Shown: positions 1-64,000 of the stretch, in pieces
How the letters are laid out: the number at the start of each line of letters is the position of its first letter
Numbering within the stretch: position 1 is the first letter of the stretch
Assembly (NCBI GenBank): GCA_003166025.1
Contig: PMWT01000066.1
Location: 12,524-76,523 of the forward strand
Origin: Acidimicrobiaceae bacterium
GTDB taxonomy: Bacteria; Actinomycetota; Acidimicrobiia; Acidimicrobiales; Palsa-688
Direction: 5' to 3'
Length of the DNA: 64,000 nucleotides
Program-made: the position numbers and the translations under genes
The notes under the pieces: generated by a model
What the model saw: the letters and a program-made list of their open reading frames with translations, nothing else
The model's database searches: none
Told to the model about the DNA's origin: nothing

Positions 1-684
1 CCCGTCCCTGGCGGCGGCCCCGTCCCTGGCGGCCCCGTCTCTGGCAACCTGGCGTCCTTTGCCCAGAGTTCGCCGGTCGCCTCGCCGGCAGCACCGCTGC
101 CCCGTGCCCCGGGCCCTGACGCAGGGGCGCCGGTCGACCTGCGTTTCGTTGCCTTGTCGGGCAAACCTCCCCTGCGGCTCGCCTCAAACGCCGTGATCCC
201 CGGCAGCGACCGCCCCGAAGTGCCTGGTGTGCGCTGTGAGAAAGGTCATTTCAACCATCCGAAGGTGACGAACTGCCTGCGCTGCGGGCGGCCCATACCC
301 TTCGGCGCGCCGCCGTCCAACGGCCCTCGACCGTCCGTGGGCACCCTCCTGGCCGACGACGGTTCGGTGTGGGGCCTGGCCCGTGGCTGCCTGATCGGCA
401 CCGAGCCGGCGACCGCAGCCGAGGTCCAGTCGGGCGCGGCTCAGGCCATCTCCATGCGCTCGGGAGCCAACCACTCCATGGGGCCGGTCCATGCCGAGGT
501 CCAGATCCGGGGCTGGTCAGCCTTCGTGGTCGACCGGGGCGCGGAGGGTGGCACGTGGCTGCAAGGGCCGGGCTCCCAGGGATGGGACAAGCTCGGCCGC
601 AACGAGCAGCGGGAACTCGCCAACGGGTCGCACGTATCGTGCGGGGGCAGAGTCCTCACCTACCTGTCGGCCTGGCCGACCTGA
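1..684 (+). CDS. Zinc-ribbon/FHA domain protein, 5' truncated by window edge
   Basis: The frame is open from base 1, so the true start lies outside the window; the track's TTG at 154 is probably internal. Visible order: a Pro/Gly/Val-rich low-complexity linker (PVPGGGPVPGGPV), a two-CxxC-like zinc ribbon (C-EKGH ... CLRCGRP), and a C-terminal beta-rich region resembling an FHA domain (GCLIGTEP, then NHSMGPVHAEVQ and DRGAEGGTWL). FHA domains bind phosphothreonine peptides, and such proteins often take part in Ser/Thr-kinase or secretion-associated signalling in Actinobacteria. The FHA call is by pattern only; the canonical GR..S..H signature is modified to GT..S..H. The gene converges on the DUF732 lipoprotein gene 26 bp away. 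Confidence 0.7.
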   Translation, partial: PVPGGGPVPGGPVSGNLASFAQSSPVASPAAPLPRAPGPDAGAPVDLRFVALSGKPPLRLASNAVIPGSDRPEVPGVRCEKGHFNHPKVTNCLRCGRPIPFGAPPSNGPRPSVGTLLADDGSVWGLARGCLIGTEPATAAEVQSGAAQAISMRSGANHSMGPVHAEVQIRGWSAFVVDRGAEGGTWLQGPGSQGWDKLGRNEQRELANGSHVSCGGRVLTYLSAWPT

Positions 685-710
685 AGCGGCGCTGAAAGCC
701 CGGACAGCTA

Positions 711-1076
711 CTAACCGAGCAGCTTTTTGAACTTCGGGCACATCACGCCGACGGCCGCAGCAATGACAACCCCGAGGTCACCAGGGGGTAGGGTGACGTT
801 GCCTTCCACGAGTGGCAAGCGGTCTCCCAGCTCCTCTACGGACGCCCCAGAGGCGAGGTCGCCGCAAATGGCCTGCCCCAAGCTGATCAGCTGGGGCCCG
901 GTCCGATAGCCGCCGATGCCGGGAGCCTGGCTGTAGACCGAGTCAAGAAAAGCTTTCTCGGACTGGTCACTGATGACGGCATGTCGGCCGCAACCGTCCA
1001 AAAGACCCCCCCCGGCGAGCACGACCGCCGCTACCATGGCAGCGACCAGCCGGCGGGACGGCATAGGCCGCATCAT
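711..1076 (-). CDS. DUF732 family probable lipoprotein
   Basis: This is a small exported protein of about 121 aa. It has a basic N-terminus (RPMPSRR), a hydrophobic stretch and a Cys after LLDG that could be a lipobox, although Asp at -2 is unusual. The mature part has two cysteines, in AICGDL and VMCPKF, with the spacing typical of the actinobacterial DUF732 family (a helical domain with one disulfide). The family has no established function. The ORF track starts at 1136, but the first ~21 residues precede the natural basic signal region, so I prefer the ATG at 1076 or 1073. Confidence 0.7.
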   Translation of the reverse strand: MMRPMPSRRLVAAMVAAVVLAGGGLLDGCGRHAVISDQSEKAFLDSVYSQAPGIGGYRTGPQLISLGQAICGDLASGASVEELGDRLPLVEGNVTLPPGDLGVVIAAAVGVMCPKFKKLLG

Positions 1077-1184
1077 ACGACCTAGTACTTCGGTGCGCGC
1101 AACGTGGCCGCATAGCCACCGGCCGGGGCCTATCATCCATCAGGAGGGCCAGGGACAGGTGGCTTCGGGGGAACTGCAGGGACA

Positions 1185-1655
1185 ATGCCCGTAAAGAGCA
1201 TGTACGAACGCCTGGGTGGCATGAGCTTTTTCGAGGCGCTCACGCAGAGGTTCTATGCCAAGGTGGCGACGGACGAAGTGCTCCGCCCTCTCTATCCGGA
1301 GGATCTCGATGGCTCCCGCCAACGGCTCTGCCTGTTCCTCGCCCAGTTCTGGGGCGGTCCCCGCGCCTACGAAGAGCTGCAGGGCAGTCCCCGCCTGCGC
1401 GCCAGGCACGAAGGTTTTCGGATCGGCGCCCGAGAGCACGACGCCTGGTTGCAGCACATGACGGCCGCCATGGAAGAGGTCGGCCTCGGGGCCCTGGACG
1501 AGACGCAGCTGCTGAGCTACTTCAAATCCGTGGCCAGCCATCTCGTCAACACCCGCGACGACGCCCTCGACCTCGACGACGGTGAGACCTGCCCGGTCCC
1601 CGGCCCGGACCACCCGGGACCGGCCCAGCTCCCGATCGACAAGCGAGGCACCTGA
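1185..1655 (+). CDS. glbO: Group II truncated haemoglobin (TrHb2)
   Basis: This 156-aa protein begins with the TrHb2 signature MYERLGGMSFFEALTQRFY and has the FWGGPRAYEELQG segment followed by LRARHEGF, where His is the proximal haem ligand (F8). The region DAWLQHMTAAM is also characteristic of the GlbO family. GlbO-type proteins bind O2 and NO and are linked to oxidative or nitrosative stress handling near the membrane. The C-terminal ~30 residues after NTRDD are acidic and Pro-rich, beyond the usual ~130-aa fold. The alpha/beta hydrolase follows 31 bp downstream on the same strand and may be co-transcribed. Confidence 0.92.
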   Translation: MPVKSMYERLGGMSFFEALTQRFYAKVATDEVLRPLYPEDLDGSRQRLCLFLAQFWGGPRAYEELQGSPRLRARHEGFRIGAREHDAWLQHMTAAMEEVGLGALDETQLLSYFKSVASHLVNTRDDALDLDDGETCPVPGPDHPGPAQLPIDKRGT

Positions 1656-1686
1656 CCGAGCCTGAGCCTTGAGAAGTTAGCCTGCA

Positions 1687-2580
1687 ATGATTGTCGAGGT
1701 TCCTCCCGCTCAAGCCGACCGGACCGGGTACACCCGGGAGGAGCGCGTCGGCCGGCCTCCCTCCCTGCACTTCTGGCGCGTCAAACGGAGGCGGGACCTG
1801 GTCGCTGAGAGCCGCGGAGCCGGCCCCGCCGTAGTTCTCCTGCACGGCCAGCCCGGCTCGGCCCGCGATTGGGGCCTAGTGGCCGGTGACCTTGCTCGGG
1901 ACCACCGTGTCATCGTCCCGGACCGCCTGGGCTACGGGCTGACCGGCGGGCCTGCTGGAGGCTTTGCCGCAAACGCCAATGCCGTGGCCAGGCTCCTAGG
2001 CTCGCTCGGCGTGGCCGAGGCAGTCGTCGTCGGGCACAGCTGGGCCGGTGGCGTCGCTATAGAACTGTCCCTGGACTACCCGGGCTCGGTTACCGGCCTG
2101 GTCCTCGTCTGCTCGGTGGCACCCGGAGACCCGCCGGGTGCTACCGACAGGCTGCTGGCCGTCCCCCTGGTAGGCACGGCCCTGGCCGCTACAGCGCTCA
2201 GTACCGCCGGCGGTGTGCTCTCCTGGGGCCCCACCCGCGCCTTCGCCGATTGGCGGATGCGGGGCCGCTCCGAGGAACAGCTGGCCGAGCTCGCCCGTTC
2301 GTGGCGGAGACATGCCACCTGGACAAGCTTCGCCGTCGAACAGCGCGCTCTGGTCCACGAGCTGTCGGCGATGGCACCCCGCCTCGCTCATATCTCTGCA
2401 CCCACCGTCGTGCTGGGGGGCAGCATGGACCGGGTCGTCCCGGCCGCGGCGGCTCACCGGCTGGCGGGCGCCATCCCGGAGGCCAGGCTTGAGATGGTGC
2501 CGGGTGGTGGCCATCTGTTGCCTCAGCTCCAACCCGGGGCGGTCGCATCGGCCATCCGACGGCTGGCCGGTCGAACCTAA
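1687..2580 (+). CDS. Alpha/beta hydrolase fold protein
   Basis: The 297-aa protein has the alpha/beta hydrolase architecture: the oxyanion-hole motif LLHGQPGSARDW near residue 52, the nucleophile elbow GHSWAG near 117, a cap region, a likely acid Asp in GGSMDRVVP and the catalytic His in GGGHLLP near the C-terminus. All three catalytic positions are present, so it is probably an active esterase, epoxide hydrolase or haloalkane-dehalogenase-like enzyme; the substrate cannot be read from the sequence. It lies just downstream of glbO and converges on the GH15 gene with only 18 bp between. Confidence 0.85.
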   Translation: MIVEVPPAQADRTGYTREERVGRPPSLHFWRVKRRRDLVAESRGAGPAVVLLHGQPGSARDWGLVAGDLARDHRVIVPDRLGYGLTGGPAGGFAANANAVARLLGSLGVAEAVVVGHSWAGGVAIELSLDYPGSVTGLVLVCSVAPGDPPGATDRLLAVPLVGTALAATALSTAGGVLSWGPTRAFADWRMRGRSEEQLAELARSWRRHATWTSFAVEQRALVHELSAMAPRLAHISAPTVVLGGSMDRVVPAAAAHRLAGAIPEARLEMVPGGGHLLPQLQPGAVASAIRRLAGRT

Positions 2581-2598
2581 CGACCAGGGGGACGCGCC

Positions 2599-4398
2599 CT
2601 ATTCGCTGCTGGTGCTTAGGACGGGCTTTCCTTCGAGCGCGGCTGCCAGCACCCTGGCGGCATTGATGAACGCCACGTGCGTGAACGCCTGGGGGAAGTT
2701 GCCAACCAGGCGGCCACGGCTCGTGTCGTACTCCTCTGAGAACAGCCCGACGTCGTTGGCCACGGCCCTCACACGTTCAAATATCGCCAAAGCCTCTTCG
2801 GTCCGACCGAGCAAAGCCAGGCAGGAAACTAGCCATAGCGAGCACGGGAGAAAGGTGCCCTCCTGGCCAGGCAGGCCGTCCACACCGGAGTCGTTGCGAT
2901 AGCGGATCACGAAGCCGTTCACCATGAGCTCGCGTTGGACAGCCTCGATGGTGCTTACGATGCGGGTGTCGGAGATGGGCAGGAAACCCATCAGAGGCGC
3001 GAGGAGGATGCTGGCGTCCAGTTCGGTAGAGCCGTAGGCCTGGGTGAAAGCACCCACTTCTTCGTTGAAGCCTCGCGAGCACACCTGGGCGTGGATGAGG
3101 TCGCGCACCTCGCGCCAGCGCTTGACGGGCCCCTCCAGGCCGTCGTGCTCGACGGCCCTTACCCCCCGGTCCATGGCCGACCAGGCCATGACCCGCGAGT
3201 AGACGAGCGGTTGAGGGGGGCCCCTCAGCTCCCAGATGCCCTGGTCCGGCTCGTCCCAGTGCTCTTCGACGAACTCGAGCAGAGCGCGCTGCAGGTCCCA
3301 TATGGCACCGGCGCTGCCGACACCCTGAGAACGGGCGACGTCTATGGCCACCATCAGCTCGCCGTAGATGTCCAACTGGAACTGCAAGGATGCCGCGTTG
3401 CCGACCCGTACCGGGCTAGACCCCTCATACCCGGGCAGCCAGTCCATCTCCAGTTCGGGCAGGCGCCGCTCCCCGGCGACGCCGTACATGATCTGCATCT
3501 GCTCAGGGCTCCCGGCGACGGCCCGGACAAGCCACCACAACCAAGCCTCCGCCTCATCCCGGCACCCCGCCTCAACCAGGCCGTCTATGGTCAGAGTGGC
3601 GTCTCGTACCCAGCAGTACCGGTAGTCCCAGTTGCGGGTGCCCCCCAGGGCTTCGGGGAGCGATGTCGTAGGCGCCGCCACTATCCCGCCGGTGGGGGCG
3701 TACGTAAGAGCCTTAAGCGTCAGCAACGACCTCTGCACGAGGGCCTCCCATTGCCCGTGCACCTCGACCAGCCCTGCCGACCAGGACTCCCAAAAAGCCA
3801 GGGTGTCGGCCAAAGCGCCCTCGCTGTCGACGTCCCTACCCTGCTCCTCGTAAGACAAGGCCCAGTGCAGGCGGAAGTCGAGGCGGTCGCCCTCGTTGAC
3901 GACGAACTCCGCATCGTGGCGCATATGCTCGCCGCGAAGAGGAAAAGGGGACTCCACTTCGATGGCGTCCGGGCCGGCAACCCCCCTTATCACGTTGCCG
4001 TCTTGGAGGACCCAGGGGACCTGTGAGCCGTACTCGAAGCGGATGATGAGCTCGGTGACCATCTCCACGGAACCGTGCACACCTTCGACCCTGCGGTACA
4101 CGCGGGGCCGGTGGTGCCTGGGGGGCATGAAGTCCGTGACTCGTACGGTGCCGGACGGCGTGTCCCATTCCTGCACCAGGACCAGGGTGCCCTTGCGGTA
4201 GGAGCGGCGGGTGGCCGGACCGGCCCCCTTGGGCGCCACCAACCAGCGACCGTGGTCCGGTGAGCCGAGCAGGGCGGCGAAGCAGGCGGCGGAGTCGAAG
4301 CGCGGCACGCACAGCCAGTCCAGCGAACCGTCCCGCCCCACCAGTGCCGCCGTATGGGTGTCACCGATCAGGGCATAGTCTTCGATCCGCTGGCTCAC
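2599..4398 (-). CDS. Glycoside hydrolase family 15 (glucoamylase/trehalase-like)
   Basis: This 599-aa protein has the start typical of actinobacterial GH15 trehalase/glucoamylase proteins (RIEDYALIGDTHTAALVG, DGSLDWLCVPRFDS). The (alpha/alpha)6 catalytic region shows GGTRNWDYRYCWVRD and, near the C-terminus, QEGTFLPCSLWLV, where the family's general acid and base glutamates lie. Mycobacterial members of this subgroup hydrolyse trehalose; others act on alpha-glucans. No signal peptide is visible, so it is likely cytoplasmic. It is the last gene of glgC-glgA-ftsE-ftsX-GH15, with 21 bp to ftsX, which fits a role in turnover of glycogen or trehalose. Confidence 0.88.
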   Translation of the reverse strand: MSQRIEDYALIGDTHTAALVGRDGSLDWLCVPRFDSAACFAALLGSPDHGRWLVAPKGAGPATRRSYRKGTLVLVQEWDTPSGTVRVTDFMPPRHHRPRVYRRVEGVHGSVEMVTELIIRFEYGSQVPWVLQDGNVIRGVAGPDAIEVESPFPLRGEHMRHDAEFVVNEGDRLDFRLHWALSYEEQGRDVDSEGALADTLAFWESWSAGLVEVHGQWEALVQRSLLTLKALTYAPTGGIVAAPTTSLPEALGGTRNWDYRYCWVRDATLTIDGLVEAGCRDEAEAWLWWLVRAVAGSPEQMQIMYGVAGERRLPELEMDWLPGYEGSSPVRVGNAASLQFQLDIYGELMVAIDVARSQGVGSAGAIWDLQRALLEFVEEHWDEPDQGIWELRGPPQPLVYSRVMAWSAMDRGVRAVEHDGLEGPVKRWREVRDLIHAQVCSRGFNEEVGAFTQAYGSTELDASILLAPLMGFLPISDTRIVSTIEAVQRELMVNGFVIRYRNDSGVDGLPGQEGTFLPCSLWLVSCLALLGRTEEALAIFERVRAVANDVGLFSEEYDTSRGRLVGNFPQAFTHVAFINAARVLAAALEGKPVLSTSSE

Positions 4399-4419
4399 GC
4401 GGGGCCAGCATAGGAGGCG

Positions 4420-5313
4420 TCAGACGGACAAAAACCGGCGCACGGCAAAACCCGAGCCGCCGGCGCCCACAAGCGTACCCAGGGCGACCACGAAGATCCC
4501 GGTCAACAAAGCCTCGTGCGAGCTGACGTACAGCGGTTGGTCCGGGACCAATGGGTTGCTGCCCGTAAACGAGGCCAGTGTGTCGCGGGCCAGGTAGGTG
4601 ATGAAGAAGGCGATGAGCGCGCCCACCAGCCCCTCCACCAGGCCCTCGAGCATGAACGGCACCCGGATGAACCAGTTGGTAGCCCCAACCAGCTTCATCA
4701 CCGCCACCTCACGCCGGCGGGCGAAGATGGCCAGCTGGATCGTATTGACGACGAGGGCTATCGCCCCCAGCATGACGCCCCCGGCCACCACCAGCGCCAC
4801 GTTGCGCAGGGTGGCGAAGCGGGCCAGCTCCTCCTTGATGGCCTGGCCCGGGTACCCGACGTTGAGGACACCGGGCTGTTTGTTGAGTTGGCTCGCGAGC
4901 TGGGCGACGTTCTGAGCTTTGGCGGGGACGCAACGGAAGGAAGGCGGCATCTTCTGTACCGTCATGACCTTCAACATGTCGGGCTGGCCGCTGAACATCG
5001 ACTTGAACTCGGCGTAGGCCGCCGCCTGGTCGACGAAGTGGCACGACCTGATCTCCTCCGGCACCATCCCAGCCAGCTGCTGGCGCAACCCGGTGATCTC
5101 CTGGGCGCTGGCGCCGGCGTTTATGAAGACGACGAGCTCAACCCCGCCCTGGTACTGGACCGTGGCCTGGTTTATCGCCTGGCGCATTATCAGCACGCCG
5201 CCCAGCGCCGTGAGGGAAACAGCCATTGTTACGACGGCGGCGACCGTCATGACAATGTTACGGACCAGGTTGCCCCCCGTTTCGCGCAGTACGTACGGGC
5301 TTGCGAACGACAC
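4420..5313 (-). CDS. ftsX: Cell division protein FtsX
   Basis: This 297-aa membrane protein has one N-terminal transmembrane helix (NIVMTVAAVVTMAVSLTAL), an extracellular domain of about 120 residues, and three C-terminal helices with the permease-like segment RREVAVMKLVGATNWFIR. With FtsE it forms the ABC-type complex that controls peptidoglycan hydrolases at the septum. In Actinobacteria ftsE-ftsX normally sits between prfB and smpB; here the genes sit between glgA and a GH15 gene. The start at 5313 is 38 bp beyond ftsE. Confidence 0.93.
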   Translation of the reverse strand: MSFASPYVLRETGGNLVRNIVMTVAAVVTMAVSLTALGGVLIMRQAINQATVQYQGGVELVVFINAGASAQEITGLRQQLAGMVPEEIRSCHFVDQAAAYAEFKSMFSGQPDMLKVMTVQKMPPSFRCVPAKAQNVAQLASQLNKQPGVLNVGYPGQAIKEELARFATLRNVALVVAGGVMLGAIALVVNTIQLAIFARRREVAVMKLVGATNWFIRVPFMLEGLVEGLVGALIAFFITYLARDTLASFTGSNPLVPDQPLYVSSHEALLTGIFVVALGTLVGAGGSGFAVRRFLSV

Positions 5314-5351
5314 TCGTGCTCCCCGGTTTTTCTGTGTAAGCCGCCGGCCGC

Positions 5352-6041
5352 CTACGCGTCTACCATACCGTAGACGCCTCTGGCCTGGTCCCGGACCACT
5401 TGCCCTTGATCGAGCTCGATGACCCGCTTGCGCATGGCGTCCACGACGTCCTGCTGGTGCGTGGCCATCACGACGGTGGTGCCGTACTGGTTTATGCGTT
5501 CCAAGAGGCGCATGATCCCGGCCGTGGTACCCGGGTCGAGGTTGCCCGTGGGCTCGTCGGCCAACAGGATGAGTGGCCGGTTGACGAAGGCCCTAGCCAC
5601 GGCTACCCGTTGCTGCTCGCCACCCGAGAGCTCGTTGGGGCGCCGGTCCATCTTCTCGCCCAACCCGACCAGCTCGAGGATCTGGGGCACCTGCGAGCGG
5701 ACGAAGTGCCGCGACCGACCTATGACCTCCAGGGCGAAGGCGACGTTCTCGTACACGGTCCGCTCGGGCAACAGACGGTAATCCTGGAAAATGCAGCCGA
5801 TGTTCCGCCGCAGGTAGGGGACCTTCCACGGGGCAAGCGTGCCTACCTCTTTGCCGGCCACCCAGATCTCACCTTCGTCGGTCCGTTCCTCTTTCGTGAC
5901 AAGGCGCAAGAACGTCGTCTTGCCAGAGCCTGACGGCCCGACGATGAACACGAACTCACCCCTCGGGATGTCCACTGTGACGTCCCGCAGGGCGGCGATG
6001 GGGCCCTTGTACGTCTTGGTGACGTGATTAAAACGGATCAT
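5352..6041 (-). CDS. ftsE: Cell division ATP-binding protein FtsE
   Basis: The 229-aa ATPase contains Walker [11 protein letters not shown], the ABC signature [14 protein letters not shown] and Walker [14 protein letters not shown], plus the switch His in [10 protein letters not shown]. The ORF track begins at 6119, but the first 26 residues are not FtsE-like; I chose the ATG at 6041 ([13 protein letters not shown]), which matches the family start and avoids overlapping glgA. It is the cytoplasmic ATPase partner of FtsX, encoded directly downstream. Confidence 0.94.
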
Positions 6042-6115
6042 GTCCCTCGGCCGCCGGCACGAGAACTCGGGACCGGCACTGCACTGAGCATAGCTCTCAC
6101 GGCCTCCGGTTACAC

Positions 6116-7327
6116 TCAAGCGGCGCGGAAAGACCCCATGACCTGCTCATATACCTGGACAGTCTTCTTGGCGACGGCCTCCCAAGTGAACTCGTCCAGC
6201 GCCCGCCGGCGTCCGGCGGCGCCCATTCGCCTTGCTAGCTCAGGCTCGGCCAGGAGCTGGTTGACCCGCTCGGCGATGCCACGGGAGAAGGCCTCGGGGT
6301 CCTTGGGGCTGCCGAACTCGTCCCCGCCGGTCTCGAAAGGCACCAGGATGCCGGTCTCCCCGTCCACCACGATCTCGGGTATCCCCCCCACCGCCGTGGC
6401 CACGACAGGCACGGCGCACGCCATGGCCTCGACGTTGATCAGACCGAAAGGCTCGTAAATGGAGGGGCACACGAAAACGGCGGCATGGCTCATCAGCTGG
6501 ACCAGCTCGGACCGAGGAAGCATCTCGTCGACCCATACGACACCCTTGCGCACCCCGCCCAGCTCGTCCAGCTGTGCCCGCACCTCGCTCTCGATCTCGG
6601 GCGTGTCCGCAGCGCCGGCGCAGAACACCACCGGGGCGGCGGCGTCGATCGTCTTGGCCGCTTGAAGGAGGTACGTGATGCCCTTCTGACGCGTCACCCG
6701 GCCCACGAACAGTACGTACGGCGTCCCGGGATCGAGACCGTGGCGCTTGAGGCTCCCCGTGGCCGGATCGGGGAAGAACTCATCGGGGTCGATGCCGTTG
6801 TGAACGACCTTCACCCTCTCGGGAGCTACGGCCGGGTAAACGCTGAGGACGTCGTCGCGCATGGACTGGCTCACCGCTATTACGGCATCGGCGCTCTCGA
6901 CGGCAGTGCGTTCGACCCAGCACGACAGGCGGTAGCCGGCGCCCAGCTGCTCCGCCTTCCATGGTCGCAGCGGCTCCAGGCTGTGGGTCGTCATAACGTG
7001 GGGGACTTGGTAGAGCACCCGCGCCAGGTAGCCGGCAAAATTGGCATACCAGGTGTGGCTGTGGACCAGGTCGGCACCGGCGACATCGCCAGCCATGCGC
7101 AAGTCGGCTGAAAGACTGCGCAGAGCCGTCCCCTTCCCGTCCTTGGCCAGGGCTTCCCACGGCTCGTAGGCCCCCGCCACCAAAGCGTCCTGGCGCGGGG
7201 CACCGAAGCAGTAAACACCCACGTCGACCAGGCCGGCGAGATGGCGCGCCAGGTACTCGACATGCACGCCCGCTCCTCCGTACACCTCGGGGGGGTACTC
7301 CTTGGTGAGCAGGGCGACACGGCTCAC
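6116..7327 (-). CDS. glgA: Glycogen synthase, corynebacterial type (GT4; GlgA/GlgM)
   Basis: The 403-aa GT-B glycosyltransferase begins [20 protein letters not shown], the actinobacterial-type start, and has the GT4 donor-site motif [13 protein letters not shown] near the C-terminus. Members use ADP-glucose to extend glucan, or in mycobacteria to make maltose-1-phosphate (GlgM); sequence alone does not separate these. Its start overlaps the glgC stop by 4 bp, indicating translational coupling, and GlgC supplies its donor. Confidence 0.92.
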
Positions 7328-8550
7328 ACGACGACCTTTTCGCCCTTACCTATAACCACGATGCCGCGGCCCGAGATGGTGAAATGGCTGGCATCGAGCT
7401 CAGGATCGGTGCCCACGTGCACTCCCGGAGCGACGACCACGTTTTTGTCGATGATGGCGCGGCGCACCACGGCTCCCTCGCCTATGCGGACGTTGTCCAT
7501 GATCACCGAGTCTTCGACGAGCGCCCGTTGGTCGACCTTGACGCCCGGGGAGATGATCGAACGCCTCACGGTGCCGCCGGAGATGATCGAGCCGGCCGAC
7601 ACGATGGAGTCGAACGCCTGGCCGACTCGACCGTCGTCCTCGAAGACGAACTTGGCCGGAGGCAGTTGGGGAGGGCTCGTGAAGATGGGCCAGTCGGTGT
7701 TGTACAAGTTGAACGCCGGCTGCACGGCGACCAGGTCCATGCTGGCGTCGTAGTAGCTGTCGAGCGTGCCGACGTCACGCCAATAACCCCGTTCGACCCC
7801 TGTGCACCCGCGGACGTCGTTGGTATTGAAATCGTAAAAATGGGCCTCGCCGCTCTCCACGAAACGCGGGACGATATCGCCGCCCATGTCATGGCGGCTG
7901 TTCGAGTCCTGCGCGTCCTCCCGCAAGGCGTCCACCAGAGCGGCGGCGTTGAAGACGTAGTTACCCATCGAAGCGTAAAGGTGCTTCCTGCCTGCCGCTA
8001 GCTCAAGGGGGTCTTGGGGCTTTTCGACAAAACGGTCGATGACCGTCCCTCGGCCGGGTTCGACTATGCCGAAACCGTGCGCCTCGGCGGCGGGCACCGC
8101 TATGGCCGCCACCGTCGCCGCCGCCCCGCTCTCGATGTGCTGGCGCAGCATTTGGCTCGGGTCCATCCGGTATATGTGGTCGGCTCCAAAAACCAGGATG
8201 TAGTCCGGTCGCTCATCGCCCACGATGTTCAGGTTCTGGTAGATGGCGTCGGCCGAGCCGGCAAACCACCAGGGGCCGCGGCGCATCTGGGCCGGGACGG
8301 TTGTCACATAGTTGCCGAGGAGGGTGGAGAGCCTCCAGGTGCGGGAGATGTGCAGGTCAAGACTGTGGCTCTTGTACTGGGTCAGCACCACGACCCGCAG
8401 GAAGCCCGCATTGGCCAGGTTTGATAGGGCGAAATCGATCAAGCGGTAGTGGCCCCCAAAGGGGACGGCGGGCTTGGCACGGTCCAGGGTCAGAGGCAGG
8501 AGGCGCTTGCCCTCACCCCCGGCCAGGACCATCGATAGGACGCGCGGCAC
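7324..8550 (-). CDS. glgC: Glucose-1-phosphate adenylyltransferase
   Basis: This 408-aa enzyme makes ADP-glucose from ATP and glucose-1-phosphate, the committed step of bacterial glycogen synthesis. The nucleotidyltransferase motif [20 protein letters not shown] is at residues 11-30, FVEKPQDP lies mid-protein, and a C-terminal left-handed beta-helix is suggested by hexapeptide-like stretches ([18 protein letters not shown]). It overlaps glgA by 4 bp. No glgB, glgP or glgX is nearby, so this is a split glycogen locus. Confidence 0.95.
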
Positions 8551-8633
8551 GGTCCTACGCTACTTGTGCCAGAACGGCCCATGTGCGTTCAGCACGGACT
8601 TTCTAGCAGCTTGAGCAGCCGCTAAAACCGCGC

Positions 8634-10265
8634 CTACTCAGCCGGCGCAGGGTCACCCCCGCCGCCACTCGTGGCCCCACCGAGGGTACCGGTACCGAAC
8701 GTGCCGGGGCTACCGAGGCGGTCGCCGCCCAGGGCGGCCGACGCCCCGTCTCCGCCCCCGGGGTCACCATGGCCAACTGCCACCCGCTCTAATGGCTCGT
8801 CCTCACCGTGGCCGTCGTGCCCATTGCCGTCGTGGCCATTGCCACCGTGGTCGGCGCCCAACGTATGGTAAGCGCCGTGCGCGTCGCGGGTGATGATCCC
8901 GCCGACCGGCCGCTGGATCGGGTGGACCTTTCCGCCCTGGAGCAGTATGCAGACCCGATAGGCCACCAGGCCTCCCACGATCGGCCCGATGAAAGAGCCG
9001 TACTGGAGGATCTCGATCAGCCGCTCGAAGGAGATTTGCAGGCCGTTGCCAATAACGTCGGTGGCGCTGGCCAGCGTCAAGTCGACGAAGAACAGGAGGG
9101 CCGCCACCCCCAGCGAGGTACGCAAGGGCTTGTCGCGGGGGCGGTCAAGCAAGTTGTGCTCTCCGTAGTCGGCGTACAGGCGCTTGTCGAGCCAAGGCCA
9201 GGCGTAAATGACGGTGAAGACGAGGCCGGGCAGGAGTATGCCGGGGAAGAAGGGGTTGGCGATCTCGTGGCCAAAGCTGCGGAACTCCCAGTGCGGCCAT
9301 AGGCGCATGGCGCCGTCAAGCCATCCCACGTACCAGTCGGGCTGGGTCCCGGCGCTTGAGCGTGCCGCCTCGTACGGGCCGAAGACCCAGATGGGGTTGA
9401 TCTGGACCAGACCGCCCAGGCCGAAGATCACAGCGGCCACGAAAGTGAGCAGCGCCGTAGACTTGATCGCGTACTGGGGCCAAAGCCGGCTGCCCACGAT
9501 GTTGTGCTCGGTCTTGCCGGGGCCGGCGAAGTCGGTGTGTTTTTGGTGCCAGAGTATGGCCAGGTGCCCGCCGAGCAGGCCCGCTAACAAAAGGGGGAAC
9601 AAAAACTCGTGGATCAGGAACAGCCTCTCGAAAAAGACCCCCGAGCCGGGGAAGGCGCCACCCCAAAGGTTGAAGGCCAGCCACGAGCCGATCAAGGGTA
9701 TGGACTGGATGATGGAGAACACGACCCGCAAGCCTGAGCCGGAGAGCAGGTCATCGGGGAGCGAATAGCCCGAGAAGCCTTCCAGCATGGCCACCAGCAA
9801 CAGCGTGACGCCAATGATCCAGTTGATCTCGCGGGGCCGGCGGAAGGCGCCCGTGAAGAATATACGGCCCATGTGGAACGTGATGGCGGCCATGAATATG
9901 ACGGCCGCCCAGTGGTGGGCCTGGCGCATCACCAACCCGGCGCGCACGCTGAACGAGATGTTGATGACCGAGGCGTAGGCCTCGGTCATGGACTGGCCGT
10001 CCAGTGCCTTGTAGGGCCCGTGGTACACGACGATGGCACTGGAGGCGTTGTAGAACAGCGCCAGGTAGATGCCCGTGGCCAGCAGGATGACGAAGCAGTA
10101 CATGGCGATCTCGCCGACCATGAACGACCAGTGGTCCGGGAAGATCTTGTCCAGGGCCGACCGGAGCCATTTTGACGACCCCAAGCGGTCGTCCGCCCAG
10201 TCCAGCGCCTGCTGCTCGAGTTTCGCCCGCTTGCGGGCCGCCGACCGTTCGGCCATGTTGCTCAT
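8634..10265 (-). CDS. qcrB: Cytochrome bc1 complex cytochrome b subunit
   Basis: The 543-aa membrane protein carries the cytochrome b haem/quinol core (MRQAHHWAAVIFMAAITFHM) and the actinobacterial extended C-terminus. The track ORF (627 aa) runs into qcrA; the ATG at 10265 lies 2 bp after the qcrA stop and gives a normal N-terminus (MSNMAERSAARKR). An unusual C-terminal tail of about 80 residues is Gly/His/Asp-rich, with GGNGHDGNGHDGHGED, then Gly/Ala/Pro-rich. Function: quinol oxidation in the bc1-aa3 supercomplex. Confidence 0.95.
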   Translation of the reverse strand: MSNMAERSAARKRAKLEQQALDWADDRLGSSKWLRSALDKIFPDHWSFMVGEIAMYCFVILLATGIYLALFYNASSAIVVYHGPYKALDGQSMTEAYASVINISFSVRAGLVMRQAHHWAAVIFMAAITFHMGRIFFTGAFRRPREINWIIGVTLLLVAMLEGFSGYSLPDDLLSGSGLRVVFSIIQSIPLIGSWLAFNLWGGAFPGSGVFFERLFLIHEFLFPLLLAGLLGGHLAILWHQKHTDFAGPGKTEHNIVGSRLWPQYAIKSTALLTFVAAVIFGLGGLVQINPIWVFGPYEAARSSAGTQPDWYVGWLDGAMRLWPHWEFRSFGHEIANPFFPGILLPGLVFTVIYAWPWLDKRLYADYGEHNLLDRPRDKPLRTSLGVAALLFFVDLTLASATDVIGNGLQISFERLIEILQYGSFIGPIVGGLVAYRVCILLQGGKVHPIQRPVGGIITRDAHGAYHTLGADHGGNGHDGNGHDGHGEDEPLERVAVGHGDPGGGDGASAALGGDRLGSPGTFGTGTLGGATSGGGGDPAPAE

Positions 10266-10267
10266 GC

Positions 10268-11311
10268 TCAGTCGCCTGACCTGTTCCAAAAACCGGGCCC
10301 GACGGGCTCGATGAAGTCGCTGCGGGCGATCAGGTAACCCTCGGCGTCGACGAGCAGGGGAAGCTGGGGCAGGGGCCGGGAGGCCGGGCCGAACACCGGT
10401 GAGCAGTCCTGGAGGATGTTGAAAGTCGACTGGTGGCAAGGACAGATGAGCTGCATGGTGAGGACGTTGAACAGGCTCACAGCGCAGCCGGCATGAGTAC
10501 AGATCTTGGAGAAGCAAACGATGCCGTTAGCCCCCGAGACCACCTCGAAATCGGCCTGGCCGCGGCGGGCCTGGATGGGCGCTCCTCCGATGTTGAGGAC
10601 GACCGCTCCCGAACTGGCGTCGTCTATGTAACCCTCCGGGAACACCGTGAGGAGCCCGTCCACCATGACGTCGTCAACGTGCAGCGCGTTGCCGTCCTCG
10701 GTGACCAAGCGCGCCCCCGGGTACCACTTCGTGTGGTAGAGAGCGTCGCCCGGACGGATGCCGAGTGAGGCGAGCGGCCATATGGCGGCGATGCCGAAGA
10801 TCCCTCCCACCGGCACCAGGACCTTCTTTAGCAAGAAGCCCCGCCGGGACAGCATCGCCTCGGTCCCCCGCGACAGCGACTCGACGATGGCGGCCCTCTC
10901 CTCTGGGTCGGAGACGTGCCCGCCCCGGCTGGCCGTAATGTCATGACCTGGCAGCAAAAAACGCGCCCACAGCACCAGGCCCGTCCCCAGGCTGGCGAAG
11001 GCGAGGAGCAACAACGCCCCCTCGTACTGAGCTTGGCCACCGGTCCAGTAGACGATCATAAGGCCGATCCCGCACACCGCCGTAATGCCCCAGAAGGCGG
11101 CGATGATGTACTCCATCCGCCGGGCTTTCCAGGGGTCGTCGCGCAGCGGGAACCAGGTGTCGTCCTGGCCCGGGGGCACGTCATTGGGCCACGCCGTGTG
11201 CCCGTCGGCTCCGTCAAGGTTGTCGTGGGTGCCGGTGAAGACCCTCGGCAACTGTTCTGCTGCGGTCCCGGTTTCTGCCATCGGGCCCTCGGCTATCCGG
11301 TTTTCTGCCAT
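10268..11311 (-). CDS. qcrA: Cytochrome bc1 complex Rieske iron-sulfur subunit
   Basis: The 347-aa protein holds both Rieske [2Fe-2S] boxes: CTHAGC and CPCHQS. Its N-terminal half has three hydrophobic segments, as expected for the actinobacterial three-helix QcrA. The reported start may be a few codons early because MAENRIAEGPMAE offers a second ATG. It transfers electrons from quinol to QcrC. It lies between qcrC (4 bp) and qcrB (2 bp). Confidence 0.95.
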   Translation of the reverse strand: MAENRIAEGPMAETGTAAEQLPRVFTGTHDNLDGADGHTAWPNDVPPGQDDTWFPLRDDPWKARRMEYIIAAFWGITAVCGIGLMIVYWTGGQAQYEGALLLLAFASLGTGLVLWARFLLPGHDITASRGGHVSDPEERAAIVESLSRGTEAMLSRRGFLLKKVLVPVGGIFGIAAIWPLASLGIRPGDALYHTKWYPGARLVTEDGNALHVDDVMVDGLLTVFPEGYIDDASSGAVVLNIGGAPIQARRGQADFEVVSGANGIVCFSKICTHAGCAVSLFNVLTMQLICPCHQSTFNILQDCSPVFGPASRPLPQLPLLVDAEGYLIARSDFIEPVGPGFWNRSGD

Positions 11312-11315
11312 CGGG

Positions 11316-12134
11316 CTATCCCCTGTTCCCGATCAGCCGGGCCACTAGCAGCAGGACGCCCAGCCCGAAGATGACGCCCACGAACCCTTCTGGGACGGGG
11401 CCGAAGTTGGCGATCCCCAGGCCGCCGGGATCCTTTGTGTGGCTCAAGTTGTACACATAGTCGGCGATGGCGGACACCTGCTGGTTGGTGAGCTGGCCCG
11501 GGCCGAAGTTGGGCATGGGACGGGGACCGACCCTAATGGCCTCGGCTATCTGAGTCTCCGTCGCCTGGCGCACGCTGGGCACCACGTAGCCATGGCTCAG
11601 CATCCCGCCTGCCCCCGAGGCGTCGTGGCACTGGGCGCAGTTCAGAAGGAACAGCTGGTCGCCCTCTGAGAGGGTGGGGCAATCGCTCGTTTGGTTGCTG
11701 CACGCCGGAGTGACATCAAGGATCCCGGGCCCAGGCGTACCGTGCTCGACGTCCAGGGCGTTGATGTAGGCGACAATGTCGGCGATCTGGGCCGGGTTGA
11801 AGTAGGGCGTATGCGGCTGTGGCTCTAGGTTGGGAGAGGCGAGGGGCATGCGCCCGGTGGAAAGGAAGAAATCGACCGCCGCAGGGCCGACGTTCAGTAG
11901 CTCCGGCCCTTTGGACCCGACACCGCCGATCCCGTGGCAAGAAGCGCAGTGACCGTTGTAGAGGATCTGGCCTGCCTGGATGTCGACCGGGCCGGTGCTG
12001 ACCGGCTTGGTCTGGGCGGGGGCCGAGCCAGTCCACACCAGCACAGCGAAGACCACCATCGCCGCACCTACTAGCGCGCCCGGTCCCAGCAGCGTCCGGC
12101 GCCGTCTTTTTCCCTGGTCGCTGGGAGCGGTCAT
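11316..12134 (-). CDS. qcrC: Cytochrome bc1 complex diheme cytochrome c subunit
   Basis: The 272-aa protein has an N-terminal anchor (LVGAAMVVFAVLVW), two CxxCH haem sites (CASCHG and CAQCHD), each in a cytochrome c domain, and a C-terminal membrane helix. Two haems replace the soluble cytochrome c of other bacteria by wiring bc1 directly to aa3 oxidase. The track ORF (421 aa) extends through ctaE; the ATG at 12134 overlaps the ctaE stop as ATGA and gives the expected start. Confidence 0.95.
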   Translation of the reverse strand: MTAPSDQGKRRRRTLLGPGALVGAAMVVFAVLVWTGSAPAQTKPVSTGPVDIQAGQILYNGHCASCHGIGGVGSKGPELLNVGPAAVDFFLSTGRMPLASPNLEPQPHTPYFNPAQIADIVAYINALDVEHGTPGPGILDVTPACSNQTSDCPTLSEGDQLFLLNCAQCHDASGAGGMLSHGYVVPSVRQATETQIAEAIRVGPRPMPNFGPGQLTNQQVSAIADYVYNLSHTKDPGGLGIANFGPVPEGFVGVIFGLGVLLLVARLIGNRG

Positions 12135-12754
12135 TTGGTCGATGGGAGCAAGAAGATCATCGCGTACAGGGCAACCCAGACGACGTCTACGAAGTGCCAG
12201 TAGTAGGAGAGCATTTCTACGTGCGGGGCGCTGCGGTGCCCCCCGAAGCGGATCCGCGGGTTGAGAGACCGCAGGTACATGAAGACCATGGCGGCCAAGC
12301 CGCCGAGGACGTGGAGGAAGTGGATGCCGGTTAAGAGATAGAACGCCCCACTGTACGCGCTCTGCTGGAGCGAGAAGTTGCGCGTCGCATAGTCGACGAC
12401 CTGCATGAACTCGAAGATGGCGCCCAGGGCCCATGTAAAGGCCAACCAGACCCGGAAGCCGGCCAGGTTGTTGCGGTGGACCTCCCGGACAGCGAGCTGC
12501 ATGGTCCCCGAGGACAGTACGAGTACGACGGTCGCCACACCGACGGTCTTCGGGTCGACGACATCGTGGAACGGTGGCCACACGGGGGTGGCGGCCCGGA
12601 GCGTCAGGTAGGCGGCGAACAGGCCGCTGAAGAACATCAGCTCGGAGGCGAGCCAGACGATGGTGCCGACGTTGACCAACGCCGGTCGGTAGTCCGCAGG
12701 GCTTATCGGCTTGGCCGGGCTCACGGGCGGGGCGGCCGTTGTGCTAATCGACAT
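12131..12754 (-). CDS. ctaE: Cytochrome c oxidase subunit III
   Basis: This 207-aa, five-helix membrane protein matches subunit III (VWLASELMFFSGLFAAYLTL near the start, GIHFLHVLGGLAAMVFMYL and YYWHFVDVVWVALYAMIFLL near the end). It stabilises the catalytic core of aa3 oxidase. It starts the ctaE-qcrCAB operon, preceded by a purine-rich RBS (AGTAGGGG). The ctaC/ctaD genes for subunits II and I are not in the window. Confidence 0.94.
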   Translation of the reverse strand: MSISTTAAPPVSPAKPISPADYRPALVNVGTIVWLASELMFFSGLFAAYLTLRAATPVWPPFHDVVDPKTVGVATVVLVLSSGTMQLAVREVHRNNLAGFRVWLAFTWALGAIFEFMQVVDYATRNFSLQQSAYSGAFYLLTGIHFLHVLGGLAAMVFMYLRSLNPRIRFGGHRSAPHVEMLSYYWHFVDVVWVALYAMIFLLPSTK

Positions 12755-12885
12755 GACCCCTACTTTCTACACAAAGCCGAGGGTGTAGTCCCAATCACCT
12801 AACCTCCGACGTTCGGGCAGCCGAAGTGAGGCCTGCCCGGCGCCCCCCGCACCGGACGCCCCGGAGCACGCCCTACTGTGGGCCG

Positions 12886-13362
12886 GTGCCCACGGAGCCC
12901 CGACTCACAGCGCTCGGCGGTGTGACGACATACCGGTACGACAACCCTGACGCCGCCGTCCTGGAGGTCTTCGACAACCCGCACCCGGCCGCTACCTGGG
13001 CCGTCTGCCTGCTATGCAGCGAGTTCACCTGCCTGTGCCCGGTGACCGGCCAACCCGATTACGGGCGCCTGCACATCGGCTACGTACCAGGTCGTCTCTG
13101 CGTCGAGAGCAAGAGCCTGAAGCTGTACCTGATGCGCTACCGCAACCACGGCGCCTTCCATGAAGACTGTGTGAACAGGGTGGCAGACGACTTGTGCGGC
13201 AGGATCTCGCCCCGGTACCTCCGTGTCTACGGGGACTTCAACCCTCGCGGCGGCATTGCCATACGGCCGCTCGCCGTCAGGAGCGCCCGCGACCTGGACG
13301 AGGGCGAAGAGCACCGGTGCCTCTCGTTGCTGGCTCAGGCGGCCACGTACGAGCGCGGTTGA
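12886..13362 (+). CDS. queF: NADPH-dependent 7-cyano-7-deazaguanine reductase
   Basis: This QueF (158 aa) reduces preQ0 to preQ1 for queuosine tRNA modification. It carries the substrate/NADPH motif ESKSLKLYLMRYRNHGAFHED and the catalytic Cys in CPVTGQPD. An unusually cysteine-rich stretch surrounds it (CLLCSEFTCLCP; most relatives have FTSLCP). The track start at 12826 adds a Pro/Arg-rich leader; I prefer the GTG at 12886. The stop overlaps the queE start (TGATG). Confidence 0.93.
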   Translation: MPTEPRLTALGGVTTYRYDNPDAAVLEVFDNPHPAATWAVCLLCSEFTCLCPVTGQPDYGRLHIGYVPGRLCVESKSLKLYLMRYRNHGAFHEDCVNRVADDLCGRISPRYLRVYGDFNPRGGIAIRPLAVRSARDLDEGEEHRCLSLLAQAATYERG

Positions 13363-14003
13363 TGCTCTACCTGGTCAAAGAGATCTTTTACACGCTCCAA
13401 GGCGAGGGGGCTCATGCCGGCCGTCCCGCCGTGTTCTGCCGCTTTACCGGCTGCAACCTGTGGACCGGGCACGAGGAGCACCGCTCCCGAGCGGTGTGCC
13501 AGTTCTGCGACACCGACTTCGTCGGCACGGACGGCCCCGGGGGTGGCCGGTTCAGGTCCCCTGAGGAGCTGGCGGGGGCGGTGGCGGCGGCCTGGGGCGC
13601 CCCGCGCCACGCCCGGGCCGAACCGTACGTCGTGTGCACGGGGGGCGAGCCGCTGTTGCAACTAGACGCTCCGGCCGTCGACGCCTTCCACCGGGCCGGG
13701 TTCAGCGTCGGCGTGGAGACCAACGGGACCCGGGAGCCCCCGCCCGGGCTGGACTGGGTCTGCGTCAGCCCCAAAGCGGGGGCGGCATTGAAGCTCGACC
13801 ACGGCCATGAGCTCAAACTTGTCTACCCGCAGCAGGCGGCGCCGCCCGAGGCGTTCGAGGACATGAGCTTCGAGCGGTTCTCGCTCCAGCCGATGGACGG
13901 CCCGGCACGGGAGAGGAACACGGCGATGGCCATCGGGTACTGCCTGGCCCACCCGCAGTGGCGCCTCAGCCTACAAACGCACAAGTACCTGGGGATCCCC
14001 TAG
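13362..14003 (+). CDS. queE: 7-carboxy-7-deazaguanine synthase (radical SAM)
   Basis: The 213-aa radical-SAM enzyme converts 6-carboxytetrahydropterin to CDG. The cluster motif is the non-classical CX14CX2C (C-NLWTG...AV-CQFC-D), as in the Burkholderia-type QueE rather than CX3CX2C. The glycine-rich SAM motif is CTGGEPLLQ, and the tail LSLQTHKYLGIP is typical of QueE. The start at 13362 overlaps the queF stop by one base. It converges on truA with 4 bp overlap. queC and queD are not in this window. Confidence 0.94.
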   Translation: MLYLVKEIFYTLQGEGAHAGRPAVFCRFTGCNLWTGHEEHRSRAVCQFCDTDFVGTDGPGGGRFRSPEELAGAVAAAWGAPRHARAEPYVVCTGGEPLLQLDAPAVDAFHRAGFSVGVETNGTREPPPGLDWVCVSPKAGAALKLDHGHELKLVYPQQAAPPEAFEDMSFERFSLQPMDGPARERNTAMAIGYCLAHPQWRLSLQTHKYLGIP

Positions 14004-14938
14004 GGCACCCGGTACTTGACCTCCCACAGGCACAGACCGTGGGGAGGGGCCACCGGCCCGGCCGCGGCTCTGGCCCGGGCCGCCAGGACAGAGGCTGTCT
14101 CACCGGCCTTGCGCCGGCCGGTGCCCACCTCGACGAGAGTCCCGACTATTGAGCGCACCATCTGGTGGCCAAACGAGGCCGCCTCGATCTCAAACTGGTA
14201 GCGACCTTCTCCCAGGTCAGACCACTCGGCCCGCAAGACCCGGCGCACGATCGGGCCCGGCCGGCCTCGTACGGCGTGGCAGAACGATGAAAAGTCATGA
14301 ACGCCCAAAATGGCATCGCAGGCGGCCTGCATGGCGCGCAGGTCGAGAGGCACCCCCACATGCCAAGAGGTGAGAACCGTGAACGGGTCCGGCCACGGAG
14401 CGCCGGAGAGACTGTAACGGTAGGTGCGGGACAGGGCCGAACGCCGGGCGTCAAAGCCCGCAGAGGCCCACTCCGCCACGCGCACCGAAACGTTGGGCGC
14501 CAGCATCTTGTTGACGGACCGCTGGGCCCGGTCGAGGTCGGCACCGGCGTCAATGTCGGTGGTCACCACCTGTCCCCAGGCATGCACCCCGGCGTCGGTA
14601 CGTCCGGCGCAGGTCAGCACTACGGGGTGCCGCAGGGCCCGCTCCAGGGCACCGCCGAGGGCACCGGCGACCGTGTACACACCGCGCTGGGCGGCGAAGC
14701 CGTGAAAAGAGGTCCCCAGGTAGGCGACGAGCAGACGCACCCGACGCGCCGCCAAGGGCCCGGTAACGGCCCCCGTCGCTACCACTGCCGGGACGGAGGT
14801 ACCACCAGCCGGGATGTCAACCGGGAACAGCGTGCCGGCTACGGTGCCGCCCGACGGGGAAGGGCTCAGACCTGTTGTAGGCGTGGCTGACCCCGGCGGG
14901 TCAGACGAGCTCGATGCGGGCCATGGGGGCGTTGTCAC
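14000..14938 (-). CDS. truA: tRNA pseudouridine synthase A
   Basis: TruA modifies U38-U40 in tRNA anticodon arms. The catalytic Asp lies in the signature CAGRTDAGVHAWGQ, and the core begins at RLLVAYLGTSFHGFAAQ. The ATG at 14938 overlaps rplQ by 38 bp and gives a ~65-residue low-complexity leader that TruA normally lacks; in-frame GTGs further in (one before RLLVAYLG) are realistic alternatives. It is the last gene of the alpha operon, its usual actinobacterial position. Confidence 0.9.
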   Translation of the reverse strand: MTTPPWPASSSSDPPGSATPTTGLSPSPSGGTVAGTLFPVDIPAGGTSVPAVVATGAVTGPLAARRVRLLVAYLGTSFHGFAAQRGVYTVAGALGGALERALRHPVVLTCAGRTDAGVHAWGQVVTTDIDAGADLDRAQRSVNKMLAPNVSVRVAEWASAGFDARRSALSRTYRYSLSGAPWPDPFTVLTSWHVGVPLDLRAMQAACDAILGVHDFSSFCHAVRGRPGPIVRRVLRAEWSDLGEGRYQFEIEAASFGHQMVRSIVGTLVEVGTGRRKAGETASVLAARARAAAGPVAPPHGLCLWEVKYRVP

Positions 14939-15263
14939 CGTGCCGAGGCCCGAGTTTTAGGATCCGGGTATAGCCCCCGGGCCGCTCGGCGTAACGGGGC
15001 GCTATCTCGGCGAAGAGCTTGTGGGCCATGTCTTTGTCACGGATGAACGCCACCACCTGGCGGTGGTGCTCCACGCCACCCTTCTTGGCCTTGGTCAGGC
15101 ACTTCTCGAACGCCGGTCGCAAGGCCTTGGCCTTGGCTTCGGTGGTGATGAGGCCCTCGGCCGCGATGAGAGAGGCCACGAGGTTGCCCATCATCGCCTT
15201 CTGGTGGGCGGCGTCGCCGCCGAAGCGGCGGCCTTTCTTCGGACGACCAGGTATACCAGCCAC
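14901..15263 (-). CDS. rplQ: 50S ribosomal protein L17
   Basis: The 120-aa protein begins with the L17 signature GRPKKGRRFGGDAAHQKAMM and ends with YTRILKLGPRHGDNAPMARI. Size and motifs are normal. It follows rpoA by 2 bp. L17 lies near the exit tunnel of the large subunit. Confidence 0.97.
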   Translation of the reverse strand: MAGIPGRPKKGRRFGGDAAHQKAMMGNLVASLIAAEGLITTEAKAKALRPAFEKCLTKAKKGGVEHHRQVVAFIRDKDMAHKLFAEIAPRYAERPGGYTRILKLGPRHGDNAPMARIELV

Positions 15264-15265
15264 AG

Positions 15266-16210
15266 TTATTGCCCCTGCTTGCCACGGAGCGAGAGACCTC
15301 TCTCGTCCAGTTTCTGGAGGACCTCATCGAGCGACTTCTGGCCGAAGTTGGTGATAGCCAAAAGGTCGTCTTCGGTCTTGGACACAAGCTCTCCCACCGT
15401 ATTGATCTGGGCCCTCTTCAAGCAGTTACGAGGGCGCTCGGAGAGATCCAGCTCTTCGATGGGCAGGTCGAGATCCGGTGAGCCGGTGCCGGCACCGGTC
15501 ACCTCGCCCAATACAAGGCCTTGCGGCGATTCGCTCATGTCGGCGACCAGGCCGAACAGCGACCGCATTGTGCTCCCGGCCGACGCCAGAGCCTCGCGGG
15601 GCGTTATCGAACCGTCGGTGGTGATGTCGAGGACCAGGCGGTCGTAGTTGGTGGACTGCTCCACCCGGGCCGGCTCCACGGAGAACGACACCAGGCGCAG
15701 GGGCGAGAAGATCGAGTCGACGGGGATGACGCCGATCGTCGAGGACCGCTTGTTGCGGTCCGCCGAGACATAGCCCCGTCCCCTCTCCACGGTGATGTCG
15801 CAGGCCAGGCGACCCTTGGCGTTGATGGTGGCCAGGTGAAGGCCGGGGTTGAGGATCTCGACGTCGGCGGTCGTCTGGATATCACCGGCAGTCACAGCGC
15901 CCGGGCCACGGGCATCGAGGCGCAAGGTGACCGGCTCATCGCTCTCCACTCGCAGGACAATGTCTTTGAAGTTGAGGATGATGTCGGTGACGTCTTCTTT
16001 GACACCGGGCAGCGTCGTGAACTCGTGCAGGGCGTCGTCGAAGCGCACCTGGGTGACAGCTGCGCCCGGTATCGATGACAACAGCGTGCGGCGCAGGGAC
16101 ACCCCCAGGGTGTGCCCGAAGCCAGGCTCCAGGGGCCCGATGGCAAAACGTTGACGATTGTCTTCTTCTTCGCCGAGCGGTTCGACGGCAGGGCGTTGGA
16201 TGATAAGCAT
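15266..16210 (-). CDS. rpoA: DNA-directed RNA polymerase subunit alpha
   Basis: The 314-aa alpha subunit has the N-terminal assembly domain (LEPGFGHTLGVSLRRTLLSS) and the C-terminal DNA-binding domain (LDLSERPRNCLKRAQINTVG ... TNFGQKSLDEVLQKL). It seeds assembly of RNA polymerase and contacts UP elements and activators. It lies 24 bp after rpsD in the alpha operon. Confidence 0.97.
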   Translation of the reverse strand: MLIIQRPAVEPLGEEEDNRQRFAIGPLEPGFGHTLGVSLRRTLLSSIPGAAVTQVRFDDALHEFTTLPGVKEDVTDIILNFKDIVLRVESDEPVTLRLDARGPGAVTAGDIQTTADVEILNPGLHLATINAKGRLACDITVERGRGYVSADRNKRSSTIGVIPVDSIFSPLRLVSFSVEPARVEQSTNYDRLVLDITTDGSITPREALASAGSTMRSLFGLVADMSESPQGLVLGEVTGAGTGSPDLDLPIEELDLSERPRNCLKRAQINTVGELVSKTEDDLLAITNFGQKSLDEVLQKLDERGLSLRGKQGQ

Positions 16211-16234
16211 TGCGGCTGCCCTCCTGGCAGAGCG

Positions 16235-16861
16235 TTACTTTGAAAAGAGCTCGACGATCAGCGATTCACGCACGGGCACGTCGATGTGCTCGCGCATGGG
16301 CAGGTCGCGGACCGTGACCTCAAAACCTTCCCCCCCGGCGTCGAGCCAAGGCGGGATCTGACGACCCAGGGTATCGAGGTTGTGACGGACAACGATCATG
16401 CTGCGCGTCTTGTCTTTGAGCGAGACCACGTCGCCTCGCCGCGCCCTGTAAGAGGGGATGGTCACACGCTTGCCGTTGACGAGGACATGGCCGTGGCGGA
16501 CCAACTGACGGGCCTGGGAGCGGCTGGCACCCCAGTTGGCCCGGAAGACTACGTTGTCGAGGCGCAACTCGAGCATGCGTAGAAGGTTCTCGCCGGTGAT
16601 CCCCTGCTGGCGGTTGGCCTCCTCGTAGTAGTTGCGGAACTGCTTCTCCAGGACGCCATAGATGCGACGCGCCTTCTGCTTCTCTCGCAGCTGGGTCAGG
16701 TACTCGGAGCCTTGACGGGCCCGGTCCCGGCCGTGCTCCCCGGGTGGGTAGGGCCGGCGCTCGATCGGGCACTTCATCGAGTCGCACTTGGGGCCCTTTA
16801 GGAACAGCTTCATCTTTTCGCGCCGGCAGAGGCGGCACACCGGACCGATGTATCGTGCCAT
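16235..16861 (-). CDS. rpsD: 30S ribosomal protein S4 (zinc-binding form)
   Basis: This 208-aa S4 keeps the C+ zinc site (CRLCRREKMKLF ... KCDSMKC) and the S4 RNA-binding domain (LELRLDNVVFRANWGASRSQ). S4 nucleates 30S assembly. It is followed by rpoA. Confidence 0.97.
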   Translation of the reverse strand: MARYIGPVCRLCRREKMKLFLKGPKCDSMKCPIERRPYPPGEHGRDRARQGSEYLTQLREKQKARRIYGVLEKQFRNYYEEANRQQGITGENLLRMLELRLDNVVFRANWGASRSQARQLVRHGHVLVNGKRVTIPSYRARRGDVVSLKDKTRSMIVVRHNLDTLGRQIPPWLDAGGEGFEVTVRDLPMREHIDVPVRESLIVELFSK

Positions 16862-16865
16862 TCGC

Positions 16866-17264
16866 TCAGACCCTCCGGCGCTTCTTGGGACGACAACCGT
16901 TGTGGGGTATGGGAGTGACGTCCTTGATGCCCGCGACCTCGATCCCGGTGTTCATCAGGGAACGGACGGCCGTTTCACGACCGGAGCCCGGACCTTTCAC
17001 CAGCACGTCGACCTTGCGTACCCCGTGCTCCATGGCCCGCCGGGCACAGGCCTCGGCAGCCAACTGCGCGGCGAAGGGCGTGGACTTGCGCGACCCCTTG
17101 AAACCGACGTTGCCCGCGGAGGCCCAGGCGAGCACATTGCCCTCCAGGTCGCTGATCGAAACAATGGTGTTGTTGAAAGAGCTCTTGATGTGCGCCACTC
17201 CGTAAGCGACGTTTTTGCGCTCGCGGCGACGAGGACGCCGACCGCCGGGCTTGGGTTTTGGCAT
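16866..17264 (-). CDS. rpsK: 30S ribosomal protein S11
   Basis: The 132-aa S11 is recognised by [20 protein letters not shown] and by [20 protein letters not shown], and it ends in the conserved [13 protein letters not shown]. It forms part of the 30S platform. Spacing is 3 bp to rpsM and 4 bp to rpsD. Confidence 0.97.
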
Positions 17265-17267
17265 CTT

Positions 17268-17648
17268 CTAGTGCTTCCTTAGCTTCTTTTTGCCCGCCAC
17301 GGTCTTCTTCGGGCCCTTTCGGGTCCGGGCATTGGTATGCGTCCGCTGGCCCCGCACCGGAAGACCACGCCTATGGCGAATGCCTTGGTAGGAGCCGATC
17401 TCGATCTTGCGCTTGATGTCCTGGGCCACGTCGCGGCGCAGGTCCCCTTCAACCTTTAGGTTGGCGTCGATCCACGCCCTGAGCTTGGCCACTTCCTCGT
17501 CCGTGAGGTCACGTACCCGGGTGTCCCGGTTGACCCCAGTGGCCGTGCACACCTGGTTCGAGGTTGTCCGGCCGATGCCGAAGATGTAGGTGAGAGAAAT
17601 CTCGAGCCGCTTCTCTCGTGGGATGTCAACCCCCGCGATACGGGCCAT
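17268..17648 (-). CDS. rpsM: 30S ribosomal protein S13
   Basis: The 126-aa S13 starts at [20 protein letters not shown]. The track ORF begins 33 codons earlier, inside rpmJ; the ATG at 17648 is the family start and is preceded by a purine-rich RBS (GGAGGCCCGC in transcript sense). The C-terminus [20 protein letters not shown] is normal. S13 contacts the P-site tRNA and forms subunit bridges. Confidence 0.97.
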
Positions 17649-17659
17649 GCGCGGGCCTC

Positions 17660-17776
17660 CTAACCCTGCCGCTGCTTGTGGCGGGGATTGTTCTTGCAGA
17701 TCACTATGACCCGGCCATGCCGGCGGATCACTTTGCAGTTGTCGCACATCGGTTTGACGCTGGGGCGTACTTTCAC
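17660..17776 (-). CDS. rpmJ: 50S ribosomal protein L36 (zinc-binding form)
   Basis: This 38-residue protein uses a GTG start ([20 protein letters not shown]) and keeps the C+ zinc ligands Cys-x2-Cys ... Cys ... His. It is hidden inside a longer track ORF (to 17869) whose upstream part does not belong to L36. It lies 11 bp before rpsM. The gene normally preceding it, infA, is absent. Confidence 0.96.
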
Positions 17777-17798
17777 AGGGTCTCTACCTCGGCTAATA

Positions 17799-17818
17799 GG
17801 GGTTTCAGGAAAAACCCC
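17799..17818 (-). promoter_or_regulatory. Leader hairpin upstream of rpmJ
   Basis: A 7-bp stem GGGGTTT/AAACCCC with a 6-nt loop sits 22 nt upstream of the rpmJ start within the predicted alpha-operon leader. No U-tract follows in the transcript sense, so it is not a clean intrinsic terminator; it may be a leader structure for translational control (S4 controls the alpha operon in E. coli, but no homologous structure is proven here). Confidence 0.4.
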
Positions 17819-17898
17819 CCTAGAGCGGCCTTGCCCGTTGAGGCAGGCGTTGGGCGTCGGTGGACGCACTCGCCTAGCCCCGTGGGGGACGGGCTTAG

Positions 17899-17928
17899 AT
17901 GGTAGCGCACGCAGGCCGTACCGTCCAA
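17899..17928 (-). promoter_or_regulatory. Predicted sigma-A promoter for rpmJ-rpsM-rpsK-rpsD-rpoA-rplQ-truA
   Basis: Read on the minus strand: a -35 of TTGGAC, an 18-bp spacer and a -10 of TACCAT. It lies in the 226-bp gap between map and rpmJ, the only long gap in the ribosomal cluster, and would give a leader of about 115 nt. It is a pattern match only. Confidence 0.45.
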
Positions 17929-18002
17929 GCGTAGCCTGGCCGGGTGCCGCCCGTCCGAGTGCCGGCCCTCGCGACCTGAGCCCGTCCGGGCAGCGGCGCG
18001 GC

Positions 18003-18746
18003 TCAACCGGGGACGGTCAGGACCTCGGGACCGTCGTCGGTCACGGCGATCGTGTGCTCGAAATGCGCCGACAGGCTCCCGTCCACCGTTACCACGGTCC
18101 AGCCATCGTCCATCACCACCGTCTCTTCACCACCCACGTTGACCATGGGCTCGACAGCGAACACCATGCCGGTGCGCAGCTTGGGGCCCGGGGTGCCGGG
18201 CCAGTAGTTGGGGACGGCGGGGTCTTCGTGCATCTGGGTCCCTATGGCGTGGCCCACGTAGCCCTTCACCACCGAGAAGCCGGCACCCTCGGCCACCGTC
18301 TGGACGGCGAGGCCCACATCGTGGAGACGGTTGCCTTCGACTAGTTGGGCTATGCCCGCTTGCAGCGCCTCTTCTGTCACCCGTATGAGCTTGTCGACCT
18401 TGGGTGGGACTTCCCCCACCGGCACCGTCACCGCCGCGTCACCGTGGTAGCCCTCGATGATGGCCCCGCAATCGAGCGAGATGATGTCTCCTTCCTGGAC
18501 GACGTACGGGCCCGGTATCCCGTGGACGATGACATTGTTGGGGGACGTGCAGATGACCGCGGGAAAACCGTGATAGCCGAGGAAGTTGGAACGCGCACCT
18601 CGCCGTTCAAGCACTTCGCGGGCCAATTTGTCCAATTGCGCCGTCGTCACCCCCGGCCTGACGCCGCCGGAAGTGACTTCCAGCATCTCCGCTACCACCC
18701 GGCCCGCCTTGCGCATCTTGGCTATCTCGTCGGGCCGGCGCCTCAT
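18003..18746 (-). CDS. map: Methionine aminopeptidase, type I
   Basis: The 247-aa enzyme removes the initiator Met from nascent proteins. Metal-ligand segments are visible: [44 protein letters not shown] and [10 protein letters not shown]. Its start overlaps the adk stop by 4 bp. It ends the secY-adk-map block before the 226-bp gap. Confidence 0.96.
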
Positions 18747-19480
18747 GTCCCCAGGGTACCCTTGCCCTTGCTCTGGCTAGCGGCGCTCTTTTGACCGGCA
18801 GCCTTGGCCTGGCGGGCCCCCTCCACCGCGGCCACCACGCGGGCTGTGACAGCGTCCACATCGCCGACAGCATTGACCGCGACCAACAGGCCACGTTGCC
18901 GGTACCAGTCGATGAGGGGGGCGGTGGTGGTCTCGTAGATCTCGAGGCGGCGGCGAATGGCGTCTTCGGTGTCGTCGTCGCGCTGTGCCAGTGACCCCCC
19001 GCAGGCGTCGCAGGAGCCGGGCACCTTGGTCGGGTTGTCGACAATGTTGTAGGTGGCGCCGCACTTGGTGCACACGCGTCTACCCGCCATGCGTTGCAGC
19101 ACCTCCTCGGTATCGGCCTCCAGGTCGATCACGATGTCGATGCCCCGCAAGCTGGCCATTTCAGCCAACGCCTCGGCCTGGGCCACGGTGCGTGGGAAGC
19201 CGTCGAGGATGAAACCGGCGGGTGCACCGGGCCCGAACAGGTGCTCCCTGATCACGCCCACGACAACGTCGTCGGGCACGAGCTCGCCCCTGTCCATATA
19301 GGACTTGAGGGTACGCCCGAGCTCAGAGCCACTGGCAGCTGCGGCGCGGAACGCATCGCCCGTCGAGACGTGGGGCGGCCCGTAGGTGGCCGATAGGCGG
19401 GCGGCCTGGGTCCCCTTGCCCGACCCCTGGCGCCCAAGGACCACCATGCGAAGAGTCGCGTCCGCGGCGGGCTCGGCCAT
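18743..19480 (-). CDS. adk: Adenylate kinase, long zinc-lid form
   Basis: The 245-aa kinase interconverts ATP+AMP and 2 ADP. The P-loop is GRQGSGKGTQAARL, and the LID domain carries a Cys4 zinc site (CTKC ... CDAC). Mycobacterial and streptomycete Adk proteins usually lack this Cys4 lid and are ~180-217 aa, so the zinc-lid form plus a basic Ala/Lys/Ser tail (KAAGQKSAASQSKGKG) is notable. It overlaps secY by 1 bp and map by 4 bp. Confidence 0.95.
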   Translation of the reverse strand: MAEPAADATLRMVVLGRQGSGKGTQAARLSATYGPPHVSTGDAFRAAAASGSELGRTLKSYMDRGELVPDDVVVGVIREHLFGPGAPAGFILDGFPRTVAQAEALAEMASLRGIDIVIDLEADTEEVLQRMAGRRVCTKCGATYNIVDNPTKVPGSCDACGGSLAQRDDDTEDAIRRRLEIYETTTAPLIDWYRQRGLLVAVNAVGDVDAVTARVVAAVEGARQAKAAGQKSAASQSKGKGTLGT

Positions 19481-20805
19481 TATCGGAGGAACCCTTCGTA
19501 GTTACGCAACATGAGCTGGCTGTCTACCTGCTGCATGGTCTGCAGGGCCACGCCGACGGCGATGAGCAGCGTTGTGCCGGCAAAGGGGTAGTTCTGGATG
19601 TTCCAGATGGCGAGGAAGATCGAAGGGAGCAAGGCCACCAGGGCCAGGAACAACGCCCCGGGGAGGGTGATCCGGTAGAGGATGTTCTGCAAGTGGCGCT
19701 CGGTGGGGTACCCGGGCCGGATGCCGGGGATGTAGCCGCCCTGTTTGCGTATGACCTCCGCCTGCTGGTGAGGGTCGAAGGTGATGCCGGCATAGAAGTA
19801 GGCGAACACCAAGATGAGGCCGCCGTACAAGAGCACGTAGACGATGTTGCTCGGCTGTGCCAGGTGGGTGCTGATCCATGTCTGGACGTCCTTGCCCCAG
19901 CCCGTGCTGGGGAAGACGTTGGATATGAGGATCGGGAAGTACAGGACGGAGGCGGCAAAGATGATGGGCACCACACCACCGGTGTTGAGCTTCATCGGGA
20001 TGTAGGTGCTTTGGCCGCCGTACATTCGGCGGCCTACGACTCTCTTAGCGAAGGTCACCGGTATCCGGCGTTGGCAAAGCTCGACGAACACGATCGCCAC
20101 CAGGAAGAACAGGGCCAACGCCACCAGGAACGTGAACTTGGGCCAACCAGCCGACTTGAGCAGGGCGTCGCCCTGGGTGGGCAGGCCGGAGATCACGTTG
20201 GTGAAGATGAGCACTGACATGCCCTGGCCGATCCCCCGCTGGGTGACGAGCTCGGCCAGCCACATGACGACCACGGTGCCGCCGGTCATCGTGAGCACGA
20301 TCAGCAGGACCCGGGGGACGGTGAAGTCCGGGATGAGGTCCACGTTGAGCGGCGTTCCCCCGATCAGTCCCCCGCCGCCGTTGTGGAAGGCGTAGGCGAG
20401 CCCCGTCGACTGCATGATGGCGAGGGCGATAGTCATGTACCGGGTGACCTGGGTGAGCTTGCGCTGGCCGCTCGGGCCCTCTTCCCGCCATTGTTCGAAC
20501 TTGGGGATGACCACCATCAGCAGCTGGATGATGATCGAGCTGGTGATGTAGGGCATGATCCCGAGGCCGAACACCGCCATCTTTGTCAGGGCGCCGCCCG
20601 AGAAAAGGTTGAGGTAGGCGATGACGCCGCCCTTGTTGGCCGCCGAGGCGAGCGACTGAACCGCATTGAAGTCGATCCCGGGGCAGATGATGTTGTCGCC
20701 CAGCCGGTAGACGGCGATGATGAACAGCGTGAAGATGATCTTGTTACGCAGGTCCCCGATCAGGAACGCGTTTTTCAAGTTCCGGATGCTGGTAGGTATT
20801 GGCAT
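19480..20805 (-). CDS. secY: Preprotein translocase subunit SecY
   Basis: The 441-aa, ten-helix channel protein has conserved segments (RLGDNIICPGIDFN, SGGALTKMAVFGLGIMPYIT, RGIGQGMSVLIFTNVISGLP). It forms the Sec pore with SecE/G. Its position after rplO matches the spc operon; a 92-bp gap separates the two. Confidence 0.97.
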   Translation of the reverse strand: MPIPTSIRNLKNAFLIGDLRNKIIFTLFIIAVYRLGDNIICPGIDFNAVQSLASAANKGGVIAYLNLFSGGALTKMAVFGLGIMPYITSSIIIQLLMVVIPKFEQWREEGPSGQRKLTQVTRYMTIALAIMQSTGLAYAFHNGGGGLIGGTPLNVDLIPDFTVPRVLLIVLTMTGGTVVVMWLAELVTQRGIGQGMSVLIFTNVISGLPTQGDALLKSAGWPKFTFLVALALFFLVAIVFVELCQRRIPVTFAKRVVGRRMYGGQSTYIPMKLNTGGVVPIIFAASVLYFPILISNVFPSTGWGKDVQTWISTHLAQPSNIVYVLLYGGLILVFAYFYAGITFDPHQQAEVIRKQGGYIPGIRPGYPTERHLQNILYRITLPGALFLALVALLPSIFLAIWNIQNYPFAGTTLLIAVGVALQTMQQVDSQLMLRNYEGFLR

Positions 20806-20897
20806 AGCGGCGGTCCCGAACTACTCCTGTGTCCCAGTGGGCTGTGCCCAAGCGTCCGCGGAAGTCATTCTCGGTCCCCAGTCCTAGCAGTTCCCGG

Positions 20898-21386
20898 CTA
20901 CCGACTGGTGAGCGCGTTGCCCCGGGCGGGCGGTCGGCCATGACCGAAAGGCGGCGGCAGGATCTCCACCGAACCGCCCGTGGCCTGGATGGCGGCCGCG
21001 GCCGAGGCCGAGAACGCGTGGGCGGAGACGTTGACATGCCGGGTGAGCTCCCCCCGGCCTAGGACCTTGACGAGGCCCTTCTTGGCCACGAGCCCAGCCT
21101 CGCGCAAGACTTCGGGATTGACCTCAGACGAACCGAGTTGCTCGATGGTCTCGAGGTTTACCACCACATACTCGACCCTGAAGGGGTTCTTGAAGCCCTT
21201 CAGCTTGGGTATGCGCTGGGTCAGGGGCAGCTGGCCGCCCTCGAAACCGGGTTTGCTCTGACCGCGGGCCTTGTCGCCCTTAGTACCGCGACCCGCCGTC
21301 TTGCCACCTTTGCCGGCGATGCCGCGCCCGACGCGTCGGCGCGGCCGGGACGAGCCCGGAGCGGGCTGAAGATCGTGGACTTTCAC
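20898..21386 (-). CDS. rplO: 50S ribosomal protein L15
   Basis: The 162-aa L15 is recognised by the Gly/Arg/Lys-rich N-terminus (RRRVGRGIAGKGGKTAGRG) and FEGGQLPLTQRIPKLKGFKN. It has a slightly longer C-terminus than typical L15 (~147 aa), ending GHGRPPARGNALTSR. It overlaps rpmD by 4 bp. Confidence 0.95.
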   Translation of the reverse strand: MKVHDLQPAPGSSRPRRRVGRGIAGKGGKTAGRGTKGDKARGQSKPGFEGGQLPLTQRIPKLKGFKNPFRVEYVVVNLETIEQLGSSEVNPEVLREAGLVAKKGLVKVLGRGELTRHVNVSAHAFSASAAAAIQATGGSVEILPPPFGHGRPPARGNALTSR

Positions 21387-21619
21387 TTACGTGCCCCTTT
21401 ACGTCGTATGGTTCGCTCCGGTACCGCCCCTTCGTGGGGGGCAACCTCGACGAGGTGCGTCACCCGAGCCACCATTCCGCGAATTTCCGGGCGGTCCGGC
21501 AGGACCGCTGTCCGACCGATACGGCCAAGGCCGAGCGCGCGCAGCGTGCCACGGTGCTTGGGCGTGTTACCGATGCCCGACCGGACCTGCTTCACGTCGA
21601 TGTGGCCCTCGGCCATCAC
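21383..21619 (-). CDS. rpmD: 50S ribosomal protein L30
   Basis: The 78-aa protein has the L30 core ([40 protein letters not shown]) plus a ~15-residue basic tail. Overlaps of 4 bp with both rpsE and rplO imply coupled translation. Confidence 0.95.
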
Positions 21620-22167
21620 GCCACCTCCGTGGGCATGTGCGCGGCCCGCTGGGCTTCGTTGTAGGCCCGCAGGACACCACTGGGAGTGATCTCCTCGGGG
21701 GACAGGCCGCGCCGACGCGCTATCTCGTCGGGGCGCATGAGCGCCCGCAGGCCGGCCATGGTCGCCTGGGCCACGTTGATGCTGTTGGACGACCCCAGCG
21801 ATTTGGCCACTACGTCGCGCACTCCGGCGAGCTCGAGGATGGGCCGCGCCGCACCTCCGGCTATGACCCCGGTACCGGGAGCGGCCGGCTTCAGCAGGAC
21901 TCGCCCGGCACCGGCCTCGCCTATGACGGGATGAGTTATGGTCGACCCGGCCAAGGGCACCCGGCAGAGGCTCTTCTTGGCCTCCTCGATCCCCTTTTGA
22001 ACGGCCAGGCCTGCCTCTTTGGCCTTTCCGTACCCCAGGCCGACGGTGCCGGCGCCATCCCCGATCACCATGAGAGCGGCGAAACTGAAGCGGCGGCCGC
22101 CCTTTACGACCTTGGCTACACGGTTGACCTTGATCGTTCGGTCCTGGTATTGCTGCTGCTCGGCCAT
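21616..22167 (-). CDS. rpsE: 30S ribosomal protein S5
   Basis: The 183-aa S5 shows the double-stranded-RNA-binding start ([20 protein letters not shown]) and the conserved [21 protein letters not shown]5 is important for decoding fidelity. It lies 5 bp downstream of rplR. Confidence 0.97.
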
Positions 22168-22172
22168 CTGCC

Positions 22173-22538
22173 CTAAAACTCCAGTCCGGATTCTCGAGCA
22201 GCGTCAGCCAGAGCGGCGACCCTGCCGTGGTACATGAAGCCGCCGCGGTCGAAAGCGACCTTGGTCACCCCGGCCGCTTTGGCTCTTTCTGCAACGAGCT
22301 TTCCTACGGCCGTCGCCGCGGCGCGGTTGCCGGTCGGGCCGGCGGCGCGTACAGGGGCCTCGAGCGACGATGCAGCCGCAAGGGTGCGCCCAGAGACATC
22401 ATCAATGACCTGGGCTACAACGTGCTGGTTGGAGCGGAAGACGGCGAGACGCGGGCGCGCCTCGGTGCCGTGTACCTTTTTGCGCACACGGAAGTGCCGC
22501 CGAGTACGAGCGCTCTGCTTGTCCTTTACGTTGCTCAT
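22173..22538 (-). CDS. rplR: 50S ribosomal protein L18
   Basis: The 121-aa L18 is recognised by [20 protein letters not shown] and the C-terminal [20 protein letters not shown]. It binds 5S rRNA. Spacing is 7 bp from rplF. Confidence 0.97.
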
Positions 22539-22545
22539 ATGGTCC

Positions 22546-23085
22546 TCACTTCGCCGCCTTGCCGGCCTTGCGCCGGACCACTTCGCCTGCGTAACGCACG
22601 CCCTTGCCCTTGTAGGGCTCAGGCGGGCGGAGCTTGCGGATCTTGGCTGCCACTTCGCCCACGGCCTGCTTGTCGTTGCCGCGCACGGTTATGCGGGTGG
22701 CCGAGGGCGCCTCGAAGGTTATCCCCAAAGGAGCCTCCACCGTGATGGAATGGCTGTAGCCCAAGGCCAGTTCGAGGGTCGTAGGGCCCTTGGGCGTCAC
22801 CCGGTAACCGACCCCTACGATTTCCAGGTCCTTGGCAAAGCCATTGGTCACGCCCACGACCATGTTGCTGACGAGCGTGCGCGTAAGCCCGTGCAGGGAC
22901 CGACTGCGCCGTTCGTCGTCGGGGCGCTCAACCACGAGCTCCTCGCCCTCTTGGCGCACGGTTATTTCCCCGGCCACCTCGTGGCTGAGAGAACCGCGCG
23001 GTCCGCTGACGGTGACGGAGCGGCCCTCGAGGGCCACCTTGACACCGGAGGGGACCGGCACTGGGGTCCTACCTATACGAGACAC
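22546..23085 (-). CDS. rplF: 50S ribosomal protein L6
   Basis: The 179-aa L6 has the start [20 protein letters not shown], the two tandem L6 folds and the end segment [20 protein letters not shown]. Size is normal. It lies 31 bp after rpsH. Confidence 0.97.
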
Positions 23086-23116
23086 GGGATGCTCCTCGAC
23101 TCAATCAGAACCATCA

Positions 23117-23521
23117 TCACCAGACGAAACAGAGGATCTCGCCACCGACCCGGCGCTTGCGCGCCTCGCGGTCGGTCATGAGCCCCTGGCTGGTGGACAA
23201 AACAGCAACGCCGAGCCCGCCGAACACCCGGGGCAACTTGTCGGCCCCGGTGTAGACGCGCAGGCCGGGCTTGGACACGCGCCGTAGCCCCGAGATGGTG
23301 CGAGTGCGGTCGGAGGCGTACTTCATCGTCACTTCGAGGAACCGCCCCGGCCGCTTGTCATCGCTCACGACCTTGAAGTCCGAAATATAGCCCTCCCGCA
23401 GGAGGATGGCGGCAAGCGCCTCCTTCAGCTTGGAAGAAGGCATCCGAGTCGTGTCATGGTGGGCCACGTTCGCATTGCGCAACCTGGTCAACATGTCGGC
23501 GACGGGGTCAGTCATCGTCAT
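23117..23521 (-). CDS. rpsH: 30S ribosomal protein S8
   Basis: The 134-aa S8 begins [17 protein letters not shown] and ends [20 protein letters not shown]...CFVW, as expected. S8 binds helix 21 of 16S rRNA and in E. coli is the spc-operon repressor; no repressor target was identified here. Confidence 0.97.
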
Positions 23522-23532
23522 GGCGCAGCCTC

Positions 23533-23718
23533 CTACCAGCTCGACTTGGTGACGCCTGGGATCTCGCCGGCGTGGACGAGCTCACGCAGGCAGATACGGC
23601 AGAGCCCGAACTTGCGCAGCACGGAATGCGGCCTCCCGCATCGCCGGCACCGCGTATAAGCCCTGACCTTGAACTTGGGTTTGCGCTGCGACTTTATTAC
23701 CAAAGCCTTTTTGGCCAT
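23533..23718 (-). CDS. rpsN: 30S ribosomal protein S14, type Z
   Basis: This 61-aa zinc form of S14 carries two CxxC pairs (CRRCGRPHS and CRICLREL). No zinc-free paralogue is in the window. Spacing is 51 bp from rplE and 11 bp to rpsH. Confidence 0.97.
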
Positions 23719-23769
23719 GTCGTCCTTGCTCCTAAGCCTGGCTCAGGACTGGTTCGAGAGGGGAACACA

Positions 23770-24530
<761 letters not shown>

Positions 24531-24531
<1 letters not shown>

Positions 24532-24836
24532 CAGAGACCCTCGCCGCAACGAACACAAACCCGGCTCTTGGAACCTTCGGTGACGCGGTACGCCACACGC
24601 GTGGGCGTGTGCTCCTTCGGGCAGACCAAAGCGACGGTGGAAACCGGCACAGCCAGGTCCTTTTCGATGATACCGGCGCGCTTGCGCACCTGGGTCGTGC
24701 GCTGGTGGCGCTTTACACGGTGTACGCCCTCGACGATGATGCGTCCTTCCTTGGGCAGGGCCCGGACGACCTCGCCGCGGCGGCCCTTGTCCTTGCCGGA
24801 CAGCACGACCACGTTGTCACCCTTGCGGATCTTCAT
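24531..24836 (-). CDS. rplX: 50S ribosomal protein L24
   Basis: The 101-aa KOW-domain protein starts [20 protein letters not shown] and shows [11 protein letters not shown]. The C-terminus has a CVRCGEGL ending that recalls half a zinc knuckle (with [11 protein letters not shown] upstream). L24 initiates 50S assembly. It lies 3 bp after rplN. Confidence 0.96.
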
Positions 24837-24839
24837 TCT

Positions 24840-25208
24840 CTACAACACCTCCGGAGCGAGCGAGACGATGCGCATGAAGCGCTTGTCCCTCAGCTCTCTG
24901 CCCACGGGCCCGAATATGCGCGTGCCCCGAGGCTGCAACTGGTCATTTATGAGAACTGCAGCGTTCTCGTCGAAACGGATGTAGCTGCCGTCCGGGCGCC
25001 GCTTTTCCTTCCTTGTCCGCACGACGACGCACTTGACGACGTCGCCCTTCTTCACGTTCGCACCGGGAATGGCGTCCTTGACGGTGGCGACGAAAATATC
25101 CCCTATGGACGCGTAGCGCCGACGGGACCCTCCGAGCACCTTGATGCAAAGGACTTCACGGGCGCCGGAGTTGTCGGCGATGCGCAAACGGCTTTCTTGC
25201 TGGATCAT
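24840..25208 (-). CDS. rplN: 50S ribosomal protein L14
   Basis: The 122-aa L14 begins [20 protein letters not shown] and has the family size and the motif [20 protein letters not shown]. It bridges to 16S rRNA. Gap of 10 bp after rpsQ. Confidence 0.97.
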
Positions 25209-25218
25209 GTCCGGCCCC

Positions 25219-25689
25219 CTATCGCGCCCGCTCGAGAACTTGCTCGACGCGCCAACGCTTCAGTTTGGACATGGGACGCGTCTCGGTCAGGCGCACGCGG
25301 TCGCCGACCTTGACGTCGTTGGCCTCGTCGTGGGCGTAGAGGCGCTTCGTGCGCTGCACCGTCTTGGCGTAACGGGCGTGCCGCACCCGTTCGACGACAA
25401 CGACGATCACTGTCTTGTCCATAGCGTTCGAGGCGACAATCCCCTCGCGCACCTTGCGCCGTCCCGAGCGGGGCTCAGTCTCCGGGGCCGCTTGGCCCGG
25501 CCGGGCCTGGCCCGTGGGCGATGGCAGCTTGGGCGCGGTCGCAGCCTTCTGCTCGGCCACCGCGGGCGCCTTCACCGTGTCGGCAGGCGCCGACTCGGCC
25601 GACGCGTCCTCGACCGGCGCGCCCTCGACCGGCGCGCCCTCGGCCGGGGCCAGTTCTTCGGCTCCGCCGTCAGGGCTGGTATCAGCCAT
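25219..25689 (-). CDS. rpsQ: 30S ribosomal protein S17 with long acidic N-terminal extension
   Basis: The C-terminal ~80 residues are an ordinary S17 ([20 protein letters not shown] ... [20 protein letters not shown]). The first ~75 residues are a low-complexity acidic Ala/Pro/Glu segment with the near-repeat [19 protein letters not shown]. The ATG at 25689 overlaps the rpmC stop, so the extension is part of the natural coupled frame. Length is 156 aa against ~85-100 usual. Confidence 0.93.
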
Positions 25690-25958
25690 CAGCGTGCCAC
25701 CTTTCTCTTGTCGGCTCTCTTGTCGGCCTTCTTGCCCGCCCCGGAGGCAGCTACCGCTCGGGGGGCACCCGCTTTGCGCTCTGCCTGCAAGGTGAGAGCA
25801 CGAGCCACCTCGCGGCGGACCTGGCCCATGCGCGCCGAATTGTCCTGCTTGCCCATGGCCAGCTGAAAACGCAGGTTGAACAGCTCTTCCTTAGCTTCGC
25901 CGAGCCGTTGCGACAACTCGTCGTCGTTCAATTGCCGAAGTTCGGAGGGGAGGCTCAT
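25689..25958 (-). CDS. rpmC: 50S ribosomal protein L29 with basic C-terminal tail
   Basis: The 89-aa protein starts LPSELRQLNDDELSQRLGEA and has the L29 coiled-coil core (ELFNLRFQLAMGKQDNSARM). About 20 extra C-terminal residues are Lys/Ala/Arg-rich (GAGKKADKRADKRKVAR). It abuts rplP and overlaps rpsQ by 1 bp. L29 sits by the exit tunnel, a docking site for trigger factor and SRP. Confidence 0.95.
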   Translation of the reverse strand: MSLPSELRQLNDDELSQRLGEAKEELFNLRFQLAMGKQDNSARMGQVRREVARALTLQAERKAGAPRAVAASGAGKKADKRADKRKVAR

Positions 25959-26387
25959 TTACACCTCAACTTCTTCTTGACGGGCCCGGGTGACAAAGCG
26001 GGCCTTTATGGGCAGCTTCTGGATGGCGCGTTCCATGGCCGAACGGGCTAGCGCCTCGTTCACACCGGCCAGTTCGAACATGACCCGCCCCGGCTTTACC
26101 ACCGCGACCCAGAACTCGGGGTTGCCCTTGCCCGAACCCATACGAGTCTCGGCCGGCTTGACCGTGACAGGCTTGTCCGGGAACAAACGGATCCACACTT
26201 TGCCGCCACGACGCACGTGGCGGGTCATGGCGATACGAGCGGCCTCTATCTGACGGGCGGAAATCCAGCCGCACTCCAGGGCCTGGATCCCATAATCGCC
26301 GAAGGTGATCTCGGTCCCACCCTTGGACAGGCCCCCCATACGGCCACGTTGCTGTTTGCGGTGCTTTACCTTGCGAGGCATCAACAT
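25959..26387 (-). CDS. rplP: 50S ribosomal protein L16
   Basis: The 142-aa L16 begins [20 protein letters not shown] and has [20 protein letters not shown] and [20 protein letters not shown], all standard. It shapes the A-site/central protuberance region. Gap of 5 bp from rpsC. Confidence 0.97.
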
Positions 26388-26392
26388 GGCGG

Positions 26393-27322
26393 CTAATCCC
26401 TCGGGAAATGGGGGGTCTCGTGGTGGTCGCCGCGGGTACGGCGCTCGATCTCTTCTTCTTCTTGCAGCAGCCTCTCCAGCTCGGGGTCCACCGGGACGAT
26501 CTCGAGCTCAGCCACCGCGGCCGGCTCCTTGTCGGCCACGACCACGGGGGCGGGAGTGGCACCGGGCTCGCCCATCTCGGGACGTCGGCGCCCCCCACCC
26601 GCGGTCACGACGCGGCGAGGACCGCCCAGGCCCGAGGCTTCGCCCACCGCCATGGCCGCCTCGCGGCTGATCTTGTCCTCGGTCGAGACCTTGTAGGGCA
26701 GGATGTCGCCCTTGTAAATCCAGACCTTCACGCCGATACGGCCGTAGGTCGTCTTGGCTTCTCGGAACCCGTAGTCGATGTCGGCACGCAGCGTGTGCAA
26801 GGGCACACGCCCCTCGCGGTAGGACTCACGCCGCGACATTTCGGCCCCACCCAGGCGGCCTGAACACTGCACCCGCACGCCCAAGGCGCCCGCTTTTTGC
26901 ACCGTCTGAACAGTGCGCTTCATGGCGCGCCGGAAACTGACGCGCCCGGCCAACTGGTCGGCGATCCCCTGGGCCATGAGAGCAGCGTCCAGTTCGGGCT
27001 GCTTTATTTCCTGGATGTTGAGTTGCACCTTCGGGTTCTTGGTTATCTCGGCCAGCTTCGTGCGCAGACGGTCCGCCTCCGCCCCGCGCCGTCCGATGAC
27101 TATCCCGGGCCGGGCCGTGTGGACGTCGATACGCAGGCGGTCGCGCGTGCGCTCGATCTCGACCCGGCTGACGGCGGCGCGCTCCAGTTCCTTGTTGAGG
27201 TAGTCCCTGATGTGGATGTCCTCGATCAAATAGTTCTGGTAATCGCGGTCCGTGAACCATCTCGACTTCCAGTCGGTGGTATTGCCCAGGCGGAAACCGT
27301 ACGGGTTGACCTTCTGGCCCAT
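26393..27322 (-). CDS. rpsC: 30S ribosomal protein S3 with extended C-terminus
   Basis: The 309-aa S3 has the KH domain and core ([51 protein letters not shown]). Residues after about 225 form an Ala/Pro/Val then Glu/Arg-rich tail ([18 protein letters not shown]), longer than in most bacteria but similar in kind to other actinobacterial S3 tails. S3 lines the mRNA entry channel. It overlaps rplV by 1 bp. Confidence 0.96.
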
Positions 27323-28104
27323 TAGCTGTCCTTCTCTTCGTCGCCGTCGGTCTCGGCTTGTGCCTCGGGAGGCTCTGGGGCTGGCGCAACCTCTGTTTCG
27401 GCGACCACAGGTTCTTCGGTCCCGCTCGCGCCCGCCGTCTCGGTGGTCTCAGCCGTCTCGGTGGTCTCAGCCGTCTCAGTCGCGTCGGTCGTCTCAGTCG
27501 CGTCGGTGGACTCGAGCTCTTCGGTCGTCCCCAGGGTGCTCGCGGTTTCGGTCGTCTCAGCCGTGCCTTCGCCCTCGGTGGTCTCCGCCTCAGGAGCGGG
27601 GGAGGCCTCGGGGTGCCGGCGTTCTCTCCGGCTGGCACCTTCAGTCGTCTCGGCCCGGGCCTGGCGCGTAGCCTCGACCCGGCGTGCGCGCATGGCCAGG
27701 TTCTCGGCTCGCCTGCGAGCCTGGAGGCGGGCCAGCCGAGCTTCGGGCAGCCGGCTGACGATCACCGTGATATGGGCGGACCGCTTGCGGATCCGGGCCG
27801 CCCGGCCTCGCGCCCGGGGCCGCCAACGCTTGGCGGTCGGGCCCTCGTCTACATAACAGGCGGACACGAACAGCTCTTCGGGGTCGAGGCCGTCGTTATT
27901 CGCGGCGTTGGCCACCGCTGACGCCAGCAGCTTGCCCACGATGGACGCGGCATCCCTTTCGACAAACCGGAGCAGGTCGGCGGCTTCGTGGACCGGCTTG
28001 CCACGAATAGCGTCAACGACCTCGCGCAACTTGTACGGGCTCACCAGGCAGTGGCGTAGCACCGCTCGTGTACCCTCACGCTCGTTGGTCTTGGGGCCTG
28101 GCAT
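27322..28104 (-). CDS. rplV: 50S ribosomal protein L22 with acidic Thr/Glu repeat tail
   Basis: The core (residues 1 to ~115) is normal L22 ([40 protein letters not shown]). The remaining ~140 residues begin with a basic helix-like stretch and become an acidic low-complexity tail of hexapeptide-like units ([18 protein letters not shown]). Total 260 aa against ~110-130 usual. The track ORF (421 aa) is too long; the ATG at 28104 overlaps the rpsS stop. The L22 tip reaches into the exit tunnel, whereas its C-terminal tail would be exposed near the tunnel outlet. Confidence 0.93.
27435..27506. repeat. rplV: Four 18-bp tandem units inside rplV
   Basis: Units: two identical copies of CCGTCTCGGTGGTCTCAG, followed by CCGTCTCAGTCGCGTCGG and a one-base variant of it. 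They encode the Thr/Glu hexapeptide units of the L22 tail. Because they are 18 bp, copy-number changes would keep the frame, so tail length could vary between strains. Confidence 0.85.
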
Positions 28105-28382
28105 CAGCGCTTCGCCTGCCGCTCCTGGCCGGCGTGGTAGCGGAAAGTCCGCGTGGGAGCGAACTCGCCCAGCTTGTGGCCCACCATCGACTCGGTCACG
28201 TACACGGGGACATGCTTGCGGCCGTCGTGGACGGCAATGGTGTGGCCCACCATGTCGGGGATGATCGTCGACCGCCGAGACCAGGTCTTGATGACCCTCT
28301 TCTCGTTGCGGCTGTTGAGGTCGTCCACCTTTCGCAGCAGGTGGCCGTCCACAAACGGGCCCTTCTTGAGACTGCGCGGCAT
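28104..28382 (-). CDS. rpsS: 30S ribosomal protein S19
   Basis: The 92-aa S19 starts [20 protein letters not shown] and includes [18 protein letters not shown]. It is normal in every respect and lies 3 bp from rplB. Confidence 0.97.
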
Positions 28383-28385
28383 TCG

Positions 28386-29219
28386 TTACCTCCTGGCGCC
28401 GCGCCCACGGCGGCGGCGGATGATCAAGCGGTCTGAAGGCCGGTGGGAGTGGCGCGTGCGGCCCTCGGGCTGGCCCCAGGGGGAAACGGGGTGCCGTCCG
28501 CCCGAAGACTTGCCTTCGCCGCCGCCTAGCGGGTGGTCCACCGGGTTCATGGCTACACCACGGCTCTGGGGCCGGACGCCCTTCCAACGGTTACGGCCCG
28601 CCTTACCGATCTTTATGAGCTCAGCCTCGGCGTTGCCAACCTCGCCGATGGTCGCCCGGCAATCGATGGGCACCCGCCGCATCTCAGTCGAGGGGAGCCT
28701 CAGTGTGGCGAAGTCTCCTTCTTTGGCCACCAGCTGGATGCTGGACCCGGCACTGCGGCCAAGCTTGCCGCCACCACCCGGCTTCAGCTCGATGTTGTGC
28801 AGGACCGACCCCACCGGGATGAAGCGCATAGGCATGGCATTGCCGACCCGGATTTCGGCCCCCTGCCCGCTGCGCAGCACGTCCCCTACCGCCAGGCGGG
28901 CAGGCGCCAAAATATAGCGCTTCTCGCCATCGTGGTAGTGCAGCAGGGCGATGCGGGCGTTGCGGTTGGGGTCGTACTCGATCGAGGCGACCGTCGCCGG
29001 GACGCCGTCCTTGGTGCGCTTAAAGTCGACGATGCGGTACTGGCGTTTGTGGCCGCTGCCCCGGTGACGGGCCGTTTTACGCCCGTAGGAGTTGCGCCCG
29101 CCGGTCCCCGGCTTGGGGACTGTCAACGACCGTTCGGGACGGTCCGTCGTGAGCTCGGTGAAGGCCGAAACGGTCTGGAACCGTCTACCGGCGCTGGTCG
29201 GTTTGCGGGAACGAAGCAT
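28386..29219 (-). CDS. rplB: 50S ribosomal protein L2
   Basis: The 277-aa L2 has the N-terminal [15 protein letters not shown], the RNA-binding domain and the peptidyl-transferase-proximal [20 protein letters not shown]. Its size is typical. Gap of 8 bp after rplW. Confidence 0.97.
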
Positions 29220-29227
29220 CAGTACCC

Positions 29228-29521
29228 TCAGCTCGTCTCGAACAATGCGATCGACTGCCCGGCCGCCAGCGTCACTATCGCCCGCTTGGTGTCCGGCCGC
29301 TTCCCGAATGTCGCTTGCTTGCGGTTGCGCTTGCGCTTGCCGGGCCGGTTGAGGGTGTTGACGTTGATGACCTTGACATTGAAGACCCGCTCTACGGCGC
29401 GGCGGATCTCAATCTTGTTGGTTTCGGGGGCTACCACGAAGATATAGACGCCCTTCTCGCTCAGCGAGTAGGACTTCTCGGACACCACGGGTCGTAAGAG
29501 CACGTCACGGGGATCGTCCAT
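29228..29521 (-). CDS. rplW: 50S ribosomal protein L23
   Basis: The 97-aa L23 has [20 protein letters not shown] and the RNA-binding loop [20 protein letters not shown]. It forms the main trigger factor/SRP dock. It overlaps rplD by 1 bp. Confidence 0.97.
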
Positions 29522-30348
29522 CAGGCTTCTTCCTCCGTACCCGGCGCGAGCGCCGTCTCTTGTGCCGTACCGGCCCCAGCGGCCTCGTCGTCGGTGGCAT
29601 CGTCGTCGGTGGCCTCCGCCGTGGCTACCTGGGCCTCGGGCTCAACGGGACGGCCGGCCGGCGCCTGTTTCAGGGTGAGCGCTACCGCCTCGGCCCAAGA
29701 ACTGTCCCCGGGGAGGGTCTGGCGGGTGAAGATCAGCGAGTCGCTGCAGAGGACGTCGTAGGCGGCCAGCTCGCCGGAGAGGACGATGTCGACCTCGGAG
29801 AGGTTGCGGAAGGACTTAAAGGCCCGCTCGTCGCCTCGGGACAGGACGACCATCGCCTTACCCGTGATACCAAGGGCCTCCAGGGCGGCCCGGGCCGCCT
29901 TGGTGCTCGGCAGGTCGAAGTCCCAGCCTTCGACCACGAAGACCTGGCCGGCGCCGGCACGGTCGGACAGGGCTCCCCGTAGGGCCTGCTGGACCATCTT
30001 GCGCGGTGTCCGTTGCCGGTAGCTGCGCGGTTTGGGGCCCAGAGCCACGCCGCCACCGGCAAAGTGCGGTGCGCGGGTGCTCCCCTGGCGGGCACGGCCA
30101 GTGCCCTTCTGCTTGTAGGGCTTGGCGCCGCCCCCGGAAACCTCGGCCCTGGTCTTGGTGCTCTGGGTCCCGGACCGGGCTGCGGCCAGCTGGGCGGTGA
30201 CGACCTGGTGCATGAGCGGGATGTTGGGCTGCACTCCGAAGACCTCGGGGTCGAGGGTGACCGTGGCCGTCACGGTGCCGTCCTGAGACCGGACGTCGAG
30301 GGAAGTCGGGACCGACGGGGTCGGGGCCGACTTAGGGCCCGGGGTCAT
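29521..30348 (-). CDS. rplD: 50S ribosomal protein L4 with acidic C-terminal tail
   Basis: The 275-aa L4 has the conserved loop region ([40 protein letters not shown]). After the core (~residue 225) follows an acidic Ala/Glu/Asp/Thr tail ([19 protein letters not shown]). The track ORF starts 63 codons too early; the ATG at 30348 overlaps the rplC stop as ATGA. In E. coli L4 represses its own operon through the S10 leader; see the leader hairpin feature. Confidence 0.95.
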
Positions 30349-30998
30349 TTGGCCCCCTTCACTGCGTCCCGGATGAGAACGAGGCCACCGCGAGGCCCGG
30401 GGACGGCGCCCTTCAGGAGCAGGAGGCTGCGCTCGGCGTCGGCCGAGACGACCTCGAGGTTGAGGGTCGTCACCCGGTCGTTGCCAAGCCGCCCCGCCAT
30501 CCGAGTGCCCTTGAAAACCCGAGCGGGGGTGGCACACGCGCCTACCGAGCCCGGTGCCCGGTGGTGCTTGTGGTTGCCGTGGCTGGCGCCTTGGCCCTTG
30601 AAGTTGTGCCGTTCCATGGCACCGGCGAAGCCGCGTCCCTTGCTCGTCGCCGTGACGTCGACCTTGTCGCCGGCGTTATAAATGTCAACGCCGAGCTCCT
30701 GGCCGACCTCGTAGGACGAAGCGTCCTCGACCCGCAGCTCGACCAGCGCCCGGCCGGGGTCGACCTTGGCCTTGGCGTAGTGCCCGCCGAGGGGCTTGTT
30801 GACGGTACTCGGCCGGCGCGCGCCATAGGTCACCTGTAGGGCGGCGTAGCCGTCGGCGCCAGGTGTTTTCACCTGGACGACGCGGACGGGCGACACCCGT
30901 ACGACAGTGACCGCGACGGAGCGCTGGCTCTCGTCCCAGATCTGGGTCATGCCGACTTTCTCGCCGACAATCGCTCTTTTGGGGGCCTTCGCGGGCAT
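30345..30998 (-). CDS. rplC: 50S ribosomal protein L3
   Basis: The 217-aa L3 starts with [20 protein letters not shown] and has the conserved [20 protein letters not shown] and [20 protein letters not shown] (Gln-methylation region). It is the first gene of the cluster here, directly behind the promoter; rpsJ, which normally precedes it, is missing. RBS-like GAGGACCCAGG is just upstream. Confidence 0.97.
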
Positions 30999-31022
30999 CC
31001 TGGGTCCTCTTATACGCGGGAC

Positions 31023-31050
31023 GCTCCGCTCGGGGGTTCCCGGGCGGAGC
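31023..31050 (-). promoter_or_regulatory. Strong leader hairpin before rplC
   Basis: A 12-bp stem (GCTCCGCTCGGG/CCCGGGCGGAGC with one G-T pair) and a 4-nt loop lies 24 bp upstream of rplC, inside the leader predicted from the promoter at 31129-31157. No U-run follows, so simple termination is unlikely. It is placed where an autoregulatory element for L4 or another ribosomal protein could act; that role is inference. Confidence 0.6.
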
Positions 31051-31128
31051 TCGTTTCACGTTGTGCCACGGCGTCCCCGCTGTCAGCGACAGACGGGCGA
31101 CCATGAACGTCGGTTAGACGGCCTCGCC

Positions 31129-31157
31129 AGTATAGCCAGCGGCGCACCCTGTGCAAA
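31129..31157 (-). promoter_or_regulatory. Predicted sigma-A promoter of the ribosomal superoperon
   Basis: On the minus strand: -35 TTTGCA, 17-bp spacer, -10 TATACT, followed by a ~124-nt leader to rplC. It is the best promoter match noticed in the window and lies in the 178-bp gap between the M1-like peptidase gene and rplC. The rest of that gap apart from the hairpin shows no coding sequence. Confidence 0.6.
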
Positions 31158-31176
31158 CCGCGGCTGCCCTTTCCGC

Positions 31177-32466
31177 TTACGGGGCCGCCCCGTCCCTCCC
31201 GTAGACGTAGCGGTCCCACCAGGGGCCCAGGTCCTGCCCGCACCACTCGCCGAGGTGCCTGGCCAGGTCTTCCGTGCTCCCCGCGCCGCCCCCATGGGCC
31301 CCGTACCAGGCGGCCAGGGACGATCTGAGCTGAGCCGCCCCCCCGGCCATGTGGGCCACGCCCGAGAGCAGCCGGCTACCGGCCGTGTACGCCTCCCGCG
31401 GCGTACGGCGGCTCCAGGGATGGGCCGGGCACAGCACGCTGGGCTCCTCGTCCAGACCGAGCGGCTCCGCCTGGAAGCGCCCCGCCGGCGCCCGGCGCGA
31501 AGCGGTGGCCCAGCTGGCCATGGCCTCGTCGATCCAACCGTCGGAGGCGCAGGCGGGCTTGACGCCCCGCCCGAACCAAGTGTGGAAGACCTCGTGCTCG
31601 AGCGCCGGTGCGCTCGTGGTCGTGGCCGCGTCGTACTCCATGCCCCTCGGCTCGCCCCACAGGACGGCCAGGTAGTCGTCGGCCGGGAAGCGGCCGTAGC
31701 GGGCGGAGAAATAGGCCAGCCACGCCGCCGTGTCCGCCACAGCCGCGTCCAAGTCGGTACCCGGACCGGCCAGGGCCGCCACTGTCAGGCCCAGGTGCTC
31801 CCCCCCGGCGACCGCCTCGGTGCGGCGCACTTCCACCTCGTCGGCGGGCACCAGGACGAGCAAAGGTGAAAGGGACGTGTAATGGCTCGGGTAACGCACG
31901 GTCCAGCGGGCACCGTCCCTGTGCTCCTCGAGCGCGCCATTGGCCAGGAGCACGTGGGGACGGTCCGTGCCCGTCACCTCGATGTCGAGCTCGATGCTCA
32001 GCGTGTCGTGGCACAGGTTCGCCGGGAACCACATCTCCAGGTACCGGCCAGGCTCCAGGTCGGACATGAGCAGGTCCCAGGAAACCCCCCCGGGCGACCA
32101 GCCCACACCGGGCGCTCCCGTCGCGTCGGGCGCCTCCAGGTGGTACCCGAGCTCAAGCAGATGAGGGGGACCATCGGAACAGCTGACGTCCACGACCCGC
32201 ATCCGGGCCTCTTCGCCCGCCCCCATATCGCAGTAGCCCAGGGCGTCGGGCGGGACGGCTGACCCGTCCAACACCGCCGTGCCAATCGTCTGGCGCAGGT
32301 CGAAGACAGGGTGCCCGGACGGGCCGTCGAGGCGGAACTCGAGGCGGGCCGACACGTCGGCCACCCGGGACGCGACGTCGAAACGTACCGATGCCCTAAG
32401 CCGCTCGATGTCGATAGGTACCGCGAGGCGCCCGCTCAGAGCGACTGGTAGTGGCGCTGATGGCAA
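31177..32466 (-). CDS. M1-family-like zinc metallopeptidase
   Basis: The gluzincin motif HEVFHTW followed 18 residues later by Glu (WIDEAMASW) gives HExxH-x18-E, as in M1 aminopeptidases. GEPRGMEYDAAT stands where aminopeptidases have GAMEN, so exopeptidase N-terminal recognition may be altered. The N-terminal part is a beta-rich domain (FDVASRVADVSARLEFRL). No signal peptide was seen. The track start is a TTG at 32598 that touches the divergent flippase ATG; I prefer the TTG at 32466 (GGGAGG four bases upstream), but the start is uncertain. It is about half the size of PepN (~860 aa). Confidence 0.75.
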   Translation of the reverse strand: MPSAPLPVALSGRLAVPIDIERLRASVRFDVASRVADVSARLEFRLDGPSGHPVFDLRQTIGTAVLDGSAVPPDALGYCDMGAGEEARMRVVDVSCSDGPPHLLELGYHLEAPDATGAPGVGWSPGGVSWDLLMSDLEPGRYLEMWFPANLCHDTLSIELDIEVTGTDRPHVLLANGALEEHRDGARWTVRYPSHYTSLSPLLVLVPADEVEVRRTEAVAGGEHLGLTVAALAGPGTDLDAAVADTAAWLAYFSARYGRFPADDYLAVLWGEPRGMEYDAATTTSAPALEHEVFHTWFGRGVKPACASDGWIDEAMASWATASRRAPAGRFQAEPLGLDEEPSVLCPAHPWSRRTPREAYTAGSRLLSGVAHMAGGAAQLRSSLAAWYGAHGGGAGSTEDLARHLGEWCGQDLGPWWDRYVYGRDGAAP

Positions 32467-32597
32467 GAGGCCTCCCGGTCCGGGGCGGAGGTGACAGGTA
32501 CGCTCGCTAATAGAGACGTCAAGCGGTACCGGAGCCGCACAATACCGGAACGGCGCGTAGCTCCGGGCCCGCGATCTCCACCAATCGGGACGAGGCA

Positions 32598-34784
32598 ATG
32601 GACCAAGAGGACAACCCCGAGGGACGCCAGACGAGGCGGCGCTGGGCCGTCGCCGCCGTTACCCTGGCCGTCAACCTGGGCAGTTTCTTGTTCCTGGTCC
32701 TGGTGGCCCGTTCGGCGGCTCCAGCGGTTTTCGGGGCGCTGGGGGCCCTGGCCGCCCTGACTCTTGTGTTCGAGGTGCCAGCCAACGCGCTGCAGGTGGC
32801 CGTGGGGCGGACCGTGAGCGCCACCAACCCCAACGGGCGCGTGCCTCAGGTGGTGGCGGGGCCGCTCTTGATCGAAGCCAGCGCCTTCGGGGCCGGCGCC
32901 TGCGCCGTGCTGCTGGCGCTATCTCCTCTGGTGGAGAGCTTCCTGCACCTTCCCTCGATCACGAGCGCCCTCCTGCTGGGCGCCTACGCCCTGCCCGTCG
33001 GCCTTAGCGTGGTGCCCAAGGGAGTGCTGGCCGGCCAAGGCCGCTGGCCCGTGCTTTCTACCGGCCTCCTGGCCGGGATGGCGGTACGCCTGATAGTCGG
33101 CGTGGTCCTGGTGCGTCACGGGGGTGGGCTGGAAGGCGCCTTCGTAGCCATGGTATGGGGCGAGCTCGTGACGACTGTCATCGTGCTCGTCGGCTTCAGG
33201 CGGCTGGTCTCCCAGCCCGGGGGCTCCGGCCCGGCCGAACTTCCCGTCCCCCCGGCCGACGTTGTGGTGCCCCAGGCCAGCGCCCCCACGCGCCTCGCGT
33301 GGAGCCAGGCCAAGGTGGCCGCCGTCGCCTTCACCGGCTATTGGGCGCTTACGGCGGTAGACGTCGTACTGGCCCGCCACTGGCTCGGGCCCAACGCCTC
33401 GGGGTGGTACGCGGCGGCGGCCACAGTGGCCCAGATAGCCCTGCTGGCCCCGGGCGCGGTCGCGGCCGTCACGTTCCCTCGACTGCTCGGGGCGGACGTG
33501 CCCCGTCTGGTGGGACCGGACAGCAAACCCAACCAGCGCCTGATGTTCGCCGTGGGCTCGGCGGTGGTAGCCGTGACCGGCTTCGCGGCTGCCCTCGTCG
33601 TCACCCTGCTGGCGGCCCAGACGGTGAGGGCACTGTTCGGGCACCGGTACGCGCCAGCGGCGAGCGTGGTCGGCCTCCTGTCCTTCAGCGGCGCCCTCCT
33701 CGGCCTGGTCACTGTGCTGTTGCACTACCACCTGAGCCGGGGGGGGCGGTTCACCGCCAGCCTGTGCTGGCCGGGGATCCTGGTGAGCATCGTGGGCGCC
33801 ACGGTCTGGCACCGTTCCATGACCGAGATCGCCCTGGTGATGGTGGTCACCAGTTCGGTGGTCTGTGCCGGCATGCTGGCCGTCGCCCTGGGCCACGCCG
33901 AAGGTGGGCGCGCCGATCTTGTCGAGCGAGCCAACCTGGCGCTGCTCGATGCCTCGATGGACCTCTCCGTCGTGGTCCCGTACTACAACCCGGGCCGCTT
34001 GCTCGTCCCCACCATCGAACGCCTGCTTTCCGTTCTCGACGCCTCGGGGGCGTCCTACGAGGTCGTGGCGGTATCGGATGGCTCCACGGACGGCAGCGAC
34101 CATGACCTCGACGAACTTGCGGCCGGCCACCCCCAGCTCACCAACCTGGTCTTCGCCCAAAACCAGGGCAAGGGCGCAGCCTTGCGCATCGGGCTGGCCC
34201 GGGGACGGGGACGGTACCTGGGCTTCATCGATGCCGACGGGGACCTGGACCCGATCCTGCTCGACTCGTTCCAGACCATGGTCCGCCTGTACAGCCCGGA
34301 CATAATCCTCGGCAGCAAGCGCCACCCGCTCTCTGAGGTCGAGTACCCATTTCTGAGGCGCGTCTATTCGTGGGGCTACCAGCAGGTGGTTCGCGTGGGG
34401 TTCCGACTGAACATCCGCGACACCCAGACCGGGATCAAGCTCATACGCCGGGACGTGCTCGCCGCCGTTCTGCCCCGCATGGTCGAGAAGCGCTTCGCCT
34501 TCGACCTCGAGCTTTTCGTGATCGCCCGTCGCCTCGGCTACAAGCGGTTCCTCGAGGCCCCGATCCGCCTACGCCACCAGTTCACCAGCACGGTCTCGTG
34601 GCGGTCGGTCTATCGTTCGCTCCTCGACACCCTGGCCATCTGGTACCGGCTCCGCGTGCTGCATTTCTATGACGGCGACCAGGGCCCGGCGACCCCTGGA
34701 GGCGAAGGGCTGCGCATCGACCCGGTGGTACTCCGGGGCAGTGCCGGGCCGTCAGCGGCTGCCCAGCCCCCCGGGGCCCGCTGA
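32598..34784 (+). CDS. Polysaccharide flippase-like domain fused to GT2 glycosyltransferase
   Basis: The first ~440 residues are a MATE/Wzx-like membrane domain with about 12 hydrophobic segments (VTLAVNLGSFLFLVLVARSA, GYWALTAVDVVLARHWLGPN). From residue ~453 a GT-A glycosyltransferase 2 domain begins (MDLSVVVPYYNPGRLLVPTI) with a DxD-like FIDADGDLDP and an ending like polyprenyl-phosphate mannose/glucose synthases (RDTQTGIKLIRRDVL, FDLELFVIARRLGYK). The frame is continuous across both. It suggests coupled synthesis and flipping of a lipid-linked sugar for cell-envelope glycan. Neighbours give no pathway context. Confidence 0.85.
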   Translation: MDQEDNPEGRQTRRRWAVAAVTLAVNLGSFLFLVLVARSAAPAVFGALGALAALTLVFEVPANALQVAVGRTVSATNPNGRVPQVVAGPLLIEASAFGAGACAVLLALSPLVESFLHLPSITSALLLGAYALPVGLSVVPKGVLAGQGRWPVLSTGLLAGMAVRLIVGVVLVRHGGGLEGAFVAMVWGELVTTVIVLVGFRRLVSQPGGSGPAELPVPPADVVVPQASAPTRLAWSQAKVAAVAFTGYWALTAVDVVLARHWLGPNASGWYAAAATVAQIALLAPGAVAAVTFPRLLGADVPRLVGPDSKPNQRLMFAVGSAVVAVTGFAAALVVTLLAAQTVRALFGHRYAPAASVVGLLSFSGALLGLVTVLLHYHLSRGGRFTASLCWPGILVSIVGATVWHRSMTEIALVMVVTSSVVCAGMLAVALGHAEGGRADLVERANLALLDASMDLSVVVPYYNPGRLLVPTIERLLSVLDASGASYEVVAVSDGSTDGSDHDLDELAAGHPQLTNLVFAQNQGKGAALRIGLARGRGRYLGFIDADGDLDPILLDSFQTMVRLYSPDIILGSKRHPLSEVEYPFLRRVYSWGYQQVVRVGFRLNIRDTQTGIKLIRRDVLAAVLPRMVEKRFAFDLELFVIARRLGYKRFLEAPIRLRHQFTSTVSWRSVYRSLLDTLAIWYRLRVLHFYDGDQGPATPGGEGLRIDPVVLRGSAGPSAAAQPPGAR

Positions 34785-34795
34785 GCGCCCGGAGG

Positions 34796-35512
34796 TCAGG
34801 CGCCGATGTCCTCCCCGAGGTACGCCATGCGTACGCGATCGTCGCGCAACAGAACGTCCGCTGATGCCTGCAGCACGATCCTCCCGGTCTCGAGCACGTA
34901 GCCCCGGTCGGCCAGCTGGAGGGCCTTGGCCGCGTTCTGCTCGACCAGAAGAAGGGTGACGCCCTGGTCACGGATGTCCCTCAGAATTTCAAAGATGGTC
35001 TGGACGAACAGTGGGGCCAGCCCCATCGAGGGCTCGTCCAACAACAGGAGCCTGGGCTCGGCCATGAGCGCGCGACCTATGGCCAGCATCTGCTGCTCCC
35101 CGCCGGAGAGGTTCCCTCCCTGCTGCTTGCGGCGGTCCTTCAGGACCGGGAAGAGACCGAAGACCCGGTCGATCTTGGCGGCCTGGCCGTGGGGCTTGTT
35201 GTAAGAGCCGATCTCAAGGTTCTCGAGCACGGTCATCTGCGCAAAGATCCGGCGTCCCTCGGGGACATGGCTGATGCCGAGCTGGACGGTCTTGTGGGCG
35301 GCGAAGTGGGAGATGTCGATGCCGTCGAAACGGACACTACCCAGCGATGCGTGGTGCAGGCCCGAGATCATCCGCAGCGTGGTCGTCTTACCGGCCCCGT
35401 TGGCACCTAGGAGGGTTACGATCTCTCCCTGTTCGACGGTGACCGTGAAATCGTGCAGGGCGGGGACGGCACCATAGCGGACCTCCACCCCCGTAACCTC
35501 GAGCAGGGCCAT
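34796..35512 (-). CDS. livF: Branched-chain amino-acid-type ABC transporter ATPase LivF
   Basis: The 238-aa ATPase has Walker A GANGAGKTTTLRMI, signature LSGGEQQMLAIGRALM and Walker B LLLLDEPSMGLAP, with the LivF-typical HVPEGRRIFAQMTVLENLEI. It overlaps livG by 1 bp. It is the second nucleotide-binding subunit of the LivHMGF importer. Confidence 0.95.
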   Translation of the reverse strand: MALLEVTGVEVRYGAVPALHDFTVTVEQGEIVTLLGANGAGKTTTLRMISGLHHASLGSVRFDGIDISHFAAHKTVQLGISHVPEGRRIFAQMTVLENLEIGSYNKPHGQAAKIDRVFGLFPVLKDRRKQQGGNLSGGEQQMLAIGRALMAEPRLLLLDEPSMGLAPLFVQTIFEILRDIRDQGVTLLLVEQNAAKALQLADRGYVLETGRIVLQASADVLLRDDRVRMAYLGEDIGA

Positions 35513-36444
35513 CAGAGCCCGTCCCCGCCCGCATCACTGCTCGTCCCCACGACCGGGCCATTGCCGACCGGGCCATTGCCCGCTCCGCCGTCGTCGACTG
35601 GGTCGTCGGTCTCGGCGGAGCCGAGGTAGGCATTTATTACGACCGGGTCCCGTTGGATCTCGGCCGGCGAGCCCTCGGCGATCACCTGGCCGAAGTTCAG
35701 GACGACGATCCGCTGCGCCACCGACATCACCAGCTTCATGTCGTGCTCGATCAACAGCACCGTGACACCAAGCTCGGTGTTGACTTTACGGATGAGCTCG
35801 GCTAGCTCGATCTTTTCGGCCGGGTTGGTCCCCGCCGCGGGTTCGTCCAGCAGAAGCACTTCGGGGCCCGTGCCGAGCGCCCGGGCGATCTCGAGACGCC
35901 GCCGCTCGCCGTAAGGCAACGAGCTCGAAAGCTCGTTCGCCCGGCGGGTCAGGCCGACGAACCGCAAGAGCTCCAACGTCTTGAGGTCGCTCTCGTGTTC
36001 CTCGCGCCGGGTCCGGCGCAACCGGAGCATGGCACCGACAGGCCCGGTGTGCTGCTTGGACTCCGCCCCGATCTTCACGTTCTCGAAGGTGGTCAGAGCA
36101 TTGAACATCCGGGACGTCTGGAAGGTGCGGGCCACCCCGGCCCGGTTGACCCTGAAGGGCTTGCGACCGATGACGCTCAAGGGCCGACCGTACTTCGGGG
36201 TGAAGATGATCGAACCCTCTTGGGGAGTGTAGACACCGGTCAGACAGTTGAACAACGACGTCTTTCCGGCGCCATTGGGACCGATGACCGACAGGATCTC
36301 ACCCCGGTGAAGCACGAGCGACACGTCGCTGAGGCTGACTACCCCTCCGAAGCGCAGGGTCACGTGCTCGACCGAGAACAGGACACCGGTCGGACCGGGA
36401 CCGGTTGCGCCGGGCGCAGGGACTGCGGGTGCCGGAACTGTCAT
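35512..36444 (-). CDS. livG: Branched-chain amino-acid-type ABC transporter ATPase LivG
   Basis: The 310-aa ATPase shows Walker A GPNGAGKTSLFNCLTG, signature LPYGERRRLEIARAL and Walker B VLLLDEPAAGTNP, the last being LivG-typical. The track ORF is 94 codons too long; the ATG at 36444 overlaps the livM stop as ATGA. A C-terminal tail of ~35 residues is Gly/Asp-rich (DDGGAGNGPVGNGPVVG). Confidence 0.95.
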   Translation of the reverse strand: MTVPAPAVPAPGATGPGPTGVLFSVEHVTLRFGGVVSLSDVSLVLHRGEILSVIGPNGAGKTSLFNCLTGVYTPQEGSIIFTPKYGRPLSVIGRKPFRVNRAGVARTFQTSRMFNALTTFENVKIGAESKQHTGPVGAMLRLRRTRREEHESDLKTLELLRFVGLTRRANELSSSLPYGERRRLEIARALGTGPEVLLLDEPAAGTNPAEKIELAELIRKVNTELGVTVLLIEHDMKLVMSVAQRIVVLNFGQVIAEGSPAEIQRDPVVINAYLGSAETDDPVDDGGAGNGPVGNGPVVGTSSDAGGDGL

Positions 36445-38609
36445 TCTGTCTCCGGGCCTATGTAACCAGGCTCGTCCAGGGACAACTTCCCGTACGACGA
36501 GGGGAGCTTCTCCCCCATTGACGTGATCCTTACAGGACCGCCGGGAAGGTCTGGGGCGGAGATACCCTCCTCGGTCAACAGGAGCTCGCGCCGGCGACGG
36601 CGTGAGGGGACCACGCCCTGAGGCCGGAAGATCATGAGCACGATAAGCAGCGCCCCAAGATAGATGAACTCGTCCTGGAACTGGTAGTCCTGGAACGAAT
36701 GGATCTGCAGGTACTGGGGTAGCCACTGGATAAAGGCGGCCCCGATAACCGCGCCCGCGATCGACCCCATGCCTCCGAAGATCACAAACACGAGGATGAG
36801 TATCGAAGTTTGGACGATGAAATCGTTAGGCACCAGGCTCTGGACCTGGCTGGCGAAAAAGACCCCGGCAAAGCCGGCTGTCGAGGCTCCGATGGCAAAG
36901 GCCATGACCTTGTACTTCAAGGTGTTGATGCCGAGGGAATCGGCCGCGACTTCGTCCTCCCGGATGGCTGTCCACGACCGTCCGACTCGGGAGTGTTCGA
37001 GAAAACTGAAGGCGACAGTGAATATGACTGCCACTATTAATATCAAGTAATAATAGGGAAGGACTGTCCCCGTCCAGCGGTACTTGACCGAAAAGAGATG
37101 GACGGAAAACTGGGGTATAAAACCTGGCGTGCCCGCCGGTCCACCGGTCACGCCGTTGAGGTTGTTGGCGACGATCTCGATTATTTCCCCGAAGCCCAGG
37201 GTCACGATGGCGAGGTAGTCCCCCCGCAGCCGGAGCGTGGGGGTGCCGAGCAGGACACCGGTGAGCATGGCGGCCAAAATGGAAAACGGTATGACCCAGA
37301 ACGGGTTGAGGACGAACGGCGCCTTGATCGGGAGGGCGTCCGTGAAGAAGGCCGTGGTGTAGGCCCCGATGGCCCAGAAGGCTACGTACCCGAGGTCCAA
37401 AAGCCCGGCGAAGCCGACGACCACGTTGAGGCCCATAGCGAGAAGGACATAGATCGCCACCTGGGTGGTGAGGATCGACTGGATACCAGCGTTGAGGTGC
37501 AGCGGCCATTGGACCGCCACCAGGAGGGCGGCGATCGTGAGCGCGGTCTTGCCATACGCGAACCGGGCCTCTTTCGTGATCCCGGTGAACTCGTATTGGC
37601 CATGCTCGGGACGTGAACCGCGGGTAGCGCCGACAAGGTCCAAGCCCACCCAGACGAGCGCGCCCACGATGACAAGGGCACCGAGGACCATAAGGACGGC
37701 ACCGGCCGGACGGTTGTGAGGCATGATCCCGATGGAAGCCAGCCAGTGGGCCAAAGAGCGGGGTGTCGACACCCGCCATTCGGACCAGGTCGTCCACATC
37801 AGCCACCCGTAGACCGCTAGGACAACGCCGCCCACCGTGCCCGCCCGGCGCACAGACCGGGCCGGTACCAACTTGCGGAGCTCGGCCAGGCCGAAGAGCA
37901 CCGCTTCAAGCACGCACAGGACAAGAGCGGCCCACAACACGGCCCGGCCCAAAGGCCTGTCGTGGGGCACAGCCCCGATGGAGTTGAGGTACCTGGAGAC
38001 CGAGTTGTGCATCCACGCCAACGCCCCGTACACGGCGACGACGGCGTACGCCGCCAACCTGGCGACGCGCAACGACCATCGCCCGAAGAGATAGACGAGC
38101 AGCTCCATGACGGCGAACCCAAAACCGATCTCGATACAGACGCCGCCCTTCCAGGTGTCGTCGGGCGAAAGCCACGACACCCAAATCAAGCCGATCGCCA
38201 CGACCGCCATGTCGAGGCCCAGGCGCACCCGTCGCGACGCCGTCACCTTGGCGACCGAAGCCCGCAGGCGGTTGGACTGTGACCTCAACCCCGCCCCGAA
38301 CGAGTACCAGACCGAGACGACCGAGAAGAGCACGGCGGCGAACCCCACGAACCAGAACAGTCTCGGGAACTGCAGGGAGCCGGTGAAGCCCGACGTCGGA
38401 GCCGAGTTGCTCCCCGCCGGGCCGGTCATGACAGCCACGACCAGGACGGCGCCCACGCATATGGCGAGACGACGGGCCCAGGCACTGCGGGCCAGGTCGG
38501 CCAGCGAGGCCCGGCGTGCCGGTCCCCCTGGCGGGCTCTTCACCGGCCCCCGGGAACCCGGCGCGCCCGGGCTGACGGGAGCACCGGGCCCGGCGGCGGT
38601 GGCAGTCAT
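36441..38609 (-). CDS. livM: LivM-type ABC permease with extra N-terminal membrane domain
   Basis: Residues ~370-670 are an ordinary LivM permease (LLAMGLNVVVGFAGLLDLGY, RLRGDYLAIVTLGFGEIIEI, EDEVAADSLGINTLKYKVMA, FGGMGSIAGAVIGAAFIQWL). In front are ~350 residues with about 6-7 hydrophobic segments. They contain a duplicated motif, SIGAVPHDRPLGRAV near 210 and SIGIMPHNRPAGAVL near 293, pointing to an internal duplication. Total 722 aa against ~300-420 usual. The ATG at 38609 overlaps the livH stop; the track ORF (881 aa) runs into livH. Confidence 0.92.
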   Translation of the reverse strand: MTATAAGPGAPVSPGAPGSRGPVKSPPGGPARRASLADLARSAWARRLAICVGAVLVVAVMTGPAGSNSAPTSGFTGSLQFPRLFWFVGFAAVLFSVVSVWYSFGAGLRSQSNRLRASVAKVTASRRVRLGLDMAVVAIGLIWVSWLSPDDTWKGGVCIEIGFGFAVMELLVYLFGRWSLRVARLAAYAVVAVYGALAWMHNSVSRYLNSIGAVPHDRPLGRAVLWAALVLCVLEAVLFGLAELRKLVPARSVRRAGTVGGVVLAVYGWLMWTTWSEWRVSTPRSLAHWLASIGIMPHNRPAGAVLMVLGALVIVGALVWVGLDLVGATRGSRPEHGQYEFTGITKEARFAYGKTALTIAALLVAVQWPLHLNAGIQSILTTQVAIYVLLAMGLNVVVGFAGLLDLGYVAFWAIGAYTTAFFTDALPIKAPFVLNPFWVIPFSILAAMLTGVLLGTPTLRLRGDYLAIVTLGFGEIIEIVANNLNGVTGGPAGTPGFIPQFSVHLFSVKYRWTGTVLPYYYLILIVAVIFTVAFSFLEHSRVGRSWTAIREDEVAADSLGINTLKYKVMAFAIGASTAGFAGVFFASQVQSLVPNDFIVQTSILILVFVIFGGMGSIAGAVIGAAFIQWLPQYLQIHSFQDYQFQDEFIYLGALLIVLMIFRPQGVVPSRRRRRELLLTEEGISAPDLPGGPVRITSMGEKLPSSYGKLSLDEPGYIGPETE

Positions 38610-39553
38610 GCCTCTCGCCCGAGGCGCTCGCCAAGGATGCCCGTGGGCCGGAAAAGCAAGAGCGTCACCAGCACGCCAAAGGCTACGACGTCCTGCCACT
38701 CCGCCGACATCCAGCGCAGCGGGATGCTCTCGAACAGCCCGAGCAGGAGACCGCCGATCATCGCGCCCCGGATATTCCCGATGCCGCCGAGGACGGCGGC
38801 GGTGAACGCCTTCAGCCCGGGGACAAAGCCCATCGTGTAGATGACGCCGAACTGGAGCCCGAAAAGGAACCCGGCGGCGCCGCCCATCAGCCCTCCGAGC
38901 ACGAAGGTGAGCGAGATCGTCCGGTCGATGTGCACACCCATCAGGCTCGCCGTTTCCGCGTCCTGGGCGACGGCCCGGATGCCCTTGCCCAGCTTGGTCT
39001 TGTTCACCACCAGGTCGAGCACGACCAAAAGGACGAGGGAGACGACCATCGTCAGGATCCAGACAGACTGGACACCAACGCCGCACACCTTGAAGGCATC
39101 CCCGGTGACCACGGTGGGTGCCGGGATGAAGGCGGTGTAGCGCCCGAACTCCTTGCCCGCCAGGTTGAAAATGAAGTACGAGGCCCCGATGGCGCTTATC
39201 AGGTACGTCAACCTGGGCGCGTTGCGCTTTCGCAGTGGCCGGTAGGCGACCCTTTCGAGGACAAATGCGATCGCCCCGCCGGCAAGAGCACCGGCGACGA
39301 TCCCGACGAGCATGAACCCGATCGCCCAGAACCCGCTAGGAGTGGACGTGCCCAGCACCGCTCGCATGGCGAACAGCCCGCCGAAGCCCCCGGACATGAC
39401 CACTTCGGAATGGGCGAAGTTGATCAGCCTGAGGACGCCGTAGACCAGGGTGTACCCGAGCGCTATGAGCGCGTAAAGGAACCCATTGGCGAGCCCGCCA
39501 AGGATAAGCGAGACCCAGATGTTGTTGTTGGCGAGGAACCCGGGGCAGCTCAT
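38606..39553 (-). CDS. livH: Branched-chain amino-acid-type ABC transporter permease LivH
   Basis: The 315-aa permease has LIALGYTLVYGVLRLINFAH near the start, ERVAYRPLRKRNAPRLTYLI in the middle and the GIGNIRGAMIGGLLLGLFES end segment. It pairs with LivM as the transmembrane channel. It is separated from livK by 126 bp holding a hairpin, then runs into livM with 4 bp overlap. Confidence 0.94.
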   Translation of the reverse strand: MSCPGFLANNNIWVSLILGGLANGFLYALIALGYTLVYGVLRLINFAHSEVVMSGGFGGLFAMRAVLGTSTPSGFWAIGFMLVGIVAGALAGGAIAFVLERVAYRPLRKRNAPRLTYLISAIGASYFIFNLAGKEFGRYTAFIPAPTVVTGDAFKVCGVGVQSVWILTMVVSLVLLVVLDLVVNKTKLGKGIRAVAQDAETASLMGVHIDRTISLTFVLGGLMGGAAGFLFGLQFGVIYTMGFVPGLKAFTAAVLGGIGNIRGAMIGGLLLGLFESIPLRWMSAEWQDVVAFGVLVTLLLFRPTGILGERLGREA

Positions 39554-39618
39554 GCGTCAGAGGAGTCTCATCGACCTTGACCAGCAAATCTAGTCAGTTA
39601 GGACCTGAGGGACAAATG

Positions 39619-39662
39619 GAATGAGCCGGGCACCCCGCAATGGCGGAGCACCCGGCTCATTC
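39619..39662. terminator. Hairpin between livK and livH
   Basis: A 12-bp perfect stem (GAATGAGCCGGG/CCCGGCTCATTC) with an inner CCGC/GCGG pairing lies 17 bp after the livK stop. It is a likely partial terminator or mRNA-stabilising structure that lets the abundant binding protein be made in excess over the membrane subunits. The T-stretch after it on the minus strand is weak (CATTTGTCCC). Confidence 0.65.
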
Positions 39663-39679
39663 ACAACTGGCTACTGGCG

Positions 39680-40900
39680 TTACGCTAGGCCGAGTTGGAC
39701 TAAATTGCCGTTCACAACTTGGTTTATGTAGATGTCGGCACCGGCGATGTCGCCATTGGCCTGGAAGGAAACAACCTTCGTGAGCCCGTGGTAGACGATC
39801 TTGTGAAGGCCATTGACAACGTTTATACGAGTGATGGCACCCGTACCGCCCTTGGTCTTCGACAGGATTTGCAGTTCGGCGATGATCGCGTTGGCCGCGT
39901 CGAACGCCTCACCGGAATAGATCCCCACGGGGAACTTGGCCAGCTTCTTGAAGCCTGAGGCGAACGCCGTGTCGGCCTTTGTGGTGCCGAGGACCGCGCA
40001 CGGGCAGCTGGCGTATATGCCGTTGGCGGCGCTGGGCGGGTTGGTGCCGGATATCAGCGCGGTGCTATCGCTGCCGTCCCCGCTAATGATCTTGCCCGTG
40101 TAGCCCGCCTTGGACAGCGCGCCGGCGAGCAGGCCGAGGTCGCAGTAATAGCCGCCGTAGAACAGCAGCTGGGGCTTGGCGCTCACCACGGTAGCGGCGT
40201 CGTCCGGGTACTGCGTGGGGCTGGCCGTGCCGTCACTGCACTGGCTGGTGCCGGGGAACGTGCCCGTCGTCACCTTCGCCCCGTCCTTGGTCGCCTGGGC
40301 GGCAAAGGCGGCAGCGAGACCTTCGCCGTAGGTGCTGGCGTCATTGGAGACGTACAGGTTGGTCAGGTGGAGCTTTTGGACGACGTAGTTGGCGTCAGCC
40401 GGCCCTTGGACGCTGTCGTCCGCCACGTCCCGGAAGAAGTTGCGCCATCCGGACGTCGCCAGAGCCGTGTTCGTGGCTGACGGGCTGACCGTCGCCAGGT
40501 TGTGGGCGCTGAAGGTGGGCTCGGCCGCCTTGGTGGCACCCGAGAAGGCTGGGCCCACCACGCCGATGACCGACGGGTTGGCGGTGAGTTCCTCGGCGTC
40601 GGTCGGCGAAAGTGTCGGCGAGCCCTGGTCGTCCTTGGCTACGTACTTGAGCGTGAACGGAAGAGGGCCGAACTGAGACTTCCCTGAGTTGGCTTGGTTG
40701 ATGGCGTACTGGACGGCGTACGCCATGTTGAGGCCGAGCTGCGCGTTGCCGCCCGATAGCGGGCCTTCGTAGGCAAGGTCGAACGTCGGCTTTGTGTTGC
40801 TCGGCTGCTTGGCAACTGCGAATGCCGCTCCGCTGAAACCGGAGAGCACGACTGCCCCCGCCACGAGCGGCACGCCGGCCTTCATGAGCAATTTCCTCAT
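39680..40900 (-). CDS. livK: ABC transporter substrate-binding protein, LivJ/LivK type
   Basis: The 406-aa protein has an N-terminal Sec signal (KLLMKAGVPLVAGAVVLSGF, then SGAAFA|VAK) and a type I periplasmic-binding fold (FDLAYEGPLSGGNAQLGLNM, VIGVVGPAFSGATKAAEPTF). The ATG at 40900 is preceded by a perfect AGGAGG; the track start at 40975 is upstream of it. No Cys follows the signal, so it is not a classical lipoprotein, unlike most Gram-positive binding proteins. The ligand is probably an aliphatic amino acid, but family members also bind amides and urea. Confidence 0.9.
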   Translation of the reverse strand: MRKLLMKAGVPLVAGAVVLSGFSGAAFAVAKQPSNTKPTFDLAYEGPLSGGNAQLGLNMAYAVQYAINQANSGKSQFGPLPFTLKYVAKDDQGSPTLSPTDAEELTANPSVIGVVGPAFSGATKAAEPTFSAHNLATVSPSATNTALATSGWRNFFRDVADDSVQGPADANYVVQKLHLTNLYVSNDASTYGEGLAAAFAAQATKDGAKVTTGTFPGTSQCSDGTASPTQYPDDAATVVSAKPQLLFYGGYYCDLGLLAGALSKAGYTGKIISGDGSDSTALISGTNPPSAANGIYASCPCAVLGTTKADTAFASGFKKLAKFPVGIYSGEAFDAANAIIAELQILSKTKGGTGAITRINVVNGLHKIVYHGLTKVVSFQANGDIAGADIYINQVVNGNLVQLGLA

Positions 40901-40928
40901 GAACTTTCCTCCTATTGGGTTTACACTC

Positions 40929-40972
40929 GGGGCAGGCGTTTGCCCCCAGTTCATCGGTGCAGTAACCTTATA
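40929..40972 (-). promoter_or_regulatory. livK leader: hairpin and -10-like element
   Basis: On the minus strand TATAAG (40967-40972) resembles a -10, but no convincing -35 is visible 16-18 bp upstream. Downstream lies a 6-bp hairpin, GGGGCA/TGCCCC (40929-40946), and then the livK RBS. The remaining ~220 bp to the ABC exporter start hold no gene that I can support. Confidence 0.35.
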
Positions 40973-41191
40973 CACTCAGTCGTCTAATAGCCAGCCGGCC
41001 TAGGGTCTGCGACTACGAGCCAGCCGGTTATTTGGCGCGATGTAACAGCTGCAAGTCGCTCATTGCCGCGCGGCTGGTATTCGCTTCTGCAGGGATCTCA
41101 ATGTCTTCGCGCCGCTTTCTGCGTTGTCGTTGACCGTTCTCGTGGCCGTCCGGGCCGTGGGCGCCCTCCAGGTGGCAAGGTCTCAGCCCCG

Positions 41192-42196
41192 GTGGGCACT
41201 ACCATCCTGGCGGTGGGACAAGACGTCGCCGTGGGCACTGGCGCCGCGCTACCGGCCGTCATCCATACCGAGCAGTTGACCAAGGTCTACAGCGGGGCTG
41301 ACTTCGCCGCCGTAGACCGGCTCGACCTCGACGTACGGGCTGGGGAGATCTTCGGGCTCCTAGGCCCCAACGGCGCCGGGAAGACCACGACGGCCGGGAT
41401 GCTCACGACTCGGGTCGTGCCAACGTCCGGCCGAGCCTTCGTGGGCGGGGTCGACGTGGCGGCCCATCCGGCCCTAGCCAAGCAGCTGAGCGGCATCGTG
41501 TCGCAGCAGAACACCCTGGACCGCCAGCTCACGGTGTGGGAAAACCTTTACTTCCACGGCCGCCTGTTCGGCATCGGGGCCAAGGAGTCACGCCGTACCG
41601 CAGACCAGCTGCTGGCGCAGTTCCAACTCTCACGCTGGGCGAAGGCGTCTGTATATGCGCTGTCCGGTGGGATGGCCCAGCGCCTCATGGTGGCCAGGGC
41701 CATCTTCCACCGTCCATCCGTACTGTTCTTGGACGAACCGACGGCCGGCCTGGACCCCCAGAGCCGCCTGGCCCTGTGGGACCTGCTCGGCGAGCTCAAT
41801 CAGGACGGCCAGACCATCCTGCTCACGACGCACTACATGGAGGAGGCGGACAAGCTCTGCCAACGGGTCGCCATCATGGACCACGGGAAGATCCTGGCTC
41901 TTGACACCCCCGCCGCCCTAAAGCAAGGCGTCGGGGCGGACACGGTCGTCACCATCAAGACGACGGGCGACCCGGGGGACCTCGGCGCGCTCCTGGCGGC
42001 AGAGGTCAGGGACGTGACGCGCACCCGCATGAGCGAGGGGCACCTGCAGCTGCACGTGAAGGGCAGGAGCGGGCTGGTGTCGACGATCGTCGGCACCGCT
42101 GAACGGGGCGGGTTCGACATCCTCGACATCTCGATCGCCGAGCCCAGCCTGGAGACAGTGTTCATCAACCTCACCGGCAAGGAGCTGCGCGACTGA
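41192..42196 (+). CDS. ABC transporter ATP-binding protein, DrrA-like
   Basis: The 334-aa ATPase has Walker A GPNGAGKTTTAGML, signature LSGGMAQRLMVARAI, Walker B VLFLDEPTAGLDP and the H-loop LLTTHYMEEADKLC. The drug-exporter (DrrA/CcmA) type is indicated by the single domain, the C-terminal regulatory part and the partner ABC-2 permease. The track ORF starts at 41063 with a non-homologous Arg/Gly-rich leader; GTG at 41192 is preferred, GTG at 41213 is possible. It overlaps the permease gene (TGATG). Confidence 0.88.
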   Translation: MGTTILAVGQDVAVGTGAALPAVIHTEQLTKVYSGADFAAVDRLDLDVRAGEIFGLLGPNGAGKTTTAGMLTTRVVPTSGRAFVGGVDVAAHPALAKQLSGIVSQQNTLDRQLTVWENLYFHGRLFGIGAKESRRTADQLLAQFQLSRWAKASVYALSGGMAQRLMVARAIFHRPSVLFLDEPTAGLDPQSRLALWDLLGELNQDGQTILLTTHYMEEADKLCQRVAIMDHGKILALDTPAALKQGVGADTVVTIKTTGDPGDLGALLAAEVRDVTRTRMSEGHLQLHVKGRSGLVSTIVGTAERGGFDILDISIAEPSLETVFINLTGKELRD

Positions 42197-43086
42197 TGCC
42201 AGGGACGATGCCGGCGCCGACGGTCGCGCCCGAGCACCAGCACATCGGGGACCGGCCGTTGAGGCCGGTATATGCCGCCAGCGTGACCGCCCTAGGGGCG
42301 CTGCTGCTGCGCGACCTCGTCGTGCTGGGCAAGCACCTGTGGGAGTTCGTGCTGAGGACGCTCGTCCAGCCCTTCCTCCTGTGTTTCGTGTTCCTCTTCG
42401 TGTTCCCCAAGATCGGCCAGGGCATCGGCGGCCAGGGCCCGAAGGCAGAATCAGCCTTCGCCACGATCCTCGTGCCCGGAGTGGTCGGGATCTCGGTCAT
42501 GTTCCAAGGGGTGCAGTCGATCGCGCTGGCCATGGCCCAGGAGTTCGGGTTCACCCGCGAGATCGAGGACCGGGTCCAGGCGCCGTGCCCGATCTGGCTC
42601 GTTGCCGCGGCCAAGGTCCTGTCCGGGGCGGCGCAGGGAGTGCTGTCGGCGGCGATCGTGCTGCCGATCGCCTCGGTGGTCCACGCCTCGGGCGTGCGGG
42701 CGACAGTGTCGCTGCACTGGGCCATCATCCTCACCCTGGTACCGATAGCCACCGTGGCCATGGCCGGCCTCGGGCTCGTGCTCGGCACGAGTTTCGAGCC
42801 CCGCAACATCGGGCTCATGTTCGGTTTCATAATCCTGCCCATAACGTTCCTCGGCGGCACCTACTACGGCTGGACGCGCCTCGCACCTGTCAAGGTCGGA
42901 GGTTTCCATTGGCTCCAGACCCTGGTCCTGGTCAACCCCCTCATCTACGTCAACGAGGGTATGAGGGCAGCCTTCACCGCCGCGCCCCACATGCACCTGT
43001 ACGTCGTCTACCCCGTCTTGATCGGCTTCGCCGTCGTGTTCCTCGGCCTGGGGCTGCGCAACTTCCGCCGACGCGTGCTTTCCTAA
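42196..43086 (+). CDS. ABC-2 type permease, DrrB-like
   Basis: The 296-aa membrane protein has six hydrophobic segments and the ABC-2 features FLLCFVFLFVFPKIGQGIGG and the C-terminal FLGGTYYGWTRLAPVKVGGF. It begins at the ATG overlapping the ATPase stop and forms the membrane half of the exporter. The substrate is unknown; DrrAB-like exporters handle hydrophobic drugs, lipids or polysaccharides. Confidence 0.88.
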   Translation: MPGTMPAPTVAPEHQHIGDRPLRPVYAASVTALGALLLRDLVVLGKHLWEFVLRTLVQPFLLCFVFLFVFPKIGQGIGGQGPKAESAFATILVPGVVGISVMFQGVQSIALAMAQEFGFTREIEDRVQAPCPIWLVAAAKVLSGAAQGVLSAAIVLPIASVVHASGVRATVSLHWAIILTLVPIATVAMAGLGLVLGTSFEPRNIGLMFGFIILPITFLGGTYYGWTRLAPVKVGGFHWLQTLVLVNPLIYVNEGMRAAFTAAPHMHLYVVYPVLIGFAVVFLGLGLRNFRRRVLS

Positions 43087-43108
43087 ACGAGCACGTTGCG
43101 GCTCGCGC

Positions 43109-43348
43109 TCAAGAAGGGCTGAGGCCGGGCCCGGCGAGGAAGGCGTTGTGCCTGTTGCTGGCCGCGATGGCCGCCCACACCATCGATGCCGGCCAGACGA
43201 AGATCAAAACGTAGCCCAGGGTGGGTACGACGCCGACAGCAGCCAGCACCACCAGAGCTACCGCGCCCGTGGCGCTGGCATAGAACAAGCCCAGCGGGCC
43301 AAAAAAGAAGGTCAGGACGAGTGCCACGAAAACCGACTTGTCTTTCAT
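43109..43348 (-). CDS. Small two-helix membrane protein (TM2-like)
   Basis: From the ATG at 43348 (RBS GAGGAGAA) the product is 79 aa: a short Lys/Asp head (KDKSVFVALVLTFFFGPLGL), a helix with a Gly-Pro turn, and a second helix (LGYVLIFVWPASMVWAAIAA) followed by ASNRHNAFLAG. The pattern resembles TM2-type or superinfection-immunity-like small membrane proteins, but no function is assigned. The track start at 43438 adds 30 unlike residues. Confidence 0.7.
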   Translation of the reverse strand: MKDKSVFVALVLTFFFGPLGLFYASATGAVALVVLAAVGVVPTLGYVLIFVWPASMVWAAIAASNRHNAFLAGPGLSPS

Positions 43349-43466
43349 CGCGTTCTCCTCTGCGAGAGAGCCACTTCGGCGAGCGTGGCACCTTCCCTCC
43401 GGCCCCCAGTAGGGCCGTAGGGCCCAACGTGGGCTCACCGACGGCTCTTCGGGAGGTGTACCTCTC

Positions 43467-43931
43467 CTAGAGGTGGAGCGGCCGGCTAGGGCTCAGTACC
43501 AGCTCGGGGTGTTGGGCCCAGTCCATGCCGGGGACGTCGATGTACAACTCGATCTCGTTGCCGTCCGGGTCCAGTACGTAGAGGCTGTGGGTCACGGTAT
43601 GGTCGCTGGTCCCGACGATCGTCACGCCTGCATGCTGGACCTTCGCCAACGCCTCCCGCAGCTCGTCGTCGGTGGTGCCCACCTTGAGGCCGAAGTGGTA
43701 AAGGCCCACGCGCCGGCCCCGTGGGAGGGCGGCGGCGTCCTCTCCGACTTCGATCAAGAGCAGCTCATGGTGGGTGCGGTTAGACGGCGCCGAAAACGCG
43801 GCGGCCCGGAACGGCACGCCGGCGAGGTCGGGGCCGATCATCCGCCACCCAAGGACATCCCGGTAGAACGCAACGGAACGGTCCAGGTTGCGCACGTACA
43901 GGACCAGGTGCCCGAGTTCCTTTACTTCCAT
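43467..43931 (-). CDS. VOC family protein (glyoxalase/extradiol dioxygenase fold)
   Basis: The 154-aa protein has two paired beta-alpha-beta units with metal-ligand candidates His in LGHLVLYVRNLD, His in YHFGLKV and Glu in DPDGNEIELYID. This matches catechol-2,3-dioxygenase-like VOC proteins. The substrate cannot be inferred. It is the first of three VOC genes in this window. Confidence 0.85.
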   Translation of the reverse strand: MEVKELGHLVLYVRNLDRSVAFYRDVLGWRMIGPDLAGVPFRAAAFSAPSNRTHHELLLIEVGEDAAALPRGRRVGLYHFGLKVGTTDDELREALAKVQHAGVTIVGTSDHTVTHSLYVLDPDGNEIELYIDVPGMDWAQHPELVLSPSRPLHL

Positions 43932-44035
43932 CGTCGGCCTCCTGCTCGCTCTTCGTCCATCAGTGCGAACGCCGCGCTGTTCCCGGCTGTTCCCGTGGCA
44001 TACTGTTGCACCTTGGCTGGGGGGGTGCGCCCGGG

Positions 44036-44806
44036 ATGACGGTGACGGAGCTCCTCGACGGCGTGTGGCTCCATACGAGCAAGCGGGCGACGACCACGAC
44101 GACCGTGCTCGCGCTGGGCGAGCACGAGTGCATGGTCGTCGATCCCGCTATGGAGCCGTCGGATCTAGTCGATGTCTCCGCGCTCGTCCGAGAGGTTGGT
44201 CGGACGGTGACGCTCGGATGGTCGACGCACCCACATTGGGACCATGTCCTTTGGTCGTCCGAGCTCGGAGCCGAGGTCGTCAGGTTCGCGACGCGTCGGA
44301 ACGCCGAGTTGTGTGCCGCGGAGCAGGCGGAGCTCGAGGCCTATCTCGAAAGCGAGTGCCCCGGGCATGAGACCGGGCTCTGCGGGCGCCTGACGCCGCT
44401 CGAAGATGGCGAGGGGCGATGGCCCACCTCGTGCCGGGTGATCGCCCACGACGCGCATGCCCCCGGCCACGGTGCGCTCTGGGTGCAGGACAAGGGGCTG
44501 CTAATCGCCGGGGACATGGTGTCGGACATCGAAATCCCGACGCTCGATCTCGAGTCCCCGGGCCCGGTTAGCGACTACGAAGAGGCGCTCAACCGCTACG
44601 AGGAGATCGCCAGCGACGTCGTCAGCTTCGTTCCCGGGCACGGCGCGCCGGGCGACGGGACCGAGTTGCGACGCAGACTTGCCCTCGACAGACGGTACCT
44701 CGCAGGTCTCGTCTCCGGGCGGCCTATCCCTGACGATGGGCGTTGCACCGAACCCTGGCTGCAGGCTCAGCACCAACTGCAGGCCGCTTGGTGCGCCGAG
44801 CACTAG
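44036..44806 (+). CDS. MBL-fold metallo-hydrolase
   Basis: The 256-aa protein shows the metallo-beta-lactamase motifs THPHWDH (HxHxDH), HAPGHGALW, GDMVSD and VPGHG, so both zinc sites look intact. The ATG at 44036 (TVTELLDGVWLHT) is the natural start; the track adds ten residues. The best-fit class is a general MBL hydrolase of unknown substrate. It converges on the serine hydrolase gene. Confidence 0.88.
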   Translation: MTVTELLDGVWLHTSKRATTTTTVLALGEHECMVVDPAMEPSDLVDVSALVREVGRTVTLGWSTHPHWDHVLWSSELGAEVVRFATRRNAELCAAEQAELEAYLESECPGHETGLCGRLTPLEDGEGRWPTSCRVIAHDAHAPGHGALWVQDKGLLIAGDMVSDIEIPTLDLESPGPVSDYEEALNRYEEIASDVVSFVPGHGAPGDGTELRRRLALDRRYLAGLVSGRPIPDDGRCTEPWLQAQHQLQAAWCAEH

Positions 44807-44818
44807 CACCATCAACGC

Positions 44819-46246
44819 CTACTCTGCGTGCCAGCCCTTTTCGTCGACGCCGCCCGGGATATCTGCAGCCCTGTCGTAGGGCTTTCTCGTGAAGACAAAC
44901 GAGGCGATGTCCAAATGGGTGAGCGACCCGTCGCTCCGTCGGCAAGGTGTGAGGCGTTCTCCGTCGAAATAACCGGACTCGCCCACATAGCTGCCGTCGT
45001 CTCTGGGCCGGAACGTGCAGTCCCGACCGTCGGGGACACCCCCCAGTTCGAGTCGGCCGTCCTGACGAAGGTTTAGGCGGTACTCCACTGGCCCCCAATA
45101 CCACGTCCCCACAATCTGCAGGGCCCGCTCGTTGGCACCCGCGGGGCTCGGCTGGAACGGTGACTTCTCCCGAGGCTGTTGCGAGGCCACCAAGGAGAGC
45201 ATCTCGGCGAAGAAGCCGGGCCGGAACCCTCTGTACGTCGAGTTGGCCAGGGCCACCACGACGTCCTTGGTCGCCTCATCCACGAGCACCATCGCCCAGT
45301 AGCCGGGCATGGCACCTGAATGGCCGTACCGGCGGGCCCCGCCTTGGTTCCACACCTGCAGCCCAAGCCCGTAGGCGCCGCTCCAGGGCTGGCCCGGCAT
45401 GTCCATCAGTGCGATGGGCTCGGCCATCTCAGCTACAGATCGTGGGCTCAGCACCTCCGGACGCCCTCCCGCGAGCACGTCAGACCAGCGGGCAAGGTCC
45501 TCGATCGTCGACCACAGCTGGCCTGCCGGTGCCATGGCCAGAGCATCGTGCTCGGGTTCGTCCATGACGAGGTCGGCGTGGGGGTGGACGGCGAGGCCCC
45601 GGACGTACGGAGGCTCCGGTCGCAGGGTCGTACGCCGCATGCCCAGGGGCTCCAGCAGTTCGTTGCGGACGACATCGCCAAGCGGTGCCGAACGGACGCG
45701 GGCGACGAGTTCCCCCAGGACGGCATAGCCCGGGTTGGAATAGTGGAAGCGCCGACCAGGTCGCCACAGTAGGTCGTCCCGCCGGAGCGAGGAGGACACA
45801 AGCTCGCGGAAAGGGACGCCTGGCGTACGCTCCCACCAAGGCCCCGGCGTCTCGGCGCGCAAGCCGGAAGTGTGGGAGAGCAACTGGCCGACCGTAACTG
45901 GGAGTTCTGCAAGCTCGGAGATGTGTTCGCCCACGGCGTCGCTCAGGTCGAGAGCGCCCTCGTCTCGCAGCCGCAGGACGCTGACAGCCACGAACGTCTT
46001 CGTGATCGAACCGATCCGGTACTGCGTGGCCGTCGTTGGCGAGCCTCCTCCGCCGCTCGCGGTCGACCCCCGGGCCCCCCGCCAGACGATGGTGCCGTTT
46101 CTAACGATCCCGGCCACAAGTGTCGGCAGCCGGCCCTTTATTTGCTCCTCGCCCAGGCGCTCTTCGAGTTGGCGGACCAAATCGTCACGAAGCAGCTGCG
46201 GCTCCGCACGGCCCACACCAGGGCCCACACGGTCCGACAATGACAT
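44819..46246 (-). CDS. Serine hydrolase, beta-lactamase class C/PBP-like
   Basis: The 475-aa protein has SITKTF (SxxK nucleophile), YSNPGY (YxN) and GHSGAMPG (HSG in place of KTG). These are the three active-site motifs of class C-like esterases/DD-peptidases. A C-terminal beta-rich domain of about 100 residues follows (GTWYWGPVEYRLNLRQDGRL). I chose the ATG at 46246 because of the GGGAGG upstream. No clear signal peptide is seen, so extracellular action is unproven. Confidence 0.86.
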   Translation of the reverse strand: MSLSDRVGPGVGRAEPQLLRDDLVRQLEERLGEEQIKGRLPTLVAGIVRNGTIVWRGARGSTASGGGGSPTTATQYRIGSITKTFVAVSVLRLRDEGALDLSDAVGEHISELAELPVTVGQLLSHTSGLRAETPGPWWERTPGVPFRELVSSSLRRDDLLWRPGRRFHYSNPGYAVLGELVARVRSAPLGDVVRNELLEPLGMRRTTLRPEPPYVRGLAVHPHADLVMDEPEHDALAMAPAGQLWSTIEDLARWSDVLAGGRPEVLSPRSVAEMAEPIALMDMPGQPWSGAYGLGLQVWNQGGARRYGHSGAMPGYWAMVLVDEATKDVVVALANSTYRGFRPGFFAEMLSLVASQQPREKSPFQPSPAGANERALQIVGTWYWGPVEYRLNLRQDGRLELGGVPDGRDCTFRPRDDGSYVGESGYFDGERLTPCRRSDGSLTHLDIASFVFTRKPYDRAADIPGGVDEKGWHAE

Positions 46247-46394
46247 CCTCCGCCTCCCTAACCTCGGTCGTGATGCCATCATCTTGCCTCGGGCCACGAC
46301 CTAGGTAACCGCGAGAGGGGGGCGCCGGCTCCTGGGGCATGGAGCTGCGGTTATACGCGGCGACCAACCGAATGAAAATGAAGTCGCAGGCAGC

Positions 46395-46454
46395 GCAACC
46401 GTGGCCAGTGCAACCGCGGCCGATGCAACCGCGGCCGATGCAACCGTGGCCGAT
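46395..46454. repeat. Four 15-bp tandem repeats upstream of a WYL gene
   Basis: The unit GCAACCGCGGCCGAT occurs four times with minor variants (CGTGG for CGCGG; CAGT at the end of unit one). It sits in the 348-bp gap (46298-46645) between the serine hydrolase leader and the WYL regulator. That gap has no gene I can support; a 63-codon plus-strand ORF spans the repeats but looks spurious. Confidence 0.85.
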
Positions 46455-46645
46455 GACCTAGGAGGGGCACGCGCCACCGTCGCGCCCGAGCCGGCGAGGG
46501 CTGCGCCCGGCGGCGCTGCTCGGCCGCTACCCGCAGGAGATCCTCGTGGCGAGCTTGGGCAAGGGCTTGGACCATGGCTGGCGATGTCATAGGCGTATAG
46601 TCCCCGACGACTAGGACGGGATCTGTCCGCAAGAAGAAAGAAAAT

Positions 46646-47818
46646 GTGGTCGTGGCAGACAGTGCAGCTCGGCTCCTCAAACTCCTCGCCCTGCTGCAGC
46701 GGCGACCGTCCTGGACCGGCGCCGAGTTGGCCCAACAGCTCGGCATCGATGCTCGCACGGTCCGTCGGGACATCGAGCGGGTACGGGACCTCGGCTACGA
46801 GGTGACCAGCACACCGGGTTCGGCGGGGGGCTACAAGCTGGGCGTTGGGGCCGACATGCCACCTCTCCTGCTGGATGAGCAGGAGGCAATGGCAGTCGCC
46901 GTGCTGCTGGGCGCTTCCGCCGGGATGGCGCTGCCCGGGATAGAGCGCGCCACCCTGGCGACGCTGGCCCGCATAGACCGCCTGCTGCCGTCCCGGCTGC
47001 GGGGGCGGGTGAAGGCGCTCCGGGCGGCGACCGTCCCTCTGCTGGCGACACCGGTGGCGGTGCCGGCCGAAAACCTGGCCCGTCTGGCCGAAGGCTGCGA
47101 GCCCACTGAGCTGGCCCACTTCGATTACAGCTCCAGGGAGGGTCACAAGACCTCCCGCCGCGTGGCGCCGTACCGTCTCGTAGCCGCGGAGCGGCGCTGG
47201 TACCTGGTGGCCTTCGACCTGGACAGGAAGGATTGGCGCACGTTCAGGGTCGACCGGATAGCAAAGGTCCGCCTTACCGGCCACACGTTCGCCCCGAGAA
47301 AACTCGACGATGCTGCACGCCTGGTGAGCGAGGCCATCAGCGCCGCTCCGTACCGCTATCAGATAGTGGTACGGGTCGACGCTCCCGCCGCCACTGTCCG
47401 CCGGGCCGTTTCACCGAGCGTCGCCACCGTGGAAGACGCCGGTGACCACGTCCTCCTGCGGGTCGGGGCCGACGAAATGCACTGGGCGGCCGGCTACCTG
47501 ATCGGGCTGGGCTTCCCCTTTGCGGTTCTCCACCCGCCCGAACTGGGCCAATGGTTGTGCGCGCTAGGCGACCGGCTCATTGCCACGCATTCGCAAGGCC
47601 AACCCCCCCCCAAACCGGGCGGGGCTTGGGCCAGACGACGTCGTATACACCAGCCCCTGAGGCACCCGGCCACGGGCGCCCGCGTCAGGCCGCGCTCGAA
47701 GGCCGGCGGTGCCCGAGCCGCCAGGCCGCCCGTCCGATGGCGAACAGCGCAGCCCCGAGCAACAAGGCGAACAGTATGGGGCCGGCCAAGCGCACCACGC
47801 CCTCGCCACCGGCGATGA
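46646..47818 (+). CDS. HTH/WYL-domain transcriptional regulator, probably 3' frameshifted
   Basis: The N-terminal HTH (WTGAELAQQLGIDARTVRRD) and WYL ligand domain (RVAPYRLVAAERRWYLVAFD, WRTFRVDRIAKVRL) are clear. Typical WYL regulators are ~320-330 aa and end near LGQWLCALGDRLIA, as here. The frame then continues ~75 residues of Arg/Pro/Ala-rich sequence antisense to the DUF4349 gene (134 bp overlap). A run of nine C (47603-47611) precedes this tail; with eight C the frame would meet TGA at 47658 and give about 337 aa. The start is GTG at 46646 or 46652. Regulatory target unknown. Confidence 0.85.
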   Translation: MVVADSAARLLKLLALLQRRPSWTGAELAQQLGIDARTVRRDIERVRDLGYEVTSTPGSAGGYKLGVGADMPPLLLDEQEAMAVAVLLGASAGMALPGIERATLATLARIDRLLPSRLRGRVKALRAATVPLLATPVAVPAENLARLAEGCEPTELAHFDYSSREGHKTSRRVAPYRLVAAERRWYLVAFDLDRKDWRTFRVDRIAKVRLTGHTFAPRKLDDAARLVSEAISAAPYRYQIVVRVDAPAATVRRAVSPSVATVEDAGDHVLLRVGADEMHWAAGYLIGLGFPFAVLHPPELGQWLCALGDRLIATHSQGQPPPKPGGAWARRRRIHQPLRHPATGARVRPRSKAGGARAARPPVRWRTAQPRATRRTVWGRPSAPRPRHRR

Positions 47819-48722
47819 AGCCGTTCACAGCTCCATGCCACGCCTTGTCCAGCCCGGACTGCGGCCTGGGGGGCGGAGGAGCGACGACCTTCTGGGTGAC
47901 CGTGACGGCCAAGGTGGCGTACGTCGTCTCGCTGTTGAGGACCCGTAGCTGGCCCTGGAGCTGATCGAGCTGGCTCTGGAGGGTGTCCAACTGGGACTGC
48001 ACAGACAAGATGCCCCCGATCGTCGTCGCCTTGGTCATGATGGTGAGGTACTGCTGACGACTGTCCTGCAGGGCCGTGATCTGGGCCTGGAGGTCGACGT
48101 ACTGACCAGTGACGTCGGTCGCTTGAGTGGTGAGCGACGCCACCCTGCCGTAGCCCTTGACAGCATTGAGGACCTGGTCGAAGCTGGCTTCGGGCACCTG
48201 CAAAGTCACCGTTGACTGGGCCGGCGAGCCCGGCGAAGCCGTTTGGGCCTGGGTACTGGCCACGAAGCCGCCGTAAGCCGCGACCAGGTTCATGAGCGCG
48301 GTCGTATCGGATTGGATGTCCGCTCCGGCCACGACCTCAGTGATGGCACCGGTCTCCTCGATGAGCGCGCCCTCGCCTGCACCCGACGCGGACGGCGGAG
48401 CGGACGCCTGTGCCCCGCCGTTGACGACGAGCCCGGCACCACCACTGAGGCCAGCAGTGCCACCCACCACAGAGGCTCTAAGGCTCCTGGGCAAAGCCGC
48501 TGCCGCCGGCGCACCGACAGCGTAGAGGGCCGCACTGTGGGAGCCAGACAATTGGGAGCCAGACAATGTGGCCGTGGTGCCATGGGTGGCGAAGGCGCCC
48601 GCCAAGCCGGTCGCACCCACCAGGCCCACGACGAGCACGGCGGCGGCGCACCGTGCTCGCCGTCCGCTCAGGTCCCAATGCGATGGTGCGGCGGCTACGG
48701 GCAAAGGCGCGATCTGGTCCAT
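47685..48722 (-). CDS. DUF4349 domain membrane-anchored protein
   Basis: The 345-aa protein has an N-terminal helix (AAAVLVVGLVGATGLAGAFA), an extracytoplasmic part with the DUF4349 pattern (VTLQVPEASFDQVLNAVKGY, GRVASLTTQATDVTGQYVDL), a coiled coil (ILSVQSQLDTLQSQLDQLQGQL) and a C-terminal helix followed by a basic tail. The family has no defined role. The ATG at 48722 was chosen over 48767 because of the better basic/hydrophobic start. It may be co-transcribed with the GH172 gene upstream. Confidence 0.85.
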   Translation of the reverse strand: MDQIAPLPVAAAPSHWDLSGRRARCAAAVLVVGLVGATGLAGAFATHGTTATLSGSQLSGSHSAALYAVGAPAAAALPRSLRASVVGGTAGLSGGAGLVVNGGAQASAPPSASGAGEGALIEETGAITEVVAGADIQSDTTALMNLVAAYGGFVASTQAQTASPGSPAQSTVTLQVPEASFDQVLNAVKGYGRVASLTTQATDVTGQYVDLQAQITALQDSRQQYLTIMTKATTIGGILSVQSQLDTLQSQLDQLQGQLRVLNSETTYATLAVTVTQKVVAPPPPRPQSGLDKAWHGAVNGFIAGGEGVVRLAGPILFALLLGAALFAIGRAAWRLGHRRPSSAA

Positions 48723-48759
48723 GCCTCTAAGTGAGGCTTGCCGCCCAATATCAACCGTT

Positions 48760-48780
48760 GGCCCCAAGATCCTCGGGGCC
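48760..48780 (-). terminator. Possible terminator hairpin after the GH172 gene
   Basis: The stem GGCCCC/GGGGCC, 6 bp with a 9-nt loop, lies just past the GH172 stop on the minus strand and before the DUF4349 gene. The trailing sequence (AACGGTTGATA) is only moderately T-rich, so this is a weak call. Confidence 0.4.
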
Positions 48781-48785
48781 GAACC

Positions 48786-49889
48786 TTAGCCGGGGGCCCT
48801 GCGGTCCGGCCGACTGGAGACCTCGAAATCGTCCAAGGCCAGGCGCGCCGGGACGCCGGCGGGGGCTTCCGCGTACCAATAGGCCACGGTGGCGATGTCA
48901 TCGGAACGGGCGAGGTAGCGCCCGTCCGACCGCCATCCGAGATCCTGGATGGTTACCCGCAGCTCAGTCTCGAAGCTGATCGGGTCGGGAAGGTGCCAGC
49001 GGTACATGCCAAACCGGGTCTGCGCCCGGTAGAGACCATCCGGTTTTATCAGCTGGTGAACGCCGAGGTAATTGGAGCTGTAGGTCGAGTACCCCTGCCC
49101 GGGAACGTCGAAGTCCCAGGCACCGCCGAAGTAGTCTTCCGTGCCCGTGCCGCAGATGGTGGGGTCGGCCTCACCGTCCAGGAAGAACTTGACCTCCCCC
49201 TCGCCCCACCAGCCCGGCCCATTTATACCTATGGCCATATAGGTGCCGACGTAGCTACCGCGGCCCGCAGCGCCTTCCAAGATCGTATGGACCTGCCCGG
49301 CAGCCACGGGGTTTGACCGCTCCCAATGGGCGTGGAAATAGCCCATGTCCGGTGGTACTTCACACAGCGCGTAATCGACCTGGTAATAGACGACCTGGTC
49401 GACGGCGCTCATGTTTTCAAGGCTGAGGCGGGCGGACCTGCGGAAGGGCATGGGGAAATAGGAGTTGAGGCCGCCGTAAGGGGCAACGACTATGGGCTCG
49501 GACATAAGCGGCGCGTACTCGGCCCACCCCTGGCAGAACAAGTCCCCCACGGGCAGGGCCACGGCCGGGTCGCCCTCGTGGTCCTCCCAGGTGATCCGCA
49601 AGACCAGGGTACGCCAGGCCTCCGGGCGCATTGTCAGCCACAGGTGCCGGATTACGCCGGCGCCTTCTATTTCCGCTAGGTCGGCTCGCTCTCCGGCGCC
49701 GATCACCCGGCTCGGGGACACCTTCCAACCCAAACCGAGGTCACGCGCCGCTTTGGCGCCCGTGCCCTCGGTGGCCCGTGCCCCTGCGCCCCGGGCTCCG
49801 GTTGGGTTCTCGGCCGTGATGGCCCGGCTCTCCGATACCGGTAAGCGGGCTACGTCCAGCCGAGCAGGGCCATCAGATATTCGCGGCAT
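48786..49889 (-). CDS. DUF2961 / glycoside hydrolase family 172 protein
   Basis: The 367-aa protein has the DUF2961 signature GTGTEDYFGGAWDF at 247-260, VAPYGGLNSYFPMPFR at ~135-150 and a second acidic segment FETEL near 306. GH172 enzymes of known function act on fructofuranosides or D-arabinofuranosides, including mycobacterial arabinan; which applies here cannot be read. No signal peptide is visible, although the N-terminal ~50 residues are Ala/Gly-rich. It is followed on the minus strand by DUF4349 and preceded by a GH116 remnant. Confidence 0.85.
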   Translation of the reverse strand: MPRISDGPARLDVARLPVSESRAITAENPTGARGAGARATEGTGAKAARDLGLGWKVSPSRVIGAGERADLAEIEGAGVIRHLWLTMRPEAWRTLVLRITWEDHEGDPAVALPVGDLFCQGWAEYAPLMSEPIVVAPYGGLNSYFPMPFRRSARLSLENMSAVDQVVYYQVDYALCEVPPDMGYFHAHWERSNPVAAGQVHTILEGAAGRGSYVGTYMAIGINGPGWWGEGEVKFFLDGEADPTICGTGTEDYFGGAWDFDVPGQGYSTYSSNYLGVHQLIKPDGLYRAQTRFGMYRWHLPDPISFETELRVTIQDLGWRSDGRYLARSDDIATVAYWYAEAPAGVPARLALDDFEVSSRPDRRAPG

Positions 49890-49893
49890 GCGG

Positions 49894-50703
49894 TCAAGCC
49901 TCCCCGGTCAGATCATAGGTTGCCCCGGCGACGAGCAGGCCTGGCGTCGGGGGTCGTAGGACCGACCCCCCGATGATCGCCCGCTCCACCCGCACCGAAC
50001 CGTAAGCGACCTCCAGCTGGGCGCTCCAGGTACCCGGCGAGCCACCCGACTGGCGCAGTGTGCCCCAGGCCTGGCCCGTGGACCAGAACCAACACGACGG
50101 ACCTTTGGCGTCGGCGAACTTGATCACGCCATGGCGGCCGTCGTAGTCAAACCCGGTGAGCCCGACGATCAGGCCCCAGCTCGCCATGGCCCGGGCGTAA
50201 TGGTGCCCGCACTCCGCCTCGTCGTAGGGGTTGCGCCTGACCCCGGAGAAGCTCCAGACCTCGCACCAGTAGGGCATCGGGTGCTGGGGGAGGCCCTTTG
50301 GGTATGACAGCACGATGTGGCCCCGCTCGCCGTGCACGGCGTAGGTGCGCATGTAGTTCGTCCACTCCCCTAGGTCCTCCACGTAGTTGAGGCGGTGGAC
50401 GCTGTCCAGCGCCTGCTTGACGTGGCCTACGTCGAACACCGGGCCCAAGCCCACCAACCGGGCGTAAGTGTCCCCCACGGCTTGGTCGATCAAACAGCCG
50501 TCGCCGATCTGGAACTCGGGGTCGTCAGCCTGCTCGGCCCCCATGCTCCCGTCGCGCAGGCGGGGGGCGACGTTGGCAAAGTTCCCGGGCGGCACGATCT
50601 TTTGCTCGTAGTACTGGCTGTTGAACAGCTGAGCCTCCGTCGCCGCCGCGCCCGAGGCGTAAACCCGCCCCGGTACGTGCGGGCCGGTGGCCAGCTCGAC
50701 GTC
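49894..50703 (-). pseudogene. C-terminal remnant of a GH116 (DUF608) glycosidase
   Basis: Only the C-terminal ~270 residues of a normally ~800-aa GH116 protein remain. The frame is closed by TAG at 50704-50706 just before a region reading ATEAQLFNSQYYEQKI, normally internal in GH116. Conserved GH116 segments kept: VHRLNYVEDLGEWTNYMRTY and NPYDEAECGHHYARAMASW (substrate-contact region). The catalytic nucleophile and acid/base lie in the missing N-terminal part, so the product cannot be an active glycosidase. The 65 bp from there to the next gene are too short to hold the rest. A short direct repeat, GTCCTATC, flanks the break. Confidence 0.8.
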
Positions 50704-50770
50704 CTATCTGAAAAAGACATGTCGTGTCCTATCCTTCTGTGCCCAAGATCCAATTGACCATGCTCTGCCC

Positions 50771-51406
50771 TCAGTTCAAGCGGCCACGAAGGAGCGTTAC
50801 CCCCTCGCCGCTCAGGTCGCTGAAGGCAGCACCACGACCGAGCAGGGCAAGAGCAAGGGCCTCGCTTGGGCCTTGTACCTCGGCGCCGTCGCCGTACGAC
50901 CACTCCTGGTCGGTGGCCAGGACGCGGAGCCCGTTAGTGCGACCTTTTGGCACGAAGCCGCGCGACGCCATCGGCGACGTGAGAAAGGTGAGCACGACCT
51001 TCCAGGTGGAGAGCGGCGCCGAAACGTCGAGGCCGAGCGGCCGCGCGATGTCGCGTGTGTGGACCGAGATGTCCGTCAGCGGGGCCATCGGCCCGTTCCC
51101 GGGCGGTGTGAAATGACTTTCGGCGTTCTTGCGCAGAATGGCCGTGAGCTCGCCAACGGGCCTCTGTCCCAACTGGCAGGCGGCCTTCACCGAGTACTTG
51201 TCGAAACCACCCGAGAGCATGGAACCCAAGGCGAACCGCGGCACGCTCACGCAAAATGGGCTCACCAGGTGCCCGGCCATGTCGTGTACGGTCCACGCAG
51301 TGCAGAGGGACTGTACGGCAAGTTGCTCTTCGTTCAACTGGTCGAACAGGTCGGCCGCCCTTCGCCGTCCAGCAGCGATGAGGCTGAACATCTCGTCTTC
51401 GTTCAT
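50771..51406 (-). CDS. Mycothiol-type maleylpyruvate isomerase N-terminal (DinB-like) protein
   Basis: The 211-aa protein has the MDMPI-type four-helix start (LIAAGRRRAADLFDQLNEEQ, CTAWTVHDMAGHLVSPF) with metal-ligand candidates His in DMAGHL and HTRDI (ISVHTRDIARPLG). This matches the actinobacterial TIGR03083/MDMPI family, which uses or processes mycothiol. The exact substrate is unknown. Start is the ATG at 51406; a longer frame exists upstream but runs into the next gene. Confidence 0.78.
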   Translation of the reverse strand: MNEDEMFSLIAAGRRRAADLFDQLNEEQLAVQSLCTAWTVHDMAGHLVSPFCVSVPRFALGSMLSGGFDKYSVKAACQLGQRPVGELTAILRKNAESHFTPPGNGPMAPLTDISVHTRDIARPLGLDVSAPLSTWKVVLTFLTSPMASRGFVPKGRTNGLRVLATDQEWSYGDGAEVQGPSEALALALLGRGAAFSDLSGEGVTLLRGRLN

Positions 51407-51420
51407 ACAGCTGTCAAATA

Positions 51421-53388
51421 CTAGCCCTGTGGTTGGTCGTCGTGGCCTTGGTCGACTGTCAGGTCGACCACGCAGCGGAAACCAACCGTGGAGCAGCGGT
51501 CGACGCCCGGTGCGAAGAGCATGAACTTCGCGCTGCGCTCGGGCCCCAGCGGCCCGCCCTCCGCGTACCAACCTGAACCACCGAGCACCAGGTCGGGCCC
51601 GCCCTTGAGGATGACGAAGCGACTGTGGCCATCGGAATGTTCGCTCTCCGTCCACTCCCAGACCCGCCGCCGGCCATAGAGGGCGTAACCCTCGGACACT
51701 CCCACCTGCCACTCATCTTCGGTGGGGAGCCTTTTACCGGCCCAAGCTGCGTACGCCCTAGCGTCGCCCAGGTCAACGAACGTCACGGGCCAATCGGCTT
51801 GCTCCGGCGGTGGGCCACCGCTGACCCAGTGGTCCAGGAAGCGATGGGACATCTTTGGTACGTAGCCGGTCGATCGCAGGAAACGCCGGAACTCTTTGTT
51901 GCTGACCGGCAACTCGTCGATTGCCAGACCGTCGACGTCCAATGCGCGCGGGCTGGACCGCTGCTGTTCTTGGTCTGGAAAATCCTGGTTCAGGTGATCA
52001 GCGCGCACGTAGGTCCCGCACTCGCGCAACTGGAACACTGACCCAAACGAACGGGGCCCGGGAGCGACAACACGCATGCTGGGCGAGAGGGTACGGGAAG
52101 CCGATTTCTCGATCGGGCGTCGCAACGGCGGCTCGACCGAAGTGGTCGTCTCGGGAAAGGCGGTGCCGGCACGGGGGCGCTCAGGGCGGGCATACTCGAT
52201 CGCCGACCAGATCTCGCTCTCGGTTTTTTCGCTAATGGTGACGAGGCTGGCGATACCGCGAGCGGGGACCGTCACGATGGGCGCGCGTGGGTCGATCCTC
52301 CGGCCGGCGAGGACGTCGACAGCCACTGCCCCGGGCGTGAGAGCAAAGGAAACATCTGTTCCGGTGACGTCACGTTCGGAACAGTTAGCAAGCGCCCACA
52401 GTACTGTCCCGCCGCTTTCCCATCGGCTCGCGCGCAAGCCCTGGCCAGGCATGGGGACAAAGGGCGTCCAATCCCCGAGGCTTAGCAAGTCAGAAAAGGT
52501 CCTTTGGACCCTGAGCATGGACTTGAGCAAGAGCTTGTCCCCGTCGTTCCACGGGTACCAGGAGCCGAAAACGTTCTCCCAAACGACGACGCCCGCACCG
52601 TTGAGCCAGGCGGTCAGCAGCTCGTCACGGTGCTTGTCGTGCCATCGCCGTACCAGGTGTTGCATGTGCCGCTGCTCAAACCAGTGGTCCCGCATGAGGA
52701 ACCGCTCTTTGAGGGGCTCGGTGGATTGCACCCAGGACATCAGATGGTCCCTCACGCCCGCTAATGGCACGACCCCTTCGGACTGGAAGACATTGGCAGG
52801 CGAAGCCTTGTCGATCTCGCCACGGAGGTCACCAGGTGCGTTAGCCAGGGTATCAAGGAATATGCCATCAGGCCCTACGGTCGAGACCAGCTCGGCCAGT
52901 GCCTGGGCGTCGGCCACAGGTTCTCGCCGCGTCTCGAGATCCCAGGGGTTGTAGTCAATGATCGCTCGCACCCCGCGCCGGTGTAAGCGCGCGATTATGT
53001 CGGCGAGCGCGGTTAGGCCTCCCGGTATGTCTCTGTAGAAGTCGTACTGGTTGCGTTCGTCAAAGCCGATCCGTGGGTAGGCGTGCCAAAGGATAAGTAC
53101 GTCGAAGCCGCCAAAATCTCGCTCAGCATTGTCGAGGTACTCTTCGACGAGGAAGCTGTCAGAACCGGGGTCGTAGAAACTCTCGTCCCACAACATGACC
53201 AGCCCGCAGACAAAGGCTTTGCGAGCCCACTGAGATGCCGCCACGTCGTAGCGCGTGTCGTCGCTCAGGTACTTCTCCCGGGCCTTTTGGCGCCACCCCG
53301 TAATTTCTTTGACCCAAGCTGACCAGTCCGCCTCGTCGCCCGGCGCCGTCTTCAGGGCCTCGAACTGCTGTTCCAGCTCTGATGGCAT
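51421..53388 (-). CDS. TIM-barrel glycosidase-like domain fused to SUMF/FGE-like domain
   Basis: The protein is 655 aa. Residues ~60-390 look like a clan GH-D-like TIM barrel plus beta-domain: GFDVLILWHAYPRIGFDERN near 94, RAIIDYNPWD at 141, a possible nucleophile in GPDGIFLDT at 172-180 and a possible acid/base in VVVWENVFGSWYPW near 267. Residues ~485-640 are a sulfatase-modifying-factor-like domain (DELPVSNKEFRRFLRSTGYV, AWAGKRLPTEDEW, CSTVGFRC). The Cys pair that makes formylglycine in true FGE is absent, so this part is more likely structural or ligand-binding. No signal peptide. RBS GAGGA precedes the ATG. Confidence 0.7.
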   Translation of the reverse strand: MPSELEQQFEALKTAPGDEADWSAWVKEITGWRQKAREKYLSDDTRYDVAASQWARKAFVCGLVMLWDESFYDPGSDSFLVEEYLDNAERDFGGFDVLILWHAYPRIGFDERNQYDFYRDIPGGLTALADIIARLHRRGVRAIIDYNPWDLETRREPVADAQALAELVSTVGPDGIFLDTLANAPGDLRGEIDKASPANVFQSEGVVPLAGVRDHLMSWVQSTEPLKERFLMRDHWFEQRHMQHLVRRWHDKHRDELLTAWLNGAGVVVWENVFGSWYPWNDGDKLLLKSMLRVQRTFSDLLSLGDWTPFVPMPGQGLRASRWESGGTVLWALANCSERDVTGTDVSFALTPGAVAVDVLAGRRIDPRAPIVTVPARGIASLVTISEKTESEIWSAIEYARPERPRAGTAFPETTTSVEPPLRRPIEKSASRTLSPSMRVVAPGPRSFGSVFQLRECGTYVRADHLNQDFPDQEQQRSSPRALDVDGLAIDELPVSNKEFRRFLRSTGYVPKMSHRFLDHWVSGGPPPEQADWPVTFVDLGDARAYAAWAGKRLPTEDEWQVGVSEGYALYGRRRVWEWTESEHSDGHSRFVILKGGPDLVLGGSGWYAEGGPLGPERSAKFMLFAPGVDRCSTVGFRCVVDLTVDQGHDDQPQG

Positions 53389-53766
53389 CTGTTGTCCTCA
53401 ATCCCCACCGTGGGCATGTCGGTAGACTAAGTCAGGCGGGACGTCCCTCCGCAAGTTCCGCCTTCGGGAAGTTCGGCTACCCTCGGTGGGGCCTCTTAGG
53501 CTTCGGCATTGCAGATCGCCCCATCTGCGCATGATGCGAGACCCGAAAACAGCCATTGAAGCCGCCCGTAGCGAGACGGATCGCGAAGCCGACGCCGAGA
53601 CCCGGTGGCGGGTCCTGACCGCACCGAACTGCATGCAGGCCGTCTTCGCCGCCGCCCGGCGCTATGTGCTCGCCTTTCTACCTTTGGCCAGCTCGATTAG
53701 CGTGCGAGCGATCGGGTACGGAGCAACCCTTCGACACACCCTCGAGCGCAATACAGAATGTTCGCC

Positions 53767-54186
53767 ATGAGCAGCACCGCCAACGACGGTCGCGCGAACT
53801 CGCCCATCGAGGTCCCGGAGGACATCTTCGGGCGGGTCAACACGCTATGTCTGGCGCTGCCAGAGGTGAAGGTGCGGGTAGACGCCTCACTAACCAGAGC
53901 GAGATCGACGGCTCACTCGTTCGACATCCGCCGGAGGTCGTTCTGCCTGCTCGTGGCACGGGAGGGCCGTACCGGCAAGCCCGTTTCGCTGCTCGTGTTG
54001 CGTGCCGACCCAGACGAACGCGACGCTCTGCTCTCCATTGGCCACCCGTTCTTCGCCTCGCGAGCCGGCCGTGATCGCATCGGGGCCCGGCTCACAGATG
54101 GCACCGACTGGGAAGAGATCCGTGAACTCGTGACCGAGAGCTACCGGAGGCTCGCGCCGAAGAAGCTCACCGCCTTGCTCGACTAG
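53767..54186 (+). CDS. YjbR/MmcQ-like (DUF419) protein
   Basis: The 139-aa protein has the helical start IFGRVNTLCLALPEVKVR, the segment TAHSFDIRRRSFCLLVAREG and the ending WEEIRELVTESYRRLAPKKL, which is typical of the CyaY-like-fold YjbR family. Function is unknown, possibly DNA binding. The ATG at 53767 is preferred over 53758. The 378 bp before it (53389-53766) show no convincing gene. Confidence 0.75.
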   Translation: MSSTANDGRANSPIEVPEDIFGRVNTLCLALPEVKVRVDASLTRARSTAHSFDIRRRSFCLLVAREGRTGKPVSLLVLRADPDERDALLSIGHPFFASRAGRDRIGARLTDGTDWEEIRELVTESYRRLAPKKLTALLD

Positions 54187-54302
54187 CAACGCCGTCAGTG
54201 ATGCAGCGCGTATCCCAGATCACGCGCCCATAGCGCCCGGCGTCATCGCTGGCGCCGAGGCGCGGGCCCGCAGTTCTGGCGGGGCGTTCCGGGGCCCTGA
54301 GA

Positions 54303-55055
54303 TCAGATCTCATCTGGGGCAACGCCACCGCGGTGGCCTCGCTCGCTCGTCACCTCCGGTGAGCAGTTGTGGGCCCTACTCCTCGATGGCGAGGCTGCCG
54401 TACCTGGGCACGCCTCCGGTCTCGTAGGCGAGGTGGAGCGTGCCGTTCGGGTAGGTGAGCGATTCGGTGAGGCGCAGCGCCGTGGGCACTTCACCCAGTC
54501 GACATCAGACCACCGGAGGGCGCAAAGCTCGCCCCGGCGGGCGCCCGTGACGGCGCCGAGCGCAATGGCAGCCGCCAGCACGGCATCGAGCGTCTCGGCG
54601 GAGCTGATGAGGCGTTGGACCTCTTTGACGCTCGGGGCGGTCACAGTCGACCGGGTGGTGCCCGGCGGCGTCGCCCGGTCGGCGGGGTTGCTTGCCGCTA
54701 TGCCCCACTCGACGGCGTGGTCGAGGGCAGCATGGAGAATGGAGTGGTGACGGCGCACGCTGGCCGGCGACAGCCCTCGCCCGAGCAGCTCCCGGTAGAG
54801 CTGGTCCAGGTCTCGCGCGCTCAGCCGGTCGAGGGGGAACGCACCGATGGCCGGTTTGATGTCCCGCTCGACCGAACAGCGATGTTCCCTCATGGTGTAG
54901 GCGGTGCGCGTCGGCGTGATGTCGTCGAGCCAGCGGTCCACCAGGTCAGCTACGCTGCCTGCGTGGCTTTTGGCCACCTGGCCGGTCTCGACTTCGGCTG
55001 ACCAGTTACCCAAAGAGTTACCCAAGGCCATGTTGCAGTAGGAGGAGCAGACCAA
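54303..55055 (-). pseudogene. Decayed tyrosine-type integrase
   Basis: The N-terminal SAM-like core-binding domain (VADLVDRWLDDITPTRTAYT, VRRHHSILHAALDHAVEWGI) and the start of the catalytic domain with the first Arg (TGARRGELCALRWSDVDW) are intact. Right after this the frame turns to low-complexity sequence; the +1 frame continues as VPTALRLTESLTYPNGTLHL before a stop, so a frameshift is present. The HxxR and catalytic Tyr motifs are gone. It diverges from tRNA-Thr, whose 5' end is 22 bp from the ORF start. Confidence 0.8.
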
Positions 55056-55077
55056 ACTAGCAGCTCACAGTACACAC

Positions 55078-55150
55078 GCCCGGGTAGCTCAGACGGCAGA
55101 GCGACGCACTCGTAATGCGTAGGTCAAGGGTTCGATTCCCTTCTCGGGCT
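55078..55150 (+). tRNA. tRNA-Thr (anticodon CGT)
   Basis: A full cloverleaf folds by eye: acceptor GCCCGGG/CTCGGGC with one G-T pair, D-arm GCTC/GAGC, anticodon stem ACGCA/TGCGT with loop CTCGTAA, T-arm AAGGG/CCCTT with TTCGATT. CCA is not encoded. Its discriminator is T. It reads ACG codons. A tRNA beside a broken integrase suggests use as an integration site. Confidence 0.97.
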
Positions 55151-55214
55151 CGGCGACGTCTACGCATTTGGGGCGTCATCATCGTTGACGCCCTCGTCGA
55201 AGGAGGCACGCCCA

Positions 55215-55826
55215 ATGGACTACAGCCGGCTGTCGATGTCTCTCGGTGAGGCCATATTCACGCAGCGTTCAATCCGGCGGTTCCGCCCCGACCCGGTCCC
55301 TCTCACGGACATCCGTCTCATGCTCGAAGCCGCAGTGAGAGCGCCAAACGGGAGCAACCAACAAATCGCGCGGTTCCTAGTCGTAAACGATCGCGCCACC
55401 ATCCGGGAGTTCGGCACGCTCTACCACGAGGCGTGGTGGGCAAAGCGTCGCGACGAGGGGTTCCAACAACGTGAAGATCTCCCCCCCCACTTTCATGCCT
55501 CAGCCGGACTGGCCGACACCATGACGGAGGCACCCTGCATCGTGTTCGCGTTGGCACTGGACAACGGGCCAGCCAATTGTGTCATTCCCGCCGTTCAAAA
55601 CCTGATGCTCGCGGCGCGGGCCATCGGGATCGGTTCGGTGCCGACGACGCTTCACCCATCCGTAATGGCCCGCTTCCACGCCATGTTCGGTATCCCCGAC
55701 GATGTCAGCTTCCATTTCTGTGTGCCGCTCGGCTATCCGCAGGGCAATTTCGGGCCGAACTCTCGCAAGCCGACCTCGGCGACGACCTATCTCGGCCGGT
55801 GGGACGCTCCCGTACCATGGGAATGA
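55215..55826 (+). CDS. Nitroreductase family protein
   Basis: The 203-aa protein has the FMN-binding start AIFTQRSIRRFRPDPV, LEAAVRAPNGSNQQIARFLV and the C-terminal CVPLGYPQGNFGP. Such enzymes reduce nitroaromatics, quinones or flavin-linked substrates with NAD(P)H. ATG at 55215 is chosen over the track's 55185 because MDYSRL fits the family and a GAAGGAGG RBS lies just upstream. Confidence 0.88.
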   Translation: MDYSRLSMSLGEAIFTQRSIRRFRPDPVPLTDIRLMLEAAVRAPNGSNQQIARFLVVNDRATIREFGTLYHEAWWAKRRDEGFQQREDLPPHFHASAGLADTMTEAPCIVFALALDNGPANCVIPAVQNLMLAARAIGIGSVPTTLHPSVMARFHAMFGIPDDVSFHFCVPLGYPQGNFGPNSRKPTSATTYLGRWDAPVPWE

Positions 55827-55889
55827 GGGGCGCTTCGTCGAGTACTCGCTCAGTCAGAATTATCCTCATCGCGACACTGTGAAAGGGCT

Positions 55890-57377
55890 CTAAACCGCTG
55901 CCGGCTCGAGTTCGCTCCCGGCCGCCGCCACTTCGGCGTGCAGCTCGGGCCGCCCGAAACGCACCAGTGCCACGAGCAGGGCCCCGGCGAGGGCCACGCC
56001 CGCCCCGACCCGGAAGACCAGGACTGCGCCGTTGGTGGACGCAGCGGAGACTGCAACCCCGTGGGCCACGGCCGTGTTGGCATGGCGGAGAGCCAGGGTT
56101 GCCAGCACTGCCAAGCCGACCGCCCCACCCACCTGCTGGGCCGTGTTTTGGATGCCCGACGCCAAGCTGGCGTCCTCGCCCGACACTCGGTGGACAGAAG
56201 CTATGCCGAAGGCGGCGAAGTTGATACCCGACCCGAGTGCCATAACCACCATGGCGGGGAAGGAGTGCGTCCAATACGAGCCGTGCACCGTGATCCGGGA
56301 CAGGAGCAACACCCCGCCCCCGAACAACAGAGCGCCGGCGCAGAACAGCGGCTTCACCCCGATCTTGGGGGCGAGCTGGCTGGCCAGCCCGATCCCGACG
56401 CTGATCACAATGCCGAAGGGTAGGTAGGCCAGGCCGGTCCGGATGGCCGAGTAGTGCTCGACCTGCTGGAAGTACAGGGTTAGCAGGAAGAACACGGTGA
56501 AGAACACGCTGGCGAACAGGACCGCAGAGACGTTTGAGGTCACTCGGGCCCGGTTGCGGAGAAAACCGGCAGGCACCAGCGGTGCCAAGGCCGTCCGCTC
56601 CCGGACCACGAACGCCACGGCCGCCACTGCCCCTACGGTCAAGGCACCCCAAACCTGGTCCGCGCCCCACGAATGGTTGGCGGCAGCAATGAACCCGTAG
56701 ACGATGGCAACCAAGCCGGCCGTGCCCAATACGGCCCCGGCCAGGTCGGCGCTCTCGCCGCGTTCGGCCGCGCCCCGGCCGAACGCCAGACGACTGGAGG
56801 CGCGGCTTTCGGCCACCAGCCGGGACACGGCCAGGATGGCGATCACGGCTACTGGGATGTTTACGTAGAAGATCCACCGCCACGAGGCGACCGAGATCAG
56901 CAGTCCGGAGATCACCGGTCCGAGGGCCCCACCGAGGCCGGCAACCCCGCCGTTGATCCCGATGGCGGTGGCCCGCTCCTTGGGATCGGTGAACAGCAGC
57001 GCCACCAGGCCGAAGGCGGCCGGGGTGGCGATGGCCTCACCCATACCTTGTAGGAAGCGGCTGGCCACCAGCATGGCCGAGTCGACGGCGGCACCGCTGA
57101 GGGCTGAGGCGATGGCGAACACGGTCACCCCGATGAGGAACATCCGCCTGCGACCCAGGAGATCGGCCAACCGGCCGCCCAGGAGGAGAAGCCCACCGGC
57201 CGTGAGGACGTACCCGTCCACCACCCAGGCCAGGCCGGCCCGGCTGAAGTCCAGGCTGGTCTCTATGCGGGGAAGAGCAACGTTCACGACGGTGATATCG
57301 AGCACGATGATGAACTGGACGAGGGCGATGACGGCCAGAGCGGCCCACCGCTTGCTGTGTTGCTGATCTGCTGTCAT
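55890..57377 (-). CDS. MFS drug exporter, DHA2 (EmrB/QacA) family
   Basis: The 495-aa protein has about 14 hydrophobic segments and DHA2 motifs: LDITVVNVALPRIETSLDFS in helix 1, the loop GGRLADLLGRRRMFLIG and, near helix 5, GPVISGLLI. It likely exports hydrophobic drugs by proton antiport. It is divergently transcribed from a WYL-type regulator with 63 bp between, a common arrangement for a locally regulated exporter. Confidence 0.92.
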   Translation of the reverse strand: MTADQQHSKRWAALAVIALVQFIIVLDITVVNVALPRIETSLDFSRAGLAWVVDGYVLTAGGLLLLGGRLADLLGRRRMFLIGVTVFAIASALSGAAVDSAMLVASRFLQGMGEAIATPAAFGLVALLFTDPKERATAIGINGGVAGLGGALGPVISGLLISVASWRWIFYVNIPVAVIAILAVSRLVAESRASSRLAFGRGAAERGESADLAGAVLGTAGLVAIVYGFIAAANHSWGADQVWGALTVGAVAAVAFVVRERTALAPLVPAGFLRNRARVTSNVSAVLFASVFFTVFFLLTLYFQQVEHYSAIRTGLAYLPFGIVISVGIGLASQLAPKIGVKPLFCAGALLFGGGVLLLSRITVHGSYWTHSFPAMVVMALGSGINFAAFGIASVHRVSGEDASLASGIQNTAQQVGGAVGLAVLATLALRHANTAVAHGVAVSAASTNGAVLVFRVGAGVALAGALLVALVRFGRPELHAEVAAAGSELEPAAV

Positions 57378-57401
57378 AGGAATGACGGTAAAGGCCTATG
57401 C

Positions 57402-57416
57402 GGACAGAACCAGTCC
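57402..57416. promoter_or_regulatory. Candidate operator between MFS and WYL genes
   Basis: The 63-bp divergent intergenic region contains an imperfect dyad GGACAGAACCAGTCC (GGAC/GTCC arms). It is the only visible inverted repeat and is placed to control both genes. Binding by the neighbouring WYL regulator is inference. Confidence 0.3.
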
Positions 57417-57440
57417 TAATAATGAAAGAATCTGGACGGT

Positions 57441-58433
57441 ATGGGCGACACCCCGGGACGCATGCTCCGCCTCCTCGGCCTCCTGCAGGCCCGCGCTTCG
57501 TGGGGCGGCGCCGAACTAGCCGAACGGCTGGAAATCACCCAACGGACCGTCCGACGTGATGTCGATCGCCTGCGAGAGCTGGGTTACCCGGTCGAGGCCG
57601 AGCCCGGTCGCCACGGCGGGTACCGCCTGGGCCGGGGCGGCCGCCTCCCACCGCTCCTGCTCAACGATGAGGAAGCCGTCGCCGTCGCTATCGGTTTGCG
57701 CTGTGCAGTCGACGGCACCGTCGCCGGCCTCGAGGAGTCCGCCATCTCCACGTTGGCCAAGCTCGACCACCTCCTCCCGGCCCACCTAGCCCGGAGAGTA
57801 CGCAGCCTGCACGAGAGCACTGCGTCGATGCTGTGGTCGGACGCGAGAGCGGAAAGGGTCGACGCCACCCACCTGCTGGTCCTTGCCAACGCCTGCTCGA
57901 CGCATGAGCGGGCCCGTTTCGCCTACACCGACCGGGGCGGCAGGTCCTCCAAACGCTTGGTCGAACCCCTTCGCCTGGTCCGAAGCGGACCTCGCTGGTA
58001 CTTGGTGGCCCGGGACATCGACCGGGCGGACTGGCGCACGTTCCGGCTCGACCGCGTCAAGTCGCCCGAGCCCGTCGGCACCTACTTCGAGCACAAGGGC
58101 CCTCCGGACCCGGTCGCTATGGTTACCGAGGGCGTGACGGCGCGTAGCTACCCGTACCGGGCCCGGATCCGGATCCCCCTGCCGGTCGAGCAGGCCGTAC
58201 GGGTGGTGCCCCGGACGCTCGCCGTCATCGAAGAGGGCGAGGACGCCAACTCCACGATCGTGGAGCTTGGCTCCACGGGCATGTACCGCATGGTCGGCTA
58301 CCTGGCCGGCCTCTACCCGCCATGCGAGGTCCTCGGTCCACCCGAGCTCCGCGACACCCTTCGGGCCCACGCCGAAGCCGTCGCCCAAGCCAACGCTTCC
58401 TCGACCAACCAGCCTCAGGGTTGGTGCAAGTAA
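57441..58433 (+). CDS. HTH/WYL-domain transcriptional regulator
   Basis: The 330-aa protein has an HTH (WGGAELAERLEITQRTVRRD), and a WYL domain (RLVEPLRLVRSGPRWYLVAR, WRTFRLDRVKSPEPVG). It is closely similar in design to the WYL gene at 46646, but with a normal stop after LRDTLRAHAEAVAQANASST. Beside the divergent MFS gene it is the likely repressor or activator of the exporter. Its 3' end overlaps the convergent VOC gene by 19 bp. Confidence 0.92.
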   Translation: MGDTPGRMLRLLGLLQARASWGGAELAERLEITQRTVRRDVDRLRELGYPVEAEPGRHGGYRLGRGGRLPPLLLNDEEAVAVAIGLRCAVDGTVAGLEESAISTLAKLDHLLPAHLARRVRSLHESTASMLWSDARAERVDATHLLVLANACSTHERARFAYTDRGGRSSKRLVEPLRLVRSGPRWYLVARDIDRADWRTFRLDRVKSPEPVGTYFEHKGPPDPVAMVTEGVTARSYPYRARIRIPLPVEQAVRVVPRTLAVIEEGEDANSTIVELGSTGMYRMVGYLAGLYPPCEVLGPPELRDTLRAHAEAVAQANASSTNQPQGWCK

Positions 58434-59224
58434 AACGGGGTGCCCTGGTCGTCCGCGCACAACGACTCCAGGCCATAAGGCCGTTTGGCAACTTCCCGAG
58501 CGGCCCCGCCGGCGTCCCGTACGCGTTGGACGGCCGCCCTGATGTCGTCGACCCGGTAGCAGAGGGTCACACGAGGCGTCGCCGGTCCGGCCTCCGGCTT
58601 GGTAGTCATACCGAGCTGTGGCGCCACGCCGCTGACCTGCGCCCCCCCCAGCCGGCCCACATTGACCGTCCACCCGAGGACGCCGGCATAGAAGGCCTGT
58701 GCGGCCTCAAGATCGGAGACCACCATGGTCAGATAGGACACGTCGCCTTGGACTTCTCCGTTGTGAAAGTCTTCGCTCATAGAGGTCGGACCTCCCGCGA
58801 CGGCCGGCAACTCGTGGAGGCAAAACGGCGTTCCCTGGTCGTCGTGGCCCTCGGCGGCCAGGCCGTACGGCTCGGGGTGGGGATCGGTCATGGTGCCCCC
58901 GTGCGCTCGGACGGCAGCCACCGCCGCAGCTATGTCAGCGACGCGGTAGCCGAGCACGGCTCCGCGCACTTGGGCGCCGGTCGGGCCCGCGCCGGCCCAC
59001 AGGCCCATCATCGGGACAACATCGTCGACCTGTACGCCGTGCTCGCTGTTGCCCGGGCTGAAGCGCCAGCCCAGTACGGCTCCGTAGAAAGCCTGGCCGC
59101 AAGCCAGGTCAGGCAAGCCGAGGGTCACATAGGAGATGTCGCCGTGGTGGACGCCATTACGGGCGCGGGCAGTCGTCGCAGCTCTCAAAGTTAGCTCGTC
59201 CAAGTAGGTAAGGACACGGCTCAC
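58415..59224 (-). CDS. Tandem VOC (glyoxalase-like) protein
   Basis: The 269-aa protein holds two VOC domains, each starting with a similar motif (GDISYVTLGLPDLACGQAFY and GDVSYLTMVVSDLEAAQAFY) and ending in DDQGTPFxLH. The two halves resemble each other, so it arose by duplication. This layout resembles bleomycin-resistance/glyoxalase-type VOC proteins. GTG at 59224 is used; the track ORF runs to 59392 with unlike residues. It might act together with the adjacent exporter, but that is not shown. Confidence 0.85.
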   Translation of the reverse strand: MSRVLTYLDELTLRAATTARARNGVHHGDISYVTLGLPDLACGQAFYGAVLGWRFSPGNSEHGVQVDDVVPMMGLWAGAGPTGAQVRGAVLGYRVADIAAAVAAVRAHGGTMTDPHPEPYGLAAEGHDDQGTPFCLHELPAVAGGPTSMSEDFHNGEVQGDVSYLTMVVSDLEAAQAFYAGVLGWTVNVGRLGGAQVSGVAPQLGMTTKPEAGPATPRVTLCYRVDDIRAAVQRVRDAGGAAREVAKRPYGLESLCADDQGTPFYLHQP

Positions 59225-59451
59225 GTACCCATCATCGTTCGGCACCGTCCAACTCCGACGCGGCCGAGAAAGATTGGCCGGCGACCGGCCAGTGCGTAAC
59301 CAAGGCGACGGCTGCTGGTTGGGATCGCCAGAAAAACCCACTGCCGGGGCACCCGAGGGGTCGCCGCTACACGCCAGCTCCGCCCCGAACACGCAGGGTC
59401 ATGGACAGTTACGCCCTAAAACCGGATCCCCGCGCTTACCAGCCGCAACGG

Positions 59452-59826
59452 TTAGGCCAGCCTCTCTCGCAAGGCCCCCAGGGCTACCAATCGGCGCTCC
59501 AACTTGGCCGCGTCACCCGCCGCGTCGCGGGTACGGATGCGTTGCTCGAGCTGGTCGAGACGCTGTGACTCTCTGCTGGCCAGAGCCGCCCGTTCTGCTT
59601 CGGGGCGGCTGCGCAGTACCCGGACGAAGGCGGCGTGGGCATCCGTGGTCCGCTTGAGCCCGAGAGCGCTTGCCACAGCGGCGTAACTCTTGCCTCGTTC
59701 GCGCATCGATACGACTTCCTCGTCGATGTTGCGGCGGGGTTGTCGGGGCCCACCCTCGCCCTGGGCGCGCTCGGGGGACGACCGCCTAGAGCGCGACTTG
59801 TCATCGTGCAAATTACCTCTGGGCAT
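59452..59826 (-). CDS. Small basic protein of unknown function with HTH-like segment
   Basis: From the ATG at 59826 the product is 124 aa: a charged disordered head (NLHDDKSRSRRSSPERAQGE), an HTH-like stretch (EEVVSMRERGKSYAAVASAL, GLKRTTDAHAAFVRVL) and a predicted coiled-coil/charged helix (ESQRLDQLEQRIRTRDAAGD). I do not recognise a named family. The region 59827-60068 contains no gene I can support. Confidence 0.55.
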   Translation of the reverse strand: MPRGNLHDDKSRSRRSSPERAQGEGGPRQPRRNIDEEVVSMRERGKSYAAVASALGLKRTTDAHAAFVRVLRSRPEAERAALASRESQRLDQLEQRIRTRDAAGDAAKLERRLVALGALRERLA

Positions 59827-60068
59827 ACCTCGCCCTGTCCTTTCGCTGGCGCATTTGGGGAGTGCCACAGACGTAACAGCTACAACCATGGCGAGCCGGC
59901 CGGCCTGCGTACCGGGCCGTCGGATCCCCTCCACGTTACCAGGCACCCAAGCCGAGACGCGCCCGGCCTGAGGCCCCCGTTGTCGCCCACGGCCCGCAGC
60001 GCCCGAACGGTCCGTGCGGGCGGAGAGCTGTCCTTGCAGGCCCCCGTCGCGGCTGCCAGGATGTCGGC

Positions 60069-60440
60069 ATGCTTGATCATCTGTCGGTCCAGTGCGCCGA
60101 CGTCGGCAAGAGCGCCGCCTTCTACGAAGCGGTTTGCGTCCCCCTCGGCGCCGGGCGAGTGATGGACTTCGGTGAAGTCATCGGTTTCGGCGTGGGGGCC
60201 AAGCCAGAGTTCTGGATTGGGCCCCAGACGAGCGGAGAAGGGTTCCGGGAGTCCCACATAGCCTTCGTCGCGCCCAGCCGGGCCGCCGTCAATGCCTTCT
60301 TCGAAGCGGCGGTGGCAGCCGGCGCCGAGGTCTTGAACGAGCCGAGACTATGGCCCGAGTACCACCCCAATTACTACGGCGCCTTCGTGCGAGACCCGGA
60401 CGGCAACAACGTCGAGGCCGTCTGCCACGCGCCAGAGTAG
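60069..60440 (+). CDS. Single-domain VOC family protein
   Basis: The 123-aa protein has His in LDHLSVQCADVGKSAAFYEA, HIAFVAPSRAAV and the end motif YYGAFVRDPDGNNVEAVCH with its metal Glu. It matches the glyoxalase/bleomycin-resistance VOC class of unknown substrate and is a third, distinct VOC gene in the window. Confidence 0.88.
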   Translation: MLDHLSVQCADVGKSAAFYEAVCVPLGAGRVMDFGEVIGFGVGAKPEFWIGPQTSGEGFRESHIAFVAPSRAAVNAFFEAAVAAGAEVLNEPRLWPEYHPNYYGAFVRDPDGNNVEAVCHAPE

Positions 60441-60490
60441 CCCGGGAGCTTCTCCGCCGGACGGACCGTTGGGGAGGACGATGCGAGTGC

Positions 60491-61924
60491 CTAGCCCAGC
60501 CGGAAGGCCGACTTGGGCAGCCGGTAGGCAAAATCGGTGGCCAGCTCGGCGGCATCTGCGCCCTCGAGCCGGTGCTCGGCCACCAGACGGGCGAGGAAGG
60601 CACAATGCGCCCGGCGGGCCAGGTCATGGCGCGCCGGTACCGAACAATAGGCACGAGTGTCGTCCACGAACCCGGCCGACTTGGCGAAACCCGCGCTCTC
60701 GGTGATCGCGCCCCAGAACCGGGTCATGGCGTCAGGCGAGTCGAGGAACCACCACGGCGCCCCCAGCCACAGGCCCGGGTAATAGCTCGCCATCGGGGCC
60801 AGTTCCCGGGAGAACACCGTCTCGTCCACGGTGAAGGCCACCATCCGGAAGCCGGGATGAGAACCGAAACGGTCCAGCAAACGCTGCAGGGAGGCGGTAT
60901 AGCCCGTGGCTACGGGGAAATCGCCTCCGATGTCGGCACCATAACGGGTCAGGGCAGCCGTGTCATGGCTGCGCCACACCCCGGGGTGCAGCTGCATCAC
61001 GAGGCCGTCCTCGGCTGACATGCGGGCCATCTCCATGATCATGTGGGCACTGAAATTGGCGACATCAGAGGCGTCGTGGGGCCCGGTCCGTAGACGGTCG
61101 TAGAGCCGGGACGCCTCCCGCTCGCTCAGCTCCAAGGCTTCGGGCCAAAGGTGGCCGTGATCAGTGGCGGTGGCCCCCAGATCCTTGAAGGCGGCTCGGC
61201 GCGACTCGAGAGCAGATATGTACCCGCGGTACGTCGTGGTGTCGGTACCTGAGACGTCCGCCAACGCCTCCAGTTGCTCGGCCCACCGGGCGGTGCGGGA
61301 GGGGTCTATTACCATGTCGGGCCGGAAGGTGGGGATGACCCTGCCTTCCCAGGTCGGGTCGTCGCGAAGGACCTTGTGGGCGGACAGGTCGGCCAGGGGC
61401 GAGTCGGTCGTGGCCAGGACTTCGAGGCCGAAGCGCCCGTATAGCGCCCGGGGGCGGAACTGGTCCGAGCCGAGCTCGGCGGTGATGTGGTCGTATGTCT
61501 CGTCGGCCGTACCCTCGGTGAGCGGCTCGGTGATGGCGAAAAGGCTGGCCAGCTCATCCTCAAGCCAAAGCCGCATGACCGTCCCGCGAAAGACCGGCCA
61601 GTAACGGCACAACCGGCGCCAGACTTCCCGCGGCTCGGCCACCGGGCCCGTCTCGCCCGGGGCACGAAAACCGAGGTCGGCATAGGAGGCCCCATGGGCA
61701 TGAAGCAGCCGAAGGACGTAGTGGTCCGGTCTAACCAGTAGCTCCACCGGGTCGGCATAAGCCCTGTCGTCGGCCAGGACGGCGGCATCGACGTGACCGT
61801 GTGGCGATATGAGCGGGAGCTCGGCCACCTGGCGGTAAAGCCCGAGAGCCACCTCTCGCACCGCCGGCTCGACCGGCATCAACCGGTGCGGGTGAGGGAA
61901 CGTCGGGTGCGGGCGAAGGGTCAC
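60491..61924 (-). CDS. uxaC: Uronate (glucuronate) isomerase
   Basis: The 477-aa protein has the metal-binding PLISPHGHVDAAVL (HxH) near residue 40 and family segments VLRLLHAHGASYADLGFRAP and GFRMVAFTVDETVFSRELAP. UxaC converts D-glucuronate/D-galacturonate to fructuronate/tagaturonate. GTG at 61924 is preferred to 61942; ATG at 61879 is also possible. No uxuA/uxaB/kdg genes are nearby, so it stands alone here. Confidence 0.87.
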   Translation of the reverse strand: MTLRPHPTFPHPHRLMPVEPAVREVALGLYRQVAELPLISPHGHVDAAVLADDRAYADPVELLVRPDHYVLRLLHAHGASYADLGFRAPGETGPVAEPREVWRRLCRYWPVFRGTVMRLWLEDELASLFAITEPLTEGTADETYDHITAELGSDQFRPRALYGRFGLEVLATTDSPLADLSAHKVLRDDPTWEGRVIPTFRPDMVIDPSRTARWAEQLEALADVSGTDTTTYRGYISALESRRAAFKDLGATATDHGHLWPEALELSEREASRLYDRLRTGPHDASDVANFSAHMIMEMARMSAEDGLVMQLHPGVWRSHDTAALTRYGADIGGDFPVATGYTASLQRLLDRFGSHPGFRMVAFTVDETVFSRELAPMASYYPGLWLGAPWWFLDSPDAMTRFWGAITESAGFAKSAGFVDDTRAYCSVPARHDLARRAHCAFLARLVAEHRLEGADAAELATDFAYRLPKSAFRLG

Positions 61925-61977
61925 CCTCAGACGGTACCGCACCCGCCGCGGTGGCGGCCGGGAGTGGGGACGGCCAG

Positions 61978-62601
61978 TTATTCGAGGGGACCGGGGTAAG
62001 CGGCTTCGGCTTTGTCGGCCAGGGCGTTGACCTGTTTTCGCACCACCACGACCAGGGCCACGACCACGGCTATGGCCACGGCGCCGACGACGATATCGAT
62101 CGTCCCCGACGCTTTTTTCAGTGTGTTGGCTGCATTATATGAAAGAGCCGTATAAACGGCAGCCCATATGACGGCGCCGGCAGCGCTGGCCACAGTGAAC
62201 CTCTTCCACTCCATATGCACGGTGCCGGCGAGGAAGGAAATATAGGTGCGCAAAACCGAAACAAAACGCCCGAAGAAGACCACCTTTCCACCCTGGCGGT
62301 CGAGCACGTACCTTCCCACTTTGAGCTTGCGCTCGTCCAGGCGGACCTTGCTCCCATAACGGCGGGCCAGGGCGAAGCCGCCCTTCATACCTATAAGGTA
62401 GCCGGCGACGTTCCCCGCCACAGCCGAAACCGCTGCCACCGCGAATATGGCCCACGGGTTTAGATGGTGCGTGTGGCCGGCATAGGCCCCCGCGGCTATA
62501 AGGGCCGTCTCGCCCGGGATCGGGACCCCGAGGCTCTCGGCGGCGATGAACGCGAAGATGGCCCAGTAGCCGTAGGAGCTGATCAGATGAGAGGTGCTCA
62601 T
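61978..62601 (-). CDS. DedA family membrane protein
   Basis: The 207-aa protein has the DedA features ESLGVPIPGETALIAAGAYA, GNVAGYLIGMKGGFALARRY and FFGRFVSVLRTYISFLAGTV with four to five hydrophobic segments. Members are thought to act as proton-dependent lipid or small-molecule transporters, some flipping undecaprenyl phosphate. It diverges from the purN-purH frame with 65 bp between. Confidence 0.9.
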   Translation of the reverse strand: MSTSHLISSYGYWAIFAFIAAESLGVPIPGETALIAAGAYAGHTHHLNPWAIFAVAAVSAVAGNVAGYLIGMKGGFALARRYGSKVRLDERKLKVGRYVLDRQGGKVVFFGRFVSVLRTYISFLAGTVHMEWKRFTVASAAGAVIWAAVYTALSYNAANTLKKASGTIDIVVGAVAIAVVVALVVVVRKQVNALADKAEAAYPGPLE

Positions 62602-62666
62602 TGCCGGGCTGGGAGCCTACTCTTCAGCTACCGGTCAACGCGGGTGGGACGAGTACTGTCGTGGGC

Positions 62667-64000
62667 ATGGGCAGCCCGGGCCGTGGCGGCGAGGTGCGCC
62701 TGGGAGTGCTGGCCTCGGGTAGCGGGACGGTCCTGGAGGCCATGCTGAGCGCCGGTACCGACGTCTGCGTGGTCCTGGCTGATCGCCGCTGCCGGGCACT
62801 TCAGGTGGCGGCGGAGGCGGGAGTGCCCGCCGAACTGCTGCTCCGCGGGGAGTACGGGAAAGACTTCGACCGCGCCGCTTATACCCGGCAGCTGGTCAAA
62901 GTGCTCGAAGGCTACGGGGTGGACGTGGTGGCGATGGCCGGCTTCGGCACCATCTTCAGTCCCGAGATCTTCGCCGCCTTCCCGGGACGCGTCCTCAACA
63001 CCCATCCGGCCCTCCTTCCCGCGTTCAAGGGCTGGCACGCCGTGCGGGACGCGCTGGCCGCGGGCGTGACCGTAACCGGTACGACCGTCCACCTGGCAAC
63101 CGAGCGAGTGGACGACGGGCCTGTCCTGGCCCAGCAGGAGGTCCCTGTCCTTCCCGGCGACACAGAGCAGACCCTTCACGAGAGGATCAAGGCCGTTGAG
63201 CGCCGGCTCTACCCCCAAACCATCGAGCGCTTCCTGGCCCAGCTCCGACAGAGCCAGGTGAGGCCGGTGACGACAACAGGAGGCACTGGTGTGAAGGCAC
63301 TGCTTTCGGTTTACGACAAGACCGGGCTGGAGGATTTCGCCGCCGCGCTGGTGGCCTCCGGGTACGGGCTGGTGGCCAGCGGGAAGACGGCGGCTGCTCT
63401 CGAAGCAGCCGGCTTGCCTCACGAGACCGTCGAAGCGGTGACGGATTGGCCGGAAATGCTGGGCGGCCGGGTGAAAACCCTCCACCCTCGCCTCCACGCG
63501 GGCATCCTGGCGGACCTGGACGACCCCAGGCACCGCGACGACCTGGCTCGGCACGGCATCGACCCGATCGGCCTGGTCGTGTGCAACCTGTACCCGTTCC
63601 GCTCCCAGCCTTCGGTCGAAATGATCGACATAGGCGGGGTCACGCTTTTGCGGGCTGCGGCCAAGAACTGGGCTCGCGTCGCGGTCGTCGTGGACCCCGC
63701 CGACTACGCCTTGGTGACGGGGAAGGTGCACGAGGGCGGACAAGCCCTCGACGATGACCTCAGGCTATACCTGGCCCGCAAAGCCTTTGCCCACACGGCG
63801 GCATATGACGCCAGCATCGTCAGCTGGCTCGACGATGTCGCGGGCGCGGCTGCGAGCGCGGGGCCGCCGGCGGAAAACGTCGGGGCCGACGGGCACCAAC
63901 GTCGGCTGCCACCGACCCTGCACCTGTCCCTCGAGCTCGCTCAGCCGCTGCGCTACGGCGAGAACCCCCACCAGTCCGGCGCCCGTTACCGCAACACGGG
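62667..64000 (+). CDS. purN-purH: PurN-PurH single reading frame, 3' end beyond window
   Basis: The frame from ATG 62667 (or GTG 62661) was read codon by codon to base 64000 with no stop. Residues 1-~195 are phosphoribosylglycinamide formyltransferase (VLASGSGTVLEAML; NTHPALLPAFKGWHAV; Asp in TERVDDGPVLAQ). After a ~13-residue linker (VRPVTTTGGTG), residue 209 starts PurH: the IMP cyclohydrolase domain (LLSVYDKTGLEDFAAALVAS, GGRVKTLHPRLHAGIL) and the start of the AICAR transformylase domain (LRYGENPHQSGARYRN). The ORF track misses it because it is open at the window end. The two enzymes catalyse steps 3 and 9-10 of purine synthesis and share 10-formyl-THF. An internal SD lies before GTG 63291. 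Confidence 0.93.
   Translation, partial: MGSPGRGGEVRLGVLASGSGTVLEAMLSAGTDVCVVLADRRCRALQVAAEAGVPAELLLRGEYGKDFDRAAYTRQLVKVLEGYGVDVVAMAGFGTIFSPEIFAAFPGRVLNTHPALLPAFKGWHAVRDALAAGVTVTGTTVHLATERVDDGPVLAQQEVPVLPGDTEQTLHERIKAVERRLYPQTIERFLAQLRQSQVRPVTTTGGTGVKALLSVYDKTGLEDFAAALVASGYGLVASGKTAAALEAAGLPHETVEAVTDWPEMLGGRVKTLHPRLHAGILADLDDPRHRDDLARHGIDPIGLVVCNLYPFRSQPSVEMIDIGGVTLLRAAAKNWARVAVVVDPADYALVTGKVHEGGQALDDDLRLYLARKAFAHTAAYDASIVSWLDDVAGAAASAGPPAENVGADGHQRRLPPTLHLSLELAQPLRYGENPHQSGARYRNT
63278..63293 (+). promoter_or_regulatory. Internal Shine-Dalgarno and GTG start for PurH
   Basis: AGGAGG (63278-63283), a 7-nt spacer and GTG (63291-63293) sit exactly at the PurH domain start inside the purN-purH frame. 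It could yield free PurH in addition to the fusion. Whether it is used is unknown. Confidence 0.6.

Follow-up and report, generated by a model that had tools for sequence, protein, structure and literature searches.

The purine genes purN and purH usually encode separate proteins. In an uncultured Acidimicrobiaceae bacterium they form a single fused gene, which raises the questions of whether the fusion is real, how it arose, and whether PurH is still made on its own.

A single gene for PurN and PurH

The fused open reading frame starts at position 62667 on the plus strand of the window, the 64,000-nucleotide stretch that was analyzed (C120:12524-76523), which comes from a 5.33-Mb MAG in 248 contigs (92% complete, 6.6% contamination). 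Translation of 62667-64000 is stop-free in frame 0 to the window end; the +1 frame has a TGA at 63292, and in the +2 frame stops fall at 63197 and 63755. Read on past the window, the frame first meets a stop at C120:77377-77379 (window position 64854), with a complete PurH. The uninterrupted frame reported in a sequence-only reading of the window is thus confirmed, and the downstream PurH stop to which it pointed is located. The fused protein has 729 amino acids and a predicted mass of 76.9 kDa, and free PurH from an internal start would have 54.9 kDa, in agreement with the approximately 75 and 55 kDa proposed earlier. A genome-wide search found this gene to be the sole copy of both purN and purH. 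Other matches, considered as possible second free copies, are at most 37% identical and cover part of PurN only; they look like related formyltransferases.

The PurN domain (GAR transformylase) covers residues 11-193 (62697-63245, plus strand; PF00551, TIGR00639 and alignment). TIGR00639 scores 174.1 bits (cut-off 150.1) over model positions 2-188 of 192. Within the window, PurH (63294-64000, plus strand; PF02142, PF01808 and NF002049) comprises the MGS/IMP cyclohydrolase (IMPCH) domain and the start of AICAR transformylase (AICARFT), the remainder lying beyond the window end. The bifunctional PurH model NF002049 scores 600.7 bits (cut-off 402) over positions 7-510 of 510, and a second PurH equivalog, TIGR00355, is narrowly missed, by 3.5 bits (524.5, cut-off 528). 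With Pfam, the formyl transferase domain is placed at residues 14-186, MGS at 221-331 and AICARFT/IMPCHase at 331-662. The catalytic Asn-x-His and Asp of PurN (N111, H113 and D149) are invariant in 11/11 aligned fused proteins, the role of His108 and Asp144 having been described for E. coli PurN (PMC3261824), and the KHANPCG motif of PurH is present. By its domains and motifs, the fusion is a complete PurN plus a complete bifunctional PurH, with predicted GAR transformylase activity.

Between the two lies a linker (63258-63290, plus strand), predicted to be disordered at residues 198-207 (AlphaFold2 pLDDT <50, and alignment). The AlphaFold2 model, built from 11 sequences only, has folded domains on either side of this segment (mean pLDDT 77.6, pTM 0.46). 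Linker length and sequence vary among fused relatives, and the model is consistent with a simple tether. The fusion of G137 (L093), from another family of the order, has a linker of roughly 80 residues, much above that of the other fusions.

Distribution of the fusion

That purN and purH are normally separate neighbors, as had been stated, is true of most relatives, in which the two often overlap by 4 nt (ATGA or GTGA). In a sample of 32 genomes from the family, the fusion is found in 3/3 genomes of the same genus, 3/3 of genus g3, and G029; the family's other genomes with both genes readable on one stretch have them separate. The whole fused protein is 67-84% identical to its fused relatives, the nearest named one found being that of Acidimicrobiaceae MAG fen_671 (L033, 84%). 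Among 397 genomes of the order there are at least three further fusions, in three other families: G042 and G078, with no internal stop, and G137. All fusion counts are lower bounds. At the level of the phylum, 397 drawn genomes gave no further fusion above a cut-off that admitted only 36 of them. The Chloroflexi MAG CF_16 (L054) also carries a PurN-PurH fusion. Long open frames in G117, G193 and G298 were rejected as fusions, the genes being separate, and in the stretch of G135 with a long open frame only PurH was recognized.

In each fused genome checked, the fusion is the sole purN and purH, with the exception of CF_16. A second, separate PurH of CF_16 (G778:C2:19761-21308) is 44% identical to the query; it may be truly redundant or have entered through contamination of the bin. 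In the related genus g4 (L097, that is G005:C32:86000-100000; L098:5195-6301; L115; L116) no full-length purH was found; purN directly adjoins folD, and an AICARFT-only PurH paralog is located elsewhere. An archaeal-type PurO match (PF07826, over cut-off) is present in two of the three g4 genomes, and was not found in G005. From these matches, g4 looks like a case of PurH replaced by AICARFT plus PurO in bacteria.

A conserved internal start site for PurH

A Shine-Dalgarno (SD) sequence, AGGAGG (63278-63283, plus strand), lies within the fused gene, 7 nt upstream of a GTG (63291-63293, plus strand) that is codon 209 of the fusion and the start of PurH, as the sequence-only reading had it. At this point each of the family's seven fused genes has a 6-nt SD (AGGAGG or AAGGAG), 6-7 nt spacing and ATG or GTG. 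As an internal control, a 6-nt SD is found 5-9 nt before only 6/531 other in-frame NTG codons of the fused genes. In separate pairs of the same family such an SD-start is present in 8/19, versus 7/7 in the fused genes (Fisher p 0.010, a test that ignores relatedness, the seven genes representing few independent lineages). Overlapping genes can use termination-reinitiation (PMC10666635). The smaller share in separate pairs fits with this, as overlapped genes may reinitiate and a fused gene must initiate independently.

Four-fold site identity is 35-42% between fused genera, 39-55% among g1 species and 48-81% among the g3 species compared. Thus, the fused genera are near saturation at these sites (35-48% identical when their more distant species are included), which argues that the internal site has been kept by selection and is not a leftover of recency. 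The strength of an SD is a weak predictor of its use. The dual output of fusion and free PurH that had been proposed is well supported by conservation of the site at this synonymous distance, and the cell probably makes both. No SD-start was found at the PurH boundary in the fusions of G042, G078, G137 and CF_16. Free PurH is therefore no general need, and outside the family the fused polypeptide alone can suffice for both functions.

Origin of the fusion

In 35/75 separate pairs examined, the stop of PurN and the start of PurH share bases in an ATGA or GTGA. In this overlap PurN is offset from the PurH frame, so that loss of the stop cannot fuse the two, and an indel in the PurN tail is needed. 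In the fused genes of the family PurH still begins with NTGA, whose TGA is not in frame with PurN. Here it is the GTGA whose +1-frame TGA (63292-63294, plus strand; frame check and relatives) corresponds to the PurN end in the commonest separate layout. A fourth-base A is enriched at bacterial starts generally (PMC5850271), so the GTGA alone is not proof of an old stop.

In a PurN plus PurH tree of 56 rows, the fused rows need six changes, five of them forced by well-supported branches, and the separate-gene sister genus g16 sits inside the fused clade. In one g16 genome (G025) PurN is in frame with PurH except for one TAG, and in another (G017) a TGA is out of frame. Stop loss may therefore have been the step that fused the genes in this clade, or a reversal may have come later. 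The recent fusion by stop loss suggested earlier is unsupported: four-fold sites are near saturation, relatives 67-84% identical share the fusion, and the ATGA overlap calls for an indel.

Gene context and known systems

The genes folD and metF follow downstream, giving the operon purN-purH, folD, metF. FolD is on the route to 10-formyl-THF, which is used by both PurN and PurH. The coupling through 10-formyl-THF put forward in the sequence-only reading is plausible and agrees with these neighbors. No promoter or terminator came up when 62550-63400 was scanned for both. On the minus strand (61978-62601), divergently from purN, lies a gene for a multi-pass membrane protein of 207 aa that by eye resembles DedA, and about 65 bp are left for both promoters between the two genes, with no sigma-70-type match.

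Animal GART has the order GARS-AIRS-GART, that is PurD-PurM-PurN. Like the gene described here, this trifunctional protein is a purine-pathway multi-enzyme fusion with PurN, but the fusion partners are different (PMC10912719). The closer precedent is haloarchaeal, where PurN is fused to PurH1 (PMC3261824), the Halobacterium salinarum fusion OE1620R being named PurNH (PMC3579733). Both types join PurN to an AICAR transformylase using the same 10-formyl-THF donor. However, the haloarchaeal partner is PurH1 (AICARFT) only, with PurO for IMP cyclohydrolase, whereas here there is the whole bacterial PurH, with the IMPCH (MGS) domain at residues 221-331 setting it apart from the haloarchaeal type, and an internal purH start. 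Compared with bacterial PurH (NF002049/TIGR00355; Mycobacterium tuberculosis 3zzm/4a1o), the full-length domains and conserved motifs are the same, but a PurN is added at the N-terminus. The commonest layout of unfused relatives is that of ATGA-overlap pairs with termination-reinitiation (PMC10666635); here, in contrast, PurN and PurH share one frame, and translation does not terminate between the two. For bacterial PurN-PurH fusions the open-access literature yielded only the haloarchaeal case, an absence that is weak evidence.

Explanations of the locus

The locus is likely to be a conserved fusion gene heading a folate/purine operon, giving a trifunctional protein plus free PurH from an active internal site. 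Translation from 62667 would give a 77-kDa protein with GAR transformylase, AICAR transformylase and IMP cyclohydrolase activities and a short flexible linker, and a free 55-kDa PurH would come from the ribosome-binding site of purH, which was taken over from the time of separate genes and would still be active. PurH would then exceed PurN, and free PurH could dimerize with itself or with the fusion. Use of the internal site, mixing of dimers and any gain from proximity are thus predicted parts of this explanation. The sequence-only reading is upheld in part: the real fusion of usual neighbors and the internal SD and GTG are borne out and dual output is supported, and its recent stop loss is the part given up.

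An obligate fusion, in which only the 77-kDa protein is made and the internal SD-GTG is a relic of the time when purH was a gene of its own, would agree with G042, G078, G137 and CF_16, which lack the boundary SD-start and in the first three of which the fusion is the sole copy. It is nevertheless unlikely, as a relic would not be expected to keep a 6-nt SD at a fixed distance in 7/7 genes at near-saturated synonymous divergence. A stronger, if still tentative, rival is near-neutral toggling of the frame, in which an indel-prone PurN tail alternates between fused and ATGA states with little effect, and PurH is self-initiated in both states. Dual output would agree with this rival too; what sets it apart from the preferred explanation is that it allows the fusion no benefit. 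The interleaving of fused and separate states (at least five changes in 56 rows), the position of g16 within the fused clade and the varying linker lengths are in its favor; however, all sampled members of two genera are fused, and other families, without an internal start, are reliant on the fusion. That a sequencing or assembly error deleted the PurN stop, as might be feared of a MAG in 248 contigs, can be dismissed: the same fusion is seen in independent genomes of the genus, in another genus and in other families, and its uninterrupted presence in six further members of the family excludes chance, mis-assembly and the miscalled base or indel named earlier as what could undo it. In its fuller form, the preferred explanation, which the evidence somewhat favors, has a full fusion and a selected internal site yielding a trifunctional enzyme and free PurH at a set ratio, with several origins, mostly by frame changes at ATGA overlaps, and some lineages without the free product.

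One gene pair is thus found in a natural series, namely separate, ATGA-overlapped, fused with an internal start, and fused without one, which is useful for testing how operon neighbors turn into multidomain enzymes. The two enzymes of purine synthesis that use 10-formyl-THF are joined here in Bacteria, the prior coupling being that of Haloarchaea with an AICARFT-only partner.
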